The translations under genes and the position numbers were made by a program. DNA of 64,000 nucleotides from Candidatus Bathyarchaeia archaeon (lineage in GTDB: Archaea > Thermoproteota > Bathyarchaeia > Bathyarchaeales > Bathycorpusculaceae), in the NCBI GenBank assembly GCA_038873195.1, contig JAVZEV010000001.1, positions 1,144,490 to 1,208,489 on the forward strand, in the 5' to 3' direction. The notes below the pieces were generated by a model. The model saw only the letters and a list, made by a program, of their open reading frames with translations, did not search any database and was not told where the DNA came from. Shown here one piece after another: positions 1-64,000 of this stretch. Position 1 is the first letter of the stretch, and each line of letters starts with the position of its first letter.

Positions 1-259
1 GAACGCGTTCTGTCCATTGAATTTTGTAAAGCTTATTTGCGTCTAAACGTTCTTCTTCGCGAAAACGCACTATTCCAGTTTTTTCAAGCTCGCTTGCTAT
101 CCAATGTTGAATCTCATATTCATTTCCTTCCTCAAAAGGTCCCACAGCGAGTCCTGCAAGCTTTATTTCTGGACAGTTTCTGTTCGCAATGACTTTTACG
201 GGTGAATGTTCAAATTGAAAGTCTAAACTTTCAATTTTCGTAGACAACGTTTTGTGCAT
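1..259 (-). CDS. GINS-like DNA replication protein, N-terminal part
   Basis: The gene enters from the left edge, so only the first 86 codons are visible. ATG at 259 is preceded by GGAG and AAGGA, a good ribosome site. The reading contains VKVIANRNCPEIKLAG, then GPFEEGNEYEIQHWIA and GIVRFREEERLD. This small beta-rich domain (a conserved Gly-Pro-Phe, an acidic stretch, then an aromatic helix followed by a Glu/Arg-rich strand) resembles the GINS family of archaea, which joins MCM and GAN/RecJ at the replication fork. Family assignment is by remembered motif resemblance only. The region 260-412 behind it holds no gene and must carry its promoter and the 3' end of the next gene's transcript. Confidence 0.55.
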   Translation of the reverse strand, partial: MHKTLSTKIESLDFQFEHSPVKVIANRNCPEIKLAGLAVGPFEEGNEYEIQHWIASELEKTGIVRFREEERLDANKLYKIQWTERV

Positions 260-412
260 TCGTTATCCTTTCTCCGTTTCTGAGTTTATTGGTGCGAAGT
301 AGTTATAAGAGCAGTAGTTTAAAAACTTAGATTAGAAGTTTAAGAAAATTCTAGAGCGCTGCTTCAATTGTGATGTATAAATGAGATGGAAGTGGAAATT
401 TGTCCTTTTTTG

Positions 413-1663
413 TTACGGCCATAAGCCCAGCGTCTTTATTGCATCTGCAACTCTTCCTACGCCAAGCATCAACGCTGCAGTTCGCATGTCACTTTTTTCT
501 TTTTTCGCCAGTTTATGAACGTCATTGAAGGCTTTGACCATTTTATCTTCTAATTTCCGATTTACTTCTTCTACTGTCCAATGTTCTCTTGTAAGGTTTT
601 GAACCCACTCGTAATAGCTTGCGGTTACTCCGCCTGAGTTAGCTAGGATGTCTGGAACTAGGAGTATTCCTTTTTCATGAAGTGCCTTGTCTGCATCTGG
701 GGTTGTTGGTCCGTTGGCGCCTTCCGCAATTATTTTTGCTTTTATTTTGTTTGCGTTCTTTTTGGTTATCTGATTTTCCAATGCTGCTGGTATTAGTATG
801 TCACATTTTGTTTCGAGCAGTTCCTCATTTGTTATGTTTTCGCATTTTTCATAACTGGTTACCGAACACGTTTTTGATTTGTGTTCGTATATCTTGTAGG
901 GGTTGAGACCTTTCTCGCAGTAAATTCCTCCAGTTGAGTCGCTTACCGCCACGATTTTGCAGCCCATGTCGTAGGCTATTTTTGCCGCGTTCCAACCAAC
1001 GTTTCCGTAGCCTTGCACTGCCACCGTCGCCCCTTTTAGCTTTAGTCCCAAATTTTTGGCAGCTTCCCTCGCGCAGACCACAACACCAAGCGATGTGGCT
1101 TCAGCTCTTCCTTCTGAACCGCCAACACTTATGGGCTTGCCGGTGACGCATTCTGGAACACTGTAGCCTTTGAATTGACTGTAGGTGTCCATTATCCATG
1201 CCATTGTCTGTGCATCTGTGTAAACGTCTGGTGCTGGCACATCACGGTACGGTCCAATTATGTCCAAAATTAGGGTCGTGTATCGTCTTGTTAGGCGTTC
1301 CAGTTCTGCTTTCGACATTTCCTTAGGGTTGCAGCATACTCCTCCTTTTGCGCCGCCATATGGGATGTCCACAACTGCGCATTTCCATGTCATCCACATT
1401 GCCAAAGCCGTAACTTCATCTAAGGAGACGTTTGGGTGGTAGCGTATTCCACCTTTGAATGGTCCTCTTGCATCGTTATGTTGCACGCGACAACCTAAGA
1501 AAGTGCAAACGTTACCGTTATCCATCTTTACATTAATAGAGACTATGAGCGACCTTTTTGGGTGTCGAAGCATCTCGTGAATGTCGGGGTCTAGTTTTAA
1601 TTTTTCCGCAGCTATTTTCAATTGTTCGCATGCAACGCTTAGTGCTGATTGAGTTTCTACCAT
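413..1663 (-). CDS. gdhA: Glutamate dehydrogenase, 416 aa
   Basis: NAD(P)-dependent glutamate dehydrogenase: reversible reductive amination of 2-oxoglutarate with ammonia. It has the standard length of hexameric archaeal enzymes. Visible motifs are GGIRYHP, the catalytic-lysine segment PYGGAKGG, APDVYT, the dinucleotide-binding VAVQGYGNVG and EGANGPTTPDAD. ATG at 1663 follows a GGAGG site about 14 nt upstream. It lies 90 nt downstream of the glutamate synthase-type gene on the same strand, so the two may be co-transcribed. A second dehydrogenase with an N-terminal extension is encoded at 4400-6169. No TGTACA box is seen upstream of this copy, unlike the other. Its coenzyme preference cannot be told from the sequence by eye. 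Confidence 0.96.
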   Translation of the reverse strand: MVETQSALSVACEQLKIAAEKLKLDPDIHEMLRHPKRSLIVSINVKMDNGNVCTFLGCRVQHNDARGPFKGGIRYHPNVSLDEVTALAMWMTWKCAVVDIPYGGAKGGVCCNPKEMSKAELERLTRRYTTLILDIIGPYRDVPAPDVYTDAQTMAWIMDTYSQFKGYSVPECVTGKPISVGGSEGRAEATSLGVVVCAREAAKNLGLKLKGATVAVQGYGNVGWNAAKIAYDMGCKIVAVSDSTGGIYCEKGLNPYKIYEHKSKTCSVTSYEKCENITNEELLETKCDILIPAALENQITKKNANKIKAKIIAEGANGPTTPDADKALHEKGILLVPDILANSGGVTASYYEWVQNLTREHWTVEEVNRKLEDKMVKAFNDVHKLAKKEKSDMRTAALMLGVGRVADAIKTLGLWP

Positions 1664-1753
1664 AGACCATTTTCCTCCACAGTAGTCTATCTGCTTGTCT
1701 ATTCTTAAATTTAAGGATTTAACTGAAAACTAAAAAAAGAGAAGAAGGTGCTG

Positions 1754-3361
1754 TTAGCCCAGTATTCTTTCCACTGCATCTTTTTCTGCTTCGTGCGCCA
1801 AAGGTATGCCTGTAACTTGCGCGGCAAGTTCGGACAAGCTCATCAAATCGTTTCTGTTGATAAGTTCCAGTTTCCACTTTCTGTTGCCTGCTAGAAGCTG
1901 CTTTAGTCCTACGCCTATGCGGTCAGTTAAGTACGTGTAAAGCGCCACTGCTTCCCATGGTATTTCTTTGAATCTGGCACCATATTTTTCTTTCAATTCT
2001 GGTGCTGCAATGAAGAACTTCTCTGGCGTGTTGCCGAATCTGTCCGCAAAGGCTTTCGGAAGTTTGCCTTCTTCTGATAATTGTTTGAAGTAGTTCGCTT
2101 TCATGACAGCCGTCAAGGGCGAGCGCCCCATTAACACTGCCTTCACGAATGGGCCGTCTCCGAAGTTGCTCATTGCTATTGCCTTGAAAATTTGTGTTTC
2201 GTTTATGAAGCCTCCAGCCATGATAATGTCTGGAACGTAGCGTCCTTTCTTCTTTAGCAATTGTGCGCATTTGAGAACTATTGCTTCCAAGTAGACTGTT
2301 GGTATGCTCATTTCATCCATCATTGGAACTGGGCTCATGCCTGTTCCGCCGCCTGCTCCGTCGAAGTATACGGCGTCGATTTTTGCTTCTGAGGCTATTT
2401 TCATTGTGTATGCAACTGCTGAGGGTCTGTATGCGCCTGTTTTTAGTGTTACGTGTTTCGCGCCTTGCTTGCGTAGCCATTCTATGTCTTCTATCATGTT
2501 CTTTTCTTTTGGTATTCCTACTCTGCTGTGTCTTTCGAAGGATTTGAATACACCTTCTTTGAATGCTTGCTGCACTGTTGGGTCTTCTGGGTCTGGAATT
2601 ACCACGTAGCCTCGTTTCTTCAGCATTATTGCTCTGTCCAAGTCTCTGACACGGACTTCGCCGCCTATGGCTTTGGCGCCTTGCCCCCACTTTCTCTCGA
2701 TAACGTTTACTTCCAGTTTTGATATTGCGTAGACGTCAACTCCTAGTCTTTGGTCTTCAACGTTTGTCTGTACAGCGATATCGCCGTATTTTCCGTCCCA
2801 GAACTTTCGGAACAAGTCGACTCTGCGTTTCAGTTCTTTTGAATAGGTTACTTTGCCTTGCGTAATCTGTGCTTCGGGGTCCATACCGCAGACGTTTTCT
2901 CCAACGATTATTATTGCGCCTGAAAGTGCTGTGCCTATTGCTAAGCCTTCCCAGTTTAGCCTAGCGACATCAGTTGAGCCAAATGCACCAGCCAATATTG
3001 GCACTTTTATTGGTATGCCTCCTACTTTGGTCTCTGTACTTACGTTGGGGAAAAGGGCAACATCCGAGTTTTCTTCTATACCAAGTGCTTCGAACAAACC
3101 TGCTTGTATGTTGAAGTGTGACCAGTCTAATCCGAAATCTTTGAGTGCTCCTGCGGTGCTGTATCCAAATTGGACGGGTTCTGGGTAGAGAGCTTCTCTT
3201 CCTCTGAAACCTGATAGGCTGATTTCGCACATTATTGGGCAGTCACGGATGCATATTGGGCACATTCCACTTGTTGGGCTTGTGTCTTTGACGCGGGTTG
3301 TTGTTCCAGTGGTTGATTTTCCGTTTAGGTACGAACTGTTTCTGTGTACACGTTCACTCAT
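1754..3361 (-). CDS. gltB: Archaeal-type glutamate synthase (GltB FMN domain), 535 aa
   Basis: This corresponds to the FMN-binding central domain of glutamate synthase. The sequence reads GFRGREALYPEPVQFGY near the start, TLKTGAYRPSAVAYT in the middle, and the glycine-rich flavin-phosphate segment YFDGAGGGTGMSPVP. Near the N-terminus there is a cysteine cluster, CPICIRDCPIMC (C-x2-C-x3-C-x3-C), probably metal or Fe-S binding. The frame stays open further upstream, but ATG at 3361 (MSERVHRN) is preceded by GGTGAAAG and is the preferred start. Bacterial enzymes carry an N-terminal glutaminase domain and a separate NADPH subunit. Neither is present or adjacent here, as in other archaeal stand-alone GltB proteins. 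Neighbours are a glutamate dehydrogenase and a KaiC-like protein, which fits ammonia assimilation. Confidence 0.88.
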   Translation of the reverse strand: MSERVHRNSSYLNGKSTTGTTTRVKDTSPTSGMCPICIRDCPIMCEISLSGFRGREALYPEPVQFGYSTAGALKDFGLDWSHFNIQAGLFEALGIEENSDVALFPNVSTETKVGGIPIKVPILAGAFGSTDVARLNWEGLAIGTALSGAIIIVGENVCGMDPEAQITQGKVTYSKELKRRVDLFRKFWDGKYGDIAVQTNVEDQRLGVDVYAISKLEVNVIERKWGQGAKAIGGEVRVRDLDRAIMLKKRGYVVIPDPEDPTVQQAFKEGVFKSFERHSRVGIPKEKNMIEDIEWLRKQGAKHVTLKTGAYRPSAVAYTMKIASEAKIDAVYFDGAGGGTGMSPVPMMDEMSIPTVYLEAIVLKCAQLLKKKGRYVPDIIMAGGFINETQIFKAIAMSNFGDGPFVKAVLMGRSPLTAVMKANYFKQLSEEGKLPKAFADRFGNTPEKFFIAAPELKEKYGARFKEIPWEAVALYTYLTDRIGVGLKQLLAGNRKWKLELINRNDLMSLSELAAQVTGIPLAHEAEKDAVERILG

Positions 3362-3497
3362 TTTTCTTTCACCTTTACAAATGCAAACTTTTTTGGAGTA
3401 TGAAGGGATATTTGCGTTAGAATTTAAGCGTTGCTTTAAACGGTCGCCGAAAATGAACATTCGTGAACATTAAACTGTAATCTTACAGTACTGCTGA

Positions 3498-4250
3498 TTA
3501 AAAAATATCTATTTGGAGACCTTTAACGGTGTATTCGCGTTGCTGGTAAGTCTGAGAGTCGTATCTTCCGCCTGCCTTCCTTATTTTAATTAAGTTTTTG
3601 TCGCCATTTTTTGACAAATCAATAACAACCTGCGTCATGTGTTCAATCATCGCACAAAACTCTTTTGGATGCGCGTTTTTCGCCATTGTCCAATAAGCCA
3701 AAGTTTGATATGCATACAATGCTGGGCAGACATGTCCAAAAAAAGTTTTTACCGCATCTCTTCCCCAGTTGTGTTCCATGAGAGACAAACTGTTGAAAAC
3801 AAGTCGCGTGCCCGGTGTTACAAATTCTCTTTCTATTCTTCCAAAAAAGTGGTGAAATCTGTCTGGGTCTTTTGAGCTTGGGACTTTTCTCATCCATGTG
3901 GGTGCTTTGTCGTAAAAGTCGCTGAAAATGAGTTCGCCTTGTCCTGCCGCTTCTGAGAAACAGTCGAGCACCAATAATCTCTTTTCCCATCCTTCAGGTA
4001 ATTTTTTGGTTAATTGAGCAAGCTGTAACATTAACGCTTGTGGAGGATAAATAAAGTCTAAGTAAATCACTTGGTTTCCTTCAACTATGCCTTGTTTTAT
4101 GAACGCGTAAAGGAATTCTTTGGCGAATGTTCCAGACTCTATTTCCCAAAGAACGTTTTCGCCTAGTATTAAGCCGCCGCCTAAGAGTTTGTCAAGGCTT
4201 TTTATGCCGGTTGAATAGAAGTTTGTTTGTTCATTTTGCATCGGTTGCAC
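3498..4250 (-). CDS. KaiC/RadA-like protein lacking a Walker A motif, 250 aa
   Basis: The N-terminus STGIKSLDKLLGGGL is the typical opening of the archaeal KaiC/RAD55 RecA-like ATPase family. The length (about 240 aa) and later elements also fit: VIYLDF for strand 2, LLVLDCFSE, and TRLVFNSLSL for the strand bearing Walker B. In active members the next element is GxxGxGKT. Here the corresponding stretch reads GENVLWEIESGTFAKEFL and has no GKT/S, so ATP binding by the P-loop looks lost. It lies 136 nt upstream of gltB on the same strand. The GTG start at 4250 has an in-frame ATG three codons later that is equally plausible. Its role is unknown; a regulatory or scaffold role beside nitrogen genes is only a guess. 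Confidence 0.7.
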   Translation of the reverse strand: MQPMQNEQTNFYSTGIKSLDKLLGGGLILGENVLWEIESGTFAKEFLYAFIKQGIVEGNQVIYLDFIYPPQALMLQLAQLTKKLPEGWEKRLLVLDCFSEAAGQGELIFSDFYDKAPTWMRKVPSSKDPDRFHHFFGRIEREFVTPGTRLVFNSLSLMEHNWGRDAVKTFFGHVCPALYAYQTLAYWTMAKNAHPKEFCAMIEHMTQVVIDLSKNGDKNLIKIRKAGGRYDSQTYQQREYTVKGLQIDIF

Positions 4251-4318
4251 GCTCGTGGTTTGAATTCTCTGACATGGTTAAAAATGTTATGTTGTGTTTC
4301 GGTTTGTGTTAACGATGT

Positions 4319-4343
4319 TGTACACGTGTGTACATGATGGACA
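4319..4343 (+). promoter_or_regulatory. Phased TGTACA boxes upstream of the second glutamate dehydrogenase
   Basis: TGTACA occurs at 4319-4324 and again at 4329-4334, ten bases apart. Together they form a 7-bp inverted repeat, TGTACAC-GT-GTGTACA. A one-mismatch copy, TGGACA, follows at 4338-4343. TGTACA is the box recognised by TrpY in Methanothermobacter, and the same 10-nt phasing is seen at the trpB2 promoter in this window. A weak TATA-like TAATATTT lies at 4344-4351, so the boxes would sit directly upstream of it, a position that suits activation better than repression. Which factor binds is inference. Confidence 0.5.
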
Positions 4344-4399
4344 TAATATTTCTATAGTTGAACATTGGTCTTATTGTGTTTCCGGAGGAATGAAGTGAA

Positions 4400-6169
4400 A
4401 TGTTGAATTTAGTAGAACTTTCAGCGCGAGAATTAGGAATGCTAAAACTTATGGCTGACTTTTTCGCTGAAAAACCAGAACTTACAGCTAAAATTGAAAG
4501 TTATACAACAGCCCATTATGCTCTCGTAACTACATACTCTGAAAACTTCGGCATTCCACCAGAGGACGCTTGGAAAGTCTTTGAAGGTCTCCAGAAAAAA
4601 ATCAACGAAGCTGAGTACGTTCATGTTAAAGCACCTGAACCACTAAAGAAGCTACTGCCTTTATCAAGAGACGAACTGAACATGCTGCGCGTTTTGATTG
4701 ATTACTTCTCTGAATCTCCCAAAATGGCACCTGCTGGGTCTTTCGTGACAAACCGTCCTGATGCTCTGGCTGAAGCTTATCATTGGTTCTACGGAAGCAA
4801 CGGTGGCAGTAATGGTGAAGTAGCACGTGAACTTCTCAAAACTTTGGTAGAAAAACTTCAAACAGCTGTATTCATTAACATCGAGACGTTAGCGCCTCCA
4901 GTTGTCGTGCCAAACCCTTACGAAGCCGCCCTTAAACAATTAGACATCGCTGCTCAAAAACTGAACCTAGACCCTGGCATTCACGAAATACTGAAGCATC
5001 CAATGCGCGCTTTCATCGTTAACATTCCAGTAGTCATGGATGACGGCAGCATCCGCGTTTTCACAGGTTACCGTGTACAATACAACGACGCATTGGGACC
5101 AACTAAGGGCGGCATACGATACCACCCTGACCTAACGCTCGACGAGGTCACAGCTTTAGCCGCTTGGATGACTTGGAAAACAGCTGTTACTGGACTACCG
5201 CTTGGTGGTGGAAAAGGCGGAATAAGATGCAACCCTAAGGAAATGTCGAAAGCAGAGCTGGAACGCCTAACAAGAGGATACGCACGCGCAATCTCCAAGT
5301 TCATAGGACCCTTCACTGATGTCCCTGCACCAGACGTTTACACAACCGCAGAAATGATGGCATGGATAATGGACGAATACAGCGAAATTGTAGGCTACCC
5401 AGTCTTTGGCGTAGTAACAGGCAAACCCGTTAATGTCGGCGGTTCACTCGGAAGAAACGAGGCTACATCAAGAGGCGTAATGTACACAGTTATGGAAGCA
5501 GCAAAACATTTAGGCATAAAACTGAAAGGTGCAACAGTAGCAGTGCAGGGCTACGGAAACGTCGGCTATCATGCAGCACGATTGCTTCATGAAATCGGAT
5601 GCAAAATTATCGCAGTTTCTGACTCTAAAGGAGGCATATACAATCCGCAAGGCTTAGACCCAGTGAAAGTGTTAGAGCACAAGGACAAGACGGGTTCTGT
5701 AGTTGACTATCCTGGCAGCCAACTCGTAACGAACGAACAACTGTTGGAAATGGAATGCGACATACTTGTTCCCGCGGCTTTGGAGAACCAAATAACCGAA
5801 AAGAATGCGCCGAACATTAAAGCGAAGATAGTGGCGGAAGGCGCCAACGGCCCAGTAACACCCGAGGCAGACGAAATCCTATATAAGAAAGGAATTTTCG
5901 TAATTCCAGACATTCTGGCAAATTCAGGAGGCGTCATTGTCAGCTATTTTGAGCAAGTGCAAAACCAAATGAATTACTACTGGACAGAAGAAGAAGTGCG
6001 TGCCAAACTTAAAGATACTATAACCAAGGCGTTCAATGATGTTCTCAAAATGTCAACGCAGCATAACGTGAACATGCGAACCGCAGCTTACATGTTAGCC
6101 GTCAAAAGAGTCGCTGATGCTATGATGGCGCGCAAGGGAAAAGCAGTCTCACCAATCGTGTCTAGCTAA
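4400..6169 (+). CDS. gdhA: Glutamate dehydrogenase with duplicated N-terminal module, 589 aa
   Basis: Residues from about 170 to the end are a complete glutamate dehydrogenase: GGIRYHP, PLGGGKGG with the catalytic lysine, APDVYTTAE, VAVQGYGNVG and EGANGPVTPEAD. In front is an extension of about 170 residues not found in ordinary enzymes (about 415-450 aa). It contains two similar helical units: LSARELGMLKLMADFFAEKP at about residue 7 and LSRDELNMLRVLIDYFSESP at about residue 88, each followed by a helix ending in a Val/Lys-rich segment. A Gly/Ser/Asn-rich turn sits in the second unit. ATG at 4400 follows GGAGG at 4384-4388. The core stays highly similar to the 416-aa paralogue 2.7 kb away, so this copy probably arose by duplication plus domain gain. 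The extension could be an allosteric or protein-docking module. Confidence 0.95.
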   Translation: MLNLVELSARELGMLKLMADFFAEKPELTAKIESYTTAHYALVTTYSENFGIPPEDAWKVFEGLQKKINEAEYVHVKAPEPLKKLLPLSRDELNMLRVLIDYFSESPKMAPAGSFVTNRPDALAEAYHWFYGSNGGSNGEVARELLKTLVEKLQTAVFINIETLAPPVVVPNPYEAALKQLDIAAQKLNLDPGIHEILKHPMRAFIVNIPVVMDDGSIRVFTGYRVQYNDALGPTKGGIRYHPDLTLDEVTALAAWMTWKTAVTGLPLGGGKGGIRCNPKEMSKAELERLTRGYARAISKFIGPFTDVPAPDVYTTAEMMAWIMDEYSEIVGYPVFGVVTGKPVNVGGSLGRNEATSRGVMYTVMEAAKHLGIKLKGATVAVQGYGNVGYHAARLLHEIGCKIIAVSDSKGGIYNPQGLDPVKVLEHKDKTGSVVDYPGSQLVTNEQLLEMECDILVPAALENQITEKNAPNIKAKIVAEGANGPVTPEADEILYKKGIFVIPDILANSGGVIVSYFEQVQNQMNYYWTEEEVRAKLKDTITKAFNDVLKMSTQHNVNMRTAAYMLAVKRVADAMMARKGKAVSPIVSS

Positions 6170-6265
6170 ACTATCCTCTTTTTTTCTGTGTTTATCATGT
6201 ACATTTATTGATTTTTGTGAACATGTTTAAAAGCAACCAAAAAAACGGTAATCTTGTGATAAGTC

Positions 6266-8215
6266 ATGTCCGTACATCTTCACACCACCATAACTAGAAA
6301 AACCAACGAAGCACTCGAAGAACTAGCAAAAACGTATGGCACAAAAAGTCGCGTTCTTGAAAAGGCAGTAGAAACCCTTTTGAGAGTTGATAAGGTTGGT
6401 TCGTGCGACGATTGTGTAATAAAGGCGAAGATGAGTGAGCAGACAAACCTTAGAGAAGCGCTTGACTTAACATCTATTAGTAGGAAAACTTTAGACAGTT
6501 TGCTAGATGTTGCTGTTGGAGACAAAACCATTGAGTCTCTCATAAAGGAACAGAAAGCGGAAGCAAAAAACATTATTGAAATTTTGAAGGGGTCGGTTGC
6601 ATGGAAAACTCCGTCTAACTTCAAAGAGTTCATCTCGGTTCTTGAAGAAATTAGGAATTTAACAAGAATGTTTGACATTCCCTCCTACAGCGAAATAGAC
6701 AGTGTCGCTATACTGAGACCAAAAGCGTTCAAGCGTCTGCCCGAAATAGTAGCGTTTCAAATCGCAACTATTCTTGAGGGCATAGGAGTTCCTTTCGACC
6801 TTCGCATGATGGGAGAAGACATCGTCATTAAAATGATTCGCTCCGAAGTTTATCCTCTGCGAAAAAGAGAGTTCGGCGAGTTTCTTGACCAACAAATTGA
6901 AAAAAGATTGTCAAATGTAACGCCGGGATTGTTCAAAAATAACCTGATGTTGGTTGGACCTGCCTTCATGAGTTGGGCTGAAAAACACTTGGAAGAGCCA
7001 GTCACAGATTTGGGTTCTTTCATAGAGGATGTGCGGATTGCTTTAGGTGCAGATGAACTTCCTAAAGAACCTAAAGATTTTGTGAAAGGATTGCTTTCTG
7101 CATGTGTCAAAATGAACTGGTTTAGGCAAGCAAAGGTATTAGCGGAAAAAGAAGAAAACACGTTAGAACTAGTTTTCCAAGTGACAGCAATTCCAGTAAC
7201 TCGTATATCAGTTGCAGCTTTTTCCGTCATGCTCGCGACGCGCGGATGGAAACTTGTAAACTATTCAATTGAACACACAACCGTGAACATGACGGTAAAA
7301 TATGTAGGCGCCGAAGACCAAAGCCTCCTCGACCAACTGGCTGAACTAAGCCTCTTCCAAACAATTGGCAAACAATTCTTAGACGTTGTTCCAGTTCCTC
7401 GCGAACTCTTTAACTCTTTTGCGTCCAAAGTTTACGAGACTGATAGGCAGAAATTTGACGAAATATACCGCGCTACTGGTGTCCGCATTGCAAATGCTAT
7501 TCGCATGCTTGCAAGAAATGACCCGGAAAAAATCAGAAGATTGTCCCAGAATTTTATCCTTAAAAGCGTCAACGCGACTCAACCGGACGCGGAAGTGCGG
7601 TTTGTTGACGACGAACATTTCACCATGATATTCAAAAGGGTTGAACCTTTAATAATGAACAGTCAACGGATGCTTATCGAGTCGATGTTTAGAGAACTTG
7701 GCTACGATATTTCCACAACCGTGTTTCAAAATCTTCTCAGTTTCAAACTAAAACTGCTTGAAAAACCAGTTCTGGAGCCCGTGCCGAGAAAGCGAATAAT
7801 GCAGACGCTTGTTGACGAGATGACTTCATGCAAAACGGTGGAAGAAGCGTTTGCACTTGAGAAGGAACAATTGGATGAGATGTTTCCGGAAGATTACCCG
7901 TGGACTATCCGAGAAGTAGGCGACAGGCTAATTGACATGTACCGAGAGTTAGGTATAGAAGTTGAAATAGAATACTTCGAAGGCGGCTTTACTCTCAAAT
8001 ATAAAACATGCCCATATTATAAGCTAGTTAAAAACCAGCAGAAAACTTGGCTTTGTACAGTACGCAAAAAAACGCTGGATTACGTCATTTCGCGAGTGAG
8101 TCACGGCAAAAAAGGCAAAATCAAAATCATAAAGTCTCTGCTACAAAATGAGCATCCATGCGAATACGCCATTTTCCTAACGGGCTTTCTCGAGAAAGAA
8201 GAGAAAACACATTAA
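6266..8215 (+). CDS. Unrecognised 649-aa protein, ribbon-helix-helix-like N-terminus and internal repeats
   Basis: Family not recognised. Residues 1-45 (HTTITRKTNEALEELAKTYG, then a Lys/Glu helix) look like a ribbon-helix-helix DNA-binding fold, followed by a CDDC motif at 47-50. The rest shows about five recurring helix-strand-strand units around residues 166-193, 274-306, 316-347, 468-497 and 553-580. Each has a helix ending in a pattern like RELGY or EGIGV and then two beta strands. The C-terminus carries three cysteines (C582 in TCPYY, C597, C632 in HPCEY), reminiscent of V4R-type ligand or metal sensing domains. ATG 6266 is preceded by GTGAT. A single TGTACA lies upstream at 6198-6203. 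It precedes the clamp-loader genes with a 93-nt gap. A DNA-binding sensor is the best guess. Confidence 0.6.
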   Translation: MSVHLHTTITRKTNEALEELAKTYGTKSRVLEKAVETLLRVDKVGSCDDCVIKAKMSEQTNLREALDLTSISRKTLDSLLDVAVGDKTIESLIKEQKAEAKNIIEILKGSVAWKTPSNFKEFISVLEEIRNLTRMFDIPSYSEIDSVAILRPKAFKRLPEIVAFQIATILEGIGVPFDLRMMGEDIVIKMIRSEVYPLRKREFGEFLDQQIEKRLSNVTPGLFKNNLMLVGPAFMSWAEKHLEEPVTDLGSFIEDVRIALGADELPKEPKDFVKGLLSACVKMNWFRQAKVLAEKEENTLELVFQVTAIPVTRISVAAFSVMLATRGWKLVNYSIEHTTVNMTVKYVGAEDQSLLDQLAELSLFQTIGKQFLDVVPVPRELFNSFASKVYETDRQKFDEIYRATGVRIANAIRMLARNDPEKIRRLSQNFILKSVNATQPDAEVRFVDDEHFTMIFKRVEPLIMNSQRMLIESMFRELGYDISTTVFQNLLSFKLKLLEKPVLEPVPRKRIMQTLVDEMTSCKTVEEAFALEKEQLDEMFPEDYPWTIREVGDRLIDMYRELGIEVEIEYFEGGFTLKYKTCPYYKLVKNQQKTWLCTVRKKTLDYVISRVSHGKKGKIKIIKSLLQNEHPCEYAIFLTGFLEKEEKTH

Positions 8216-8308
8216 AAACCAAGCATGCGTCCGAATTTCGGAAGTGTCTTTACCAGAACAGCATATTAATTTAAACATAGTTAATAGTTATGGATAGAGG
8301 CGTGATTC

Positions 8309-9280
8309 ATGAGCTTTGAAATGTGGGCTGAAAAATACCGACCAAAAACACTAGACGACATGGTTGACCAAAAAGAAATAGTTGAGCGGCTGAAGAGTTT
8401 TGTTAAATCTAGAAATGTGCCCCACTGCATTTTTGCCGGTCCTCCAGGCACTGGGAAAACAACGGCCGCACTTTGTTTAGCAAGAGACCTTTACGGCGAC
8501 GTTTATAGAGAGCACATTATGGAGCTAAACGCAAGTGACGAGAGAGGCATAAATGTTGTTCGAGAAACTGTAAAGACGTTTGCAAGAGCCCGTTCTATTG
8601 GGGAAATTCCTTTCAAAATCATGATTTTAGATGAGTCAGACAATATGACTGCAGATGCTCAGCAAGCGTTAAGGCGGACGATGGAGCGTTATACAGAAAC
8701 ATGCCGTTTCATTTTATGCGCAAATTACAGTGGAAAAATAATAGAGCCCATTCAATCCCGCTGTGCACCTTTTCGCTTCACTTTCTTACCCAGAGAAGAA
8801 CAGGACAAGCATCTGAAGTGTATCGCAGAAAAAGAAAATGTCAAACTTCTAAAAGAAGGATTAGATGCGATTTTTGAGGTTTGCGGCGGAGACCTGAGAA
8901 GAGCGATAAACACTCTGCAAGCAGCGGCGTCGCTAAACAAGCCAGTAGACCAGAAAGTTGTGTACTCCATTGCGGGAAGAGCCAACCCCGCTGACGTCCA
9001 AAAAATGATTGAAACCGCCATCAACGGCAACTTTCTGGAAGCAAGAAAACAGTTACGTGATATGATTCAGAAGTATGGCGTAGCAGGGAGCGACATAATT
9101 CGGCAGATTCATACAGAAATTTTCAGAGCAGAAATTCCAGAACCCTGGAAGATAAAGTTGGCTGACATCGTCGGCGAAATAGATTACAGACTTGTTGAAG
9201 GTGCCGATGAGGAGGTTCAGTTGAGTGCTTTGTTGGCTAGGCTTGTTGAAGCTGGCTCCGAGATAGGTAAGAAGAACTAA
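8309..9280 (+). CDS. rfcS: Replication factor C small subunit, 323 aa
   Basis: Clamp-loader ATPase that, with RfcL, loads PCNA onto primed DNA. Motifs in order: WAEKYRPKTLDDMV at the N-terminus, Walker A GPPGTGKTTAA, NASDERGINV, Walker B LDESDNM (a DExD form), RRTMERY, and the SRC motif in IQSRCAPFRF that supplies the arginine finger in trans. Length is typical (about 320-330). ATG 8309 follows GAGG at 8297-8300. It is separated from rfcL by only a few bases, so the two form an operon. Confidence 0.98.
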   Translation: MSFEMWAEKYRPKTLDDMVDQKEIVERLKSFVKSRNVPHCIFAGPPGTGKTTAALCLARDLYGDVYREHIMELNASDERGINVVRETVKTFARARSIGEIPFKIMILDESDNMTADAQQALRRTMERYTETCRFILCANYSGKIIEPIQSRCAPFRFTFLPREEQDKHLKCIAEKENVKLLKEGLDAIFEVCGGDLRRAINTLQAAASLNKPVDQKVVYSIAGRANPADVQKMIETAINGNFLEARKQLRDMIQKYGVAGSDIIRQIHTEIFRAEIPEPWKIKLADIVGEIDYRLVEGADEEVQLSALLARLVEAGSEIGKKN

Positions 9281-9296
9281 ACAGGTGCAGTTTCTC

Positions 9297-10556
9297 GTGT
9301 ATACAACTTGGACCCTTAAGTATAAACCGAAATCCTTAGCGGAAGTTGTTGGAAACAAAGAGTCAATTGAAAAATTTGTTGAATGGGTAAAATCTTGGGA
9401 AAAAGGTGTTCCCAAAAAGCGAGCAGCATTTCTTTATGGACCACCAGGTGTTGGAAAGACCGTTACGGTTGAGGCTTTTGCGAATGACTTCAAAATGGAA
9501 CTGGTGGAGAAAAACGCAAGTGATTATCGAACAGAAGACGCCGTCAAACGATTTGCTGGCTTAGCCTCCCAGTTTGGGTCATTGTTTGGCGGAAAGAGAA
9601 TCGTTTTGCTTGACGAGTTAGACGGGTTAACGGGCACAGCAGACAGAGGCGGAGTGAAAGCTATAACTGACATTGTGAAAACCGCTCAGTGCCCTGTTGT
9701 TCTCATCGCTAACAACGTCTATGACCCGCGATTCACAAATCTTCGCGTTTTCTGCCTCCTTATAGAGTTCAAGAAGCCACCAGCCGGCGAAGTTGCAAAA
9801 CATTTGAAACGCATATGTTCCCTTGAGGGAATCCAAGCCGACGAAAATGCTTTAAAATTCATTGCACAACGTTCAGAAGGCGATGTTCGTTCCGCAGTGA
9901 ATGACCTACAAGCATTAGCGCAAGGCAAAAAAAGACTAACTTACGAGGATGTTTCTTGGCTTGGCTACCGCGATAGGCAAGACACGATTTTTAATGTTTT
10001 GAGAATGATACTTTACGGGAAAACCTGCGTTGGCGCTAAACAAGCGGCGGACATGGCTGACATTGACGTGGACATGCTTTTCGAGTGGATATACGAAAAC
10101 GCTCCAGCACATTTAACAGACCCACATGACCTGGCAAAGGCGATGGATGCCCTTTCAATGGCGGACGTATATCGCGGCAGAATCCGGCTAACACAAGACT
10201 GGAGTTTCATGCGCTACGTGATTGACTATTTGACTGCGGGTGTGGCTATGGCTAGGCAGAACACCAAGGTTCACGGATGGATACCGTTTAAGTTTCCTGA
10301 ACGCATACAAATGTTGTCGCGGTCTAAGGCTGAACGTGCTACGCAACTAAACATTGGATATAAGATTAAGCGTAAATGCCACATTTCAGCCGTTAGAGCC
10401 ACAAAAGAAGTTATTCCCTATCTTCGAATAATCTTCAAAAACAATGCGGAGATGGCTGCTGGTCTTGCCAAGTGGTTTGATTTGGACCAAGAAATGATTG
10501 AAAGTCTCGTCGGCAATAAGGAAAAAGCTGAGGCTATAACAAAACTGTTAAGCTGA
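9297..10556 (+). CDS. rfcL: Replication factor C large subunit, 419 aa
   Basis: Large subunit of the archaeal clamp loader. It shows WTLKYKPKSLAEVVG, Walker A GPPGVGKTVTV, KNASDYRTEDAVKRF, Walker B LLDELDGLTG, and the helical C-terminal collar domain. It lacks the canonical SRC finger, as is usual for the large subunit. The start is uncertain: an upstream GTG at 9285 opens the frame, but AGGTG at 9283-9287 is better placed as ribosome site for the GTG at 9297, which gives the usual short N-terminus. The ORF follows the rfcS stop by 4-16 nt depending on the start. Confidence 0.97.
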   Translation: MYTTWTLKYKPKSLAEVVGNKESIEKFVEWVKSWEKGVPKKRAAFLYGPPGVGKTVTVEAFANDFKMELVEKNASDYRTEDAVKRFAGLASQFGSLFGGKRIVLLDELDGLTGTADRGGVKAITDIVKTAQCPVVLIANNVYDPRFTNLRVFCLLIEFKKPPAGEVAKHLKRICSLEGIQADENALKFIAQRSEGDVRSAVNDLQALAQGKKRLTYEDVSWLGYRDRQDTIFNVLRMILYGKTCVGAKQAADMADIDVDMLFEWIYENAPAHLTDPHDLAKAMDALSMADVYRGRIRLTQDWSFMRYVIDYLTAGVAMARQNTKVHGWIPFKFPERIQMLSRSKAERATQLNIGYKIKRKCHISAVRATKEVIPYLRIIFKNNAEMAAGLAKWFDLDQEMIESLVGNKEKAEAITKLLS

Positions 10557-10565
10557 ATGCCTTTT

Positions 10566-10892
10566 CTAGTGTATTTTGCTTCCTTCCGCAATGTCTTTTT
10601 CAGGCTGTAACGCTACAACATTGCCTTTGTTGTCTTCTGCAGCTAAAATCATGCATTGAGATTCGATGCCCATGAACTTTCGCCTTTGAAGATTCAGTAT
10701 AAATGCATACTTTTTGCCGACCAACTCTTCGGGTTTATACCATTGCAGGAGCCCAGCAACCGCTTGTCGCTTTTCCGTTCCAAAATCCACAATCATCCTT
10801 ATCAAGTTGCGCGAGCCGGAAATCTGGTTTGCCTCAACAATTTTTCCAATACGCAAATCCAGTTTTTGAAATTCCTCAAATGAAATTTCCAT
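10566..10892 (-). CDS. MetG C-terminal-like tRNA-binding OB-fold protein, 108 aa
   Basis: A stand-alone tRNA-binding domain of the MetRS beta/EMAP/Arc1p type. Visible are FEEFQKLDLRIGKIVEA, then IVDFGTEKRQAVAGL and NLQRRKFMGIESQCMILAA, the classic succession of OB-fold strands. In many archaea this domain is a separate polypeptide that associates with methionyl-tRNA synthetase. ATG at 10892 is preceded by GGTGA; the longer start at 10907 adds only five residues. It is the last gene of a same-strand run of translin, endonuclease V, HD protein and this protein. It converges with rfcL, the two stops being about 10 nt apart. Confidence 0.88.
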   Translation of the reverse strand: MEISFEEFQKLDLRIGKIVEANQISGSRNLIRMIVDFGTEKRQAVAGLLQWYKPEELVGKKYAFILNLQRRKFMGIESQCMILAAEDNKGNVVALQPEKDIAEGSKIH

Positions 10893-10935
10893 TATAGCAT
10901 TCACCATTTTTCAAATCTTCACGTGGAAACAACTA

Positions 10936-11655
10936 TTAAGTTTTGCGAGATTTTCTCCTTCGTTTTATCTTCTCCACAGCCTTCGCTACGCCTTCCCAAC
11001 CTTCGATAACCTTCGAATTTATTATGTCGAAAGCTTCCTTCGAAGTCAATCCACGCAATTCCTCGCCGACGCTTTTCCTCATTAGATAAGCGGCTGCGTT
11101 TAAAATTTCGCCGTTCAATCGTGAATCCATTAAATCCGCCAAATGACAAACCAAAGCTTCGACAGTGTGCGGTCTTATCGGGCCATAATCGCCATGATGT
11201 GCAGACACCACATGAACTAGCTCTAAAGGAAAATCTCTTCGAACAAGCTCAGAAATCACAAGCGACAAATGGTCCATGTAATCGGCTAAATGTGTAGAGC
11301 CATAGCTTCCATTCTCATTCACAGCGTATGTGGCGGGCTTGAAAATGTCATGCAACAAAACTCCAGCCAGAACCAAATCGCGGTTTACCTTTCCATGATA
11401 AATTTTCTCAATAGAATCGCACATTGCTAATGCAAGATTTGCTGTAGAAACTACGTGTTCTATGTAACCGCCAGGATAGCAATGATGATGTGAAAGTCCA
11501 GCTGGTGACACGTCCAAAGGCAAGCTTGGATGTTTCTTCTTGTTTATTTCGAATGATGGATTTTCCAACAATTCAACGACTTTTTTTCGAAGTTTCTTGT
11601 CACGAATCTTTTTCGTTAAAACTGCAAGTTTTGGGTGAAGCAATTCTAATCTCAC
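10936..11655 (-). CDS. HD-domain phosphohydrolase, 239 aa
   Basis: HD superfamily metal-dependent phosphohydrolase. Histidine and aspartate ligands are visible in HHHCYPGGYIEHV, LLHDIFKPA (the HD pair), SAHHGDYGPIRP and HLADLMDSRL. The arrangement resembles the HD part of YhaM-type 3'-5' exoribonucleases and related archaeal proteins, so a nucleotide or RNA end as substrate is plausible. The C-terminus is a basic tail (KIKRRRKSRKT) that could bind nucleic acid. The GTG start at 11655 overlaps the endonuclease V stop (GTGA), with AAGGA just upstream: translational coupling. Confidence 0.85.
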   Translation of the reverse strand: MRLELLHPKLAVLTKKIRDKKLRKKVVELLENPSFEINKKKHPSLPLDVSPAGLSHHHCYPGGYIEHVVSTANLALAMCDSIEKIYHGKVNRDLVLAGVLLHDIFKPATYAVNENGSYGSTHLADYMDHLSLVISELVRRDFPLELVHVVSAHHGDYGPIRPHTVEALVCHLADLMDSRLNGEILNAAAYLMRKSVGEELRGLTSKEAFDIINSKVIEGWEGVAKAVEKIKRRRKSRKT

Positions 11656-12347
11656 TGTTCCTTTGTTGTTGCTGATGCGATATTGATTTTTCGTTTTTCC
11701 CTCGTCGCAGTTTCATGAGCTTTCAAGATTGGTTCTGGAACGCGATGGTCACGGGTGCAGTGTTTAACAATTTCTATGGCAGTTTCTAAGGAAACCATAT
11801 GTCCAACACTAACATAGACCGGCTTGCATCCATGCTTTGTTGTAACAACAGCGCCAACAACTTCATTTTCATGCCTTAAAAAAGCAACATCCTTCTCAAT
11901 CGTTGCGCTGTCAACTTCGCCGAAAAGTCTGCTCTTTGCAACACCAACAGTTGGCTTTCTTATCACGAGGCCTAAATGGCTTGCAAACCCGCAGCGGTAT
12001 GGATGTGCAAAACCTTGGCCGTCAACAAGATAAACATCTGGCTGAACTTTTAGCTGTCTTGCACATAAAACGGCAGGCGGAATTTCTCTGAAGGAAAGAA
12101 GCGTGGGCACGTAGGGAAAACTCGTTTTACAAAAAACCACTTCTGATTCTATGAGCCGAAGAGAATCATAATCCAGCACTGCCGCTGCACCAATTGACAC
12201 CCCATTAACATAAGCAACGTCGACACCAGCAACAAAACGAATCTTTCTTGGAAGTTTATCCTTAAATATGATTCGCTGTGACAAGAGTAACTGTGCTTTA
12301 TGAGCTTTTTCAACCGAAAATTTAGATTTTATGTCCGTATCACCCAT
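11652..12347 (-). CDS. nfi: Endonuclease V, 231 aa
   Basis: Cleaves DNA (or RNA) next to deaminated adenine (inosine). Catalytic carboxylates are visible at D43 (GVDVAY), E88 (SFREIPP) and D109 (VDGQGFAHPYRCG). The strand-separating PYVP wedge is at 79-82, with tyrosine 79. The length matches the family. It sits between translin (11 nt upstream) and the HD hydrolase (4-nt overlap), so this is a nucleic-acid processing or repair operon. Confidence 0.96.
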   Translation of the reverse strand: MGDTDIKSKFSVEKAHKAQLLLSQRIIFKDKLPRKIRFVAGVDVAYVNGVSIGAAAVLDYDSLRLIESEVVFCKTSFPYVPTLLSFREIPPAVLCARQLKVQPDVYLVDGQGFAHPYRCGFASHLGLVIRKPTVGVAKSRLFGEVDSATIEKDVAFLRHENEVVGAVVTTKHGCKPVYVSVGHMVSLETAIEIVKHCTRDHRVPEPILKAHETATREKRKINIASATTKEQ

Positions 12348-12358
12348 TTAGGCAACTT

Positions 12359-13000
12359 TTAGGCTTTCTTTTTTCTTTGCGATTTTTCAAAGCGCCTCAA
12401 ATATTCTTCCAAAGATTTTCTTCGCATTTCCTGCGTTATATCTCCACGCGTGGTTTCAATAATTTTTCTTGCAACATCGCATTTTCTTCTTAGACCAGGA
12501 ACAAGCATGTACGCCTCATCCATGGACATAAGTTCAACGTAGATGTGGTCCATCATCTGTAAGCATTTTTCTCCTTTCGCTACGTCGCCTTCGCGTAGAG
12601 CATCCAAAGCTAAACGTCTGTACTCGCCTATAACATCTGCTAACCCAAGAACATAATCAATTGAAGGCACGTTCACTTCTTCTGGAGTTACAAATATTCC
12701 ATTTTCTACCAAGCTTAGAAATATGTTCGCTTCAGAAAACTCTTGTAATGCAGAATCAAATAAACCACCATAAATTATCTCTGGGTACTTAGTTGACAAA
12801 GTGTTAAGGTCCGCAAGGTTTTCTTTTGCTTCTTGGATGCGTCTCTTTGCTTCTTCTAATTTTTTCTGATGAATCAAAAGTATCGCTTGTTTGGAAAGGC
12901 TTGTTACCTTTCGCATGCTCTTTTGAGCGTTTTCTCGCATGCTCTCTTTTTCTTTCAATTCCTTTCTTATTTCGCGCAAGGTATTTCTTAAGGATGGCAC
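12359..13000 (-). CDS. Translin-family RNA-binding protein, 213 aa
   Basis: All-helical protein of the archaeal translin family, single-strand RNA/DNA-binding proteins that form octameric shells; some relatives have nuclease activity. Diagnostic stretches are ILLIHQKKLEEAKRRIQEA, YGGLFDSALQEFSEANIF (the conserved aromatic and acidic helix), DYVLGLADVIGEYRRLALD and MDEAYMLVPGLRRKCDVAR. The start is GTG at 13000; no ATG is available near the N-terminus. It is first in the operon with endonuclease V, the HD hydrolase and the tRNA-binding protein. Confidence 0.9.
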   Translation of the reverse strand: MPSLRNTLREIRKELKEKESMRENAQKSMRKVTSLSKQAILLIHQKKLEEAKRRIQEAKENLADLNTLSTKYPEIIYGGLFDSALQEFSEANIFLSLVENGIFVTPEEVNVPSIDYVLGLADVIGEYRRLALDALREGDVAKGEKCLQMMDHIYVELMSMDEAYMLVPGLRRKCDVARKIIETTRGDITQEMRRKSLEEYLRRFEKSQRKKKA

Positions 13001-13109
13001 GCAATGAGCACCATTTCTAGTTAGCGAAGTAAATAGATAAGTGTTTTATTATGTGTTGATACAAGAAAAAAAATGGGGAGAGAGCCCAGCGTGTAACTTT
13101 TGCTTTTTC

Positions 13110-13307
13110 CTATTGTGGTTGTGGTGGAGGTTCTTTCCATTTCTCTACTAGCAGTTTGTTGTCTCCTAGTTTGAAGCTTATTTTGACGAATATGGAGTCT
13201 GAGCCTTTGAATGGGAACATGCTGTCTTCTGCTAGATCTTTTGGTAGGTAGATTAGGAATTTTCCGTCTTTTCTTCTGAAAAGTCGTCCTCTTCCTTCGT
13301 TAACCAT
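13110..13307 (-). CDS. Small conserved-looking protein, 65 aa
   Basis: Function not recognised. The sequence opens MVNEGRGRLFRRKDGKFLIY and continues with LPKDLAEDSMFPF and VKISFKLGDNKLLVEKW, ending in a proline-rich tail (PPPQPQ). The alternating hydrophobic strands and the 'RLFRRKDGKFLIYLPK' style resemble small beta-rich proteins annotated as hypothetical in TACK archaea; an AbrB-like fold is conceivable. ATG 13307 is preceded by GGTG about 11 nt upstream, which supports translation. Flanking gaps of about 110 and 140 nt suggest a monocistronic gene. Confidence 0.65.
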   Translation of the reverse strand: MVNEGRGRLFRRKDGKFLIYLPKDLAEDSMFPFKGSDSIFVKISFKLGDNKLLVEKWKEPPPQPQ

Positions 13308-13450
13308 TCTTGTTCACACCTTGATTTAATTTTTGGTTTAAGAAATCAATTGTATAGGGAATGGTATTTAAGCTTTTTTATCATGTCATTCGCAAAAGAA
13401 CAGTTTGCTTTGCAAAATCCTTAAAAATTCTGAATCATATGCAACAAATT

Positions 13451-14422
13451 CTAACCATCACTAAATCTTATAGGCTTCTTAATCCTACTCAATAATACAA
13501 CTCTGCTCTCTGCTGATTTATCAATTATCAAATACCCAGTTTCTGCTGCTAATTGTTTTCCAAAATCCATTATTTCCGCTAAACTTGGCATATGTTCATA
13601 GCCTAACCGAAGCCTAGAAAATCCCACATGCATGTAAGCTTTCGGTTCAATATAGGTTGGATTAGCTTTCGCAACAAGTTTAGCGTAACCTTCAATGTTT
13701 TTCATGTTTAAACCACGCACCGACGTTATCCGAATTACAGTGGGACATTTAAAACTAGGCAAAAGCGCTAATGTCTCATTCACTTTTTCCCATGCTTTGG
13801 GAATCTGTGGACGGCAAACATTCTTGAATGATTCTTCATCCGGAGCGCAAACAGAAATGTAAAGCTGTGTTGGCTCTTCACTTAATTTTGCCAACGCTGA
13901 GGGCACGGTTCCATTAGAAACGAGAAAAGTAGTGAACCCTCTCCTGTGAAAAGCCCTAATTAGTTCTCCGATGTTGTTGTAGAGTGTAGGCTCTCCAGTC
14001 AAGCTTATCGCGGCGTGTCTTGGAGTTAGGGCTTCCCTGAATTTGCGTTTGTTAGCTTTTGGATTGCCTTTGTATCCGCTTAAAATTTTAAGTTGCGCCT
14101 TGATGCTTCCGTCAACAATTTCTTCTGGTAAATCCCCTGGCGGTAGCTTCATTTCGTTCCATGTAATTTGCAAATCGTCAGTTTGGGCTCTCCAACAAAA
14201 GAGACATTGCTGAGTGCAGAAAAACGCTGCTGGCGTCATTTGTATGCACTGATGTGTTTTTATGCCGTAGAATTTCTGTTTATAACATGGCCTATCGTGA
14301 ACTAGTGTTTCGTAAAGCCATCTGCATCTTTTGACGGCTGAGTGGCGACCGACAAAGTGGTATTTCTGTTTTTTCATAGCTTGTATGAGTGCTGAGGGAA
14401 CTAAAGTTTCCAAGCATGTCAC
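13451..14422 (-). CDS. taw1: 4-demethylwyosine synthase Taw1 (TYW1), 323 aa
   Basis: Radical SAM enzyme that builds the tricyclic wyosine base on m1G37 of tRNA-Phe using pyruvate. The radical SAM cluster motif is CTQQCLFC (C69, C73, C76). A second Fe-S site is expected from C33, C46 and C59. Their 13/13 spacing equals that known for the Methanocaldococcus enzyme. SLTGEPTLY and TTFLVSNGT are typical SAM-barrel elements. Its substrate is made by Trm5, encoded at 18629-19486 in this window. M16 is an alternative start, but would still keep all six cysteines. Confidence 0.96.
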   Translation of the reverse strand: MTCLETLVPSALIQAMKKQKYHFVGRHSAVKRCRWLYETLVHDRPCYKQKFYGIKTHQCIQMTPAAFFCTQQCLFCWRAQTDDLQITWNEMKLPPGDLPEEIVDGSIKAQLKILSGYKGNPKANKRKFREALTPRHAAISLTGEPTLYNNIGELIRAFHRRGFTTFLVSNGTVPSALAKLSEEPTQLYISVCAPDEESFKNVCRPQIPKAWEKVNETLALLPSFKCPTVIRITSVRGLNMKNIEGYAKLVAKANPTYIEPKAYMHVGFSRLRLGYEHMPSLAEIMDFGKQLAAETGYLIIDKSAESRVVLLSRIKKPIRFSDG

Positions 14423-14484
14423 TTCTCTGTGCTATTCTGTGCCATAGAAATATGAAGTTAGAATTGTTAAATAAAAACAGTTCA

Positions 14485-15663
14485 TCATTTAAGGCAGTAT
14501 TCAATCTTTTGAAATTCGGCACAAAGTTTTGCAACATCTTTTCTAATTCGTTCTGGCTGTTCCTTGTCCATAATTGTTCTCTTAATCAATTCGGCAATTC
14601 GCAGCATCTCTTGCTCTTTCATCCCGCGTCTCGTGACTTCGCAAGTGCCAATTCGTATAACGCAGTCAGTGATAATGTTTGCAAGTTGAAGTCTTTCTGC
14701 GATAGCTCTTCCTTGCTCGTAACTTCCATAATCCAATATTGTTTGATGCGATTTAGTGAATCCCAAATGACTACAGATGACAGGAAAACCATAATCGAGC
14801 AAGGCTTTTGCCAAAACTTGCGAGTTGTGAACCACTTGCGTTGCGTAAGCCTTTCCAAATTTCTCCATCTCCATCAACGCTAAAGTTAACGCTGCAATGC
14901 GGTTCCAGTGGGCATTGTCTACAAAACCTGGATACACTTTCGCTTTTAGAATTTCACCGTGTTCTTTGTCTGCTAGGATTATTCCTCCTTGAGGTCCAAA
15001 GAAGCTTTTGTGTGTAGAACCAAAAAGGGCGTAGGCGCCTTCTCTTAGGGGGTCTTGAAATTGACCGCCAGCGATAAGTCCTAAAACGTGGGAACCGTCA
15101 AACCCTATGCACGCGTCATTTTCTTGGGCTACTTTTGCCAAATCTTTTACTGGATGTGGAAAAGTGATTAGGCTTGCACCGAAAATCACAACTCTAGGCT
15201 TAACGCGCTTTATGGTTTCTTTTGCACTTTCAACTTGTATGTTCATGTCAGCTTTGGAGAAAGGAAAAGGCACAGTTTTTAGGTTTAAAAGTCCCGCTAG
15301 AGCGTCGTTCCACATGCCAGGGTATCCGCCATTTTCTGGAGAAATACACATTAATGTATCGCCGCGTTTCGTGAAATTAGCCAAAAAAATCAAGTCGGCA
15401 ATGTGTCCTGAAAGCGGGCGTAAATCTGCAGTGTCCGCTCTAAACACTTTTTTTGCAATTTCTTCTCCATACTGTTCTATTTCATCTATGTAGCGTGTAC
15501 CCATGTAGAAGCGGTCTCTTGCAGTGTATCGATGTCCAAGTTCTGAAGAAAGCAGTTCACGTACAGCGGGGCTCATAACATTTTCTGAAGGTATGAGGTT
15601 GAGGCATTGTTTTCCACGCCATTCCTCATGTTTTTGGACTAAACTCAATAGGTCATCAATCAC
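14485..15663 (-). CDS. glyA: Serine hydroxymethyltransferase, 392 aa
   Basis: PLP enzyme interconverting serine and glycine with a tetrahydropterin one-carbon carrier. Motifs are LNLIPSENVMSPAVRELLSS (the conserved N-terminal signature), GHRYTARDRFY, FDGSHVLGLIAGG, and the PLP lysine in FGSTHKSFFGPQGG, followed by GGIILADKE. The length is a little below bacterial GlyA and fits archaeal forms. The start is GTG at 15663. Serine made or used here links to the serine kinase/TrpB2 pair at 52-54 kb and the glycerate genes at 62-64 kb, although these are not adjacent. Confidence 0.95.
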   Translation of the reverse strand: MIDDLLSLVQKHEEWRGKQCLNLIPSENVMSPAVRELLSSELGHRYTARDRFYMGTRYIDEIEQYGEEIAKKVFRADTADLRPLSGHIADLIFLANFTKRGDTLMCISPENGGYPGMWNDALAGLLNLKTVPFPFSKADMNIQVESAKETIKRVKPRVVIFGASLITFPHPVKDLAKVAQENDACIGFDGSHVLGLIAGGQFQDPLREGAYALFGSTHKSFFGPQGGIILADKEHGEILKAKVYPGFVDNAHWNRIAALTLALMEMEKFGKAYATQVVHNSQVLAKALLDYGFPVICSHLGFTKSHQTILDYGSYEQGRAIAERLQLANIITDCVIRIGTCEVTRRGMKEQEMLRIAELIKRTIMDKEQPERIRKDVAKLCAEFQKIEYCLK

Positions 15664-15813
15664 TTTAGTTCATCTCGGAATTAAGTCAATACTGCTTATG
15701 CACACATTTAGTTTTCTGTTTAAACCTCGCCGATAAAAAGGTAAAGTTTAAAATGTTCACAGTATTAGAAGTCTTCACAAATTCAAAGGAAACGTACGAG
15801 GGAAAAATGTTTG

Positions 15814-17901
15814 ATGCAATCTTGGGTTAGAAAGGCTAAATCTCTAACAGTTTTAATGCTCATTCTCTCTTTAACAGTAACGTTCTTCTATTTTATGCCA
15901 ACAGCGAAAGCTGTAACGGCAATTGCCTCTTTAACTCCTTCTTCAGCAAAAGTTGGAGCTTCTGTTCAATTGAACGGCACCATAACAACCGCAAACGGAA
16001 CTTTCACTATCAAGTTTGACGGAGACACCATTGCAAGCGGAAAAGCAGAAGGATACTTAGTAAATGCGACATTTAACGTTCCAACCACGTTTGCAGGCAG
16101 CCACAATGTAACGCTTCTTGATGATAGCGCCGGAGAGAATTACACATCAACATTCACAGTGCTAACGTCATACTTTCTGGAAATAGCGCCTGTTGAAGAG
16201 CCACTGCAGAGACAAGAAGGAGACTCCGCGGCAATCAACGCGACCATAATTGGTGGAGACGCAAGCGCATCTTACGTTGCGAACATCACGGTTCAAACAC
16301 CCACAAACGCTTCCTACACTAAAATGCTCAATATTGCAACCTCCGATAAAGGAGATGGAAACGCAACAGTTTCTTTTCCAGACGAGTTTATAAGCGAAAA
16401 TCCAAACGCTAACACCAACTACACTGGCACTTACAAAGTCTTCTTTAACAGCACACTCGCATCGGCAACCTTTTTTGTAGGCTTAACAAACGCTACCCAA
16501 TACCACCGATTCGACGTTGTTGACATTAAGGCATTGGGTTACAAGGCAGAAGAAAATGTTACAATAACAATAAGCTTCGGAGGCGCAACGCTTCACTCAG
16601 ACAGCACAAACGCCACAAGCGAAGGTATAATCTATGCGAACTGGACTGTTCCTTACAACGCCACAATAGGCACTTACATTCTTAATATAACTTCAACATT
16701 CGGGAACACAACAAAGAACCCACCTGACACCCAAAGCTTCACAGTTCCCGGTTTTGAAATTAACGTTACTACAAGAAATCTTGCGGGCGAACCAGTTCGA
16801 AATGTAACGCTTAGAGTTTACGAAAACGCTACATCTGTAGTAAACGCAACAAGTAATTCTGATGGTTTAGTACGTGTTGAGCTTGAGATTGGAAACTATA
16901 CGGGCGAGGCATATTACAGAGATCAAAAAGTTGGCGAGCATTGGTTAAACATCACCGAAGCTGCATCGTTAGATTTTGCATGCAACCTTACTAACCTCAG
17001 AATTTTAGTGAAAGCCTTTGTTGGTAGTGTTGAAGTGCGGGTTTCAGAGGCTGGTTTATTCCTTTCGCCTGAAAATTTGACGGCGACCACCAACCTTACC
17101 GGAATAGCCGTATTCCATTCTTTATTGCCTAATGTTACGTATGCTTTCAATGTTTCACGCTATGGTGTATCATTTAACGAGACAGCCATACCTAATCTGT
17201 TTGTAAATGCGAATGCGGTGGCTTGGTTTGATATAAACGTAACTTGCCCCACACAAACTTTACAGGTAAACGTCACAAATCCAAACGCAAACAACCAGCC
17301 AATCAGCAACGCTACAGTGAGGCTTTTCGAGTTTATGGGTGGAATATTCTATGAGGACAAAACGAATGCTGAAGGAATAGTTATCTTCAATGCTGTTTTT
17401 GGCAATTACTCTGTAGAAGTTTATGAAGAAAACGGTATAAAACTGAACGAAACTGTTGTTGCTCTTTTTGAGAATAAAAATGTGTCCATTAGCTGCAACC
17501 TATATGGTTTGGATGTTACTGTTAGAGTCGTAGATTACTTTGGACAACCAATTCCTAACGCACTTGTAGTTCTGCAACGGGAAGGCATGTCTGAAAGTTC
17601 CTATAGTACGCAAGCCAATGGCGCAGTGACTTTCAACAACGTTATTGGTGGAAACATCCAAATAACAGTCTACTTAGCCGAACAAACACAACCTTACGCA
17701 GGAGGAAATTACATTATTGAAGGTTCTACAACCATTGAAATAAGAATAGGAAAATACGTCATGTTAGCTGGGTTGCTTATTGAAACAATTCATTTAGTAA
17801 CCGCGATAATAATCATATTAATTGTGGTTTTTCTTCTTGCAATAGAGGTTTACCGCAGAAAACGCCGTAAGACTTCTCAAGAAAACGAAAAGCCAGAGTG
17901 A
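15814..17901 (+). CDS. Secreted, membrane-anchored surface glycoprotein, 695 aa
   Basis: A basic N-terminus (VRKAKS) is followed by a hydrophobic core (LTVLMLILSLTVTFFYF) and a likely signal cleavage after PTAKAV. The body is a string of beta-sandwich-like units rich in Asn-x-Thr/Ser sequons. The last units resemble carboxypeptidase-regulatory/CNA-B-like repeats, for example VRNVTLRVYENATS, ISNATVRLFEFMGG and IPNALVVLQREGM. A single C-terminal transmembrane helix (TAIIIILIVVFLLAIEV) and a basic tail (YRRKRRK) anchor it with the N-terminal part outside. ATG 15814 has GAGGGA upstream; an in-frame TTG one codon earlier is less likely. It is probably a cell-envelope or adhesion protein; its exact role is not known. 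Confidence 0.82.
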   Translation: MQSWVRKAKSLTVLMLILSLTVTFFYFMPTAKAVTAIASLTPSSAKVGASVQLNGTITTANGTFTIKFDGDTIASGKAEGYLVNATFNVPTTFAGSHNVTLLDDSAGENYTSTFTVLTSYFLEIAPVEEPLQRQEGDSAAINATIIGGDASASYVANITVQTPTNASYTKMLNIATSDKGDGNATVSFPDEFISENPNANTNYTGTYKVFFNSTLASATFFVGLTNATQYHRFDVVDIKALGYKAEENVTITISFGGATLHSDSTNATSEGIIYANWTVPYNATIGTYILNITSTFGNTTKNPPDTQSFTVPGFEINVTTRNLAGEPVRNVTLRVYENATSVVNATSNSDGLVRVELEIGNYTGEAYYRDQKVGEHWLNITEAASLDFACNLTNLRILVKAFVGSVEVRVSEAGLFLSPENLTATTNLTGIAVFHSLLPNVTYAFNVSRYGVSFNETAIPNLFVNANAVAWFDINVTCPTQTLQVNVTNPNANNQPISNATVRLFEFMGGIFYEDKTNAEGIVIFNAVFGNYSVEVYEENGIKLNETVVALFENKNVSISCNLYGLDVTVRVVDYFGQPIPNALVVLQREGMSESSYSTQANGAVTFNNVIGGNIQITVYLAEQTQPYAGGNYIIEGSTTIEIRIGKYVMLAGLLIETIHLVTAIIIILIVVFLLAIEVYRRKRRKTSQENEKPE

Positions 17902-18010
17902 AAATAAGGAGTCTGGGGGAAAAAGGTTTATATCAAAAGTCAAGTGATTATTTATCAAGGAAGAAGCAGTATCAATACAAAAGTTTTATTGAAATAAATG
18001 GTTAAAGGTC

Positions 18011-18307
18011 GTGCATGTGTTGGCTCAAGTGAAGGCTTGTTCTCCAACATGTAATTCCTTTAAATGCGCCAAAAACGCTACAGTCTATAGACGAGATGGT
18101 GTATGGTGCAGATGGACCGAAGAAATGTGTAATGTTGCAAACTGCACGTACGCCATTTGCATAAAAAGGCGACTGCTGCCCAGAGGGGTCTGCGGAGAGA
18201 CTGTAAAAAGAAAAACTGTAGAAAAACAACCTGAAGAAGTCGTTGGTCCAACAATAAAGCTTCGTGGAAGAGCTCTTCGCAAGATTGGAGAAAAAGAAAT
18301 CTTCTAA
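18011..18307 (+). CDS. Small cysteine-rich protein, 98 aa
   Basis: Function not recognised. Eight cysteines lie in the first 61 residues: C10, C14, C19, C33, C40, C45, C50 and C61. Motifs include CSPTCNSFKCAKN, GVWCRWTEEMCNVANC and RGVCGETVKRK. This looks like two zinc-binding sites or an Fe-S protein. The C-terminal third is basic. The GTG start at 18011 follows AAAGGT; a TATA-like TTTATATC lies at 17927-17934. It converges with rpoP. Confidence 0.65.
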   Translation: MHVLAQVKACSPTCNSFKCAKNATVYRRDGVWCRWTEEMCNVANCTYAICIKRRLLPRGVCGETVKRKTVEKQPEEVVGPTIKLRGRALRKIGEKEIF

Positions 18308-18375
18308 CAGAAAGTTTCAGTGAGTCCTTGAAACAACCCTTTTTTCATTGATTAAGTAGCTTGCCTCTTCAACTT

Positions 18376-18543
18376 CTATTTGGCAGGGACACGTTTAACA
18401 ACGGGCGGTTTCACTTTTTTCAAAATTCTATAACCGCAGACTATACATTTAATTTCTCCACCGCGGAGTTCCAACTCTTCGGAAGGAACTTTCGCTCCAC
18501 ATCTTACACATTCGTAAACTATTCCAGCCGTCGTTTTCTCCAT
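18376..18543 (-). CDS. rpoP: RNA polymerase subunit Rpo12/RpoP, 55 aa
   Basis: Small zinc-ribbon subunit of archaeal RNA polymerase (Rpb12 homologue). The translation is 55 residues: YECVRCGAKV, then IKCIVCGYRILKKVKPP, with two CxxC pairs (C12/C15 and C33/C36) and the RILKK segment typical of the family. ATG at 18543, stop TAG at 18376. It is divergent from the Trm5 gene and separated from it by 85 nt. It is usually missed by length filters because it is so short. Confidence 0.93.
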   Translation of the reverse strand: MEKTTAGIVYECVRCGAKVPSEELELRGGEIKCIVCGYRILKKVKPPVVKRVPAK

Positions 18544-18628
18544 GGCAAGGTCCTCTTCTTACAAAGGAAACCCGTCTGCTTTTAAATGTTTCCAGTTACT
18601 GTATCGTTATTAATAGGAGCTATCGTCC

Positions 18629-19486
18629 TTGAAGAAAAAATTAAAGATGCTTTTAGCAGAAGTTCTTTCCCCCGACGAATTGCAATCCGTTTGTAACTCC
18701 TATGATATTGTAGGAGACATAGCGATTATACGTGTCTCAGAAGAAGCAAAAATGTTCTGTAAAACCGTAGCCGAAGCTATTATAGCGGTGCATAAAAATG
18801 TCAAAACTGTTTTAGCACAAACAAGCCCAGTTACGGGAGATTTTAGACTTCGAAAACTGGAACATGTTGCTGGTGAAAACAAGACTGTTACAGTTCACAG
18901 AGAATCGGAATGCTTGTTTTCTGTCGATGTTGAGAAATGCTATTTTTCGCCCCGGCTTTTCTTCGAGAGAATGCGGATTGCGAGACTGGTTGAAAATAAC
19001 GAAGTAGTCGTTAACATGTTCGGCGGGGTCGGCTGTTTCTCCATAATTATTGCCAAGCATTCGAACGCTCAAAAAGTCTATTCGATTGATGTTAATCGTG
19101 CAGCAGTTCAGTATTTGGAAGACAATGTCAGGTTGAATAGAGTTTATGGAAAAGTTATCCCTTTATTAGGTGATGCAAAAGAAGTTATTGAAACAAGGCT
19201 ACGCCACATTGCAAATAGAGTTTTGATGCCTCTGCCAGAAAAAGCGCTAGAGTATCTGCCTTATGCCTTATCGACTTTGAAGAAAACCGGTGGATGGATA
19301 CATTTTTACTATTTTGAACATGCCAAGAAAAATGAGAATCCAATCGAAAAAGTTAAGGCGAAAGTCGCAGAAAAACTTGAACACCTTGGTGCTGCCTTCG
19401 AAATCCCATTCGGTCGAGTTGTCAGAACAACTGGTCCAAACTGGTATCAAATAGTTTTAGACATCAAGATAGTCCAGCGAATATGA
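18629..19486 (+). CDS. trm5: tRNA (guanine37-N1)-methyltransferase Trm5 family, 285 aa
   Basis: SAM-dependent Rossmann-fold tRNA methyltransferase. The N-terminal part has SYDIVGDIAIIRV, the conserved opening of the Trm5 D2 domain. SVDVEKCYFSPRLFFERMRIA follows, then SAM motif I NMFGGVGCFSI, the ribose-binding acidic YSIDVNR, and MPLPEKALEYL in the place of the catalytic NLP-type motif. The C-terminus ends with HYYFEH-like and VRTTGPNW elements. The start is TTG 18629 behind AGGAG. The related Taw2 aminocarboxypropyl transferase is the main alternative; EKALEYLPYAL and the D2 opening favour Trm5. Its product feeds Taw1. Confidence 0.85.
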   Translation: MKKKLKMLLAEVLSPDELQSVCNSYDIVGDIAIIRVSEEAKMFCKTVAEAIIAVHKNVKTVLAQTSPVTGDFRLRKLEHVAGENKTVTVHRESECLFSVDVEKCYFSPRLFFERMRIARLVENNEVVVNMFGGVGCFSIIIAKHSNAQKVYSIDVNRAAVQYLEDNVRLNRVYGKVIPLLGDAKEVIETRLRHIANRVLMPLPEKALEYLPYALSTLKKTGGWIHFYYFEHAKKNENPIEKVKAKVAEKLEHLGAAFEIPFGRVVRTTGPNWYQIVLDIKIVQRI

Positions 19487-19519
19487 AAGCATTTATGCGT
19501 GTCGTTTTAGTGTTGATGA

Positions 19520-19828
19520 TTGGTGAGGTGGTTGAATACTGAAGCGGGCATGTGTGGCATATACTGTGAATGTTGCCCAGTTTACAAGCGCAAAGAAAAA
19601 CGATGTTTCGGATGCGATTGGGTTAATGAACAGTTGAGAAAAGTTAGAGATTCTCATAGAGGATGCGCATTTTGGGAGTGCGCGAAAGAAAAGAACGTGA
19701 AATCTTGTTTTCTATGCAAGGAGTTTCCGTGTCTACTGCACTATGGAAAAGAAGCAGTCTATACTGCTGAAGCTTTGAATATGTGGAAGGAGCTCATTGA
19801 AAAAGGATTTAGTTTTGAGGAAGCCTAA
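19520..19828 (+). CDS. DUF3795-type cysteine-rich protein, about 98-102 aa
   Basis: The pattern CGIYCECCPVY, then RCFGCDWV, GCAFWECAKEKNVKSC and CKEFPC is that of DUF3795, small proteins with many cysteines that probably bind zinc or an Fe-S cluster. The function is unknown. The start is uncertain: TTG 19520, GTG 19523 and TTG 19532 are in frame, and the GGTGAGGTGG ribosome-site-like run lies at 19522-19531. It follows trm5 after about 35 nt and precedes Trm112 by about 20 nt, so all three may be co-transcribed. Confidence 0.8.
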   Translation: MVRWLNTEAGMCGIYCECCPVYKRKEKRCFGCDWVNEQLRKVRDSHRGCAFWECAKEKNVKSCFLCKEFPCLLHYGKEAVYTAEALNMWKELIEKGFSFEEA

Positions 19829-19847
19829 AAATGTTTTATAGGTTTGA

Positions 19848-20150
19848 ATGCGAAAATGTGGTCTGGAGGGACAGAAGATCAAAAAGAAACTGATGGAAAT
19901 ATTGGCTTGTCCAATTGACAAGCATCACCCACTGGAATTGCACGTGTTCGAAGAAAAAGCCGAAATAGTTGAAGGCTTAATCGTTTGTCCTAAATGTTTA
20001 AGATGGTATCCAATACGCGACGAGATTCCAGAAATGCTGCCTGACGAATTGCGGAAAGAAGCTGAAGATTTGCCGTTCTTAGAAAAGTGGAAGGAGAAGG
20101 TTCCAGAGAAGGTTCGGCGTGAAGGTAAGCCTTTCAACTTGAAAGGTTAG
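19848..20150 (+). CDS. Trm112-family zinc protein
   Basis: Trm112 is the small activating partner of several SAM-dependent methyltransferases acting on tRNA, rRNA and translation factors. LMEILACPIDKHHPLEL, then LIVCPKCLRWYPIRDEIPEMLP, is the diagnostic pair (C-P-x-D and C-P-x-C). The start is doubtful. ATG 19848 opens the frame, but a strong GGAGGG at 19865-19870 lies inside it. That site would suit an unusual ATC start at 19878, or ATG at 19893, giving the usual short N-terminus. It follows trm5, itself a methyltransferase gene. Confidence 0.88.
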   Translation: MRKCGLEGQKIKKKLMEILACPIDKHHPLELHVFEEKAEIVEGLIVCPKCLRWYPIRDEIPEMLPDELRKEAEDLPFLEKWKEKVPEKVRREGKPFNLKG

Positions 20151-20176
20151 GGCAAAACGTAGTCATCAATCACAAT

Positions 20177-21133
20177 TTATTTTAGTTCTACAACTTTGCC
20201 TGTTGCAGAGGATTTCAACGCTGCCTCGGCGATTTGAAGGGCTTTTAAGCCATCCATCCCTGTTATTAGTGGTTTTTCCTTTTTCATGACGCAGTTTGCG
20301 AAGTGTTTAAGCTCAAGTTTCAGTGGTTCTTGCCATGGATATCGCGGCTGCACGGTTTCTTTTGCGTCTTCCACAGTTAATTCTTGTGTGATATAATCCA
20401 GTTTCATTATTGCCGCGCTTCCGGTAACTATTAGTATTCGTGTTTTGTATGGTGTCAGCCAGTTGGACTCAATTAAAGCGCTTTTTCCGCTTTCAAAGGT
20501 AAGCATTATTTGTGCGTAGTCTTCGAATTTTTTGTGTCTCATGTTTCCGGTTTTGGCGTAAACAGCTATTGGCTCCTCATCGAATAAGTATCTCATTACG
20601 TCTATGTCGTGTATGGCTGTGTCTTTAACTACGCCAACGTCGCCTATTCTTTCTGGCCACTGAGAAACTCTCTTTGATGTTGCACATACAATTTCGCCAA
20701 GTGTCTTGTTCTCAACAGCTTTTCTAATGTGCTGTAGTCCAGGAATAAATCGCATTAAAAAGCCGACGGTGAGGTGCAATTTTTCTTTTTTGGCTGTTTC
20801 TAACAGTTTTTCTGCTTGTTTCGTGTTTGCAGCCATGGGCTTCTCAACTAGAACGTGTTTTCCGGCTTTCAGTGCTTTTAGGGCTTCTTTTGCGAGGCTT
20901 GTTGACCATGTGCAAACGCTCACTGCTTCTATATCTTCTCTTTTCAACAGTTTTCCTGTGTTTGTGTAAGGTTTTACTCCGAATTGTTTAGCCACGCTCT
21001 TTGCTTTTTCAGCGTCAATGTCGCAGACGGCTAAAAGTTCTGTCTCTTCTAATTCCTTGAATACTCTGGCGTGGTTTCGTCCCCAGAAGCCTGTTCCAAT
21101 CACTGCTACGCCTAGTTTTTTCATTTTGTCCAC
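20177..21133 (-). CDS. Gfo/Idh/MocA-family oxidoreductase, 318 aa
   Basis: NAD(P)-dependent sugar or nucleotide-sugar dehydrogenase. The N-terminal Rossmann motif is VAVIGTGFWGRNHARVF, followed by the family signature VLVEKPMAANTKQAE with the catalytic lysine of EKP. DTAIHDIDVMRYLF has the conserved aspartates and histidine of the C-terminal domain. It overlaps by 13 nt the next gene upstream (21121-22500), so the two are translationally coupled. With the phosphosugar mutase and nucleotidyltransferase behind, it probably belongs to a UDP-sugar pathway for envelope glycans; the WlbA-type 3-dehydrogenase of UDP-GlcNAcA is one possible role. Confidence 0.87.
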   Translation of the reverse strand: MDKMKKLGVAVIGTGFWGRNHARVFKELEETELLAVCDIDAEKAKSVAKQFGVKPYTNTGKLLKREDIEAVSVCTWSTSLAKEALKALKAGKHVLVEKPMAANTKQAEKLLETAKKEKLHLTVGFLMRFIPGLQHIRKAVENKTLGEIVCATSKRVSQWPERIGDVGVVKDTAIHDIDVMRYLFDEEPIAVYAKTGNMRHKKFEDYAQIMLTFESGKSALIESNWLTPYKTRILIVTGSAAIMKLDYITQELTVEDAKETVQPRYPWQEPLKLELKHFANCVMKKEKPLITGMDGLKALQIAEAALKSSATGKVVELK

Positions 21134-22500
21134 ACTCCTCTTCCTAAGCCACGGTATATGAAGCCTTCCTTTTCAATTTTGTCCGGTTCAACGATTCCCT
21201 CAAAATCGATGATTGCCGCCGGCATTTTCATTAAGACTTTCAGTTTTTTTAAGTTTAGACGTTTAAGTTGTTCGTGTCCCGTGAGTATTAATATGCAGTC
21301 TGCACCTTCTGCAGCTTCAAACAAGTTTCTGCTAAACACGTGATGTATGCCCGATAATTCTTCTCCTGAAAAGTATGGGTCGCAAAGGTTGACTCTGGCG
21401 CCTCTTGCTTCCAGCATTTCAGCGAGTTCTTTTACCATTTTTTTTGGAGTGCCCCTCATGTTTTGTAGTTGTGAAATTCCGAACAAAGAAATTCGCGCTC
21501 GTCTTAACGTTTTTCCACATGTTTTCAAGGCGTCCTTTGTCAAGTTAATTGCGTGTTTAATCATTTCGCCATTTATGTCTCTAGCGATTGCGGGTAAGCG
21601 GAGTTTTGCATCGAGGTTCTCAGCGTCGTCTAATAGCAGATATGGTTTTTCCTGTGTTTCTTCTGGAGTGATTTGTGGGAAAGGAATTGCTGAGTTATTA
21701 CTAGCGTTCGCAAGCTTGCAGACTTCGAGAGTATCTACACCTAATTTTTCGCATAAAACAGCCAACTCATTAACAAGTGCTACATTAACGTCGTGGTGTA
21801 CTGTTTCAAGGAGTGCAGTTGCTTCCGCTACCTTTATGTTTTCTACTTTTCTAACGCCATTCTTTGAAACTTTCTCAAGAATCATCGATGCCGCATTTAA
21901 GCTGTCTTTGTCTGTTGCTGCCACAATTCGTTTATGATTCGCCAATTTTTCTAATGTTTGTCCCTCAAAGATTTGAATTGGACTGTAAGCTAAACCGAAA
22001 TCAGTTCCAACCTTAAGTCCAGAAGTGTTTTCCAAAGTTTCTCTAATTAATCCTTCTATGACGCCGACCCCTGTGGTGCTTACGATAATTACTAAGGCGC
22101 CACGATGAAGACCTAAACCAACTTGTTTGCAGACGCTTTCAATTTCTGAATAATCAGGTTTTTTCTTCTTATCGATTTTCACAGAAGTCGTTATGACCGC
22201 AACATCGCTTTTGGAAGCAGCTGTGCGTATGTCGCTTATTGCGCTTAATAACTCTGTTTTTACGTAGCTCTTCAATTTAAGCTCATTTTCACGCTTTAAA
22301 AAAGGAATTTTTCCCTTTGTTATTGCATTTACTACTGTTTGGTCTGTATCTGCACATGTGACTTTGAATCCCGCCTCAGCAAAAAGGTAGGCGTGGAGAA
22401 TGCCGGTTTCTCTGCAGCCTATTATACTGATTGTATAGTTTCCACATTTTTCTGGCGTGTCGATTTCTTCCGGTTTTATGTTTAGCATTGTTGGTGACAT
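21121..22500 (-). CDS. UDP-sugar dehydrogenase homologue with degenerate active site, 459 aa
   Basis: Overall fold and length match UDP-glucose/UDP-ManNAc dehydrogenases: an N-terminal NAD domain, a central linking helix with VNVALVNELAVLC, and a C-terminal UDP domain with ISLFGISQLQNMRGTPKKM. Key residues are changed. The NAD loop reads GCRETG (28-33) rather than GxGxxG. The catalytic lysine and asparagine of the helix are L230 and V234. The GGxCxPKD catalytic-cysteine motif is absent; the region reads PFPQITPEETQEKPYLLL. It therefore looks like a non-catalytic or re-purposed member. The gene overlaps the Gfo/Idh oxidoreductase gene by 13 nt. Confidence 0.8.
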   Translation of the reverse strand: MSPTMLNIKPEEIDTPEKCGNYTISIIGCRETGILHAYLFAEAGFKVTCADTDQTVVNAITKGKIPFLKRENELKLKSYVKTELLSAISDIRTAASKSDVAVITTSVKIDKKKKPDYSEIESVCKQVGLGLHRGALVIIVSTTGVGVIEGLIRETLENTSGLKVGTDFGLAYSPIQIFEGQTLEKLANHKRIVAATDKDSLNAASMILEKVSKNGVRKVENIKVAEATALLETVHHDVNVALVNELAVLCEKLGVDTLEVCKLANASNNSAIPFPQITPEETQEKPYLLLDDAENLDAKLRLPAIARDINGEMIKHAINLTKDALKTCGKTLRRARISLFGISQLQNMRGTPKKMVKELAEMLEARGARVNLCDPYFSGEELSGIHHVFSRNLFEAAEGADCILILTGHEQLKRLNLKKLKVLMKMPAAIIDFEGIVEPDKIEKEGFIYRGLGRGVWTK

Positions 22501-22539
22501 TTCAAGCGGTCCTCATAATTGTTAATGTGAAGGGCAGTT

Positions 22540-23916
22540 TTAACTCTTCAAACTCTTAATTATTTTTTCTAGTTTTAAGGTGTACTCGCGGACAAGTTCT
22601 TGTGCTTTCTTCTCTGTTTTGGCTTCTGCATACAACCGATAAATGGGTTCTGTTCCGCTTGGGCGAATCAAAATAGAGCTTTTGTCTTCAAACCATATTT
22701 TGACGCCGTCAATAGTGCTTATTCTCAATCCTTTTACTTGCTCAGTCAGCTTTTTCAGAACAGCCTCTTTAAGCGTTTCAGAGCATTCCACTTTGCCTTT
22801 TTCAATAAAATATTTTGGCAAATCTCCAAGAAGCTTTGATAGTTTTTGGCTTGTTTTCGCCATAATGTCTAAAATTAGGGCTGTCGTCATCGCGCCGTCT
22901 CTGACTGATTGGTGCGGTCCATAAAAGACTCCGCCATTTTCTTCTCCGCCAAGTTTTGCCTTCAGTTTTTTCATGGTCTGTGCGACTGTGACGCTTCCAA
23001 CCTTAGTCCATACAAGTTCTCCACCGTAAGCGTCAGCTACGTCCTTAATCAAAGTTGAAGAACTCACGGGCGTGACAATCTTTTCGCCTGGATTTTCTTG
23101 CAAAAAATATTTTTCTATTAACGCGAAGGTTTTGTCTCCCCAGTAAATTTCCCCCTTTTCGTCAACAAAAACTGAACGGTCAGCGTCTCCATCATAGGCT
23201 ACGCCTAAATCTGCACCCACAGCGTCCACGGTTAAAGCTAAATCATTGAGGTTTTCTAGGCGAGGTTCCGGTAATCTTCCCGGGAAGGTTCCGTCAATGT
23301 TTCCGTTTAATGTTGTGATTTTGCACCCTAAATCTCGAAGTAGTTTTGGCGCGGCTAGGTTGCCGACGCTGTTTGCTGCGTCAACAACGATGTGGTAATG
23401 TTTTTTCGCTATTCTTGCAACGTCAACATGTGTTTTTATGGCTTCTACGTAGTCGTCAATTATTCCCGGCAGTTCGTGTGTTTCGCCTAGTTTGTTCCAT
23501 TCTGCGTAGCGTATTTTATCTTGGAAAAATATTTTCTCAATTTCTATTTCTTGTTCGCGAGAAAGTTCGATTCCATCATTCCAAACAACTTTTATTCCAT
23601 TGTATTCTGGTGGATTATGCGACGCGGTTATTATTACTGCGCCGTCTGTTCTTTCTGTTTTGACCGCATATTGTAATGCGGGTGTAGGCGCCATACCAGC
23701 AAAAAGCACGTCACATCCGGTTGCGTTTAACCCAGAAATAACCGCCTTTGCAAGCATTGGACCGCTTGTTCTAGCGTCATATCCAACTATGAGCGTTCCT
23801 CGCTTGAAAAATGTGCCTATTGCGCATCCAATCTTAATCGCAACTTCCGGAGTTAACTCTTTGTTGGCTAATCCGCGGATTCCGTTTGTTCCAAACAAGC
23901 GTTTCGAGCTTTGCAT
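22540..23916 (-). CDS. glmM: Phosphoglucosamine/phosphohexomutase, 458 aa
   Basis: Alpha-D-phosphohexomutase family, converting glucosamine-6-P to glucosamine-1-P (or a related hexose phosphate). LFGTNGIRGLAN opens the protein. The phosphoserine loop is TASHNPPEYNGIK, the metal loop is YDGDADRSVFVD, the sugar-binding loop EENGGVFYG and the phosphate-binding loop RPSGTEPIYRLY. The length is typical. In archaea this family may act on several sugars. It lies 22 nt downstream of the nucleotidyltransferase gene, consistent with an operon making NDP-sugars. Confidence 0.92.
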   Translation of the reverse strand: MQSSKRLFGTNGIRGLANKELTPEVAIKIGCAIGTFFKRGTLIVGYDARTSGPMLAKAVISGLNATGCDVLFAGMAPTPALQYAVKTERTDGAVIITASHNPPEYNGIKVVWNDGIELSREQEIEIEKIFFQDKIRYAEWNKLGETHELPGIIDDYVEAIKTHVDVARIAKKHYHIVVDAANSVGNLAAPKLLRDLGCKITTLNGNIDGTFPGRLPEPRLENLNDLALTVDAVGADLGVAYDGDADRSVFVDEKGEIYWGDKTFALIEKYFLQENPGEKIVTPVSSSTLIKDVADAYGGELVWTKVGSVTVAQTMKKLKAKLGGEENGGVFYGPHQSVRDGAMTTALILDIMAKTSQKLSKLLGDLPKYFIEKGKVECSETLKEAVLKKLTEQVKGLRISTIDGVKIWFEDKSSILIRPSGTEPIYRLYAEAKTEKKAQELVREYTLKLEKIIKSLKS

Positions 23917-23937
23917 AATTTTTTTGGGCTCTCCTTT

Positions 23938-25035
23938 TTAAGCGATGCATTTTGGCGTTAATACGCTTTCTGAAACTTCCTTTGCAGGGCACACCCATAC
24001 TCCGCTTGCAAGTGACACATCGTCTTTTATTTTTGCGTGGTCTCCTATTACGCATCCTTTTGCAATTTTAACGTTTGCTCCTATAGCCACGTTTTCGCCG
24101 ATTATCGCGTTGTTTATTGTTGAAAAATCAGATATTGCTGTGTCTGGGAAAATCACGGATTCCCGTATTTGAACGCTTTTGCCGACATTAACGTTTCGTC
24201 CTAAAACTGAAAAAGGACCAATGACTGACTTTTCTCCTACTGAAACTCCCTTGTCAAAAGCCACAGGGCTTCTTATCTCAACGTTACCTTTAGTATTCAA
24301 CTTTTGGTGCTTTGCAGCGGAAGACAGCAAAGTCTTGTTAGTTTCCAAATAGTCTTCCGGCTTACCTATATCCGTCCATAAACCATCAAAAACATACCCA
24401 TGAAGTATGCCTTTTTCAGCGAGTTCTGGAAAAACTTCACGTTCAAGAGACACTTTTCTTCCTTCTGGAATGTACTCGAAGATTTCAGGGTTAAAGGCGT
24501 ACACTCCAGCATTTATCAAATCAGACGGAGCCTTTTTACGTTCGGGCTTCTCCACAAACCTCTTTATGCGTCCATTCTCTGCTAGTTCTGCTACTCCGAA
24601 TCTGCTTGGGTCTTCGACCTTATGAAGGGCAATCGTTGCTAAAGCATGCTTCTCTTTATGTCTCTTCAATAATTCAGCATAGTTTACATCAGCAAAAATG
24701 TCTCCGTTTATAACCAAAAAAGATGCGTCATAACCAATTAGTTTCTGAGCCTTCTTTATTGGTCCGCCTGTGCCCAGTGGTTTTCTTAGCGGATCTCGAG
24801 AATAAGTAATGTGTATTCCATGTTTTGGAACCCGTGAAAGTTTAATGAAAGTTTCTGTTTGGTAGCTGACAGCTAACACAACCTCATCTATTCCATTTTT
24901 AGCTAGCCTTTCAAAAGTCCATTCTAACAAGGACTTGTTGACTATTGGAAATAGAATCTTAGGTCTTGTGCAACTCAGCGGTCTCAACCTCGTGCCGAAG
25001 CCTCCAGCAAGAATCAAAGCCTTCAACTTGTTCAC
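23938..25035 (-). CDS. Sugar-1-phosphate nucleotidyltransferase with left-handed beta-helix, 365 aa
   Basis: The N-terminal nucleotidyltransferase domain has the signature LAGGFGTRLRPLSCTRPK, the base-binding PLGTGGPI, the metal aspartate in VINGDIFAD and the sugar site EKP...INAGVYAF. The C-terminal third (from about residue 255) is a hexapeptide left-handed beta-helix (VGEKSVIGPFSVLGRNVNVG). GDP-mannose pyrophosphorylase-like or GlmU-like activity is possible. No full GlmU acetyltransferase motif was recognised. It is the first gene of the four-gene sugar operon, divergent from the creatininase-family gene. Confidence 0.87.
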   Translation of the reverse strand: MNKLKALILAGGFGTRLRPLSCTRPKILFPIVNKSLLEWTFERLAKNGIDEVVLAVSYQTETFIKLSRVPKHGIHITYSRDPLRKPLGTGGPIKKAQKLIGYDASFLVINGDIFADVNYAELLKRHKEKHALATIALHKVEDPSRFGVAELAENGRIKRFVEKPERKKAPSDLINAGVYAFNPEIFEYIPEGRKVSLEREVFPELAEKGILHGYVFDGLWTDIGKPEDYLETNKTLLSSAAKHQKLNTKGNVEIRSPVAFDKGVSVGEKSVIGPFSVLGRNVNVGKSVQIRESVIFPDTAISDFSTINNAIIGENVAIGANVKIAKGCVIGDHAKIKDDVSLASGVWVCPAKEVSESVLTPKCIA

Positions 25036-25099
25036 CGTTCAAATGCAAATTTTATATCATTCGCCTCTTAATATAAGCGATTTCGTGAAGGTGAAACAG

Positions 25100-25858
25100 T
25101 TGAAAGTTTTGTTGCATGAGATGAGCTGGAGTGAAGCCAAAAAATACTTCACTAAGAACGACATCGCCATTTTGCCCGTCGGTTCCAACGAGCAACACGG
25201 TCTTCAGAACCCGCTTGGAACAGACCATCTAATAGCTAAGGCGATAGCTGAAGAAACCTCCAAACGCACTGGCGTTTTATGTTTGCAAGTCGTTCCCTTC
25301 GGCGTCAGTTCACATCATAAACAGTTTTGGGGAACCATTTTCATCTCGCCTAAAACATTCAAAAACTACGTGAAAGAAGCATGTCTCGCACTGAATTATT
25401 ATGGCGTAGAGAAAATTGTAATAGTAAATGGGCACGGCGGCAATCTTCATGCTCTTACTGAACTGGCTCGAGAACTGCGAGAAAAAGGAATCTTCATCTC
25501 AGTCTTTCAGTGGTGGCCTGCGGCGAGCAAACTTTTGCCAAACATTTTCAATTCTGAAGAAAGAGGGCACGCTGGCGCGGAAGAAACGTCGGTAAATTTG
25601 GCTTTGCATCCGCAATTGGTCAACATGGAAAAGGCGGTTGATGAGGAAACGCGCAAGCATAAAATGCAAATAGAAGGCGTGACACTTCCTTTGGATACCG
25701 CAGACTATACAAGCTCTGGGGTCTTTGGCGTTTCAAGAACGGCTTCTGCAAAGAAGGGAAAGAAGATTTTTGAGGTTGTGGTTGGCGAACTAGTTAGGCA
25801 TGTGGAATTGCTTAAAAACACGAAAATTGAGGATTTAATGCAAAAACCTAGGGCTTAA
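25100..25858 (+). CDS. Creatininase-family amidohydrolase (ArfB-like), 252 aa
   Basis: Metal-dependent amidohydrolase of the creatininase fold. Ligands are visible in VGSNEQHG, LGTDHLIA, VSSHHKQF, NGHGGNL and ERGHAGAEETS. In archaea members include the FAPy deformylase ArfB of flavin/F420 biosynthesis and mycofactocin-type proteins. The activity here cannot be settled from the motifs. Two in-frame GTG codons at 25085 and 25091 and a longer frame exist upstream, but AAGGTGA at 25088-25094 is best placed for TTG 25100 (MKVLLHEMSW). It is divergent from the sugar operon. Confidence 0.82.
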   Translation: MKVLLHEMSWSEAKKYFTKNDIAILPVGSNEQHGLQNPLGTDHLIAKAIAEETSKRTGVLCLQVVPFGVSSHHKQFWGTIFISPKTFKNYVKEACLALNYYGVEKIVIVNGHGGNLHALTELARELREKGIFISVFQWWPAASKLLPNIFNSEERGHAGAEETSVNLALHPQLVNMEKAVDEETRKHKMQIEGVTLPLDTADYTSSGVFGVSRTASAKKGKKIFEVVVGELVRHVELLKNTKIEDLMQKPRA

Positions 25859-25873
25859 AGTTAAACTCTTCTT

Positions 25874-27418
25874 TCATTCCCATTCAATCGTTGCCGGCGG
25901 CTTATGCGTTATGTCATAGACAACACGCGTAACTTCTGATATTTCATTTGTAATCCTTGTAGAAATTCTCTCCAACACCTCATACGGGATTTTTGCGAAA
26001 CTAGCCGTCATTGCTTCGCGGCTTTCTACAAAACGGACTGCGACAACATACCCGTAGGCTCGCGCGTCGCCTTTCACGCCCGTAGCTTTGGTGTCTGTCA
26101 AAACGGCGAAGTACTGCCACAAATTCTCTTCCAATCCACTCTTCTCAATTTCTTCGCGTACAATCTTGTCTGCTTTTTTGGCTATCCTAACTTTCTCCGG
26201 AGTTAATTCACCAATTATTCTGACTGCGAGTCCCGGACCAGGAAAAGGTTGTCTGAAAACTATTTCTTTTGGCAATCCAAGCATTTTAGCGACTCTTCGA
26301 ACCTCGTCCTTGTATAAGTCGCGTAGTGGCTCAATGATTTTTTTGAATTTGATTTTAATTGGTAAACCCGCTACGTTGTGGTGGGTTTTTATTTTGTCTG
26401 AGAATTTTCTGAATCCAGACTCAATTCTGTCGGGATATATGGTTCCCTGGATTAAGTAGTCAGCACCTACTTTTTCAGCAATTTCCTCGAAGACGCGGAT
26501 GAACTCTTCGCCGATGATTTTGCGTTTCTTCTCCGGGTCTGTAACTCCTTTAAGTTTCTTCAAGAATCGTTCTTGTGCATCTGCGATTATAAGGTTTAGT
26601 TTGAATTTTTGGAAGACGTTTTTTACGAATTCTGGTTCGTTTTCGCGCATGAATCCATGGTCGACAAATACTGCTGTAAGTCTGTTGCCTATGGCCTTTG
26701 CTGCTAGGGCTGTGGCGACGCTGGAGTCTATGCCTCCGCTTAGGGCTATTATGGCTTTTCCTTCGCCAACTTGCGCTTTTATTTCTGCCGTCATCTTTTC
26801 TATGATGTCTTCCATTTTCCAGTTTGCTTCGCATTTGCAGACTTCGAAAATGAAGTTTTGGAGCATTCTGTTTCCTTTTTCTGTGTGCACAACTTCCGGA
26901 TGCCACTGCAAACCATAAATTGGTTTTTTCTTGTGTCTGAACGCTGCGACTGGGCAGTTTTCTGTATGCGCTAACACTTCATAGTCAGCGGGAATTGAGA
27001 AGACAGTGTCACCGTGGCTCATCCACACTTTTTCTTTTGCGTTTAATCCCTTCAAAACGCCTACTGGCTTGTTAATGGTTACGTATGCTATTCCATACTC
27101 TCTTTCTTTTGCTGTTTCAACTTTTCCTCCAACCATTTGAGCAATAAGTTGATGTCCATAACACAATCCCAGAATTGGCAGTCCCACATCTAGGATGTGC
27201 TGGTTGGGTTTTGGCGCGTTTGGCTCGTAAACGCTTGCTGGTCCGCCTGAAAAAATGAGTCCTTTCACGTTGAACTTTTCTTTTAGAAGCTCAATTTCTT
27301 CTGGTTTTGTGTCGTGAGCAACGATTTCCGAGTAAACTCCATGCTCTCTTATTCGTCTTCCTATGAGGTGGCAGTATTGTCCGCCAAAGTCAAGCACGAG
27401 TATTGTGTCGTATTTCAT
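25874..27418 (-). CDS. guaA: GMP synthase, fused two-domain form, 514 aa
   Basis: Converts XMP to GMP using glutamine and ATP. The N-terminal class I amidotransferase has the nucleophile in GLCYGHQL and the HPE of WHPEVVH. The ATP pyrophosphatase part has [23 protein letters not shown] and the C-terminal dimerisation domain ending KPPATIEWE. Many Euryarchaeota split these activities into two genes; here they are one polypeptide as in bacteria and some other archaea. It converges with the creatininase-family gene (15 nt apart). Confidence 0.97.
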
Positions 27419-27484
27419 TGTTTATCTTTCTCTTACTGTGGAATTATTGCTCCGTGTGGACGCGAGTATTTAAGCATGTTACTT

Positions 27485-28870
27485 CTATGCATAGAGATAT
27501 TTTTGCAGTTCCCAACTGGTTACTTGGCTTTTGTCGTTGGGCTGGTGTGGTTCATATTCTTTCCACTCTTGCATTTTAAGCTCCATGTATTTTTCCGCGT
27601 TTTCCTTGCCTAAAGCTTGTTTGCAGATGTCGTCGCTGTTCCATTCTTCTAAGGCTTCTTTAAGTGATGTTGGCAAAATCTGGATGCCTAACTTCTTGCG
27701 TTCTGCTTCTGTTAAGTGATAAACATTGGCGTCCACGGGGTCGCCAGCATCAATATTTTTTCTGATACCGTCTAATCCAGCTTCAAAAATCACGGCATAA
27801 GCCAAGTACGGGTTGCAAAGCGGGTCTGGGCATCTGAACTCTATTCTTGCTTCTCTTTCTTTTCCAGGGAAATATTCTGGCACTCTAATCAATGCAGAGC
27901 GGTTTCTCTTGCTCCACGCCACGTACACTGGGGCTTCGTAGCCAGGCACAAGTCTTTTGTAACTGTTAACTGTTGGCGCAACAATCGCGCAGAGTGCTCG
28001 GGCATGTTCTAGTAAGCCGCCGATGAAATATCGGCATTTTTGCGAAAGGTGCGCGTAGCCTTTCGGGTCGTAGAATAGGTTTTCTCCATTTTTTGGGTTG
28101 CGCAGTCCTAAGTGAACATGCATGCCGCTGCCGGGTTTGCCGTGCCACGGTTTTGGCATGAATGTTGCTGTCCAACCGTATTTTTTGTCTGCTACTGCTT
28201 TTGCTGCGAACTTGTAGCGCATGATGTTGTCTGAAGTGGTTTGGGGGTCTGAGTATCTGAATGTTATTTCGTTTTGTGCTGAGCCTACTTCGTGGTGTTG
28301 TCTTTCAACAGTGATTCCCATGGCGAATAGGGCGTTGGATAAATCCATCCGGTAAGCTTCTGTTATGTCTCGTCCAGGCGCTATGTCAAAGTATCTTTGT
28401 TTGTCTATGAGGTGATTCTCCACTGGGTAAACTTCGCCTTCCGTGTTTTTTTGGACTAGGTAGAATTCTAGTTCGGCTGCGGCTGTTGGCGTATATCCTT
28501 CTTTTAATGTTTTTTGTATAGTTTGTTTGCAGATGTGTCTTGGGTCGCTTTCTAAGTGTTCGCCGTTTGGTTTGTGTACTTGGCAGATGAAGCTTGCAAC
28601 ACCTTTGTCGTAGAAGTAGTATGGGCAAACTGTGAATGTGGATGGGTCGGGTTTCATTACCATGTCGCTTTCTTCTATGCCGACTCCGCCGATTATGGAA
28701 GAGCCGTCGAAGCCGACGCCTTCTTTTAGGGCGTTTTCTGCTTCTTCTGCTGGGATGGTTCTGCCTTTTAAATAGCCGAGTAGGTCTGTGAAATGTAAGA
28801 GAATGTAATCTGCGCTTTTTATTAGTTTTAGGCACATGTCAATGTTCTGTGCGTATTCCATGCTGCTCAT
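27485..28870 (-). CDS. glnA: Glutamine synthetase, 461 aa
   Basis: ATP-dependent amidation of glutamate. The beta-grasp domain has GFDGSSI, followed by metal ligands in ELEFYLVQ, VGSAQNEI and GSGMHVHLGL, and the substrate loop RVPEYFPGKEREARIEFRCP. The length fits GSI-alpha type enzymes without the bacterial adenylylation tyrosine loop (no recognisable NLYDLP). ATG 28870 has GGA close upstream; ATG 28861 (MEYAQN) is an alternative. It is divergent from an Lrp/AsnC regulator, its likely controller, and follows an 11-kb distant gdh/gltB set in function rather than in linkage. Confidence 0.97.
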   Translation of the reverse strand: MSSMEYAQNIDMCLKLIKSADYILLHFTDLLGYLKGRTIPAEEAENALKEGVGFDGSSIIGGVGIEESDMVMKPDPSTFTVCPYYFYDKGVASFICQVHKPNGEHLESDPRHICKQTIQKTLKEGYTPTAAAELEFYLVQKNTEGEVYPVENHLIDKQRYFDIAPGRDITEAYRMDLSNALFAMGITVERQHHEVGSAQNEITFRYSDPQTTSDNIMRYKFAAKAVADKKYGWTATFMPKPWHGKPGSGMHVHLGLRNPKNGENLFYDPKGYAHLSQKCRYFIGGLLEHARALCAIVAPTVNSYKRLVPGYEAPVYVAWSKRNRSALIRVPEYFPGKEREARIEFRCPDPLCNPYLAYAVIFEAGLDGIRKNIDAGDPVDANVYHLTEAERKKLGIQILPTSLKEALEEWNSDDICKQALGKENAEKYMELKMQEWKEYEPHQPNDKSQVTSWELQKYLYA

Positions 28871-28908
28871 TCCTAATCAAGTTTACAACAGATGGAATTA
28901 TTTTTTTA

Positions 28909-28954
28909 CATATAAAAGATTTATTGGAAAAAACATGCATAAATGTTAAATATA
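28909..28954. promoter_or_regulatory. Divergent glnA/lrp promoter with candidate operator
   Basis: The 128-bp gap holds a leftward TATA-like TTTTATAT for glnA (28917-28910, minus strand) and a rightward TTAAATATA for the Lrp gene (28946-28954). Between them is AACAT-N6-ATGTT (28932-28947), an inverted repeat of a size suited to an Lrp-family dimer. Autoregulation and control of glnA by the Lrp protein is inferred from this arrangement only. Confidence 0.4.
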
Positions 28955-28998
28955 CAACGCATTAGATTAGACAAATATACAGTAAAAGGTGAGCGACT

Positions 28999-29442
28999 AT
29001 GGATTTGGATGAAACAGACGTCAAAATATTGAAGGCGTTAACTTCTGATGCGCGGCTTTCGTCGCGGCAGATAGCCAACCAATGCGACATTTCCATAGGC
29101 ACTGTTTTGTCTCGGATAAAGCGGATGGAAAAAGAAGGAATAATAAAGGGCTATTCGGCGCTGCTTGACCATGAAAAACTCGGGTATGAATTAACAGTTG
29201 TCAGCGAAATAACCGTTTCTAAGGGTAGACTTTTGGAAGTGGAAAATGAGATTGCACGTTTGCCGAATGTTTGTTGCGTGTATGACGTGACGGGCTTGAT
29301 AGACGCGGTCATAATTGCGAAATTCAAAAACAGAGAAGAACTAAGCAAGTTCACGAAAAGGCTTCTGGCAATACCTTACGTGGAAAGAACAAACACGCAC
29401 GTCGTGTTAACGACGATAAAGGAAGACTTCCGCCTAACCTAA
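28999..29442 (+). CDS. Lrp/AsnC-family transcription regulator, 147 aa
   Basis: The N-terminal winged helix-turn-helix reads LDETDVKILKALTSDARLSS, then RQIANQCDISIGTVLSRIKR. The C-terminal RAM ligand-binding domain has LPNVCCVYDVTGLIDAVIIAKFKN. The length is standard for these amino-acid-responsive regulators. GGTGAG precedes ATG 28999. It is divergent from glnA with 128 bp between, so control of glutamine synthesis is the simplest hypothesis. The ligand (glutamine, glutamate or other) is unknown. A tRNA-Leu gene follows about 95 nt downstream. Confidence 0.93.
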   Translation: MDLDETDVKILKALTSDARLSSRQIANQCDISIGTVLSRIKRMEKEGIIKGYSALLDHEKLGYELTVVSEITVSKGRLLEVENEIARLPNVCCVYDVTGLIDAVIIAKFKNREELSKFTKRLLAIPYVERTNTHVVLTTIKEDFRLT

Positions 29443-29536
29443 ACTTTCCACACTTTTCCTTCATTAGTACCCGACTTTTCTAAAGCAAGATTTAATTCAA
29501 ACAACAAACATGAAAAATAAGAGAACACGATTCCAC

Positions 29537-29621
29537 GCGGGGGTTGCCAAGCATGGCCAAAGGCGTAGGCCTGAGGCGCCTATCCCATAGGGGTTCGTGG
29601 GTTCAAATCCCACCCCCCGCA
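29537..29621 (+). tRNA. tRNA-Leu (anticodon GAG)
   Basis: Complete type II cloverleaf. The acceptor stem pairs GCGGGGG (29537-29543) with CCCCCGC (29614-29620), with discriminator A at 29621. The D stem is GCC/GGC. The anticodon stem TAGGC/GCCTA encloses CTGAGGC, giving anticodon GAG. The long variable arm is TCCC-ATA-GGGG and the T stem is GTGGG/CCCAC. CCA is not encoded. No intron is seen. The 3' end is duplicated 6.65 kb downstream (see repeats), which marks this gene as an integration target. Confidence 0.96.
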
Positions 29622-29623
29622 CT
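29604..29623 (+). repeat. att-like direct repeat, left copy (tRNA-Leu 3' end)
   Basis: Left copy of the 20-bp direct repeat. It covers the T-stem 3' strand and acceptor 3' strand of the tRNA gene, so integration here would leave the tRNA intact. The identical copy is at 36259-36278. A 14-base part (ACCCCCCGCACTTT) recurs at 38319-38332. Confidence 0.75.
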
Positions 29624-29655
29624 TTCTGATATTTTGAATGAACAAATTTTAGAAC

Positions 29656-30299
29656 TCAACGGATGCGAATTAACTCAAAAGGAAAAATTAAGAAAACAAG
29701 GGAAATGATAATGGCTATTAAAATCGTGAATATTGTTTCTGGAATTTTGGATGGACACTTTGCTGGGAACATAAAGGGAACATTTCGTCTATATTGACGA
29801 AAATCCTCTACATGTTGTTTCTCAAGACGCAATTCTTCATATCTGGCTAAAATAACGTATCCCAGAACTTGTATCAACCAAGAGAGTATGATCTGTGGAT
29901 TGCCCCCTAACGTTAGAACCATTACGGTTAGCCCGATGGTAGTGATTATTGTTCCTAAGTATTGAGGATGCCTAACAACCGAATATAAGCCTGTTTTAAT
30001 AACATTAGCACCTCTAGCGCGGTCTCTAAGGAACTGTATCCCTGCAACCAAAAACAATGTAAATCCAATCAAAGCTATTACCCTGCCAACAATAAATTCC
30101 TTCGCAAAAATAACAAATCGATATCTCTCTCCAAATTCAGATGACCAGTTGCGAGCATAACTAGATAAGGCAATAATGGAATAGACATTACGCTTATAGC
30201 CCAACCACCATAAACTACACTCTGCATCATGAATAGTAGAGTTGCAAACACGGCTTCTAATAAGAGTCGAATTTTCTCCTTAAATGTCGTTTTCCCCAA
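29656..30299 (-). pseudogene. Isoprenylcysteine methyltransferase-like membrane protein, frameshifted
   Basis: Two overlapping frames make up one protein. The upstream frame (30299-30078) gives the N-terminal membrane part, MGKTTFKEKIRLLLEAVFAT and following helices to about LATGHLN. The second frame (29656-30204) continues from about SSEFGERYRFV with GLYSVVRHPQYLG, EELRLEKQH and YRRNVPFMFP, the SAM-binding hallmark of ICMT/PEMT-like methyltransferases. The shift lies near 30130-30145. Either the gene is inactivated or the assembly has a one-base error. It is the first gene after the tRNA in the putative element. Confidence 0.72.
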
Positions 30300-30406
30300 C
30301 TTTTCTCAGCAATGTTGTTGTCCTTGCTTGTTTATTATTCTAATGTTCAGTATCACGGACTCACAATCCACAAAATACAATGTTTTTGGAACCCATTGCT
30401 CAAAGC

Positions 30407-30453
30407 AAAATTCCGAGAATCTAGACCGAGGTCTAAACCTAACCCCCGCACTT
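30407..30453 (+). repeat. Dispersed island repeat, copy 1
   Basis: Begins AAAATTCCGAGAATCTAGAC and continues with CGAGGTCTAAACCTAACC, then CCCGCACTT. The 3' part resembles the 3' end of the tRNA-Leu gene. It lies in the 231-bp gap between the methyltransferase remnant and the NHL-type gene. It is closely similar to the copies at 34131 (minus) and 38283, and more diverged at 33681. Confidence 0.75.
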
Positions 30454-30530
30454 CGTCTAAAAAGCTCAGTTTAACCGTCTTTTTCGCGACATCTTTGAAA
30501 AAAGTCCAGAAGTCGAAGTTAAAAATAGTT

Positions 30531-33494
30531 TTATTGGTTTTCTTTGTGTTGCCTATGGTTACGGTGGCTGTCTTTTTTGTGGAGTATCACTGTTAGTATT
30601 GTTACTGTTATGAATGGTGCCAAAATGAGAGGTGATGAAAATTCAGGGATGACGCTAGTACCTATTATTTCTATTTTGTGTTGGCTTAACGTTATGGTGA
30701 AATGAAGCATCGTGTGGGTTTCATTCCAGTTTTCGATTACATCTGTTATAGGTACATCGTCAAATCTTATGCTGAATGGACCATCCAACAGCTGTCTTGG
30801 AATAGTGACATTGCAGAAGGCAACTTTATTCAAAGATCCAGTAATGTTGAAGGCTATCTTCCTATCGGCTTGCAGAAACTCGAATGCTGAAATTGTTCCA
30901 TTTGACATTATCTGAACTGTAAAGTTTTTTTCCTCAGCATTTATTTCGAAATTCCAAATACTGTAGGAGGTTTGTTCAGCAAGCGTTGTTGCCCACCTTT
31001 GAACTGAATCACCGTATAGTCCGTCGGTGTAATAAGATCTTATTTTGAAGTAGTAAATGGTGTTTAGAGATAAACCGCTTACAGTATATGAGGTGTTTGC
31101 CCTATCTGTTATGGTGACGAGAAGCGTTTCATTGGTGGGAGTGAATCCTGGCTCTGTTGACATGTGAACTTCATAGCGTGTGAAATCGTCCCTTGTGGCT
31201 TGGGACCATATCAGTGTCATCGAGTTCGCTTTAACATTGAATGGTGGCTTTAGTATTACTGATCTTGGGTTAGGGATTGAGAATCGTAGGACGCGATGGC
31301 TCCATGTTGTTTCGCCTACCCAAAGGTGAATTCCGTCGAATGAGACACAAGTGGGGGTGTTTAGACCGTAGCGACTAATCGACGCCCATGTGGAATTGAA
31401 GTTAGGCTGACCTAGAACTATGTCGGGCGCTTGATTACTGCTTGTTGGAATGGTGTTCCAAATAAACGCGCGATTCCCACTGTTGTCTGTTGCAAAAAGA
31501 TGGTCTCCGTCTGAAAATATGTCATAGGGAGACAACCCGCACAAAAGTGAATCGATCTGGAATGTGACTATCTCGATATCAGCGGGCTGCCCGTTTTGAG
31601 TGGGGAACGTATTCCAAATTAATATCCTGCATGGTGGTCCTCGTTCTCCTACGTAAAGTCGTTTCCCATCTGTAAAGACCGAGATTGGTTGGCTTAATCC
31701 CGCGAGGCCAGTTCTAGGTTCTGTTGAGTTGAAATCTGGTTGACCTACTACGAGATCGGCTGGCGCATCGTTTTCTTGAGGAATGGTGTTCCATATTAAA
31801 ACTCGATTATTGAACCAATCAGCGACTACAAGCCTTTTTCCATCACTTGCGAGTCTAAAAGGTTGATTTAAGCCATATCTTCCTGCTTCTCCAGCGCGTC
31901 CTAGTTCGACATCTGGTGGCTGCCCGTTCACTGTTGGAAAAGTATTCCATATGAGCACTTTACTTCGAGCAGTATCTGTGGCAAAAACTCTGGTTCCATC
32001 CGTGAAGACTCCCCATCCATCCACCATTCCTGTGCCTCCTATCCTACTAGTAGGATCAAAGTCACTCCATCCTAATATGAGGTCTGCTGGTTGGCATTCT
32101 ATTTCGGGTAAGCTTTTCCAGATCATGATTCTAGCTTCGCCGCTGTGTGCTGTAAGAAGGTTGGCACCGTCAGTGCTTATACCTGCAATTTGATCCACTC
32201 CTACCTGAGATAGAAACATGTTTGTGTCAAAGTCAGGCTGTCCTAGCACAACATCAGGTAACGTATAGTTCTCGGTTGGAATGCTGTTCCAGATTAAAAC
32301 TCTACTTCCATACCGCTCGGCAACGATGATGTGCTGGCCGTCTGTAGCTATGGAACGCGGAGACAACATTTTATCTCTGCTGACACCAGGAAAAGAGGGA
32401 TTGCCCAAGATTACGTTTGGAGACTTATTATCCATAAAATCTATGATAGAGTTCCATATGAATATGCCGTGCCCTTGGGCTACAAGTATGCGATTGCCGT
32501 CAAAGCCCGGTTCAGTTTCAGAATTACTATATTGTGCAATGTAATCGCAAGGTGTTCCATTCGTGGTTGGTATAGTATTCCATATGCGCAGCCAACCGTC
32601 GTGATCATTAATTATGAGGCGATTTCCATCTGAACGGATCCCTCGCGGAGTTACCATCAACTCGGGGTATATAAGTGGATCATAATCGTCTGGATTGTAA
32701 GGATGGTCAAAATCAAATTTGCCCAACACCAAATCTGCTGACACCCCATTCTCTGTCGGAATAGCATTCCAAGCCAGCACCCTACCCACTCGTGTGTCTG
32801 CAACAAAAAGTCTCGTGCCATCTGAGCAGACTCCCCAAGGCCAGCGCAACAAATCCCTAGTAAATTCGGTGTGAGGAAGATCCTCGCAAGTTTCAAAATC
32901 ATGACGCCCAACAACAACATCTGCAGGTGCAAAATTGGTAGTTGGAATACTGTTCCATATTAGAATTCGGTTATTGCCAGTGTCAGCAACAAAAAGTTTT
33001 GAACCGGCAACTGCGACGCTTACTGGCCAGTTTAAACCGTTCTGACCACCGCGAGAGACAGAACTCGTGAAATCTGGTTGACCAACCACGATATCTGCCG
33101 GAGCATAATTTGTTGTGGGAATTGAATTCCAAATCAGTACTCGATTGTTACAAGTGTCCGCGACAAATAGACGCGCGCCATCTGTAGCTACGCCCATGGG
33201 ATGGTTTAGAAACGATGGCCCCCCACTTTCCTCAAGCCCAACGGGTCCCAACATTAGGTCTGCCGCTTGCCCCGTTGTGAACCAATCGGACGGGTTCTCA
33301 AGCAATTGACTTTCTGAAAAGAAGCCAAGTTGCGTGTTTACTTCATTCATGGTTTTCGAAGCTTCAGTGGAAAAATAAGGGGCTTTAAGAGCTAACACGC
33401 TAACAATAAGCATTACTATAGCCAAAATTGGGATGATAACATTCCGTGAACACATTAAATTATCTGCTAACATTTTTCTTTTCATCCTTTTCAA
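30531..33494 (-). CDS. Secreted NHL/beta-propeller-type repeat protein with FN3 domain, 987 aa
   Basis: A basic N-terminus and hydrophobic segment (VIIPILAIVMLIVSVLAL) form a signal or anchor. Then come about eleven repeats of 50-70 residues with the pattern DGxxLxVADxxNNRVLIWN, then IPTxN and PADxVxGQPDF; such repeats form beta-propellers. A fibronectin type III domain follows (about residues 745-845, MTLIWSQATRDDFTRYEVHM). The C-terminus has PEFSSPLILAPFITVTI plus a basic tail (HKKDSHR), an archaeal PEF-type sorting/anchor signal. It is an extracellular protein of unknown ligand, located within the island. The 5' flank (33495-33600) contains TATA-like AT-rich sequence. Confidence 0.85.
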   Translation of the reverse strand: MKRMKRKMLADNLMCSRNVIIPILAIVMLIVSVLALKAPYFSTEASKTMNEVNTQLGFFSESQLLENPSDWFTTGQAADLMLGPVGLEESGGPSFLNHPMGVATDGARLFVADTCNNRVLIWNSIPTTNYAPADIVVGQPDFTSSVSRGGQNGLNWPVSVAVAGSKLFVADTGNNRILIWNSIPTTNFAPADVVVGRHDFETCEDLPHTEFTRDLLRWPWGVCSDGTRLFVADTRVGRVLAWNAIPTENGVSADLVLGKFDFDHPYNPDDYDPLIYPELMVTPRGIRSDGNRLIINDHDGWLRIWNTIPTTNGTPCDYIAQYSNSETEPGFDGNRILVAQGHGIFIWNSIIDFMDNKSPNVILGNPSFPGVSRDKMLSPRSIATDGQHIIVAERYGSRVLIWNSIPTENYTLPDVVLGQPDFDTNMFLSQVGVDQIAGISTDGANLLTAHSGEARIMIWKSLPEIECQPADLILGWSDFDPTSRIGGTGMVDGWGVFTDGTRVFATDTARSKVLIWNTFPTVNGQPPDVELGRAGEAGRYGLNQPFRLASDGKRLVVADWFNNRVLIWNTIPQENDAPADLVVGQPDFNSTEPRTGLAGLSQPISVFTDGKRLYVGERGPPCRILIWNTFPTQNGQPADIEIVTFQIDSLLCGLSPYDIFSDGDHLFATDNSGNRAFIWNTIPTSSNQAPDIVLGQPNFNSTWASISRYGLNTPTCVSFDGIHLWVGETTWSHRVLRFSIPNPRSVILKPPFNVKANSMTLIWSQATRDDFTRYEVHMSTEPGFTPTNETLLVTITDRANTSYTVSGLSLNTIYYFKIRSYYTDGLYGDSVQRWATTLAEQTSYSIWNFEINAEEKNFTVQIMSNGTISAFEFLQADRKIAFNITGSLNKVAFCNVTIPRQLLDGPFSIRFDDVPITDVIENWNETHTMLHFTITLSQHKIEIIGTSVIPEFSSPLILAPFITVTILTVILHKKDSHRNHRQHKENQ

Positions 33495-33607
33495 CTAACC
33501 TATAAGAATAGTTTAAGAGAAAGAGAACCCAAGATATCTATTTAATTTGCGAAACTGTAATCTATATTACAATTAAACAGGATATGTTCAAACACCCACA
33601 AAAATTG

Positions 33608-33621
33608 GGCAGCCCAGGATA
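33608..33621 (+). repeat. 14-bp inverted repeat, left arm
   Basis: GGCAGCCCAGGATA; its exact reverse complement TATCCTGGGCTGCC is at 34067-34080. The 445 bp between the arms contain the Cas4-like remnant. This could be the trace of a transposed or rearranged segment. No target-site duplication was found. Confidence 0.6.
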
Positions 33622-33680
33622 AGTTTGAATCCTCATCTCATCCACCAAATCATTAAGAAAAATAAACAGTTCCTAAAACC

Positions 33681-33724
33681 AAAATTCCGGGAATTTAAAC
33701 CGAGATTTAAACCCAACGCATGAG
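33681..33724 (+). repeat. Dispersed island repeat, copy 2 (diverged)
   Basis: AAAATTCCGGGAATTTAAAC followed by CGAGATTTAAACCCAACGCA. It aligns with copies 1, 3 and 4 but has lost the C-run and GCACTT end. It lies inside the 14-bp inverted repeat pair. Confidence 0.65.
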
Positions 33725-33759
33725 TTCCATTAGTCGCTGTTAACAGAAAGGGGCTAAGG

Positions 33760-33960
33760 TTAATGGAGAACAGGCTTAGAATCGCAAATGGTAATGTATG
33801 CACATGACTTGCATTTAGACGCATTTTTGGTTGGTAGTGCTTCTCTTTTATTTAGCCAGTAATCAAGGGCAAAATTTAGCTCTTTTTCAGCTTTGTCAAG
33901 TTTAGGTTTTCCTATGAAAGCTCGGCATTCGTCGATTTTAATAACTGCCTTTCTGTTTAG
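33760..33960 (-). pseudogene. C-terminal remnant of a Cas4/RecB-like Fe-S nuclease
   Basis: An open stretch of 66 codons without a start codon, ending at TAA (33760-33762). It reads AVIKIDECRAFIGKPKLDKA, then LNFALDYWLNKREALPT and ASKCKSCAYITICDSKPVLH. The C-x2-C-x5-C with preceding Tyr-Trp-Leu helix is the C-terminal Fe-S pattern of the Cas4/AddB/Dna2-like PD-(D/E)XK exonucleases. An in-frame TGA immediately precedes it, and no continuation upstream was found. It is therefore a gene fragment, probably a relic of a mobile element or a former CRISPR locus. No CRISPR repeats are seen nearby. Confidence 0.6.
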
Positions 33961-34066
33961 TCACGATATCACTCTAAAACCGCATTTTAAGTTTGGTCTT
34001 TAGGTGCTTTGCGAAAATAGTGAAGAATTGAGCCTTAACCCGGACATTTTAAACCGATATTTGACC

Positions 34067-34080
34067 TATCCTGGGCTGCC
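34067..34080 (-). repeat. 14-bp inverted repeat, right arm
   Basis: TATCCTGGGCTGCC on the plus strand, exact reverse complement of 33608-33621. Confidence 0.6.
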
Positions 34081-34130
34081 ATCAACTCAAGTCATAGTAT
34101 TGTTCAAACTCTCAGCTCAATGATCATGAG

Positions 34131-34171
34131 AGGGTTAGGTTTAGACCTCGGTTCAAATTCTCGGAATTCTT
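34131..34171 (-). repeat. Dispersed island repeat, copy 3 (inverted)
   Basis: On the minus strand it reads AAGAATTCCGAGAATTTGAA, then CCGAGGTCTAAACCTAACCC. This copy is opposite in direction to the others and ends before the GCACTT element. It lies 65 nt upstream of the FIST gene. Confidence 0.75.
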
Positions 34172-34235
34172 GAAGAGTTTGTCATTGTCGCAAACATTTA
34201 TAATCTGACAGTAATATTTTAACCTGGGACAAACT

Positions 34236-35810
34236 ATGGTTGATGATTTCTTTTTGGGTTTTGCAAGCCATGCACACACGTTGAATGAGTTACTACTTGA
34301 CCCGCAAGAGGAGTTTGAGCTTAGGAGAAGGAACAGTCCAGAAGAAGCCCAGAAACTAATCGGAACGGTTCTTGACAAACTTGAAAAAGATCTCTCTAAC
34401 AGCGGCTACAATCTTGAAGATGTGAAGTTGTTGATGTTGTATCTAAGTTACAGAGGAGAACCCGCAGAGAAAGACAAGCTGATATGTGATTCAATTTTGA
34501 GATCGATTGAAAACAGGTTTAAAAGAAGTGCTGCAAATCAGGTCAGACTTATTGGCCACACAACCGCAGGAGAATTAGAAAACGAAGACCTTGTGCTTAA
34601 AGAAATTTCAGGAATCGGCTATAACGGCTTGTCTCTCTTAGCTTTGGTCACAAACTTGCCTATAGGTGTAGGACGCAGCTGGGGTCTTCGAACAGAAGAA
34701 GAGGCAGGAGAGCAAGGGAGAGAAATGGCTCGTGATGCATGGGTTGACTTCAGCCAACAGACCGCAAGCAAAGAATATCTTCGCATGAGAAAGACTTTGC
34801 TTGTGCTAACACAGGGATCGAAGGTCGACGCTCCCGGCTTCGAGCACTTTTTGGCAGAGGGAATTGCCAATTTCATGGGCAGCACTCGCGAGGCAAGAAT
34901 AATGAATGTGATAGGCGGAAGCAGCGGGGACGGGTTGAATGCAAGGCTTTTCCATCAATTTTATGGGAGGTTGAAAGAACATCAACAGTTAAAGATTCTT
35001 GACGGTGAAGCTGTGTGTGCATTGATCCCTAACTTATCCGAGGTTTCTATGGGTCTTGCTGCAGACGGAATATCAAGAATTGGAAGACAGCACATGTTTC
35101 GTTTTGACCCTGACAAAAAACCTCACTTTAAATACGTTAAACGCATTGGCAGAGAAGATCCTTGTGCAAAGTACGCCAGCGTGGTTTACGAAAATGAAGC
35201 TCGACTATCTGGGGAGAAAGGCTTGCCTGTAGTTGACAAAAAAGCCATTTCTGAAATCATTTCCAATGCTAGGACACAGCAAAGAATATTAGTGTTTAAC
35301 CCTATTTTGGGCAGATACGCATTTGCTTTTCCTTTTGGTAATTATGCTTGTGTCGCTCCTATGAGAGTGGTGGGAGAAGATATAGAGCTTATCCTTCCAG
35401 TCAGAAGCTACACTCCTGAGATGCCTGGTTACTTCGTAATAGGTGACTTTGAGAAGATTCAGAAAGGAGCTCGACGCGTGCATGATATGCTCAGAGCCGA
35501 TCAAGGCTTCAGCAGAAACGATGCCACCATCCTCATTTCCTGTATTAACCGAAGAGTGATTGAACTGATGGCTGGATGCAGATTAGGAACTGAGGCCGAG
35601 ATACTAAAAGAAGGGCTTTTATCAACACAAGTAATAGGGTTCTTGGCATATGGCGAGCTGTCATTCACTAATCTTATCCAAGAGCCTTACTTCCACGCCT
35701 TAAGCTGTTGGGGAATCACCTTTCATTCTAAAACTGCAACATCAATACCAAAGGAAAAGAAAAAGGGAATAGGAATTAAAGGCTGGATCAAAGGCCCGGC
35801 TGAAGAATAA
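34236..35810 (+). CDS. FIST-domain sensory protein, 524 aa
   Basis: FIST_N and FIST_C domains, predicted ligand-binding (for example amino acid) sensory modules. The N-terminal part has VKLLMLYLSYRGEP, VRLIGHTTAGEL and GISGIGYNGLSLLAL-type strands, then the central RIMNVIGGSSGDGL. The C-terminal part has FAFPFGNYACVAPMRV and ATILISCINRRVIELMAGC, then VIGFLAYGELSF and FHALSCWGI at the end. No transmembrane or output domain is present. TATA-like TTTATAATC lies about 30 nt upstream of ATG 34236, so the transcript would have a very short leader. It overlaps the next gene tail to tail by 23 nt. A signalling partner is not evident in the island. Confidence 0.85.
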   Translation: MVDDFFLGFASHAHTLNELLLDPQEEFELRRRNSPEEAQKLIGTVLDKLEKDLSNSGYNLEDVKLLMLYLSYRGEPAEKDKLICDSILRSIENRFKRSAANQVRLIGHTTAGELENEDLVLKEISGIGYNGLSLLALVTNLPIGVGRSWGLRTEEEAGEQGREMARDAWVDFSQQTASKEYLRMRKTLLVLTQGSKVDAPGFEHFLAEGIANFMGSTREARIMNVIGGSSGDGLNARLFHQFYGRLKEHQQLKILDGEAVCALIPNLSEVSMGLAADGISRIGRQHMFRFDPDKKPHFKYVKRIGREDPCAKYASVVYENEARLSGEKGLPVVDKKAISEIISNARTQQRILVFNPILGRYAFAFPFGNYACVAPMRVVGEDIELILPVRSYTPEMPGYFVIGDFEKIQKGARRVHDMLRADQGFSRNDATILISCINRRVIELMAGCRLGTEAEILKEGLLSTQVIGFLAYGELSFTNLIQEPYFHALSCWGITFHSKTATSIPKEKKKGIGIKGWIKGPAEE

Positions 35811-36093
35811 AAATCAAAAAAGCCACAGATGACAGAATCAGACAGACTAGTCCCAACAGAAATGTTATCGCAGTTCCAATCCACATTTTTCTAGATGATG
35901 GATAGATGCTATAAAAGAATATGAAGAACGCCGACAAAAGGAATAATATGGCACCCAGTCCGAGGCCAAGTTTTAAGACTATTGGAAACTCGATTCCCCC
36001 AATTTTCAGTGCGGCTAAACTTAGGGCGGCTAGTGTTCCCGGCGAGGATGCATTTCTTATTGGCCTAATATACTTCTCCAACTCTTCAGCCAT
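35788..36093 (-). CDS. Small two- to three-helix membrane protein, 101 aa
   Basis: Function not recognised. An N-terminal soluble segment (MAEELEKYIRPIRNASSPGT) is followed by hydrophobic stretches LGLGLGAILFLLSAFFIFFY and WIGTAITFLLGLVCLILSSV, with a basic YPSSRKM loop between. It converges with the FIST gene and the coding ends overlap by 23 nt. It may be an accessory membrane protein of the island. Confidence 0.6.
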   Translation of the reverse strand: MAEELEKYIRPIRNASSPGTLAALSLAALKIGGIEFPIVLKLGLGLGAILFLLSAFFIFFYSIYPSSRKMWIGTAITFLLGLVCLILSSVAFLIFILQPGL

Positions 36094-36221
36094 AACATGA
36101 CACCTAACTAAAAGTCGTTATATGCATATGATTTGATGTTTAGTGAAAGAATTCTATATAAACTTTGCACGGCTTTTCTTTCCTGCGCGCTATTTTAGCT
36201 TTTGAGTAAACGAGAAAAAAG

Positions 36222-36266
36222 GGGATTTGCGGGTGACATCTCCACGCCGTGGGGAGTGCAAATCCC
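36222..36266 (+). other. Nested stem-loop overlapping the att-like repeat
   Basis: GGGATTTGC (36222-36230) pairs perfectly with GCAAATCCC (36258-36266). Inside, CTCCAC (36240-36245) can pair with GTGGGGAG (36249-36256) with a small bulge. The outer 3' arm is part of the tRNA-Leu-derived repeat. It could be a structured RNA, a terminator-like element or a recombination site fold. Confidence 0.55.
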
Positions 36267-36278
36267 ACCCCCCGCACT
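36259..36278 (+). repeat. att-like direct repeat, right copy
   Basis: Identical over 20 bp to 29604-29623 in the tRNA-Leu gene. Upstream bases do not form the rest of a tRNA, so this is a 3'-end fragment only. Confidence 0.75.
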
Positions 36279-36293
36279 AAATGCTACAAACAG

Positions 36294-36309
36294 CGTTTAA
36301 ATTCTCGGT
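36294..36309 (-). repeat. Partial island repeat
   Basis: On the minus strand this reads AAACCGAGAATTTAAAC, sharing CCGAGAATTTAAAC with the island repeat family. It lies 15 bp after the right att-like copy. Confidence 0.5.
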
Positions 36310-36462
36310 TTGACATTTTACAAAAGTTGCAGTCTCAGACGAAAACGTTTTTGGCAATTGTTTCTCTATTTTTCAGACTATCATCTTTGAGGTTGTGTAA
36401 CTCGATGGAGTTACAGCAACTATTTATTTTCTTAAGCCCTTTGTTAAATCAGTTGATACAGT

Positions 36463-37200
36463 ATGGAGAGCGTCGTCAAGAGGTTGCAGCGAATTGGGCT
36501 TACGGAATATGAGGCGAAAGTGTATCTCAGTTTACTAAATGATCATATAACGACTGCTACAAAGTTGTCGGAAAAGTCCGGCGTGCCAAGAACGAAGATT
36601 TACTCAGTTCTGGAAACATTGGCTCGTAGAGGATGGATTAAGATTTATTCTGGCGTTCCGCTCTTATTCAAGGCTATTGACCCTAAAGATATTTTCGAGA
36701 AAGTCAAAAGTGAGTATGCCGATTTTCTGAACTCTGTAAAGACGACGCTTGAAAAAGAGGTGATTGAAATGAAAGAGAAGTTTGTAATCAAAAAGTTTGA
36801 TCTTGGATTGGAAAACCTTAAGGAAGAAATAAAGAAAGCCAAAACCATACAGATAAGCAACGCAACTACAGACTTTCTAAAGAAGATAAGCAAAGCATTC
36901 AGCAAAGATGCTGCGGTGAAAGTTCTTCTTTTCCCTGGAGAAAGAAAAATCGCTGACGAAAACGTTGAATTCAAGGAGGCGGAAATGAAGATAGTCTGTA
37001 TAATAAAGGGAAAGGAAGTGCCGTCGATATCCGTTATCCTTGATGAGAGCAGAACGTTTACCGTATTTAAAGACCCAGTAGATGACTACTATATTGTGGA
37101 CGAAATGCTATATGATGAATGCTCAAAATGCTTCGGAGAATGGTACAACCTAGGCTGGAATGCCGCACAAAAAACACAAGGTGAAGACGCATGCCAATAG
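36463..37200 (+). CDS. TrmB-family transcription regulator, 245 aa
   Basis: The N-terminal winged helix reads LQRIGLTEYEAKVYLSLL, then ATKLSEKSGVPRTKIYSVL, ETLARRGWI, the standard TrmB opening. A coiled coil follows (residues about 85-115), then a C-terminal effector domain with ESRTFTVFKDPVDDYYIVDE and a CSKC motif near the end. TrmB proteins usually sense sugars; the ligand here is unknown. It overlaps by 10 nt a gene encoding a similar effector domain without the HTH (37191-37658), and a membrane protein gene follows: a three-gene operon. Confidence 0.85.
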   Translation: MESVVKRLQRIGLTEYEAKVYLSLLNDHITTATKLSEKSGVPRTKIYSVLETLARRGWIKIYSGVPLLFKAIDPKDIFEKVKSEYADFLNSVKTTLEKEVIEMKEKFVIKKFDLGLENLKEEIKKAKTIQISNATTDFLKKISKAFSKDAAVKVLLFPGERKIADENVEFKEAEMKIVCIIKGKEVPSISVILDESRTFTVFKDPVDDYYIVDEMLYDECSKCFGEWYNLGWNAAQKTQGEDACQ

Positions 37201-37658
37201 TGGAAGGAAGATACGAAGCTAAACTTTCAACAACTTTTGACACTATTGAAGAAGGAATAGAGGAGATCAAGAGAAAAATCGAAAAATCAAGAAGAATAAG
37301 GATAACCAACATTCCAATGACTCTGCTCTACAAGTTGATTCCTCTTCTAGCAGACAAAGACTTAAAAATAATCTTGCCAATTGGAGAAAAACCTACACGC
37401 GAATTGCAAGATCTGGGCGAAATCGCGACAACAAAAGCGAGAATATACGTTGACTTTAAGGGTAAAGAAGCGAATACAGGTTCTGTAAGCTTTTCAGACA
37501 GGACTTTCAACATTGTATGGATGGATGATCAGATATTTGACATTTCCGCAATGGAATATAGCAAATGTGTCAAATGCCTCTTGGACACGTTTGAAACGAG
37601 CTGGCGATACTCGCAAAAATGGCAAATGCCCTCGGAGCAAAAGGTAAGGGATGAGTGA
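37191..37658 (+). CDS. TrmB effector-domain paralogue without DNA-binding part, 155 aa
   Basis: It matches the C-terminal half of the preceding TrmB protein: FDTIEEGIEEIKRKIEKSRR corresponds to the helix before the effector domain. SDRTFNIVWMDDQIFDISAM corresponds to its SRTFTVFKDPVDDYYIVDE. YSKCVKCLLDTFETSW corresponds to its CSKCFGEWYNLGW, with CxxC conserved. No helix-turn-helix is present. It probably arose by tandem duplication and could form heterodimers that modulate the regulator. It starts inside the previous gene and ends directly at the ATG of the next (TGAATG). Confidence 0.72.
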   Translation: MPIVEGRYEAKLSTTFDTIEEGIEEIKRKIEKSRRIRITNIPMTLLYKLIPLLADKDLKIILPIGEKPTRELQDLGEIATTKARIYVDFKGKEANTGSVSFSDRTFNIVWMDDQIFDISAMEYSKCVKCLLDTFETSWRYSQKWQMPSEQKVRDE

Positions 37659-38138
37659 ATGCTAGAGGTAAAGAATGTTTTTGGAAGGAGAATCGAACTG
37701 CTTCTCGCTACGTTGATGGGGATCAATGTTTTCTGGGGTGCCCTTGTTTTCATGGGCTTTTTAGGTTTAGATGTGCTCGGTTGGCTAATAATGAATATCT
37801 GCAGTCCTTCTGAGATGGTTGCGATAATCGGTATATTAACCAAGAAGAGATTAATCTCAAGTATATCGATTCCCTTGTTGCTAAGGTTCGGAGGGCTTGG
37901 GCTCTTTATCTTTAGTTGGAGTGGCTTTATGCTTCAGGGACAGCTGAATCACATCCTTATGGTCTTGACTTCCATCTACATCCTATGGACTTCATATAAA
38001 GCGAGAGCTTGGAAAGTTTTGTTCATAGGCATAGTTATCGGAGTAGCTGTAGTAGTCTTGGTTGACTTTCTGATTTTCCCTCTGTACTTTGCCAATGCAC
38101 CTCCTAAAGTCAAGGAATTGCTGGAGTACTACAAGTGA
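37659..38138 (+). CDS. Four-helix membrane protein, 159 aa
   Basis: Function not recognised. Hydrophobic segments: LLLATLMGINVFWGALVFMG, LLRFGGLGLFIFSWSGFML, HILMVLTSIYILW and VLFIGIVIGVAVVVLVDFLI. ATG follows directly after the stop of the HTH-less TrmB paralogue, so translation is coupled and the protein may be the target or signal source of that pair. The region after it contains an island repeat. Confidence 0.65.
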   Translation: MLEVKNVFGRRIELLLATLMGINVFWGALVFMGFLGLDVLGWLIMNICSPSEMVAIIGILTKKRLISSISIPLLLRFGGLGLFIFSWSGFMLQGQLNHILMVLTSIYILWTSYKARAWKVLFIGIVIGVAVVVLVDFLIFPLYFANAPPKVKELLEYYK

Positions 38139-38529
38139 GAGTGATCTCGAGAAGATGAAGAAAAGTAACATTCTCCACGTTTTAAGGGGGCTCAGATGTT
38201 GCTAGACTTTAGCAAACCCCAAGAACGAGGTTTGGGTCCGCGAAGATTCTGATGATGATAAGTGAAAGAAATCCAGCATGTAGAAAATTCCGAGAATTTA
38301 AACCGAAGTCTAAACCTAACCCCCCGCACTTTTTAGTTTTTAGGTTGTAGTCAAAGTGAATGAAGAATTTTTTATCGCCTAATAACCCAAAAAATAATTT
38401 GATGGAAACGGTGCTTGCTAGTGTTACATAACTATTACCAGCGTAATTGTGTCCTAACTATAACATGAACAATTGAACCAAAAGCCCAATCTATTTATAA
38501 GGGGGGGTCAACATCACAAGCAAGCCTCT
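38139..38529. other. 391-bp gap with island repeat and G-run
   Basis: No reading frame is convincing. It contains island repeat copy 4 and TTTATAAGGGGGGG at 38494-38507. Its right end adjoins the stop of the DUF1805 gene (38530). It marks the change from island to housekeeping genes. Confidence 0.7.
38283..38333 (+). repeat. Dispersed island repeat, copy 4, with tRNA-like end
   Basis: GAAAATTCCGAGAATTTAAA, then CCGAAGTCTAAACCT and AACCCCCCGCACTTTTT. The last part (ACCCCCCGCACTTT, 38319-38332) is identical over 14 bp to the tRNA-Leu end at 29612-29625. It may be the outer border of a second integrated unit (36279-38332). Confidence 0.75.
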
Positions 38530-38823
38530 TCAGAACATACGTTTCAGAGCATCAGAACCCTTCATTCCAGCTTCTACACCAAGATTTTTCGCTTTCGACG
38601 TAGCTGCTTTAACCTGCGCATTCAACACTTCCTCAAACGTTTTCACTCCACTAACCATCGCAGCAACCACTCCCAACCTTTCCGCAGCCTCCACATTAAG
38701 AAAACCACACATCACAAAACCCTTCTCAGCAATAATCAAAAGCAAAGGCGGCGAACCCGGCAAATCCACACGCAAACCCAAACACGTTTTACCATTAACC
38801 TTCAAAGGCGAAACATCAATCAT
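38530..38823 (-). CDS. DUF1805 protein, 97 aa
   Basis: Small alpha/beta protein of the DUF1805 (YunC-like) family. VDLPGSPPLLLIIAEKGFVM, then CGFLNVEAAERLGVVAAMV and VKTFEEVLNAQV are the conserved elements. Its biochemical role is unknown. It is divergent from the CDP-alcohol phosphatidyltransferase gene with about 70 bp between. Confidence 0.82.
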   Translation of the reverse strand: MIDVSPLKVNGKTCLGLRVDLPGSPPLLLIIAEKGFVMCGFLNVEAAERLGVVAAMVSGVKTFEEVLNAQVKAATSKAKNLGVEAGMKGSDALKRMF

Positions 38824-38896
38824 ACATAAACACCTTTAAACCCTACATTACAATACCAACTAATAAATAAAAATTGTTTGAGGAAAACCCCCGCAG

Positions 38897-39508
38897 ATGC
38901 TGACAAAACTAAAGCAGAAAATTCAACAAATACTCACCACAGAAGCAGAAACAGCCCACAAGATAGGCTTGACACCCAACACCGTGAGCGCCATCGGCAT
39001 AATCCTAGCGTTTCTCTCTGCTACCACATACACAATGTGGCAAAACAACCCCACTTACCTATTGCTCGCAACACTGTTGCTTCTGTCTTCTGGCTTCTGC
39101 GACGCACTAGATGGCGTAATAGCAAGACTATATCAACAAACAACGATTTTCGGAGGTTTTCTAGACTCCTTACTAGATAGATATGCTGATGCTGCCGTAT
39201 ACGTAGGCATAATTATAGGCGGCTTATGCAATGCCCTATGGGGAATAATAGCTTTAATTGGCTCACTACTCGTAAGTTATTCCCGCGCAAGAGCAGAAGC
39301 TGCAGGAATAAAAATGGAAACAATAGGCTTAGCAGAAAGAGCAGAACGCATACTCATAATAGCCATTGCAACATTAATCGCTTATTTCTGGCAACCAACA
39401 ACCATCATAAACGCAAGCATAATCCTACTCGCAATACTCACAAACCTAACAGTCATACAAAGAAGCGTCTACACCTACAAAAAACTAAAGAAAAAAGAAA
39501 CAAACTAA
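38897..39508 (+). CDS. CDP-alcohol phosphatidyltransferase, archaetidylinositol phosphate synthase-like, 203 aa
   Basis: Integral membrane enzyme transferring a phosphoryl alcohol onto CDP-archaeol. The full active-site motif is visible: DALDGVIAR, eight residues, then GGFLDSLLDRYAD (D-x2-D-G-x2-A-R-x8-G-x3-D-x3-D). Several hydrophobic helices surround it (LLLATLLLLSSGF, YVGIIIGGLCNAL, IIALIGSLLVSYS). In archaea close relatives make archaetidyl-inositol phosphate; substrate specificity is inferred. It converges with the eS26 gene (about 10 nt). Confidence 0.87.
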   Translation: MLTKLKQKIQQILTTEAETAHKIGLTPNTVSAIGIILAFLSATTYTMWQNNPTYLLLATLLLLSSGFCDALDGVIARLYQQTTIFGGFLDSLLDRYADAAVYVGIIIGGLCNALWGIIALIGSLLVSYSRARAEAAGIKMETIGLAERAERILIIAIATLIAYFWQPTTIINASIILLAILTNLTVIQRSVYTYKKLKKKETN

Positions 39509-39517
39509 ACGCAAACG

Positions 39518-39808
39518 CTAAAACCGTCTTCTCGGGCGCATCCGTCTCTCGTCTCGAGCCCTAACCTTCACAATACCACGATGCACAGCACAAGAGACAC
39601 AATAATACTTCGTGTCAATCCAAGAACCCATATAAGTACCCTTCTGACGAAGCTCCCGAGCCAATTGCGCATCAACAAGCGAGCTCCTACGAGTAACCTT
39701 CTTAGCTTTGTCCCGAGGCACCTGCTGCCCGCACATGGCGCATTGAACAGTGCCGCTACTGCCTTTACCGCCTTTAGACCTTCCACGGCTTTTCCGTTTG
39801 AACGGCAA
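39518..39808 (-). CDS. rps26e: Ribosomal protein eS26, 96 aa
   Basis: Small-subunit ribosomal protein with a zinc ribbon. PFKRKSRGRSKGGK opens, VQCAMCGQQVPRDKAKK has one CxxC and TKYYCVSCAVHRGIVKVR the other, with a basic C-terminus (RRMRPRRRF). eS26 occurs in TACK/Asgard archaea and eukaryotes and is absent from Euryarchaeota, which supports the lineage guess. The TTG start at 39808 has GAGGAG nine bases upstream. Confidence 0.93.
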   Translation of the reverse strand: MPFKRKSRGRSKGGKGSSGTVQCAMCGQQVPRDKAKKVTRRSSLVDAQLARELRQKGTYMGSWIDTKYYCVSCAVHRGIVKVRARDERRMRPRRRF

Positions 39809-39859
39809 CCTTTACAACTCCTCGCGTTTTTTCTCTGCATTAAACATGTCAAATCTGCT

Positions 39860-40750
39860 TTATATATCTGTTCTCAACTTCATAAGCAAAGCAATGTTCG
39901 CCTTAGCATCAATCTTCGGAACAATTCTTCCAGTAGAAGACGTGAAAAGCGTAGTAACTCCAGGTCCATGACCCGACGTCACGCAATCCGTGTGCACGAC
40001 TATGCCAACAGAAACAGCACCTTTGCGATAAATCCGCCCGAATGAATGGTCTGCATCTAAAATAGCCACCAAATCACCGAGCCTCAAATCATCAAGCCCA
40101 AATTCCTTCCTAGTACTTTCATCAAAAAGCTGAATATCATAATCTCCAGAGTACGTCTGGTTAGCACCTAAACCCGACCCCATAATCGAAGCTGGAACAA
40201 CATGCGCCACTGGAACCTCCAGTTTACCATCTTTAGACTCACAATTCAAAGATTCAAGAAAACGTGGATCCATGTTCATAACCTTGATCTCTGGAAAATC
40301 AAGAAGTTTTAAGCCTACACCGAAAGCTTTCACAAGCACTTTGTCTCCAAGCATTAGTTTCTCAAGAATTTCAGGCGGAAAGTCAACTAACACATGTTCA
40401 ATACCACCATGCTTTCCGGTTACAACTCCCTTTGCGCCTTTTGCATCCCCAGAAACCACCACTGCCTCGTTTCCAACACAAGAAAGTACATTTAAAGCCG
40501 CGTTTGCACCTTGCCCAAAACGCGGATCATTCTCTTTGTTCTCTATGCTTACGCCTGGCTCAACGTGGTCTGCTTCCCATCCACATGCTGGATCGCCTAC
40601 TCGTACGTTATAGGTTATGCCGCCGACGCCGGGAAGAACCATTGGAACGCCTTCTGCTGAAATGTCATATATGCTTCTTCCAAAAACTGGACTAACAACT
40701 TCACCTACAACTGAAATTTTCACTAGCTTGTCTGTATTTATTCTTAACAA
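39860..40750 (-). CDS. DUF4438 protein, 296 aa
   Basis: Protein of the DUF4438 family, beta-rich, function unknown. Features: SAEGVPMVLPGVGGITYNV near the N-terminus, GDPACGWEADHVEPGVS, VVSGDAKGAKGVVTGKHGG, a lysine/glycine-rich loop, and GHGPGVTTLFTSS near the end. Charged conserved stretches such as NMDPRF and LDADHSFGRIYRKGA suggest an enzyme or metal site. It is upstream of eS26 on the same strand with a 51-nt gap, and divergent from the CBS operon. Confidence 0.82.
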   Translation of the reverse strand: MLRINTDKLVKISVVGEVVSPVFGRSIYDISAEGVPMVLPGVGGITYNVRVGDPACGWEADHVEPGVSIENKENDPRFGQGANAALNVLSCVGNEAVVVSGDAKGAKGVVTGKHGGIEHVLVDFPPEILEKLMLGDKVLVKAFGVGLKLLDFPEIKVMNMDPRFLESLNCESKDGKLEVPVAHVVPASIMGSGLGANQTYSGDYDIQLFDESTRKEFGLDDLRLGDLVAILDADHSFGRIYRKGAVSVGIVVHTDCVTSGHGPGVTTLFTSSTGRIVPKIDAKANIALLMKLRTDI

Positions 40751-40913
40751 TTTTTATTCATCTCCATCTGAAGACTAACTGCATTAGCCAACAGTCGCTA
40801 ATAAAACTTCACTCAAGCAAACACTGTAACAACTTGAAACATAACAAATCTTAAATTCTGGATTCCCATCTTGACTTGATTGAAGTTAAGCCCGTCAAAG
40901 CAAATGTTACAGT

Positions 40914-41513
40914 GTGGATAAGCCAATGTCAGACATAGGATTAAGGTCCTCCAAAATGCTAGTCAAAGATGTCATGAGCAGCCCAGTAGTAACCATAGAA
41001 GAAAACGCACCAACCAACAAGGTTGCAGAGCTCATTGACAAACACGGTTTAGGCTGCATAATAGTGACAAGCAAACAAGGAAAACCACTTGGCATAATCA
41101 CGGAAAGAGACCTTGTCACAAGAGTAGTAGCCAAAAATGTTAAGCCAGAAATGATAAAGGCTAAAGACGTCATGACCACACCACTGATAACCATAGAACC
41201 CGACGAAACAATAAGCGAAGCAGCAAAAAGAATGAATCGGCTGAACATCAGAAGGTTAGGGGTCATGTATAAAGGGCAACTGATTGGGCTGGTTTCAAGC
41301 AAAGACGTTTTAGCAGTTATGCCAGAACTCATAGAAACAATCCAAGAAAGAGCGCTTATAGAAGGCGAAAACAGAGCCCAAGAAGCAGAAGAAGAAAGTG
41401 CGCCTCTCAGCGGATACTGCGACCGATGTGGAGGTTGGTCGGATAACTTGCAAGAATTTAACGGCGAATTTCTATGTGAGGACTGTAGAGTTGAAGTAGA
41501 AAGTGAGGAATAA
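40914..41513 (+). CDS. CBS-domain pair with C-terminal zinc ribbon, 199 aa
   Basis: Two CBS domains (residues about 15-75 and 80-140; MLVKDVMSSPVVTIEENAPT and MIKAKDVMTTPLITIEPDET) form a Bateman module that usually binds adenine nucleotides. A linker rich in Glu follows, then a zinc ribbon CDRCGG...CEDC at 170-193. CBS plus zinc ribbon suggests a nucleotide-responsive regulator or adaptor. GTG 40914 opens the frame; ATG 40926 is an alternative. It is the first of three consecutive CBS proteins. Confidence 0.88.
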   Translation: MDKPMSDIGLRSSKMLVKDVMSSPVVTIEENAPTNKVAELIDKHGLGCIIVTSKQGKPLGIITERDLVTRVVAKNVKPEMIKAKDVMTTPLITIEPDETISEAAKRMNRLNIRRLGVMYKGQLIGLVSSKDVLAVMPELIETIQERALIEGENRAQEAEEESAPLSGYCDRCGGWSDNLQEFNGEFLCEDCRVEVESEE

Positions 41514-41524
41514 GAGGCGGTTGC

Positions 41525-42310
41525 TTGCGTGTTAAAGAAATCGTGAACGAGAAGCATCCGTCAATTTATGATGATGAACTTGCAACTAAAGCCCGTGCAA
41601 TAATACGTGATTTCGCGTTAAGAATTCTTCCCGTAACTGATGGACATAAAAAGCTTTTAGGTGTAGTTTCACGTGGCAATGTAATGGTTATTTCCTCTTC
41701 CGTTTCGCCTATAAGAGTAAAAGGTATAATGGCAAGTCCCAAATATACTGCAACGATTGAAGAAGACGCTTTCTCGGCAGTCAAAGAAATTATTAAGCAA
41801 GACGAATGGAACATACCAGTAGTAGATTCACATCAAGAAAGAACTTACAAAGGAGTTCTAGGATTAGAAAATTTCATCGACGCCATAATCAAAACAAGCC
41901 CAGAAAAGCTTTCTAAGGCAGTTTCAGAAATAATGTCAGAAAAAATTGTAACATGCACACCAGAAGACGAAGTGGACAACATCTGGCGCTTGATGCAAAC
42001 CAAATCTCTTGCTGGGATTCCAGTTGTCAAAAAAGATAAACTTGTAGGCATTGTCACACAAAAAGACCTTCTCCAAAGTGGTGCGTTATTGCCAACTTTT
42101 GAATCTAAAAAGGGACGTTTCCTTGCTTCTACGAAAGTTTCTAACATAATGAAAACACAAGTGATAGCTGTTAAACCTTCAATAAAAGTCATCAGAGTTG
42201 CTAAAATAATGGTTTCAAAAGATATAGGCAGAGTCCCAGTTGTAGATGAAGAGGGCAAGTTGATTGGGATAGTTGACCGAGAAGATGTTGCCAGATTAAT
42301 TGTGAAATGA
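41525..42310 (+). CDS. Four-CBS-domain protein, 261 aa
   Basis: Four CBS motifs fill the protein: VKEIVNEKHPSIYDDE, VKGIMASPKYTATIEEDAFS, VSEIMSEKIVTCTPEDEVDN and VSNIMKTQVIAVKPSIKVIR, each ending in a GI/GV-strand such as LVGIVTQKDLL. No catalytic domain is present. The start is TTG 41525 with GAGGCGG upstream, 11 nt after the previous stop. It probably senses adenine nucleotides and acts through a partner protein. Confidence 0.9.
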   Translation: MRVKEIVNEKHPSIYDDELATKARAIIRDFALRILPVTDGHKKLLGVVSRGNVMVISSSVSPIRVKGIMASPKYTATIEEDAFSAVKEIIKQDEWNIPVVDSHQERTYKGVLGLENFIDAIIKTSPEKLSKAVSEIMSEKIVTCTPEDEVDNIWRLMQTKSLAGIPVVKKDKLVGIVTQKDLLQSGALLPTFESKKGRFLASTKVSNIMKTQVIAVKPSIKVIRVAKIMVSKDIGRVPVVDEEGKLIGIVDREDVARLIVK

Positions 42311-42322
42311 GAGGAAAATCAA

Positions 42323-43231
42323 TTGAGTAGAGAAAGTTTCAGGCGAACGTTAAGGGGTAAAGGCCCTGTTTCATTAAAAACTCATCCTTCCAAAAAACGT
42401 GAAGGCGAAATACTGCATATTGCAAAAAGCCCTGTTGTGACAATGGCTCCGACGACTCCAATTTATGATGCAGTGCGAATGATGGCTAAAGAAGGATTCC
42501 GTCGAATACCAATCGCTAATCCAGGAACAAAAACGCTTGAAGGAATAGCAACAGCCACAGATATAATAGATTACTTGGGTGGAGGAAAAAAATTTGAGAT
42601 AATCCAGCAAAAATATGGCGGGAACATTTTCAAAGCTATAAACGAGCCAATAAGACTTATTATGACAAAAAATGTTGTTTCAATCAAAACTTCTGCAAAA
42701 ATAAGTGAAGCTATAGCGCTAATGACGGAGAAAAATCTTGGTGGTTTACCAGTTGTTGACGAAGAAAATCATGTTAGAGCAATAATTACGGAGCGGGACA
42801 TTGCCAACATGTTCGCCGACAGAATAAGCGACGTAAAAGTTTCTGAGTTGATGTCAGAAAAAGTGGTGACGGCATTACCAACAACGACAATCTTTGAGGT
42901 GGAAAAAACCGTGACGGCGCAAGGTTTCAGAAGACTGCCCATAATTTCCGACGGCAAAGTAGTAGGTATTATAACAACCATGGATATTATACGATTTTTC
43001 GGTTCCGGCGAAGTATTCGCATATTTACGTTCAGGAACTATAGTGCAAGTTTTGAGCACTCCAGCGCTTAAGATAGCAACAAAAAACGTTGCTACCATCA
43101 GCCCAAATGCTGATGTTGGTCAAGCAGCAAAAATAATGAAGGACAAAGATATAGGCGCTGTTCCAGTTGTTGTTAATGATAAGATTGTTGGCATAATAAC
43201 AGAAAGAGACTTTTTCAAAATAATAGAGTAA
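42323..43231 (+). CDS. Four-CBS-domain protein, 302 aa
   Basis: A basic N-terminal segment (RRTLRGKGPVSLKTHPSKKR) precedes four CBS domains (AKSPVVTMAPTTPIYDAV, IMTKNVVSIKTSAKISEA, LMSEKVVTALPTTTIFEV and IATKNVATISPNADVGQA), the last ending GIITERDFFKI. TTG 42323 follows GAGG by nine bases. It completes a run of ten CBS domains in three adjacent genes. The pyrC gene follows 52 nt downstream, which may be why such sensors sit here, but no link is proven. Confidence 0.9.
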   Translation: MSRESFRRTLRGKGPVSLKTHPSKKREGEILHIAKSPVVTMAPTTPIYDAVRMMAKEGFRRIPIANPGTKTLEGIATATDIIDYLGGGKKFEIIQQKYGGNIFKAINEPIRLIMTKNVVSIKTSAKISEAIALMTEKNLGGLPVVDEENHVRAIITERDIANMFADRISDVKVSELMSEKVVTALPTTTIFEVEKTVTAQGFRRLPIISDGKVVGIITTMDIIRFFGSGEVFAYLRSGTIVQVLSTPALKIATKNVATISPNADVGQAAKIMKDKDIGAVPVVVNDKIVGIITERDFFKIIE

Positions 43232-43283
43232 AGCAAACTCTTATCACATAATTCCGCCAAATTTATAGAAGAGAGTAATCGTC

Positions 43284-44624
43284 TTGGGCGTTGACTTAGT
43301 CTTACGCAACGCAAAAGCTTATGTAGACAAAAAACTAGTGGACTGCAGTTTTGCAATAAACGAAGGCAGAATTCTAAAAATAGGCAAAGAAGCTACCATG
43401 CCCAAGGCGGAAACAAAAATTGATCTAAAAAACCTCCTTGTTTTGCCTGGCTTAATAGATGTTCATGTGCATCTTCGAGACGAAGAAAAAGCCTACAAAG
43501 AAGATTTCTACAGCGGAACAGCTGCAGCAGCTGCAGGTGGAATAACGACAGTTTTGGACATGCCCAACAACAATCCCGTTACAATGAGTATTGAGGCTCT
43601 AAAGAATCGAATGAAAAAGGCTGAAAAGAAGATATTGGTTAATGTGGGCTTCTATTCTGAATTTCCGAAAAAGAATAGCGAGATAGAAAAAATTATTGCT
43701 GAGGGCACTGTGGCTTTCAAACTTTTTATGGCTGAGCAAGTCGGCGGGTTAAACATTGATGATGATGGCGCTCTTCTGACGGCTTTTGGAATCGCTGCGA
43801 GAATGAAAGTTCCAATAGCTGTTCATGCAGAAGATAAGTCAAGCTTGAAAGAAGCTGAACACAAATTCAAACGTGCTAACCGTAATGATATTGACGCATT
43901 TCTCAAGGCACATTCCACAAACGCTGAAGCAAAAGCAGTAAAACGCATACTGAGCATATCCAAACAAATTGGCGCACACATTCATTTCTGTCACGTAAGC
44001 ACGAAAGATGGTTTGAGCATAATTGTTGATGAAAAGAAAAAAGGAATGCCAATAACTTGCGAAGCAACACCGCATCATCTACTTATCTCTTCAAACGAAC
44101 TAAAACGAATCGGAACTTTAGCATTAACAATGCCGCCTGTACGAGAAAAACACCATCGCGATGCTCTCTGGAAGGGAATTAAAAACGGCTGGATTGACAT
44201 TATTGCATCAGACCACGCGCCACATACTCTGGAGGAGAAAAAAGCGAATAGCATTTGGGATGTTAAGGTTGGTGTGCCAGGATTAGAAACAACACTTCCG
44301 TTAATACTTACCGAAGTCAACCGCGGAAGACTATCAATAGCCGACGTTGTAAGTTTGATGGCTGAAAAACCTGCTGAAATCTTCAAGTTAACAAGTAGAG
44401 GCTATTTAAAAGAGGGTTATAGTGCTGATTTAACAGTGATAGATTTAAATAAAAAGTATGGAATTGACGCGTCAAAGTTTCATTCTAAAGCAAAATATTC
44501 CCCCTTCGACAAGTGGACAGTAGAGGGAAAACCCGTTAAAACATTCGTTAACGGTCAATTAGTAATGGAAGACGAAAAAATTGTAGCAAAGCCAGGAAGC
44601 GGGCAAATTATCCGGAGAGAATAA
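43284..44624 (+). CDS. pyrC: Dihydroorotase, 446 aa
   Basis: Cyclises carbamoyl-aspartate in pyrimidine synthesis. The metal motif is DVHVHLRDEE, with LDMPNNNPVT after it; VAFKLFMAEQVGG has the lysine that is carbamylated in type I enzymes. HAEDKSS, HFCHVSTKDG and ASDHAPHTLEEK (catalytic Asp) follow. The length is typical of the archaeal/bacterial class I type. The start is TTG 43284. It is three bases from the Mut7-C gene, so probably co-transcribed. Confidence 0.95.
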   Translation: MGVDLVLRNAKAYVDKKLVDCSFAINEGRILKIGKEATMPKAETKIDLKNLLVLPGLIDVHVHLRDEEKAYKEDFYSGTAAAAAGGITTVLDMPNNNPVTMSIEALKNRMKKAEKKILVNVGFYSEFPKKNSEIEKIIAEGTVAFKLFMAEQVGGLNIDDDGALLTAFGIAARMKVPIAVHAEDKSSLKEAEHKFKRANRNDIDAFLKAHSTNAEAKAVKRILSISKQIGAHIHFCHVSTKDGLSIIVDEKKKGMPITCEATPHHLLISSNELKRIGTLALTMPPVREKHHRDALWKGIKNGWIDIIASDHAPHTLEEKKANSIWDVKVGVPGLETTLPLILTEVNRGRLSIADVVSLMAEKPAEIFKLTSRGYLKEGYSADLTVIDLNKKYGIDASKFHSKAKYSPFDKWTVEGKPVKTFVNGQLVMEDEKIVAKPGSGQIIRRE

Positions 44625-44627
44625 GCT

Positions 44628-45107
44628 GTGAAATTTATTGTTGACGGCATGCTTGGAAAGTTGACGCGTTGGCTTCGCATGTTAGGGCATAACGTAAAAT
44701 ATTCAAACAAACTTGATGATGCCAAATTAATAACAATAGCCAAAAAAGAACGGAGAATTTTGCTTACAAGAGATTTGGAGCTTTATCAACAAGCCATAGC
44801 AAAAGGACTTGACGCCTTTTACTTAGAAGGAACAACAGAGGCAGAAAGACTAGCATTTCTTGCAAAGCGATTCAAAATAGAACTGGAAATAAACATGGAA
44901 AAATCTAGATGCCCAAAATGCAACACTCGAGTAAAACCAATTCCTAAAGAAAAAGTAGTCAATAAAGTAGAAAAAAACACGTTCTCCAACTACAACGAGT
45001 TCTGGGAATGTCCCAAATGCGAAAAAATCTACTGGCAAGGCGCACACTGGACAAGAATTAGAAACACGCTGGATACAGCAAAAGAAAACTTGAAAAAGTC
45101 AAAGTAG
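44628..45107 (+). CDS. Mut7-C/PIN-like RNase-domain protein with zinc ribbon, 159 aa
   Basis: The N-terminal part is the Mut7-C (DUF82) PIN-like fold: KFIVDGMLGKLTRWLRMLGH has the conserved acidic residue and RRILLTRDLELYQQA a second one. The C-terminal part is a zinc ribbon with CPKCNTRVKPI and CPKCEKIYW. Families of this type are predicted RNases. It follows pyrC by three bases and converges with rpoK (23 nt). Confidence 0.88.
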   Translation: MKFIVDGMLGKLTRWLRMLGHNVKYSNKLDDAKLITIAKKERRILLTRDLELYQQAIAKGLDAFYLEGTTEAERLAFLAKRFKIELEINMEKSRCPKCNTRVKPIPKEKVVNKVEKNTFSNYNEFWECPKCEKIYWQGAHWTRIRNTLDTAKENLKKSK

Positions 45108-45130
45108 AAAAAGTAATTACTATTATTTGT

Positions 45131-45367
45131 TTATTTTTCCTCAAGAAGCCACTTCAACGGAATATCTTGGTAAGTTCCATCAGGCAACGTTCGCCTAATA
45201 GTCATAGGCAAAATTCCAGCCTCAAGCTCCTTTAACGCAATGTCTATCAGACTTGAAAAGCCTTCTGACACGTCAATGAGTATGGGTGCACCCATTGAAA
45301 TTTGCAGAGCCCTAGCCCCAACTATCCTTGCTTTCTCGAAACGCGTAAGCTTTGGAGGACCTATCAA
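45131..45367 (-). CDS. rpoK: RNA polymerase subunit Rpo6/RpoK, 78 aa
   Basis: Archaeal homologue of Rpb6/omega, an assembly factor of RNA polymerase. LTRFEKARIVGARALQISMG, then APILID and LPMTIRRTLPDGTYQDIPLK, are unmistakable. The TTG at 45367 is the only good start; further upstream the frame hits the TAG that ends the thermosome gene. It lies 28 nt downstream of the thermosome gene on the same strand. Confidence 0.93.
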   Translation of the reverse strand: MIGPPKLTRFEKARIVGARALQISMGAPILIDVSEGFSSLIDIALKELEAGILPMTIRRTLPDGTYQDIPLKWLLEEK

Positions 45368-45394
45368 AATTTTCTTCTCTTTTCTCGACGTTTT

Positions 45395-47053
45395 CTAATA
45401 CTCTCCAGCACCTGGATATCCAGCGCCTGGAGGTCCACCACCAGGTGGTGTTGGTGGGGTTTTCATTTTTCCTGCAGCAATGACGTCGTCGATTTTTAGT
45501 ATCATTGAAGCTGCTTCTGTGGCTGATTTGATTATTTGTTTTTTGACGGATAGTGGTTCAAATACTCCAGCTTCGGTCATGTCTTGGACTTTTCCTGAGT
45601 GGACTTCGATTCCGTTCCATTTTTCGCCTTTTTCGTGTTTTGCTCTTAGTTCAGAGAGTATGTCGATTGGGTCCAGTCCTGCGTTTTCTGTCAGCGTTAT
45701 TGGGATGGCTTCTAGTGCCTCTGCGAAGCTTTTTACGGCGAGTTGTTCTCTTCCTGGAAGAGTTTCAGCGTATTTTTTGAGCATGCGTGAAACTTCAAGT
45801 TCTGGTGCGCCACCTCCAGCTACTATTTTGGGTTCTTCAACTACGTCTCTGACTACGCATAGGGCGTCATGTAGTGAACGTTCTGCTTCGTCTACTATGC
45901 GTTCGGTTCCGCCTCTTATGAGTATGGTGACAGCACGTGGATGTTTGCATCCTTCTACAAAGGTCATTTTGTCGTCGCCTATTTTGCGTTCTTCGACGAG
46001 GTTTGCGTAGCCTAGGTCTTCTGCGCTCATGTCGTCCATGTTGGTGATTATTTTCCCGCCTGTGGCTTTTGCGAGTTTTTCCATGTCTGATTTTTTGATT
46101 CGTCTTACTGTTAGGATTCCTTTTCTGGCTAGGAAGTGTTGTGCCATGTCATCTATGCCTTTTTCGCATAGCACTACGTTTGCGCCTATCGCGGCTATTT
46201 TCTCAACCATGTCACGTAGCATTTCTTCTTCTTGTTTTAGGAAAGCTTCCATTTGTTCGGGGCTTTCTATGTTGATTTTGGCGTCAAATTCTGTTTTTTC
46301 AATTTCTAATGGCGTATCAAGTAACGCTATTTTGGCTTTTTCAACGCGTTTAGGCATTCCGGAGTGAACGACTTCCTTGTCTAGGACGATGCCTTGAATG
46401 AGTTTGGTGTCTTTTAGTGATTCGCCTGGTTTCTTTTCTACTTTGACATCGTCTACGTCTGCTTTGTATTTTCCGTTTTCTTTTTCTGCAACTGCAAGTA
46501 TTGCTTTGACTGCTAAATCAGCAAGGTATTCTCTGTGTTCAGCTACGAGTTTGCTTGCCATCGATGTCATTGCGGCTTTTTTCAAGTATTCTTGCGTGTT
46601 GGATTCTGCGGGTATGGCGATTTTTTCTAAAATTTCTAATGCTTTTTCTGAGGCTTTCTTGTATCCGTCAATTATTATTGTTGGATGAATATTTTTTCCG
46701 ATGAGTTCTTCTGCCTTGCCAAGCAATTCGCCTGCAAGTATTACGGCGGTTGTTGTGCCATCTCCTGCTTCGTTGTCTTGTGTTTTTGCAACTTCTACCA
46801 TCATTTTTGCTGCTGGATGTTGGATGTCCATTTCGTCAAGGATTGTGCGTCCATCGCTGGTTATTGTTACGTCGCCAAAACTGTCCACAAGCATTTTGTC
46901 CATGCCTTTCGGTCCGAGGGCGCTTTTTACTGTTTCAGCCACTATTTTTGCGGCCATAATGTTTGTGTGCTGTGCTTCTTTTCCTCTGCTTCTGCTTGAG
47001 CCTTCTCTTAATACTAAAACTGGCACACCGCCTGCTTGAGCGGGTGATGACAA
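45395..47053 (-). CDS. thsA: Thermosome (group II chaperonin) subunit, 552 aa
   Basis: ATP-driven chaperonin subunit. [32 protein letters not shown] (ATP site), the apical domain and the C-terminal ATPase half are all present. The Gly-rich tail ends [15 protein letters not shown] instead of the common GGM repeats. The start TTG 47053 has GGAGG about 11 nt upstream. It is followed by rpoK on the same strand. Only this one subunit gene is in the window. Confidence 0.97.
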
Positions 47054-47168
47054 ATCAATTCAAACCTCCTTTAGTGCGTCTCAAATGAGTAACAGCATTA
47101 CAATATAAGTTTTTCTAAGGTTTAAGCGGAAATTTGGATTTTGCGGTGACACATTTTTGGAAAACTGG

Positions 47169-48278
47169 TTAGTTTGGTTTGAGTGTTGTTTTTAGTCCGG
47201 TTCCTGTTAGGATTATTACTGTTTTTTCATTTTTTGATGTTTCTTTATTGTTGAGTTGTTTTTTGTAGGATGCGTAGGCAACGGCTGAGCTTGGTTCTAC
47301 AAAGAAGCCTAATCGGGCTAGTTCTTTGAAGGCTTCTAAAATTTCCTTTTCATTAACTATTATTGCGTCGCTGTTTGTTTCTTTCAAGCTTTTTACCATG
47401 AGTTCTAATAGTGGAGGGTTTGTGCTTACTAGCGCGTCTGCGATTGATGTTATTTTTTCTGGCGGAGCATAGCGTAAATCCTTGAAACGATGATATAATG
47501 GTGAAACTTGCTGGGTTTGACAAGCGATTATTTTTGGTATTTTCTTTATTATGTTGGATTCTGTTAAGTGTTTGAATCCGTTTATGACGCCTAAAAGTAA
47601 TGTTCCAGCGGAAACTGGCAAGTAAACACGTTCTGGAGCTTGCCAATCTAACTGTTCAGCTATTTCGTAGGCGAGACTTCTTATGCCATCTCTAAACAAG
47701 GGATGCAGTATATGTCCAACATAGAATTTTCCTTTCTCGGGTTTTTGGGCTTCTTCAGCTACTTTGCTTCGGTTTCCTTTTACTTTGGTGACTTCTGCAT
47801 TGTAGAATTGGATTTGGTTGAATTTTGGTCCAGCGACGTTTTCTGGGACATAGATTTTTGCTTTTAAGTTTGCGCGCGCTGCGTATGCTGCTATTGATGC
47901 GCCTGCGTTGCCTGAGGAATCTTCGGCTATGTAGCCTTTCTTTTTCTTTATCTGTTTATGCAATGCGGAAATTAGTATTGTGGAACCTCTGTCTTTGAAT
48001 GAGCCAGTTGGGTTTAGGCTTTCCGTTTTTACGTAGCCGTTGCCTGACAGTTTGGTTAGTGGTGTCCATCCTTCGCCTAGAGTTATGATGTCTTCTTTTT
48101 TTATGTATGGGAAGAATTCCGCGTATCGCCATAGGCTTCGGTTTTCTTTGTGTATTTTTTTAGGTTCAAATTTTAGTTTGAGTTGAATGTTTAGGGGTTG
48201 GCTACATTTTGGACATTTGTAGTTAAGTAAGTTAAGAGATGAGTGATTGCATTCGGAGCATTTTATCTCGAAATGCAT
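47169..48278 (-). CDS. Threonine synthase-like PLP enzyme, 369 aa
   Basis: Fold type II PLP enzyme. An N-terminal zinc ribbon (CSECNHS...CPKCSQP) precedes GEGWTPLTKL and the PLP lysine in NPTGSFKDRGS. EDSSGNAGASIAAYAA is the substrate loop, and GTGLKTTLKPN closes the protein, as in threonine synthases. Threonine synthase (EC 4.2.3.1) is the usual call for this architecture in archaea. An alternative is a related beta-replacing enzyme such as cysteate synthase, or an O-phosphoserine user. It is divergent from the ETF genes. Confidence 0.88.
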   Translation of the reverse strand: MHFEIKCSECNHSSLNLLNYKCPKCSQPLNIQLKLKFEPKKIHKENRSLWRYAEFFPYIKKEDIITLGEGWTPLTKLSGNGYVKTESLNPTGSFKDRGSTILISALHKQIKKKKGYIAEDSSGNAGASIAAYAARANLKAKIYVPENVAGPKFNQIQFYNAEVTKVKGNRSKVAEEAQKPEKGKFYVGHILHPLFRDGIRSLAYEIAEQLDWQAPERVYLPVSAGTLLLGVINGFKHLTESNIIKKIPKIIACQTQQVSPLYHRFKDLRYAPPEKITSIADALVSTNPPLLELMVKSLKETNSDAIIVNEKEILEAFKELARLGFFVEPSSAVAYASYKKQLNNKETSKNEKTVIILTGTGLKTTLKPN

Positions 48279-48413
48279 GTGGTTAACTCTCTTTGGTGTA
48301 GTGAGAAGAGTTTGCGTATTTAACTTTAAGATTCGCGTTTGGCGGCAAAACTTTTAATATTTATAATGTTAAGCATGCATTTTCCTAAGTGTGAGCTAAG
48401 GGGATAAGAGAAG

Positions 48414-49208
48414 TTGAGGCGGATAATTGTTTGTTTGAAGCAAGCGGTTGATGTTTCTCAGTTAAAGACTGATTCAGTAACGAGGCGGTTGCTGGTGGAA
48501 AGTGCGCCGAGGAAGATGAGTGATTTTGACAGGAATGCGTTGGAAGAAGCCATACGAATCAAAGAAAAGTTAGGCGGTGATGTTGAGATTGTCACCGTGA
48601 CCGTAACTGCAGAAGATGCTAAGGCGGTTTTGCGTGAAGCGCTTGCAATGGGTGCGGATAAGGCGTACATGGTTTATGATGCAAGCCTTAGGGATATTGA
48701 CACGTGGGGCACTGCTTATGTTTTGGCTGAAGCTATCAAGAAGATTGGCGTGTTTGATTTGATTCTTTGCGGAGAAACTAGTTTGGATGGTTTTTCTGGT
48801 GTGGTTGGTGCGCGGTTGGCGGAGTTGCTTGGTTTGTCGCATGTTGGTTATGTTAGGAAGTTGTTGGTGGAGAGTGAAGCGGTTGTTGCTGAGAGATTGC
48901 TTGAGGATGTTGTTGAAACTGTTAGGGTGGGTTTGCCTTTGCTTGTTTCTGTTACGCGTGGGATTAATCAGCCTAGGATTCCTTCGTTGATGATGATTAT
49001 GAAGGCGTCTAAGAAGGAGATTGTTCTGTGGTCGGTTGAGGATTTGGGTTTGCAGAAGGAGAAGTTGGCTGCAAAGGTTGATGTGGTTGATGTTTTGGCG
49101 CCTAAGACGGAGCGTAAGAAGATTAGGATTGCTGGTGAAAGTGTGCAAGAGATTGCAGATAAATTGACGAAGGCGTTGATTCAGGAAGGCGTGGTGAAAA
49201 GAAGGTGA
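48414..49208 (+). CDS. etfB: Electron transfer flavoprotein, beta subunit, 264 aa
   Basis: EtfB/FixA family. RRIIVCLKQAVDVSQLKTDS opens, ALAMGADKAYMVYDAS and DLILCGETSLDGFSGVVGARL are typical of the AMP/FAD-binding alpha/beta fold, and VTRGINQPRIPSLMMIMKAS closes it. It accepts electrons from acyl-CoA dehydrogenases with EtfA. TTG 48414 follows AAGGGGA. The stop overlaps the etfA ribosome site, so they are co-expressed. Confidence 0.93.
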   Translation: MRRIIVCLKQAVDVSQLKTDSVTRRLLVESAPRKMSDFDRNALEEAIRIKEKLGGDVEIVTVTVTAEDAKAVLREALAMGADKAYMVYDASLRDIDTWGTAYVLAEAIKKIGVFDLILCGETSLDGFSGVVGARLAELLGLSHVGYVRKLLVESEAVVAERLLEDVVETVRVGLPLLVSVTRGINQPRIPSLMMIMKASKKEIVLWSVEDLGLQKEKLAAKVDVVDVLAPKTERKKIRIAGESVQEIADKLTKALIQEGVVKRR

Positions 49209-49215
49209 AGTGTGT

Positions 49216-50181
49216 ATGAGTGAATTTGGTGGTGTTTGGGTTTTTTCTGAAAGGCAAGATTTGATGTTGGAGATGCTTGGTAAAGCAAGGGAAATTGCGG
49301 ACAAATGGCAATCAGAAGTAATTGCGGTTGTTCTTGGTTTTAATGTACAAGGCAGAGTGGAGGAACTGATAAAATGCGGGGCTGACAAGGTTTATCTTGC
49401 AGAGAATTCTATGTTAGAGAGTTTCCGTTTAGAATGTTATCTTAAAGTTTTGCATGATTTGGTTGTCAGTTATAAGCCGGAGATTGTGTTGATTGGTTCG
49501 ACGCGGAATGGGAAATCGCTTGCTGCGAGATTGGCGACTCGACTTGATGCTGGAATTATTCCTGATTGTAACTGGTTGGACATTGACGGGCAAGGACGAT
49601 TGGTAGGCGAAAGGATAACTTATGGAGGAAATGCTGTTGCAAAAGTTGCGTTTAAAGTTAAGCCATGTATTGTTACGATTCCTTCGCGGGTGTTTGAGAA
49701 GCCAGAGCCAAAAGAGCGGAATGGTCAATTGGTTAGGTTGGATGTGAAAATTGAAGAACCAAAGACTAAGGTGGTTGACGTTAAGCCTTTGGAAACGAGT
49801 AGTGTTAGGCTTGAGGATGCTGATGTGATAGTGAGTTGTGGGCGTGGTTTAGAGAAGAAGGAGGATAAGGTGTTGTTAGAGGAGTTGGCGGGTGTTCTTG
49901 GCGGCGTTGTGGGGAACACGCGTCCTTTGGCTGAGGACAGGAAATGGTTTACGGAGTGGGTTGGTTTGTCTGGACATAAGGTTAAGCCGAAATTGTATAT
50001 TGCATGTGGGATTTCTGGTGTGATTCAGCATGTTGCTGGGATTAGGGATGCGAAGGTTATTGTGGCGGTTAATAAAGATGAGAATGCGCCGATTTTTGAA
50101 GTGGCGGATTATGGTGTGGTTGGTAATCTTTATGATGTTTTGCCTGCGTTGAAAGATGCTTTAAAGAAGCAGCTTGAGTAG
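49216..50181 (+). CDS. etfA: Electron transfer flavoprotein, alpha subunit, 321 aa
   Basis: EtfA/FixB family. GVWVFSERQDLMLEMLGKAR opens; the C-terminal FAD domain has WVGLSGHKVKPKLYIACGIS, then IRDAKVIVAVNKDENAPIF and VADYGVVGNLYDVLPAL. ATG 49216 is preceded by AGGTGA seven bases upstream; the longer GTG at 49210 adds two residues. The acyl-CoA dehydrogenase gene converges about 90 nt away, its likely electron donor. An ETF:quinone oxidoreductase or FixC/X is not in the window. Confidence 0.94.
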   Translation: MSEFGGVWVFSERQDLMLEMLGKAREIADKWQSEVIAVVLGFNVQGRVEELIKCGADKVYLAENSMLESFRLECYLKVLHDLVVSYKPEIVLIGSTRNGKSLAARLATRLDAGIIPDCNWLDIDGQGRLVGERITYGGNAVAKVAFKVKPCIVTIPSRVFEKPEPKERNGQLVRLDVKIEEPKTKVVDVKPLETSSVRLEDADVIVSCGRGLEKKEDKVLLEELAGVLGGVVGNTRPLAEDRKWFTEWVGLSGHKVKPKLYIACGISGVIQHVAGIRDAKVIVAVNKDENAPIFEVADYGVVGNLYDVLPALKDALKKQLE

Positions 50182-50273
50182 GTGTGTGAAAAGAGTATAC
50201 CCCCCTTATAAATACGTTGAACTTTTGGTTGATTGTGATTTGGCTTTTGAGTTTGGAAAGGTGAAAAGGGTGG

Positions 50274-51491
50274 TTATTTGTATGGTATATATTCTTTGCC
50301 TAGGAGTTCTCTTGCTATGACTATTCTTTGTATGTTGCTTGTTCCTTCTGCGCCTACACAGTAGCTCATTATTCCCCGCAACCCCATTTCTAAGGGGCAT
50401 TCTTTCGTGTAGCCATAAGCGCCATGCCAAAGCATGACATGCTTGAAAACGTCAAAAGCGAAATGCGGCGCGATAAGCTTGCAGGCTGCAATCATTCGGC
50501 TAACTTCTAAAGCTGAAAACTTCTTTTCTTTGTATCGTTTGTCGTTCATCCATGCAGTGCGATAAACAAGTGACCGTAAAGCCTCAAGTTGTGCCCAGTC
50601 ATCAGCCAATTCAAATTGGATGCCTTCAAACTTGCCGATGGGTCTGCCGAACGCTTTTCGCTCTTTAATGTAGTCCATGCCAATTTCCAGTGCTCGTTGA
50701 GCTGCACCAACGCAGACAGCTGCGATTAATATTCTCGCATTGTCAAAGCCTTCCATGGTCAAATAGAAACCTTTGTCAACCTCTCCTATGCGGTGAGAAT
50801 CAGGCAGTTTCACATTATCCATTGCGAAGCCGCCGGTTGAGATTGCCATTCTACCCATGTCCTCAAATCGCTTGTAAACTTCTACGCCTGGCGCGTCAAT
50901 TGGTAAATAGAAAGCGGTCATTCCGCGGTGTGAAGCTTCGGGAGGCGCTGGAGAAGTTCTGGCAATGACAAAGTAGCCGCCGCCCCATTTTTTCGCTTCT
51001 TCTGTGCCGCTGATATACAGTTTCTCGCCATTAAGAACCCACATGTCACCTTCTTTGCGTGCCGAGGACTTGAAAGCTGCAACGTCCGAACCGCCGCCAG
51101 CCTCTGTGGAAGCTATACCAATAAAAGCGTCACCTTTAACAGCTTTACGAATCACAGCTTCCCGCACTTGTTCACTGCAGTATTTGTCAACAACATATCC
51201 CCAAGAGGAACCCACAAGCCACAACACAGGCAAAGCAATGCTAATATCTGCATAGCCAAGCTCCTCCGCAGCAATACACGCCGTAAGCCAGTCAGAACCA
51301 GCACCACCATGCTCTTCTGGAATCGTCATTAAAAGAAGACCCAAATCCCCCAAACCCTTAACAAGTTCTCTTGGAATCTCACCTTTATTGTCCATTTCCC
51401 TAACCTTTTCCAAAGACAGTTCTTTTTCGCACCATTCACGAACGGCTTTGCGGAAGAGCTCTTGCTCCTCAGTGAAAGCGAAATCTACCAT
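50274..51491 (-). CDS. Acyl-CoA dehydrogenase, 405 aa
   Basis: FAD enzyme oxidising an acyl-CoA to enoyl-CoA. FTEEQELFRKAVREWCEKEL opens the helical N-domain; AGSDWLTACIAAEELGYADI, STEAGGGSDVAAFKSSA, RKAFGRPIGKFEGIQFELAD and GAEGTSNIQR with the catalytic glutamate follow. The substrate chain length cannot be told. ATG 51491 follows AGGTGA. It is convergent with the ETF genes, which probably take its electrons. Confidence 0.95.
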   Translation of the reverse strand: MVDFAFTEEQELFRKAVREWCEKELSLEKVREMDNKGEIPRELVKGLGDLGLLLMTIPEEHGGAGSDWLTACIAAEELGYADISIALPVLWLVGSSWGYVVDKYCSEQVREAVIRKAVKGDAFIGIASTEAGGGSDVAAFKSSARKEGDMWVLNGEKLYISGTEEAKKWGGGYFVIARTSPAPPEASHRGMTAFYLPIDAPGVEVYKRFEDMGRMAISTGGFAMDNVKLPDSHRIGEVDKGFYLTMEGFDNARILIAAVCVGAAQRALEIGMDYIKERKAFGRPIGKFEGIQFELADDWAQLEALRSLVYRTAWMNDKRYKEKKFSALEVSRMIAACKLIAPHFAFDVFKHVMLWHGAYGYTKECPLEMGLRGIMSYCVGAEGTSNIQRIVIARELLGKEYIPYK

Positions 51492-51569
51492 AAACGTTCA
51501 CCTTTGAAACCTAACTACAAACTTCAACAAATATAAAAGTTGTTAGATACTCATGGCAAAGTTAAGCGT

Positions 51570-52073
51570 CTAATACACAGAGACTTTAGCTATGCCATGT
51601 ATCTTTAAAAGCTCTGGAATTAGCTCTCCGGGAATTTTCCTTTCAGCAATTAGAGTTAGTTTTGGTTCGGGCGACAGTTCTGGGTCATCCACGATTGCTT
51701 GTCTAATGCTTAATCCGCTTTTTGCTAGAGTCATGGCTGAATTTGCAAGTATTCCCGGTATTCGCGCGTCAACGGGTGTTATTTCGACAACTCCAAGGTT
51801 CAGGTGTTTAGCAATCTCCTTCAACGAATGTCCCGCAGACCTTAAGCCTTCAAATATTAGTCGAAGTTCGCGGTTTGCATTTATGGCATTCAAGGTTTCG
51901 GCTACTGTGCGTCTGTCTACGCCCGCAACACGTGCTATGCGTACGGGTGGAATTTGGATTTCGTTTAGGTAGATTTTTCTGTTTTTTACGCTTAATCCGT
52001 TTTCTACGAGTACGCGTGCTACTCGGAGCCGTTCTGGATAGTCTTCTAGGTATTTTTTGATGTTGTTCCACAT
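51570..52073 (-). CDS. TrpY-like ACT-domain transcription regulator, 167 aa
   Basis: The N-terminal half has a helix-turn-helix: IPPVRIARVAGVDRRTVAET, then LNAINANRELRLIFEG. The C-terminal half is an ACT-type amino-acid-binding domain (LNLGVVEITPVDARIPGIL, ANSAMTLAKSGLSIRQAIV, PKLTLIAERKIPGELIPELL). This is the family of TrpY, the tryptophan-responsive repressor of Methanothermobacter. It is divergent from trpB2, separated by 111 bp that carry TGTACA boxes, the known TrpY target. The start is ATG 52073 in a short leader. Tryptophan as effector is inferred from family and position. Confidence 0.78.
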   Translation of the reverse strand: MWNNIKKYLEDYPERLRVARVLVENGLSVKNRKIYLNEIQIPPVRIARVAGVDRRTVAETLNAINANRELRLIFEGLRSAGHSLKEIAKHLNLGVVEITPVDARIPGILANSAMTLAKSGLSIRQAIVDDPELSPEPKLTLIAERKIPGELIPELLKIHGIAKVSVY

Positions 52074-52088
52074 GTTGCTGTGCCTTCA

Positions 52089-52170
52089 TGTACATTTTTG
52101 CGGAATAAAGTATAAATATGTTCGTATTATCAGATGTTTACTAATGTACATAAAAGTACTAAAATGTGCA
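52089..52170. promoter_or_regulatory. Divergent trp regulator/trpB2 promoter with phased TGTACA boxes
   Basis: The TATA-like TATAAATA (52111-52118) can serve both directions. On the trpB2 side, TGTACA (52145-52150), AGTACT (52155-52160) and TGTGCA (52165-52170) follow at exact 10-nt spacing, just after the expected start site. On the regulator side, TGTACA (52089-52094) covers its expected start site. This fits repression of trpB2 and autoregulation of the regulator, as known for TrpY. AGGTGA at 52172-52177 is the trpB2 ribosome site. Confidence 0.7.
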
Positions 52171-52184
52171 TAGGTGAAAAATAA

Positions 52185-53558
52185 ATGACGCAAAAAAACG
52201 AACACTTCACACAACTAAACCCCGACGAAATCCCAACATCATGGTACAACATACAAGCCGACCTCCCAGAACCATTATCTCCACCACTAGACCCAACAAC
52301 AATGAAACCCATAAGCCCACAACTACTCGAAAGAATATTCGCAAAAGAACTAATACTCCAAGAAGTCTCAACCGAACGATACGTAAAAATACCGGAAGAA
52401 GTGCGCGAAGCATACCTTAGGCTACCACGTCCAACACCTCTATACAGAGCCAAAAGACTTGAAAACTACTTGAAAACGCCAGCACAAATATACTTTAAAT
52501 GCGAAAACTTCAGCCCCACAGGCAGTCACAAAACCAACACCGCTCTCGCGCAAGCATACTACAACAAAAAACAGGGAATCAAACGATTAGTAACCGAAAC
52601 AGGCGCTGGACAATGGGGAACCGCCTTGGCTTTGTCTTGCACACTTTTCGATTTACAATGCCGCATATACATGGTACGGGCAAGTTACCAGCAAAAACCA
52701 GGAAGAAGAATAATTGCGCAACTTTATGGAGCAGAAATGTTTCCATCACCAAGCGACCAAACAAACTTCGGCAAAAAACTCCTCAAAGAAAACCCAAACC
52801 ATCCCGGAACACTTGGCATAGCCATCAGCGAAGCAATAGAAGACACGGTAACCCACGAGGACACACGCTATTCACTGGGGTCGGTGCTGAACCATGTCCT
52901 CATGCATCAAACCATAATAGGATTGGAAGCCAAGAAACAATTCGAAAAAATAGGCGTATATCCCGACGTGGTTTGCGGCTGCATAGGCGGCGGCTCAAAC
53001 TTCGCGGGCTTCTGCTTTCCATTTATGATGGACAAGCTCAAAGGCAAAACAAACACGGAATTTGTTGCTTGTGAATCAAAAGCAGTTCCACACACAACCA
53101 AAGGCACGTACACATATGATTTTGGCGACACTGCAGAAATGACGCCACTTCTCAAGATGTTAACGTTAGGACACGGATATGCTTGTCCGCCTATTCATGC
53201 GGGTGGTTTAAGGTATCATGGAATGGCACCGTCAATCTCATACTTAATCCACAAGGGGTATATGCGCTCTTACGCTTACAGCCAAACAGAGATTTTCCAA
53301 GCCGCCAAAATACTAGCCCAGACTGAAGGCTTAATTATAGCTCCGGAAACCGCTCACAGCCTAAAATATGTAGTGGACGAAGCCTTAAAATGCAAACAAA
53401 CAGGCGAAAAGAAAATCATCGCAATGAACTACAGCGGACACGGCTTGCTGGACCTTTCAGCGTATGAACAATTCCTCGCTGGAAAACTCGTGGATTATGA
53501 ACCAGAAAAAATTGAAGTCCCGCAAATTCAGCTGCCACAAGGACGGAAAAGCAAGTGA
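52185..53558 (+). CDS. trpB2: Tryptophan synthase beta chain, TrpB2 type, 457 aa
   Basis: PLP enzyme condensing an activated serine with indole. It belongs to the TrpB2 group by its extra N-terminal segment (about 60 residues more than TrpB1) and by its motif set: KCENFSPTGSHKTNTA (PLP lysine K116), TETGAGQWGTALAL and GGGSNFAGFCFP. HAGGLRYHGMAPS follows, and IAMNYSGHGLLDLSAYE near the end. No trpA is nearby. TrpB2 enzymes from archaea have been shown to use O-phosphoserine rather than serine. The stop overlaps by 4 nt the start of a serine-kinase-like gene, which would supply that substrate. Confidence 0.95.
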   Translation: MTQKNEHFTQLNPDEIPTSWYNIQADLPEPLSPPLDPTTMKPISPQLLERIFAKELILQEVSTERYVKIPEEVREAYLRLPRPTPLYRAKRLENYLKTPAQIYFKCENFSPTGSHKTNTALAQAYYNKKQGIKRLVTETGAGQWGTALALSCTLFDLQCRIYMVRASYQQKPGRRIIAQLYGAEMFPSPSDQTNFGKKLLKENPNHPGTLGIAISEAIEDTVTHEDTRYSLGSVLNHVLMHQTIIGLEAKKQFEKIGVYPDVVCGCIGGGSNFAGFCFPFMMDKLKGKTNTEFVACESKAVPHTTKGTYTYDFGDTAEMTPLLKMLTLGHGYACPPIHAGGLRYHGMAPSISYLIHKGYMRSYAYSQTEIFQAAKILAQTEGLIIAPETAHSLKYVVDEALKCKQTGEKKIIAMNYSGHGLLDLSAYEQFLAGKLVDYEPEKIEVPQIQLPQGRKSK

Positions 53559-54196
53559 CATACACCGTCTTAACAGAAAAATCAAATTTGAAAATTGCTT
53601 TATTGCCCATTGATGAATTGAAACCCCACGAGGAAGGTTCGCCAATTTACTTTGAACTGCTTAAACAAGAAATTCTAAAAGACGGTGTACTAAAATATCC
53701 AATAATAGCTGACGAAAAGACACATGTTATTCTTGATGGGATGCATCGATGGCTTGCGCTTAAAAGTTTAGGCTACACGCTTATACCAGTAATACTTGTT
53801 GACGCTTGTAACAATCCAGAAATCCGCGTTGGAAAAAGACGCATCCACCGTTACATATGCAATTCAGACGGCGAAATCCCCATTAAAGAAGTCATCTCAG
53901 CGGGACTCAGCGGACGCCTAATGAAACCACGGTCAACCAGACACTTCTTTCCCTTCTCAAAATTCCAACAAATTAACTATCCACTACACCAATTAAGAAA
54001 AAAAGCCGCTAAAGATGTTTCCGGATACCTTGCGAAAATGACCCAGCAAGAATGCAATTTCGCAATTAAAGAGTGGTTAAAAGAAATAGCGGAAGAGCTA
54101 GAGTTTCTGACAAAAAGAAAAGAAGAAGTAGAAAAAGAAATGGCTGAATTCCTAAACAGAGTCAAAAACCTAAACGGCAATTTTCAAACTTTTTAA
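53555..54196 (+). CDS. serK: SerK-like free serine kinase (ParB fold), 213 aa
   Basis: ParB-like nuclease-fold protein resembling the ADP/ATP-dependent free-serine kinases SerK (Thermococcus) and SbnI. Matching elements: LKPHE (23-26; the Glu equivalent is the catalytic residue in SerK), DGMHRWLALKSLG (61-73) for nucleotide binding, and RSTRHFFPF (126-134) near the product phosphate. There is no DNA-binding helix-turn-helix as in true ParB, and no parA nearby. A C-terminal coiled coil (LEFLTKRKEEVEKEMAEFL) is extra. The GTG start overlaps the trpB2 stop (GTGA), so translation is coupled. It probably makes O-phosphoserine for TrpB2. Enzyme activity is inferred. Confidence 0.7.
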   Translation: MTYTVLTEKSNLKIALLPIDELKPHEEGSPIYFELLKQEILKDGVLKYPIIADEKTHVILDGMHRWLALKSLGYTLIPVILVDACNNPEIRVGKRRIHRYICNSDGEIPIKEVISAGLSGRLMKPRSTRHFFPFSKFQQINYPLHQLRKKAAKDVSGYLAKMTQQECNFAIKEWLKEIAEELEFLTKRKEEVEKEMAEFLNRVKNLNGNFQTF

Positions 54197-54278
54197 AACC
54201 CTTACTTTTTGTTCAATTTCCGAATAAAACGCAGAAGTTATTAGAATAGAAAACTTACTACTTTAGAAGGCGAACTTT

Positions 54279-55382
54279 ATGATTCCAATCAATGCCCCAC
54301 AAATAGGAGAAGAAGAAATCAAAGCCGTTGTAAAAGTTCTAAAAAGCGGCATACTAACACATGGACTCGGCGCGGGTCCAATGGTCACACAATTTGAAAA
54401 AAACTTTGCGCATTTCATGAAAGCAAAACACGCAATAGCCATGAACACCGGCACAGGCGCTTTACATTCAACACTCGCTGCGACAGGCATAAAACGTGGA
54501 GACGAAGTCATTCTGCCCAGCTTCACTTTTGTCGCCACCGCAGAAGCCATAGTAATCGCTGGAGCAAAACCAGTCTTCGTCGACATTGACCCAGAAACCT
54601 ACAATATTTCTCCAGAAAAAATTGAAAAAGCCCTAACAAAAAAGACAAAGGCAATAATGCCCGTGGACCTCTACGGTCTGCCCGCCGACATGAAACCAAT
54701 AAGAGAAATCGCAGACAAGCACGGGTTAAAGATTATTGAAGACGCAGCCCAAGCCCACGGCGCAAGCTACAAGGGAAAACCGCCAGGCGCATTCGCTGAC
54801 GCTGCATGTTGGAGTTTCTACGCAAGCAAAAACATGACAACTGGAGAAGGCGGCATGGTAACCACTAACGATGACGAGATTGCGGAGACGCTGCGGTATA
54901 TGCGAAGCCATGGAGAAAAAGAAAAGTATCAATCGCTGATGCTTGGACACAATTATCACATGCCTGAAATGGAAGCCGCCATAGGCTGCGTGCAACTCAA
55001 GAAACTGCCGAAGTTTGTGGCGCAAAGAAGAATGAATGCACGGCGGCTAACAGAAAAACTGAAAAAATCAAAGAAGTTGCAGCTGCCGAAAGAACCAGAA
55101 GGTTACAGGCACAGCTGGTATCTTTACACTGTAAGAATGAAAAACGCAAAACGAACGCAAAGAGACAAGATTGTTGAAGAACTAAAGCGAAAAGGAATAG
55201 GTGCAGTAGTTTGTTACGTGAACCCAATACACCTCATGCCCTACTATCGCAGACTCGGAAAATACCGACTTCCAGAAACAGAAAAAGCCGCGAGCCAAGT
55301 GTTCTCGTTACCAGTTCATCCAAGCGTCACTAAAGAGCAAATTGACTTCATAGCCACTACAGTTCTACATTTGTTAGGTTAG
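54279..55382 (+). CDS. DegT/DnrJ/EryC1-family sugar aminotransferase, 367 aa
   Basis: PLP aminotransferase acting on 3- or 4-keto nucleotide sugars. The internal aldimine lysine is in SFYASKNMTTGEGGMV. FVATAEAIVIAGAKPVFVDI and IIEDAAQAHGA (Asp binding PLP) precede it; SHGEKEKYQSLMLGHNYHMP follows. It has the full length of the family. It is the only sugar-modifying gene in this part. The nucleotide-sugar cluster at 20-25 kb could provide substrates, but the genes are 30 kb apart. The start follows GAAGGCG. Confidence 0.92.
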   Translation: MIPINAPQIGEEEIKAVVKVLKSGILTHGLGAGPMVTQFEKNFAHFMKAKHAIAMNTGTGALHSTLAATGIKRGDEVILPSFTFVATAEAIVIAGAKPVFVDIDPETYNISPEKIEKALTKKTKAIMPVDLYGLPADMKPIREIADKHGLKIIEDAAQAHGASYKGKPPGAFADAACWSFYASKNMTTGEGGMVTTNDDEIAETLRYMRSHGEKEKYQSLMLGHNYHMPEMEAAIGCVQLKKLPKFVAQRRMNARRLTEKLKKSKKLQLPKEPEGYRHSWYLYTVRMKNAKRTQRDKIVEELKRKGIGAVVCYVNPIHLMPYYRRLGKYRLPETEKAASQVFSLPVHPSVTKEQIDFIATTVLHLLG

Positions 55383-55460
55383 TTTGTCAAGTTAAGGTTT
55401 ATATGGAATGATAAGATAGTAGTGAACCCCCTCCATCTGGGGTTTTGCGAGGAATAGTCT

Positions 55461-56792
55461 ATGCAAAAAATCAAAGTTATTATAATGGGCGCGGCTGGAA
55501 GAGACTTCCACAACTTCAACGTCTACTTCAGAAACAACAGCGCCTACGAAGTTGTGGCTTTCACAGCCACGCAAATTCCAGGCATAGAAGGCAGAATATA
55601 CCCTGCAGAACTTGCCGGACCAAACTATCCTAACGGCATACCCATTTATCCAGAAGAAAAGCTTCCCGAACTGGTAAGAAAATATGATGTTGACCAAGTT
55701 GTTTTTGCTTACAGCGATGTGTCACACGAATATGTAATGCATAAAGCGTCGATTGCTCTGGCGAGCGGCGCAGACTTCCGACTGATGGGACCCAAAACCA
55801 CAATGGTCGCGTCAAAGGTTCCCGTGGTTTCCGTGGGCGCTGTGAGAACAGGCTCTGGAAAAAGCCAAACTTCGCGGCAAGCTGCAAAAATTCTAAAGAG
55901 CATGGGTTTAAGAGTTGTAGCGATCAGACATCCAATGCCTTATGGTGATTTGAGAAAACAAGTTTGCCAACGTTTCGCTTCCTACGAAGACTTGGACAAA
56001 CATGAATGCACAATTGAGGAAAGAGAAGAATACGAGCCACACATAGACAATGGCATAATCGTTTACGCTGGAGTTGACTACGAAAAAATACTGCATGAAG
56101 CGGAACAAGAAGCAGACGTCATAGTTTGGGACGGCGGCAACAACGACCTACCATTCTACAAACCAGACTTGCACATAGTCGTGGCTGACCCGCACAGAGC
56201 AGGACACGAACTTACATATCACCCCGGCGAGGCTAACTTGCGAATGGCAGATGTCGTGATAATAAACAAGGTGGACACGGCGAATCCGGAAAATGTTAGG
56301 CAGGTTAAGGAAAACATAAAAATGGTTAACCCGCAAGCTATCATTTTAGATGCGGCTTCGCCGATAACAGCCGACAAACCTGAGCTAATCAAAGGAAAGA
56401 AGGCTTTGGCAGTGGAAGATGGCCCCACGTTGACTCATGGCAACATGCCTTATGGAGCAGCCGCAATCATAGCACAGAAACTTGGAGCAGCTGAAATTGT
56501 CGACCCGAAACCATACGCGGTGGGCTCGATAAAAGAAGCCTACAAGAAATACACGCATTTAGGAGCAATCCTTCCAGCGTTGGGTTACGGTGGAAAGCAA
56601 ATAGCAGAACTCAAAGAAACAATCGACAAAACTCCATGCGATGTTGTCGTGATTGGCACACCGATTGACCTAAGAAGAGTAATGACTATAAACAAGCCGA
56701 CCGTAAGAGTGAAATACGAACTTAAAGTTCTTGGGCCGATTTCGTTAGAACAGATTTTGGCAGAGTTCATTCAAAGGACTGGTAAAAAATGA
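55461..56792 (+). CDS. Cyclic 2,3-diphosphoglycerate synthetase-like P-loop protein, 443 aa
   Basis: Resembles cPGS, which makes the thermolyte cyclic 2,3-diphosphoglycerate in some methanogens, and the related proteins annotated as GTPases in non-methanogens. VIIMGAAGRDFHNFNVYF opens. A Walker A-like GAVRTGSGKSQTSR follows a first domain; VIVWDGGNNDLPFYKPDLH and VVADPHRAGHE follow, and ADVVIINKVDTANPENV resembles a GTPase NKxD. GAGG precedes ATG 55461. It overlaps the cyclophilin-like gene by 4 nt. Whether this organism makes cDPG is not known; a different ATP/GTP-dependent ligase role is possible. Confidence 0.8.
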   Translation: MQKIKVIIMGAAGRDFHNFNVYFRNNSAYEVVAFTATQIPGIEGRIYPAELAGPNYPNGIPIYPEEKLPELVRKYDVDQVVFAYSDVSHEYVMHKASIALASGADFRLMGPKTTMVASKVPVVSVGAVRTGSGKSQTSRQAAKILKSMGLRVVAIRHPMPYGDLRKQVCQRFASYEDLDKHECTIEEREEYEPHIDNGIIVYAGVDYEKILHEAEQEADVIVWDGGNNDLPFYKPDLHIVVADPHRAGHELTYHPGEANLRMADVVIINKVDTANPENVRQVKENIKMVNPQAIILDAASPITADKPELIKGKKALAVEDGPTLTHGNMPYGAAAIIAQKLGAAEIVDPKPYAVGSIKEAYKKYTHLGAILPALGYGGKQIAELKETIDKTPCDVVVIGTPIDLRRVMTINKPTVRVKYELKVLGPISLEQILAEFIQRTGKK

Positions 56793-57178
56793 GCAGTGAA
56801 ACAGCAGAAATTTCACGTGTAAAAATAAAATTCGTAATCGAAGAACTTGGAGAGGCAGAAGGCGAACTGGTGCGTTTTCTAGCGCCGAGAACAGTAGACA
56901 TGATAGTAAGGAAACTTCCAATAGAAGGCAGAGCAGCCTTGTGGAAAGAGGAAGTCTACTTTGAAACGCCAATCAAAATGGGAGAAGAAAAAGCTAAAGG
57001 CACGGTGGAAAAGGGCACTATAGCATTCTGGCCTATGGGAAGTGCCATATGCATATTTTTTGGGGCTTCGCAGCCTTACAGTCCAGTTAATGTGTTGGGT
57101 AAAGTTACTAAAAACTTGGAAATCTTTGAAAAGGTCAAAAGCGGAACAAAAATCAGGGTTGAGCTTCTAGTAAACTAG
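56789..57178 (+). CDS. Cyclophilin-like fold protein, 129 aa
   Basis: Matches the small cyclophilin-like family with barrel fold (archaeal/Thermotoga type): VKIKFVIEELGEAEGELVRF, RAALWKEEVYFETPIKMGEE and GTIAFWPMGSAICIFFGASQ, then PVNVLGKVTKNLEIFEKVKS. True cyclophilin catalytic arginine is not recognised. It starts inside the cPGS-like gene (ATGA overlap), so the two proteins may work together. Its 3' end overlaps a convergent gene by 12 nt. Confidence 0.82.
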   Translation: MSSETAEISRVKIKFVIEELGEAEGELVRFLAPRTVDMIVRKLPIEGRAALWKEEVYFETPIKMGEEKAKGTVEKGTIAFWPMGSAICIFFGASQPYSPVNVLGKVTKNLEIFEKVKSGTKIRVELLVN

Positions 57179-57646
57179 GGCGCTTTCGTTCCAGAATTTT
57201 AGGAGCCTCTCGCATTCTTCTTTTATCTCTTTCTTCTGTGTTTTCTCTTTCAAAACTTTGAGAAATTCGATGCGTTTTTCAACAGAGCGTTTTTCTGCGG
57301 TCCCGCCATAGTATAGTTTGCCCTCGAGATACTCTTTCATGTGATTAGCTTTTTGTATGAAAAGGCTGGCGGCGTCTACTATGTTTTCGACTGCATATTT
57401 GTTTGCCCAGATTGCCGCTTCTGACTCTCGCAGTTGTGTTAAACCGTCAATCTCTATTATCTTGTTAATGTAAGTTCTGAAAAAATCATAGTAACCAGCA
57501 GTTTTGATAAGTTCGAGTGCTTGTGTGACTTTTTGTTTGAATTGCTGTTTTCCTTTGATTGTTAAGCGGTGTTTATGTCCTTTGTCAACGAGTTCTTTAG
57601 CTTTTTTAACCTCTTCTTTAGTGTAGATTCTCTCTGGAAAGTCCAA
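57167..57646 (-). CDS. Unrecognised helical protein, 159 aa
   Basis: Function not recognised. It is predicted mostly helical with high Lys/Glu content: YTKEEVKKAKELVDKGHKHR, QALELIKTAGYYDFFRTYIN, ESEAAIWANKYAVENIVDAA and KRIEFLKVLKEKTQKKEIK. It converges with the cyclophilin-like gene (12-nt overlap) and lies about 55 nt upstream of the eS25 stop on the same strand. The coding run is clean over its full length. Confidence 0.62.
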   Translation of the reverse strand: MDFPERIYTKEEVKKAKELVDKGHKHRLTIKGKQQFKQKVTQALELIKTAGYYDFFRTYINKIIEIDGLTQLRESEAAIWANKYAVENIVDAASLFIQKANHMKEYLEGKLYYGGTAEKRSVEKRIEFLKVLKEKTQKKEIKEECERLLKFWNESALVY

Positions 57647-57700
57647 ATAAGGTTCTAAACCTCTACGATTGATGATGAAATAAAAGTGAAACTAGGCTAG

Positions 57701-58036
57701 TTAATCTGCTACTGGCTTGTATATTTTGATTGTGTGATTCCCCGAAACCAACTGCACAACGCCCTCATCTTCGAGCTGCTCGAGAAAATCTTTCGCCACG
57801 CTTATTCTTATGTTAAAGCGTGTAGCCACAACATAAGGCGTTAAAACAGGCATCTTTCTCAATTCGCCAACAATTTTCTCGTTTTTCACGTCTGGAACTG
57901 ATATTGCGAGGGGCTTCTTTTCTTTCGGTGGTCCTGCCTTTTCCTTTTTCTTTTCTTTCTTCTCTTTCTCTTCCTCGTCTTTTTTCGCTTGTGTACGTTC
58001 CATCTGTTTTAAACTGAGTTTTTTCTTACCGCCCAT
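57701..58036 (-). CDS. rps25e: Ribosomal protein eS25, 111 aa
   Basis: Small-subunit protein. A very charged N-terminus (GGKKKLSLKQMERTQAKKDE, then a Lys/Glu stretch) precedes the winged-helix domain (KIVGELRKMPVLTPYVVATR, then ISVAKDFLEQLEDEGVVQLV). eS25 is found in TACK/Asgard and eukaryotes and is missing from Euryarchaeota. Its start lies about 180 nt from the histone stop, with AT-rich sequence between. Confidence 0.92.
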   Translation of the reverse strand: MGGKKKLSLKQMERTQAKKDEEEKEKKEKKKEKAGPPKEKKPLAISVPDVKNEKIVGELRKMPVLTPYVVATRFNIRISVAKDFLEQLEDEGVVQLVSGNHTIKIYKPVAD

Positions 58037-58218
58037 TACTAATCAACTTCCATTAATTGAAAGGTTGTTTTGTGGTTCTTTAGGTTTTCTACGTTTAATC
58101 GTTCCGTGTTATTTCAACGTTACGTTTATTCTTTATAGAACAACATATGGCGCTTATTAAGAAAAATGGTTATTTCTAAAAGTTTGAAAAAGAAGAGGGA
58201 TATTGCGGAAATGAAAGA

Positions 58219-58440
58219 TCATTTGCCCATAACTTTTTTGGCGGCGATTTCAATATCTTCAGCTTTTATGGTTTTCCTTCCAGCATGCATTGCAAAATCC
58301 AATGCTTCTTTGGCGATTTTCACGCCAATCTCGTCTAACGCTTTGGCTAGGGCTTTTGCTGCTGCTTCGCTTACGCGGTCGGCTCCTGCCTTTTTGCATA
58401 ATCTGTGCATTGGGGCTACAGCTAATTCTAAATCAACCAT
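58219..58440 (-). CDS. Archaeal histone, 73 aa
   Basis: Compact histone fold without tails: [40 protein letters not shown], then [20 protein letters not shown] with the conserved RKT/KAEDI DNA-binding loop. The length is normal for HMf-type proteins. Wraps DNA as multimers. The presence of a histone argues against classical Crenarchaeota. Confidence 0.94.
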
Positions 58441-58523
58441 AAAGACTCCTCGTAGCCTCTTTTTCTATTTAAAGCAATATTTAACCTTTATTGTTAATGT
58501 TCTCCGTGAAATACTTCGTTCTC

Positions 58524-59438
58524 TCATTCAAAGGTTTTGTTGCTAAGAGTGTTCAGATACTTTATTCCAAGTTTTCTGATATCCTCTGCTTTCAGAAGTG
58601 CAATTTTCCTCAGACTGCGAGTTTCTTCTAACGCACGAATGAATTCATGACCGAGAAAATATCCTGCTTGCTTTTTACCTTGAATGTTGAACCACGAACC
58701 AAAAAAGTCTTTCACTGTCATTTGATTTTTGATTCGTTTAAGAAATTCTTTAGCTAGCCAACTTTTATGTCGTTTGCACCACGAAAGCCATTTCTCATCT
58801 TCTGCTAAGTGCCAAGTTTCTTTTCCCAAAATTATGTGTTCGCATCTCTGAGCAAAACCTTCACTGTAAAGCTGGAACAACGGGTCTTTTTCTGTTTCTT
58901 CAAACATTTGCCTCCCTCTTCGCCAGTTCATATGAATGAGATGTCCAATTTCATGAGAAATTAAGCCTTCGAGTTTTTGCTGGGTATGCCACTTTTCTTC
59001 TGCGATGTTTTCTAAGCCAAGCAGAATTGCTGGTTGCTCCTTGCAGGTTGTTGCCCAACCAGCGCCACACCCAATGCCAACGTAAACAACGAAAGTTATG
59101 TTGAAATGAAGTTTCAAAGTTTCAGCGGTTTTCGAGTAAACGGGCTTGTATACGCGAATGATGTTGTTTCTCGCCTTTTGCATCAGCGGAAAACGGTTTA
59201 AAAATGAAGGAAAGATTTTCTTAGCTATTTCCTTCCAATCTAACCCGTCTTCCTCGTAAGTTTGTAATTGCTTGCTTAACAATTCTGGATACTTTTTCAT
59301 GTAAAGAGTAAGCCACAATATGATTTGTTCATCTACGCTTTGGGAACGTGCTTGGCTCCAGTAATCAGAAAAATCTTGCCATGTATCCAGAAGCTCTGGT
59401 TTTTCCATTTTTGATTTCCCAGTCGACGCTTTAAGCAT
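58524..59438 (-). CDS. Zinc metalloprotease-like protein (HEIGH motif), 304 aa
   Basis: A metal-protease signature is at SHEIGHLIHMNW (H-E-x2-H), and a downstream YSEGFAQRCEHII may give the third ligand, Glu. GIGCGAGWATTCKEQPAILL lies before it. The architecture resembles predicted Zn-dependent proteases of the DUF2268 type. No signal peptide is seen, so it would be cytoplasmic. ATG 59438 or ATG 59408 (MEKPELL) may be the start; a TATA-like TTTATAATTTAT lies at about 59471-59482 (minus strand). Divergent from the TatD gene. Confidence 0.7.
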   Translation of the reverse strand: MLKASTGKSKMEKPELLDTWQDFSDYWSQARSQSVDEQIILWLTLYMKKYPELLSKQLQTYEEDGLDWKEIAKKIFPSFLNRFPLMQKARNNIIRVYKPVYSKTAETLKLHFNITFVVYVGIGCGAGWATTCKEQPAILLGLENIAEEKWHTQQKLEGLISHEIGHLIHMNWRRGRQMFEETEKDPLFQLYSEGFAQRCEHIILGKETWHLAEDEKWLSWCKRHKSWLAKEFLKRIKNQMTVKDFFGSWFNIQGKKQAGYFLGHEFIRALEETRSLRKIALLKAEDIRKLGIKYLNTLSNKTFE

Positions 59439-59527
59439 AGGGCTTCTATGTATGCCATTGTTTTATTGGAAGATAAATTATAAAAGCATACTTGATTATG
59501 TAGTCTGCGCTTAAAGAGGATGCCGTG

Positions 59528-60307
59528 ATGAGGTTCGTTGACGCGCATATTCACTTGTCAGACGAAGAATATGCTAAATGTGTAGATGAAATCATCAGCG
59601 AAGCCAAAAATGCCAACGTTGTTGCTTTAGTATCTAACTCTATGGATTTTAAAACAAGCGTCCAAAGTCTCAAGCTAACTGAGAAATACAAGAGGATGGT
59701 TTACGCTGCATTGGGGGTTCATCCGTGGAACGTGCAAGCTTTAACCGAAGAAGAACTTCAAAAAACGATGGAGCTGATTTATGAGCAGAACACTAACAAG
59801 GCGTTGGTTGCCATCGGCGAAATAGGGTTAGACATCAAATACGAAAAGATATGGGATAAACAATTGAAAGTTTTTGACGAAATGCTACATCTGGCTGAAA
59901 GGCTTGATTTACCAGTCATAATTCATTCGCGGGGCACCACAGCCAAAATCGTTGATATGCTACCTTCCTACAAAGTTAAGAAAGTGTTACTTCACTGGTT
60001 CAGCAACCCAATAAGCGCGTTAACGAAAGCCGTTGAAAAAGGATACTACATTACCGAAGGCCCGCCTGCAGCATATTCAAATGGCATACGCGAAGTTGTC
60101 AGAAGAGCGCCATTAACTAATTTGTTAACGGAAACTGATGGACCAGTGCGCTTTTTCAAACAGCCCTTTAATGGCGAAAGAACAACACCCGCTTTTATTC
60201 CGACAATTGTTAAAGCAATAGCAGAAATCAAAAAAATGAATGCGGTAGATGTTGCAGAACAGATAATAAAGAATTTTGAAGTTTTCTTTGGAGTAAAGTT
60301 AAATTAG
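59528..60307 (+). CDS. TatD-family metal-dependent hydrolase, 259 aa
   Basis: TIM-barrel metallo-hydrolase of the TatD/amidohydrolase group, generally 3'-5' DNA/RNA exonucleases or D-aminoacyl-tRNA deacylases. Motifs: RFVDAHIHLSD, VHPWNVQ, AIGEIGLDIKYE, PVIIHSRGTTAK, LLHWFSNP and TETDGPVRFF. ATG 59528 follows GAGG; the GTG at 59525 is next to it and less likely. Nucleic-acid quality control is the general role. Confidence 0.92.
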   Translation: MRFVDAHIHLSDEEYAKCVDEIISEAKNANVVALVSNSMDFKTSVQSLKLTEKYKRMVYAALGVHPWNVQALTEEELQKTMELIYEQNTNKALVAIGEIGLDIKYEKIWDKQLKVFDEMLHLAERLDLPVIIHSRGTTAKIVDMLPSYKVKKVLLHWFSNPISALTKAVEKGYYITEGPPAAYSNGIREVVRRAPLTNLLTETDGPVRFFKQPFNGERTTPAFIPTIVKAIAEIKKMNAVDVAEQIIKNFEVFFGVKLN

Positions 60308-60391
60308 GTTGTTGTTTATTGATGGTTTACTTTGCCACAGTCTTAACTGCGGAGGATAAAGTTTCATTGCGTGCTTGGGGGAAACAATGGT

Positions 60392-60625
60392 TTGGGAAAT
60401 GTGCGTACAGAACAAATTAAACGAGTAGCCAAAGAACTCATTAGACGTTTTCCCAACAGATTCTCAAACAATTTTGACGAAAATAAACGCGTGGTTGACA
60501 CCCTCGTACAAGGTGCAACCACAAAAGTGAGAAACCAAATTGCAGGATACATAACACACGCTTTTGCCGGAACCCAAACCGCCTCTCCGTCAAGCGAAAC
60601 CTCAGAAGACACAGAAGAAGAATAA
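60392..60625 (+). CDS. rps17e: Ribosomal protein eS17, 77 aa
   Basis: GNVRTEQIKRVAKELIRRFP, then NRFSNNFDENKRVVDTLVQG and KVRNQIAGYITHAF match eS17, with an extra acidic tail (SSETSEDTEEE). The frame opens at GTG 60371, but GGGGGA at 60376-60382 places the start at TTG 60392, which gives the family's usual N-terminus. The gene after it (60678) is on the same strand. Confidence 0.9.
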   Translation: MGNVRTEQIKRVAKELIRRFPNRFSNNFDENKRVVDTLVQGATTKVRNQIAGYITHAFAGTQTASPSSETSEDTEEE

Positions 60626-60677
60626 CCTTAAAAATAACGATTATTTCCTTTAAGAATAAAACAGAGGCTAACTATAC

Positions 60678-61052
60678 ATGATGGACGCTTATAGACGCGG
60701 ATGGGCGCTGCGATACTTACGAGAGGCAAAAGCGGAGCTTGAAGCTGCAAGAAAAATGCCTTACATGGCTCCAAGCTTGGCTTTCGAAGCCATAAGGAAA
60801 GCCCGAAATGCCATATACTATAGCCTCGGAGAACCGGCATTCATAGAAAACGTCATCAGAGACGCAGCAGAAAAAACCCAAGCAACCGAAGACCCTCTTC
60901 TGCGTTTTCTAATCGAAATTGAAGGAACAGTACAGCAACTTGCACAATTTGGCGAGGCAGATGGTGAAAGAGTCATGAAAAAAGCAGACACCCTGATACA
61001 ATTAGCCTCAGACATAGTAGAAACGTTAACCGGAGAAAAAATAGAAGATTAA
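60678..61052 (+). CDS. Small helical protein, 124 aa, unrecognised
   Basis: No family recognised. All-helical pattern: AYRRGWALRYLREAKAELEA, LAFEAIRKARNAIYYSLGEP and FLIEIEGTVQQLAQFGEADG, slightly reminiscent of HEPN-type bundles, but no RxxxxH motif is seen. ATG 60678 or 60681. It follows eS17 by about 50 nt and converges with an aminotransferase gene by about 8 nt. Confidence 0.62.
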   Translation: MMDAYRRGWALRYLREAKAELEAARKMPYMAPSLAFEAIRKARNAIYYSLGEPAFIENVIRDAAEKTQATEDPLLRFLIEIEGTVQQLAQFGEADGERVMKKADTLIQLASDIVETLTGEKIED

Positions 61053-61059
61053 GGAGAAA

Positions 61060-62232
61060 CTACCGTTTTTCAAGAGCCGCAGAAATACGCTCTAAGGCTT
61101 TTTTGATGTTCTCAACCGAATTGGCAAACGACAAACGCAAGTAACCTTCACCATAACTTCCGAAGGAGGTTCCAGGCAGAACCGCAACGCCCGCTTCGTA
61201 AAGCAAGTAGTCGCCAAGCTTTCTACAGTCCATTCCAGTTCCAGTTATGTTCGGAAACACGTAGAAGGCACCACGCGGTTTCTTGCACGTTATACCCTTA
61301 ATCTTGTTCAAACCAGAAACAATGACTTCTCTTCGTTTTTTGAACTCCTCAACCATTCTTTCCGAATCTTTCTGCGGACCCTTTAAAGCCGCTACGCCAG
61401 CCATTTGAATGAAGGCGCTTGTGCAAGAGTTGGAGTTGGTCATAAGCTGGGCGACTTTTTGTGCTAAATCTTTTCGCATCACACCGTAGCCAAGTCTCCA
61501 GCCTGTCATCGCGTAAATCTTCGAAAAGCCATTGAGAATAATTGTTTTCTCTTTCATTCCTGGAAACGAAGCAATGCTTTCGTGTTTTCCTTCATAGATT
61601 ATTCGGTCGTAAATTTCGTCTGAAAGCACAAGCACGTCGTCTCTGTCGCCGATGCAGTCAACAATAACCTTCAAATCTTCCTTGGTCAAAACGCCGCCCG
61701 TCGGATTTTCCGGCGAATTCAAAATAATCATTTTCGTCTTCTTCGTTATCTTCTTCTTGACATACTCGTGGTCAATGCGAAAATCGTTCTTCTCTAAAAG
61801 CGGTATAGGCACAGCTTTAGCGCCAACAAAGTTTATCAAAGACTCATAAATTGGAAAGCCGGGGTTTGGATACAAAACTTCTTCGCCGGGGTTTACGCAA
61901 GCGAGAATAGCGAAGAACATTATTGGCTTCGCGCCTGGAGTCACAACCACCTCGTCTGGGCTGACTTCGATGTTTCTAGTTTTTGCAATATGCTCAGCGA
62001 TTGCTTCTCGAAGTTCTGGAATGCCTGCTGATGGAACATAATGCGTGTAACCGTCATTCAAAGCCTTTACTGCAGCTTCTTTAATGTATTTTGGCGTGTC
62101 AAAATCTGGCTCTCCAATTTCCAAGTGTATTACTTCTTTACCTTGCTTTTCGAGCGCTTTTGCCTTCGCAAGCACTTCAAAAGCTGTTTCTGTTCCAAGA
62201 GTTTCCATTCTTTTCGCAAAGATGGAGGGCAC
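61060..62232 (-). CDS. Class I/II aminotransferase (AspC-like), 390 aa
   Basis: Fold type I PLP aminotransferase of the aspartate/aromatic subfamily. VIHLEIGEPDFDTPKYIKEA, YVPSAGIPELREAIAEH, NSPENPTGGVLTKEDL, VLSDEIYDRIIYEG and the PLP lysine in NGFSKIYAMTGWRLGYG, then RLSFANSVENIKKALERI. The substrate is not known; aspartate or aromatic amino acids are likely and a serine-glyoxylate role is possible given the next gene. It is about 90 nt downstream of gyaR on the same strand. Confidence 0.93.
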   Translation of the reverse strand: MPSIFAKRMETLGTETAFEVLAKAKALEKQGKEVIHLEIGEPDFDTPKYIKEAAVKALNDGYTHYVPSAGIPELREAIAEHIAKTRNIEVSPDEVVVTPGAKPIMFFAILACVNPGEEVLYPNPGFPIYESLINFVGAKAVPIPLLEKNDFRIDHEYVKKKITKKTKMIILNSPENPTGGVLTKEDLKVIVDCIGDRDDVLVLSDEIYDRIIYEGKHESIASFPGMKEKTIILNGFSKIYAMTGWRLGYGVMRKDLAQKVAQLMTNSNSCTSAFIQMAGVAALKGPQKDSERMVEEFKKRREVIVSGLNKIKGITCKKPRGAFYVFPNITGTGMDCRKLGDYLLYEAGVAVLPGTSFGSYGEGYLRLSFANSVENIKKALERISAALEKR

Positions 62233-62320
62233 TCAAATCACCTTAAACTTGAAAGGAAAAAGACAGTTAAAAAACATTGAGTATTTAACTATTACAGTGT
62301 AATTGACAGAAAAATAATGG

Positions 62321-63325
62321 TTAAAATAGCTTTGACAACGGTCGCACTTTCATTACGTCTGGATTAACAAGGTTCGGTGGTTTCTTCCCCTCAAAGAACG
62401 CAATGAGATTATCTGCAACCATCTCAGCCATCTGAGAACGCGTTTCATAACTGGCACTTGAAATATGAGGCGCCACAACCACATTATCCAGTTTCAACAA
62501 TGGATTATCCACCGGTGTTGGTTCTTGCTCAAAAACATCAAGTCCAGCACCTGCAATTCTGCCCTCTTTCAAAGCTTGGTACAAGGCTTTCTCGTCCACG
62601 ACAGGTCCACGGGCGTTGTTTATTAGATATGCCGTTTTCTTCATGAGTTTGAGTTTTTCAGCATTTATCAAATGGTAAGTCTCTTTCATTAATGGTACGT
62701 GGAGACTGACAAAGTCTGATTCCTTCAAAAGCGTGTCCAAATCAACGCGTTTTGCGCCTAAATCTTTTTCCATCTCTGGTCTCGGTATTACATCGTAATA
62801 GAGAATTTTCATGTCAAAACCTTTCGCTCTCTTCGCAACTGCATAGCCTATTCTGCCAGCGCCAACTACGCCTATAGTTGCATGGTGAACGTCTCTTCCC
62901 TGCATCATTGCTGGATGCCAACTAACCTTCCACTGTCCAGTGCGAACGTACTTGTCGGCTTCGACGACGCGCCGCGCTACCGCCATCAATAAAGCCCAGG
63001 CGAAGTCTGCTGTTGTGTCAGTCAAAACTTCAGGTGTGTTAGTCACGTAAATGCCTCGTTTGGTAGCTTCGGGAATGTCAATGTTGTCGAAGCCCACGGC
63101 CATTTGAGCGACAATCTTCAGTTTAGGTGCGGCATCGAAAACTTCACTGTCTATTTTATCTGACAAAAGCGTGGCAAGTGCATCAACGTTCTTAGCCTTT
63201 TCAATTATGACCTTCTTGGGCGGCGGAGCATATTCAGGCCAAACTTCAGCTTCAAAATACTTCTTTATCTTGTTTAAGCCTCTTTCTGGAATCTCGCGGG
63301 TAACGTAAACTTTTGGTTTCGGCAT
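62321..63325 (-). CDS. gyaR: Glyoxylate/hydroxypyruvate reductase GyaR, 334 aa
   Basis: D-2-hydroxyacid dehydrogenase family. [20 protein letters not shown] opens like archaeal glyoxylate reductase. NAD motif [16 protein letters not shown], catalytic Arg in [10 protein letters not shown], Glu in [13 protein letters not shown] and His in VAPHISSAS. The frame stays open 44 codons further up, but GGTGATT just before the two ATG codons at 63328/63325 fixes the start. It is divergent from glycerate kinase; together they would route hydroxypyruvate or glyoxylate to glycerate and phosphoglycerate. Confidence 0.9.
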
Positions 63326-63423
63326 CATAATCACCATAGCTTGGTTTGCGCGAAATTCTTTATTAGTTATTGACTTATTACACTTACGCAAAGTAATTTG
63401 CAAAATCAACAATGGGTTAATTA

Positions 63424-64000
63424 TGATAGCAATACAGAACAAGGACCAACTAATCAAAAACGGCGAAACACCGCATAACCAAAAAGCAAGAAAACTAGCC
63501 CTAGAAAGCCTCGAACACGCATTAAAAACAGTCGACCCAAAACAAATAATAAAAACAAAACTTAGAGTGAAAAATTCAACACTTTACGTTGATGGTTATT
63601 CTTTTGATTTAAAGAGATTCAAGAATGTTTACGTGATAGGTGGAGGAAAGGCAAGCGGCACAATGGCTGAAGCCTTAGAACATGTTCTTGGCAACAGAAT
63701 AAAAAGCGGCTTTGTTAACGTTCCTCACGGTAGCCAATACGAAACAAGCATAATAAAACTTCACGGCGCAAGTCATCCTGTTCCAGACGAAGCGGGTGTG
63801 GAAGGAACCCGGCGCATGTTGGAAATAGTAGAAAATGCAGAAGAGAATGATTTGGTCATATGCTTAATCTCCGGGGGCGGTTCAAGTCTCATGCCGTTGC
63901 CGCGTGGCAAAATAACAATCGCTGACAAAAGAGAAATCACTAACGCATTGCTCAAGTGCGGCGCTAACATAAACGAGATTAACACCATCAGAAAGCATAT
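63424..64000 (+). CDS. gckA: Glycerate 2-kinase (MOFRL family), N-terminal part
   Basis: The gene runs off the right edge; 192 codons are visible from ATG 63424. Family elements: [38 protein letters not shown] and [10 protein letters not shown], then [20 protein letters not shown], the nucleotide-binding loop of class II glycerate kinases. It phosphorylates glycerate to 2-phosphoglycerate. Divergent from gyaR with a 98-bp gap, which suggests shared control of a glycerate pathway. Confidence 0.9.

Follow-up and report, generated by a model that had tools for sequence, protein, structure and literature searches.

A putative pseudoenzyme of the UDP-sugar dehydrogenase family, maintained under selection in Bathyarchaeia

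Introduction

What role is left to a relative of the UDP-sugar dehydrogenases whose gene is intact and whose active site is gone? The question is posed by one gene in the window, the 64,000-nucleotide stretch of DNA analyzed here (G000:C1:1144490-1208489), which belongs to a 1.63-Mb archaeal genome. The explanation that we favor, and consider probable, is a vertically inherited pseudoenzyme that serves as a homodimeric scaffold or regulator in an operon for UDP-GlcNAc and lipid-linked glycan, with the adjacent Gfo/Idh oxidoreductase as the first candidate for its partner. The active site was lost stepwise, yet the gene stayed intact and under selection in nearly all relatives; hence the protein is probably a non-catalytic partner of other proteins.

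Results

The locus and its genes

The gene is the third of four that follow one another on the minus strand: nucleotidyltransferase, GlmM, pseudo-dehydrogenase and Gfo/Idh.

23938..25035, minus strand: sugar-1-phosphate nucleotidyltransferase, the most upstream of the four, whose C-terminus is a left-handed beta-helix (profile matches)
22540..23916, minus strand: phosphoglucosamine mutase GlmM, directly upstream of the pseudo-dehydrogenase (568 bits against a cut-off of 439)
21121..22500, minus strand: pseudo-nucleotide-sugar dehydrogenase, 459 residues, intact open reading frame (Pfam domains, fold, alignment)
21121..21124, minus strand: ATGA stop/start overlap of the pseudo-dehydrogenase with the downstream gene (read from the sequence)
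20177..21133, minus strand: Gfo/Idh oxidoreductase, UDP-GlcNAc 3-dehydrogenase-like, with the likely start ATG at 21124 and with K98 and H175 kept

The translational coupling to an active-looking Gfo/Idh gene, noted in an earlier sequence-only reading, was confirmed. The TGA stop of the pseudo-dehydrogenase (21123-21121) overlaps the Gfo/Idh ATG (21124-21122), an AGGAG at 21139-21135 lies ten bases before that start codon, and the catalytic residues of the Gfo/Idh protein are intact. The best NCBIfam match of this neighbor was NF040723, the archaeal UDP-GlcNAc 3-dehydrogenase, at 319.9 bits. Both the order of the operon and the position of the pseudo-dehydrogenase within it are conserved among relatives.

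Other genes of the window are of note. Two small plus-strand genes (18629-19486 and 19848-20150) face the end of the operon, as they do in many relatives; by their sequences we take them to be Trm112-like and Trm5-like. A DegT/DnrJ/EryC1 aminotransferase gene on the plus strand (54279-55382; PseC-like, 344 bits, under the cut-off) has no such match of comparable strength anywhere else in the genome, and the aminotransferase could take up the 3-keto sugar that the Gfo/Idh enzyme makes. The segment 48414-51491 presumably holds a pair of electron-transfer flavoprotein genes and, next to them on the opposite strand, a gene that resembles those of acyl-CoA dehydrogenases.

Fold and family membership

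The 459-residue protein carried three UDPG_MGDP_dh Pfam domains, all over their cut-offs (90.9, 39.6 and 53.3 bits), and scored 239.8 with TIGR03026 against a cut-off of 189.8; with NF040825, the model of the archaeal UDP-ManNAc dehydrogenase, it reached 190.3 bits, under the curated cut-off of 750. Its AlphaFold model (pLDDT 91.2, pTM 0.86) matched the P. horikoshii UDP-N-acetylmannosamine dehydrogenase 4r16 with a Z score of 41.4 and an rmsd of 2.0 over 414 residues, and also matched 2uyy (NPAC/GLYR1; Z 20.3). Retention of the UDP-sugar dehydrogenase fold is predicted by this model, and the description of the gene as an intact relative of preserved fold and length held. By fold and profile the protein is a member of the superfamily: the family profile and three-domain fold of the nucleotide-sugar 6-dehydrogenases are present, and their catalytic Cys, Lys/Asn and Glu/Asp are all absent. 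Judged by those residues, it should not bear the name of a nucleotide sugar dehydrogenase as a statement of function, despite a TIGR03026 score over cut-off. That score leads automatic annotation to label the protein as an active nucleotide sugar dehydrogenase, a systematic error by which genomes would credit these archaea with a uronic-acid synthesis that they may lack.

The former active site

The catalytic positions were read from the alignment to 4r16. We take the residues of human UGDH to map onto the 4r16 numbering by motif, and the NAD contacts on the NAD side to be T85, P86, T119 and R326. The roles of Lys220, Cys276 and Asp280 of human UGDH, and the trapping of an intermediate by E161Q, are described in the portion of PMC3184952 on which we draw. 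The altered elements are the following.

22402..22419, minus strand: GCRETG (residues 28-33) in place of GxGxxG, its middle Gly replaced by R30
21976..21978, minus strand: I175 at the position of the catalytic Glu (E151 of 4r16; PER to PIQ)
21814..21816, minus strand: A229 at the position of the catalytic Lys (K204 of 4r16)
21802..21804, minus strand: T233 at the position of the catalytic Asn (N208 of 4r16)
21643..21702, minus strand: residues 267-286, the former sugar-phosphate/catalytic-Cys loop, with the Cys and one Gly deleted and the remainder rewritten
21196..21207, minus strand: DFEG in place of the DGRN motif

The catalytic C258 of 4r16 lies opposite a gap. Its loop PGIGVGGHCLPKDPY, which pairs with PQI--TPEETQEKPY in the alignment, is rewritten to PQITPEETQEKPY in the window protein, and the catalytic D262 is replaced by K285. 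The sole catalytic residue retained is T119, as T142; Lys, Asn, Glu, Asp and Cys are all absent. L230 and V234, proposed in the sequence-only reading as the Lys and Asn positions, are off by one; the correctly aligned A229 and T233 are non-catalytic too, and the claim survives despite the numbering. The change to GCRETG in the NAD loop is real in the window and not family-wide, the middle Gly of GxGxxG being retained in 38 of 57 rows. The alteration of the GGxCxPKD motif, by deletion and rewriting of the Cys loop, was upheld: a GGxC motif with its Cys occurs in none of the 92 members of the clade, which places the substitutions beyond chance.

Misalignment of the catalytic residues was ruled out by comparison with 57 orthologues and with 17 references that bear the Cys. 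C261 of the window protein was considered as the catalytic Cys and rejected, as it sits six residues ahead of the loop and is not conserved. One protein, L054_39 (TSKCAQKIP), does carry a Cys at this position but is without the GGxC motif, and was scored as Cys-less. From the missing residues we infer that dehydrogenase activity is absent.

Distribution and order of loss

A protein search gave a match in 57 of 60 close genomes and in 223 of a 250-genome sample of the class; within the window's own family, 83 of the 86 listed genomes had a match, by a hand count in which the motif was not inspected in every one. The named closest relatives of the protein are nearly all Bathyarchaeota MAGs, and a viral search gave no match.

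One supported branch (SH-aLRT 99) separates the 141 distinct homologues into 49 that bear the Cys and 92 that are Cys-less. The number of state changes on this tree was one for Cys, two for Glu, eight for Lys and nine for Asn. For these sets, 71 of 80 homologue loci were extracted. L146 was dropped for its broken frame, and L065, L062 and L058 for a very long branch or a partial sequence; also excluded were L152, 13 Cys-bearing rows and near-duplicates, and new proteins had to have at least 380 residues. Two of those left out, L152 and L065 (degenerate, beside a Gfo/Idh gene), would count as Cys-less too. A rooted tree of 134 rows, thinned by 23 further rows, also drew on homologues found elsewhere in the phylum and was rooted on ordinary dehydrogenases; as it came from a quick search with SH-aLRT support only, single forks should not be pressed.

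On the rooted tree the Glu was lost first, then the Cys, deleted once, and the Lys and Asn later and repeatedly. The series begins with the ordinary PER/K/N/C set. It is followed by proteins in which PER has become PIR and the Cys is still there (e.g., L140, L286 and L287), then by those from which the Cys is deleted and in which Lys and Asn are still there (e.g., L038, GGH-IPKD; outside the class L280-L283, GGH-LPKD), and finally by those that have lost Lys, Asn and the remainder. The refuting evidence named in the sequence-only reading, orthologues that keep the catalytic residues, is half borne out, because distant orthologues retain Lys and Asn and in some cases the Cys. Since early-branching members keep Lys/Asn, and still earlier ones Cys, the loss of the active site is derived.

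Two genomes, G042 (L047, L065) and G015 (L034, L014), have two copies; in each, one copy keeps Lys/Asn and has no Gfo/Idh beside it, and the degenerate copy lies beside a Gfo/Idh gene. A separate archaeal group of Cys-bearing sugar-nucleotide dehydrogenases (L161, L163, L156, L158, L171, L147, L289, L290 and L293-L295) has its catalytic Asn changed to Gly (FEG/FKG and similar) and PVY-type motifs in place of PKD. The neighborhood of L161 contains GPT, Gfo/Idh, hexapeptide acyltransferase and DegT aminotransferase genes.

Selection and column conservation

Between the two nearest genomes (G000 and G001), dN/dS was 0.092 for the pseudo-dehydrogenase, against values of 0.093 (Gfo/Idh), 0.065 (GlmM) and 0.108 (nucleotidyltransferase) for its operon neighbors; in ten other close pairs the pseudo-dehydrogenase gave 0.10-0.24. 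The purifying selection on it is strong. That the gene is a pseudogene in decay or was produced by faulty assembly, as the apparently unconstrained variation of the catalytic sites might suggest, is refuted by the dN/dS of 0.09, the match in 57 of 60 relatives and the fixed place in the operon, and we regard it as extremely improbable.

Where this selection acts was read from 35 reference columns, whose conservation in 28 Cys-bearing rows is 90% or more, in comparison with 47 degenerate rows. The degenerate rows retained 15 of the 35, mostly Rossmann, helix and core positions. The other 20, which include K, N, E, C, D, T and R326, are catalytic or NAD-side positions and have been lost, and the positions of T85, P86, T119 and R326 are not conserved in the degenerate group. 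Twenty other positions, including R333, R334, E294, K299 and Y172, are newly fixed at 90% or more in the 47 rows. Within the protein, the Lys, Asn and Glu columns stand at entropy percentiles 74-81 and the Thr column at 59; the four ex-catalytic columns together varied more than randomly drawn sets of columns that were once conserved (P 0.02, in a small test with sets of our own choosing). Variability peaks in the sugar-phosphate/Cys loop, with a mean entropy of 2.79 bits against 1.68 overall, and the central helix region lies under the overall mean, at 1.55. The pattern is that of a chemistry released from constraint in a protein whose body is not.

Two readings of the protein bear directly on this pattern. 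The suggestion of a sugar-binding scaffold, in the old sense of binding, was not borne out, the sugar-phosphate loop being the most variable region and the UDP-side DGRN motif being gone. A new enzyme, working with different residues on the old fold, is in our estimate quite improbable. The newly fixed positions could mark a new ligand site or activity, and the Cys-less early branches with Lys and Asn could perhaps carry out a two-electron step, as beta-hydroxyacid dehydrogenases do; against this, the old pocket loop varies most, the T85, P86, T119 and R326 positions are unconserved, and the aligned pocket positions hold no fixed polar set that replaces the catalytic residues.

Candidate partners

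The Gfo/Idh gene lies directly downstream in 71 of the 92 Cys-less proteins, and 56 of these 71 have lost both Lys and Asn; in this count any other residue, Arg included, was scored as a loss. Its product is far better conserved than the pseudo-dehydrogenase, with Lys98 and His175 retained in all 81 aligned sequences (80 and the window's). The pairing is old: a Gfo/Idh gene is also found beside eight of nine PIR/PLR-type homologues from outside the class. It is not obligate. The expectation that the two genes would always be paired failed, since G040 has no Gfo/Idh match at all; G059 and G053 have distant ones only, and G047, G056, G055, G037, G039 and G046 have no close orthologue. One whole family is without a close Gfo/Idh orthologue yet has the pseudo-dehydrogenase, and G051 and G045 have a Gfo/Idh gene and no pseudo-dehydrogenase. 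Where Gfo/Idh is missing, a gene for an MraY/WecA-type phosphoglycosyltransferase was seen directly after the pseudo-dehydrogenase gene (L200, L201, L034, L108, L210, L211 and L048). The loss of Lys/Asn could be compared with Gfo/Idh presence in three independent pairs only on the tree.

Across the row sets used, rate covariation did not single out Gfo/Idh as the partner: its partial r was -0.08 in one set, 0.24 in 28 rows, 0.42 in 43, 0.12 in 39 and -0.03 in 24. The nucleotidyltransferase gave 0.54, 0.32, 0.43, 0.48 and 0.50, and the unrelated control Trm5, where included, 0.20, 0.35, 0.45 and 0.32. As Gfo/Idh was not picked out and the control correlated nearly as well as the nucleotidyltransferase, we claim no partner. 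These values also bear on a different account, in which the protein is a nucleotide-binding regulator, a sensor of sugar nucleotides, that acts on the nucleotidyltransferase/GlmM pair and not with Gfo/Idh. One or both genes of the pair persist in clusters without Gfo/Idh (L200, L202, L203, L210 and L211), and the nucleotidyltransferase had the highest partial correlation among the genes tested in three of the sets (0.54, 0.48 and 0.50). We nonetheless hold a sensor to be unlikely, since this signal is unspecific (with 39 rows Trm5 reached 0.45, and with 28 rows its 0.35 exceeded the 0.32 of the nucleotidyltransferase) and the motifs that contact UDP and NAD are gone.

There are precedents for a dead paralogue that activates a live one, such as the AdoMetDC prozyme covered by the section of PMC6221367 that we cite, and a Cys-bearing paralogue is also present in some relatives (G012 and G040). 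A regulatory subunit of this kind, in a hetero-oligomer with an active UDP-sugar dehydrogenase, is nevertheless improbable in the window genome, where a search for an active paralogue found no other gene over the PF03721 cut-off; the pseudo-dehydrogenase was moreover the only match found in 29 of the 60 relatives (hand count). We give this explanation hardly any weight.

Discussion

We therefore return to the scaffold or regulator within the UDP-GlcNAc operon. In this scheme, the ancestor would have been a UDP-sugar 6-dehydrogenase that already adjoined a Gfo/Idh sugar 3-dehydrogenase, and the cluster around the two would have made UDP-GlcNAc and loaded it onto a lipid carrier. On the tree Glu, then Cys and then Lys/Asn were lost, with the predicted fold, the intact gene and the operon position kept under strong purifying selection. 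The present protein would no longer oxidize sugars and may form a scaffold or regulatory subunit, homodimeric or perhaps larger, by which the enzymes of the UDP-GlcNAc branch are held or tuned, the candidates being the adjacent Gfo/Idh 3-dehydrogenase first and the nucleotidyltransferase/GlmM pair second. The dimeric body is suggested by the central-domain dimer of human UGDH, as given in the consulted part of PMC3184952, together with the better than average conservation of that region here.

A broader proposal can be offered only tentatively. This near-universal core protein of Bathyarchaeia may be a clade-defining pseudoenzyme that organizes the entry of UDP-GlcNAc into the archaeal surface glycan, and its extant relatives may form a series from active 6-dehydrogenase, by way of Glu-less and Cys-deleted intermediates that keep Lys/Asn (and perhaps a simpler one-step reaction), to proteins with no active site. 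Were this so, a metabolic enzyme would have turned into a structural or regulatory protein and become fixed in a large archaeal lineage with its intermediates extant, and each protein of the series could serve to test in what order the chemistry of a two-step dehydrogenase is lost. Pseudoenzymes as such are already known. Among open PMC papers, we found no description of one in the UDP-glucose dehydrogenase family or of one in Bathyarchaeia.

The likeness to known systems is partial in each case. With the UDP-ManNAc dehydrogenase of 4r16 and NF040825 the window protein shares the fold, the three domains, the length and the C-terminal FI[FY]RG[IL]GRG; unlike that enzyme, it is without the catalytic Glu, Lys, Asn, Cys and Asp. 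The pairing with a Gfo/Idh oxidoreductase is one that we liken to the Wbp system, presumably a WbpA/TviB-type UDP-GlcNAc 6-dehydrogenase with a WbpB-type Gfo/Idh, and the related lineage of L161 resembles it further in its hexapeptide acyltransferase and DegT aminotransferase. The window protein departs from the WbpA/TviB type in lacking the residues for 6-dehydrogenase chemistry, and its Gfo/Idh neighbor has NF040723 as its best NCBIfam match, yet falls under the 450-bit cut-off of that model. A precedent for the scaffold is found in NPAC/GLYR1, whose dehydrogenase domain, according to the part of PMC13144531 that treats it, has its catalytic Lys replaced by Met and forms a tetrameric scaffold. 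NPAC/GLYR1 (2uyy) and the window protein have in common the Rossmann dehydrogenase superfamily, a replaced catalytic Lys and a retained fold; NPAC/GLYR1 differs in being a eukaryotic chromatin factor that binds NAD(P)H tightly and has no UDP-binding domain.

What the first reader, a model, noticed from the sequence alone, without database searches (positions are those of the whole stretch)
52074..52184. Three operator boxes at exact 10-nt phasing in the trpB2/regulator divergent promoter
TGTACA, AGTACT and TGTGCA begin at 52145, 52155 and 52165, and another TGTACA at 52089, around one bidirectional TATAAATA. TGTACA is the known TrpY box, and TrpY is known to control trpB2 in Methanothermobacter. 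The adjacent 167-aa ACT protein is of the TrpY type. This suggests that TrpY/TGTACA regulation also operates in this TACK-like lineage, with the kinase added to the regulon.
Basis: partly seen in the sequence, partly recalled or inferred. Interest (0 to 1): 0.7.

Follow-up and report, generated by a model that had tools for sequence, protein, structure and literature searches.

The report
TrpY operator controlling trpB2 and kinase
In an uncultured archaeon (a bathyarchaeote) a tryptophan-type repressor and its phased DNA boxes sit between the repressor gene and a tryptophan-making enzyme gene; relatives show that the same boxes control the whole tryptophan operon, and that a serine-kinase gene joins the enzyme gene exactly in lineages that have lost tryptophan synthase alpha.

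Summary
The boxes are real and at the stated positions. Ten-nucleotide phasing is conserved: 22 phased WGYRCW pairs in 27 regulator|trpB2 intergenic regions against 0.07 expected, and 23 against 0.05 in mutually diverged trpB2-side segments. On the regulator side the two boxes are locked at -21 and -11 from the TATA element. The regulator passes NCBIfam's TrpY_fam cut-off and models as HTH plus ACT domain. New here: a matrix trained only on the regulator's own operator finds the same phased pair just upstream of the BRE/TATA of trpE in all 16 trp operons examined from relatives (15 individually significant). The operator is therefore the lineage's tryptophan-regulon operator.

The window's genome has lost that operon: no TrpA, TrpB1, TrpC or TrpE. 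It keeps trpB2 joined by a 4-nt overlap to a compact SerK-like gene. All 13 full-length SerK-like genes in 61 relatives lie directly 3' of trpB2, and all 13 genomes lack TrpA; all 12 same-family genomes with regulator|trpB2 but no full-length SerK keep TrpA.

Best reading: a TrpY-repressed indole-salvage operon whose kinase supplies O-phosphoserine to TrpB2. DNA binding, ligand and kinase reaction are inferred. TrpY control of trpB2 is known from Methanothermobacter; lineage, regulon remnant and kinase coupling are new.

The parts
51570..52073 (-). TrpY-family regulator, 167 aa: N-terminal HTH region (RIARVAGVDRRTV) and C-terminal ACT domain (about residues 93-167)
   Evidence: NCBIfam NF053754 TrpY_fam 181.5 bits, cut-off 180; AlphaFold2 model pLDDT 90; ACT-domain fold matches; conserved in 37 of 61 relatives
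52089..52094 (.). regulator-side operator box 1, TGTACA, at -21 from the conserved GTATAAA; probable autoregulation site
52099..52104 (.). regulator-side operator box 2, decayed to TGCGGA here; TGTGCA/TGCGCA/TGTACA in most relatives, exactly 10 nt from box 1
   Evidence: matrix score of 52089-52104 is 18.7, but that stretch is itself among the training sequences
52111..52118 (.). TATAAATA, the shared or overlapping TATA element; conserved next to the regulator even where trpB2 has its own TATA, so it serves the regulator (-) and, in this arrangement, probably trpB2 (+)
   Evidence: and sequence
52145..52150 (.). trpB2-side operator box 1, TGTACA, near or just after the predicted trpB2 start of transcription
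52155..52160 (.). trpB2-side operator box 2, AGTACT, +10
52165..52170 (.). trpB2-side operator box 3, TGTGCA, +20
52172..52177 (+). Shine-Dalgarno-like AGGTGA before trpB2
   Evidence: sequence
52185..53558 (+). trpB2, stand-alone TrpB2-type tryptophan synthase beta, 457 aa; R343 in AGGLRYHG where TrpB1 has Asp in AGLDYPG
   Evidence: TIGR01415 677.7 bits (cut-off 519), PRK12391 697.8 bits; best solved relatives 6hul, 4qys, 6hte
53555..54196 (+). compact SerK-like ParB-fold kinase, 213 aa, GTG start overlapping the trpB2 stop by 4 nt; H25-E26 (SerK Glu30 position), DGMHRW 61-66, TRH-PF motif 128-134

Best explanation
This is an autoregulated TrpY-type repressor-operator switch of a bathyarchaeote. 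The ACT domain of the 167-aa regulator senses tryptophan (inferred). The HTH binds TGTACA-like 6-bp palindromes that repeat every 10 nt, one helical turn, so that dimers line up on one face of the DNA (inferred). Bound on the regulator side it covers its own start region and abuts the BRE/TATA; bound on the trpB2 side it covers the trpB2 transcription start. Plentiful tryptophan therefore shuts off trpB2 and the kinase gene translated with it (direction of control inferred from Methanothermobacter TrpY). In the ancestor the same operator also controlled the trpE-led operon. In this lineage that operon is lost and trpB2 remains as an indole-salvage enzyme. The recruited SerK-like kinase makes O-phosphoserine, the known co-substrate of TrpB2 enzymes, from free serine (inferred). 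Shown here: operator conservation and phasing, the shared operator on trpE, the gene linkage, loss of the pathway, and the SerK/TrpA exclusion.
For: Phasing far above chance in relatives. Regulator-side boxes locked at -21/-11 of the TATA. Regulator divergent from trpB2 across the family, and also where the regulator is only 38-46% identical or where trpB2 belongs to another subfamily at 50-60% identity. Matrix from the regulator side finds the phased pair before trpE in 16 of 16 trp operons, combined p 3e-19; exact pairs in 5 of them, and those 5 are 5 of only 6 phased pairs in 274 kb. Regulator present in 19 of 20 TrpA-positive genomes and 18 of 41 TrpA-negative ones. TrpY_fam above cut-off. 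Own genome lacks TrpB1, TrpA, TrpC and TrpE-type proteins. SerK-like gene adjacent to trpB2 in 13 of 13 genomes and exclusive with TrpA. SerK catalytic Glu, DGxHR and TRH-PF motifs kept. TrpB2 uses O-phosphoserine (Busch 2014, cited in PMC11917138).
Against: No binding, ligand or expression data. The TrpY homologue of Thermococcus kodakarensis, 42% identical to the Methanothermobacter one, does not bind or control the trp promoter (PMC6737238), so the family name alone proves nothing. 24 of 57 divergent regions have no strict phased pair. The second regulator-side box is decayed in the window. The SerK-like protein is far below the SerK equivalog cut-off (46.9 against 380) and lacks about 110 residues of SerK's middle. 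Genomes are related, so p-values from pooled sequences overstate independence. No indole source has been identified.
Confidence: 0.8

Rival explanations
1. The regulator and boxes are as described but the effector is serine or O-phosphoserine (or another amino acid), so the switch senses the co-substrate rather than tryptophan.
For: ACT-domain fold matches include serine-binding phosphoglycerate dehydrogenase; the downstream kinase acts on serine (inferred).
Against: The same operator lies before trpE in 16 of 16 TrpA-positive relatives, none of which has a full-length kinase gene; the regulator's presence follows Trp genes.
Confidence: 0.12
2. The regulator activates trpB2/trpE rather than repressing, as Tar does in Thermococcus, binding just upstream of BRE/TATA.
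For: On trpE and on the other-subfamily trpB2 promoters the boxes lie immediately upstream of BRE/TATA, a position also used by archaeal activators; in T. kodakarensis the trp regulator is an activator (PMC6737238).
Against: In the window the trpB2-side boxes lie downstream of the TATA over the start region, and the regulator-side boxes lie over the regulator's own start region, both repressor positions; the characterised TrpY is a repressor (PMC6737238).
Confidence: 0.1
3. The SerK-like gene is in the operon but serves another use of O-phosphoserine (for example cysteine synthesis), its link to trpB2 being incidental.
For: The characterised SerK feeds cysteine synthesis in T. kodakarensis (PMC5120207).
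Against: No cysteine synthase above cut-off in this genome; 13 of 13 SerK-like genes directly follow trpB2, also across two trpB2 subfamilies; presence exactly follows loss of TrpA.
Confidence: 0.2
4. The boxes are chance or a by-product of AT-rich promoter sequence.
For: TGTACA by itself is at the chance level in the window.
Against: Shuffle tests and cross-genome conservation.
Confidence: 0.01

Closest known systems
TrpY / TRP-box regulation of trpEGCFBAD and trpB2 in Methanothermobacter thermautotrophicus (Xie and Reeve 2005; Karr et al. 2008, both known here from citations and from memory; summary in PMC6737238)
   Same: HTH-ACT regulator of one family, TGTACA boxes, overlapping divergent promoters with the regulator's own gene, trp operon and trpB2 as targets
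   Different: Class Bathyarchaeia rather than a euryarchaeal methanogen; regulator divergent from trpB2 rather than from trpE; boxes in strict 10-nt arrays (spacing in Methanothermobacter not compared here); trp operon lost in this genome; a kinase gene added
TrpY homologue TK1227 of Thermococcus kodakarensis (PMC6737238)
   Same: Same protein family
   Different: Shown not to bind or control the trp promoter there; here the operator is shared with trp genes
Tar (TK0271), activator of aromatic amino-acid operons in Thermococcales (PMC6737238)
   Same: Regulates trp-type operons in archaea
   Different: A different regulator, acting as activator
SerK, ADP-dependent free-serine kinase of Thermococcus (PMC5120207), and SbnI of Staphylococcus
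   Same: ParB-type fold, catalytic Glu, DGxHR motif, C-terminal TRH-PF motif
   Different: 213 aa, without about 110 residues of SerK's middle; coupled to trpB2 rather than to cysteine or siderophore synthesis; below the SerK equivalog cut-off
Stand-alone TrpB2 with O-phosphoserine as substrate (Busch et al. 2014, cited in PMC11917138)
   Same: TrpB2 family, AGGLRYHG motif
   Different: Overlapping gene for a predicted phosphoserine-making kinase, in a genome with no TrpA or TrpB1

Membership tests
TrpY family of transcription regulators | Scores above the NCBIfam TrpY_fam cut-off over full length | tested here: met
   181.5 bits against 180, residues 2-164 of 167 on model 1-163; narrow margin
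TrpY family of transcription regulators | HTH plus ACT domain | tested here: met
TrpY family of transcription regulators | TGTACA TRP boxes in the overlapping promoter with its own gene | tested here: met
TrpY family of transcription regulators | Control of trp operon and/or trpB2 | tested here: inconclusive
   supported by shared operator only: trpB2 and trpE of relatives; no regulation measured
TrpY family of transcription regulators | Binds tryptophan and represses | not testable with these tools
   needs binding and transcription assays
TrpB2 tryptophan synthase beta | Scores above TIGR01415/PRK12391 cut-offs, not above TrpB1 (TIGR00263) | tested here: met
   677.7 and 697.8 bits above cut-off; 159.9 below 392 for TrpB1
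TrpB2 tryptophan synthase beta | Uses O-phosphoserine with indole | not testable with these tools
   property of studied TrpB2 enzymes (PMC11917138); R343 replaces the TrpB1 Asp
SerK free-serine kinase (NF053625 equivalog) | Scores above the equivalog cut-off | tested here: not met
   46.9 bits against 380; only residues 13-86 align
SerK free-serine kinase (NF053625 equivalog) | ParB-type fold with catalytic Glu30, DGxHR and C-terminal TRH motif | tested here: met
   E26, D61-R65, T128-H130 invariant or nearly so in 12 relatives and aligned with 5x0b, 5x0j; top fold matches SerK/SbnI
SerK free-serine kinase (NF053625 equivalog) | Phosphorylates free serine | not testable with these tools
   enzyme assay needed

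The most novel reading that the evidence does not exclude
When bathyarchaeal lineages lose TrpA and the de novo tryptophan pathway, they keep the TrpY regulon shrunk to its trpB2 branch and recruit a new, compact serine kinase. The two genes then form an indole-salvage operon (serine to phosphoserine; phosphoserine plus indole to tryptophan), a phosphoserine-linked kinase-synthase pair that I found no description of.
Probability: 0.6. Interest if true: 0.72.

Novelty: new variant of a known kind. Interest (0 to 1): 0.6.

Why it matters
A 2019 study reported that almost no Crenarchaeota genomes carry TrpY homologues and raised the possibility of a third regulator there (PMC6737238); here TrpY-family proteins occur in 157 of 398 sampled genomes of this phylum (108 above cut-off), with a defined operator on trp genes in Bathyarchaeia. 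The work gives uncultured Bathyarchaeia a complete predicted transcription switch (regulator, operator, targets). It also links TrpB2's phosphoserine dependence to a dedicated kinase and to the loss of TrpA, which makes the role of stand-alone TrpB2 testable with three proteins.

Tried and rejected
Pfam gave only a weak HTH hit for the regulator and nothing for the kinase. phmmer found no solved relative of the regulator. sigma-70 type promoter and terminator scans at the locus were near chance level and do not apply to archaea. TrpY-family members elsewhere in the phylum mostly do not sit beside trpB2 and mostly lack TGTACA arrays upstream, so the operator claim is limited to Bathyarchaeia-type members. 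The second trpB2 of this genome (L033) has no box upstream. Best single 16-mer matches elsewhere in the genome are mostly inside reading frames, so no further regulon member is claimed. The original TrpY papers (2005, 2008) are not in the held library; what I recall of them is marked as memory.

Full report
Observation. The sequence between the regulator (ATG ends at 52073, minus strand) and trpB2 (ATG at 52185) carries TGTACA at 52089, TATAAATA at 52111, and TGTACA, AGTACT and TGTGCA at 52145, 52155 and 52165, as stated. TGTACA alone is at the chance level in the window. The phased array is not: no shuffle in 20,000 of this region gave a triple at 10 and 20 nt. In the whole 1.63-Mb genome only ten places match WGYRCW-N4-WGYRCW, two of them from this triple. 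The others lie inside reading frames except one upstream of a glutamate dehydrogenase gene at window 4319.

Conservation. Of 61 genomes searched (own, same genus, family and order), 37 have the regulator. In most of them it is divergent from trpB2, also where the regulator is only 38-46% identical (L066-L070). In many family members the trpB2 at that place belongs to a different subfamily, only 50-60% identical to the window's. The pairing is thus regulator with trpB2 of either kind, which argues for function. Most named relatives are MAGs labelled Bathyarchaeota/Bathyarchaeia, with a few from nearby or vaguely named groups.

Phasing. In 27 divergent intergenic regions, WGYRCW boxes number 69 (16 expected) and 22 pairs lie exactly 10 nt apart (0.07 expected, 2 at most in 2000 shuffles); no other spacing has more than 5. 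The named set of 57 regions, which overlaps the first, gives 40 pairs at 10 nt, no other spacing above 6. Taking only trpB2-side segments that are mutually diverged leaves 23 pairs against 0.05 expected. On the regulator side the two boxes are locked at -21 and -11 from the conserved GTATAAATA; in the window the second has decayed to TGCGGA. The array therefore has two operators, one per promoter. The trpB2-side sequence turns over while the 10-nt rule stays.

Link to tryptophan. A weight matrix was trained only on the 39 distinct regulator-side 16-mers (consensus TGTACATTTTTGTGCA) and applied to 150 bp upstream of trpE in the 16 relatives whose TrpA-carrying locus held a trpE. In all 16 the best site is a phased pair directly before the BRE/TATA, for example TGTACATTTTTGTACT-GAAAAGCCTTAAATAA. 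In the 274 kb of these loci there are six strict phased pairs and five stand before trpE. The regulator is found in 19 of 20 TrpA-positive genomes but in 18 of 41 TrpA-negative ones. The operator is therefore the tryptophan-regulon operator of these archaea.

Regulator. It scores 181.5 against a cut-off of 180 for NCBIfam TrpY_fam. The AlphaFold2 model (pLDDT 90) has an N-terminal HTH region and a C-terminal ACT domain; fold matches are ACT domains of IlvN and of serine-binding phosphoglycerate dehydrogenase. From memory of Karr et al. 2008, TrpY repression of trpB2 needs assembly on the DNA that is disturbed by insertions in the regulatory region and by the G149R change. The strict helical phasing here would fit that, and residue 149 of this protein is a glycine; I could not check the paper.

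What the operon does. trpB2 is a clear TrpB2, nearest to solved TrpB2 structures 6hul, 4qys and 6hte. It has Arg343 in AGGLRYHG where TrpB1 proteins have Asp in AGLDYPG. TrpB2 enzymes use O-phosphoserine (Busch 2014, cited in PMC11917138). The genome (98% complete) has no TrpA, no TrpB1, no IGP synthase and no chorismate-binding TrpE-type protein above cut-off, while all four searches ring in all 14 control genomes. So tryptophan cannot be made de novo by the usual route and trpB2 most likely salvages indole. The next gene starts at 53555 and overlaps the trpB2 stop codon. It aligns with SerK and SbnI over the ParB-type core and again over a C-terminal TRH-PF motif. It keeps the glutamate mutated in the E30Q SerK structures (E26), and its model has SerK and SbnI as the best nine fold matches. 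It is far below the SerK equivalog cut-off and shorter, so I call it SerK-like and not SerK.

Linkage and exclusion. In 61 genomes there are 13 full-length SerK-like genes; every one lies directly 3' of a trpB2, and none of the 13 genomes has TrpA above cut-off. The 12 same-family genomes with regulator|trpB2 but without a full-length SerK-like gene all have TrpA (Fisher p 7e-7, not corrected for relatedness). Two genomes of another family (G037, G051) have regulator|trpB2 with neither. Genus g8 holds both states: G008 has TrpA and no full-length kinase gene, G036 has the kinase and no TrpA. The simplest account is that loss of TrpA, and with it the indole supply, went together with recruiting a phosphoserine source. 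No cysteine synthase is above cut-off in the window's genome, which weakens a role for the kinase in cysteine synthesis.

Mechanism. Shown: anatomy, conservation, shared operator, linkage, pathway loss. Inferred: binding by the adjacent regulator, cooperative loading at one-turn spacing, tryptophan as effector, repression, serine kinase activity, flow of phosphoserine to TrpB2. Open: where the indole comes from, and why the kinase is needed rather than phosphoserine from the phosphorylated serine route.

Verdict. Observation confirmed, interpretation supported and extended. TrpY control of trpB2 is known in kind. New are its demonstration by shared operators in Bathyarchaeia, the regulon shrunk to its salvage branch, and the kinase coupling.

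Noticed in passing
window 4319-4334: TGTACACGTGTGTACA, the only other intergenic phased pair in the genome, between a divergent KaiC-like gene (3498-4250, -) and a glutamate dehydrogenase gene (4400-6169, +). It may be the site of another regulator. Eight of the window's 11 TGTACA lie within 2.7-8.1 kb (about 1 expected).
   Followed up: partly
L033 (genome C1:1259107-1260159): A second, different TrpB2 (about 432 aa) in the same genome, beside a FEN1-like gene, with no phased box upstream.
   Followed up: partly
L047, L049-L051, L053-L057, L059: In TrpA-positive relatives the regulator-linked trpB2 is usually of another subfamily and is followed by an ATP-NAD kinase-like gene (GFIVNPVAGMGGAVGL), then the DegT-type aminotransferase also found here.
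   Followed up: no
L088, L094-L096, L101-L103, L106, L107: In a distant family (f20) of the phylum a TrpY-family gene has trpB2 about 1.9 kb away on the opposite strand beyond its 3' end, without TGTACA arrays; a conserved TGTATAATTATGATCAT-like motif lies upstream instead, possibly a different operator.
   Followed up: no
L040/L208 (G023): A SerK-like gene 36% identical, with an in-frame TGA, sits between the regulator and an other-subfamily trpB2 in a TrpA-positive genome; possibly a decaying kinase gene.
   Followed up: no
window 55461-56792: 443-aa protein with a weak CobW-type match only (Pfam), conserved downstream of the trpB2-kinase operon with the DegT aminotransferase in many relatives.
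   Followed up: no
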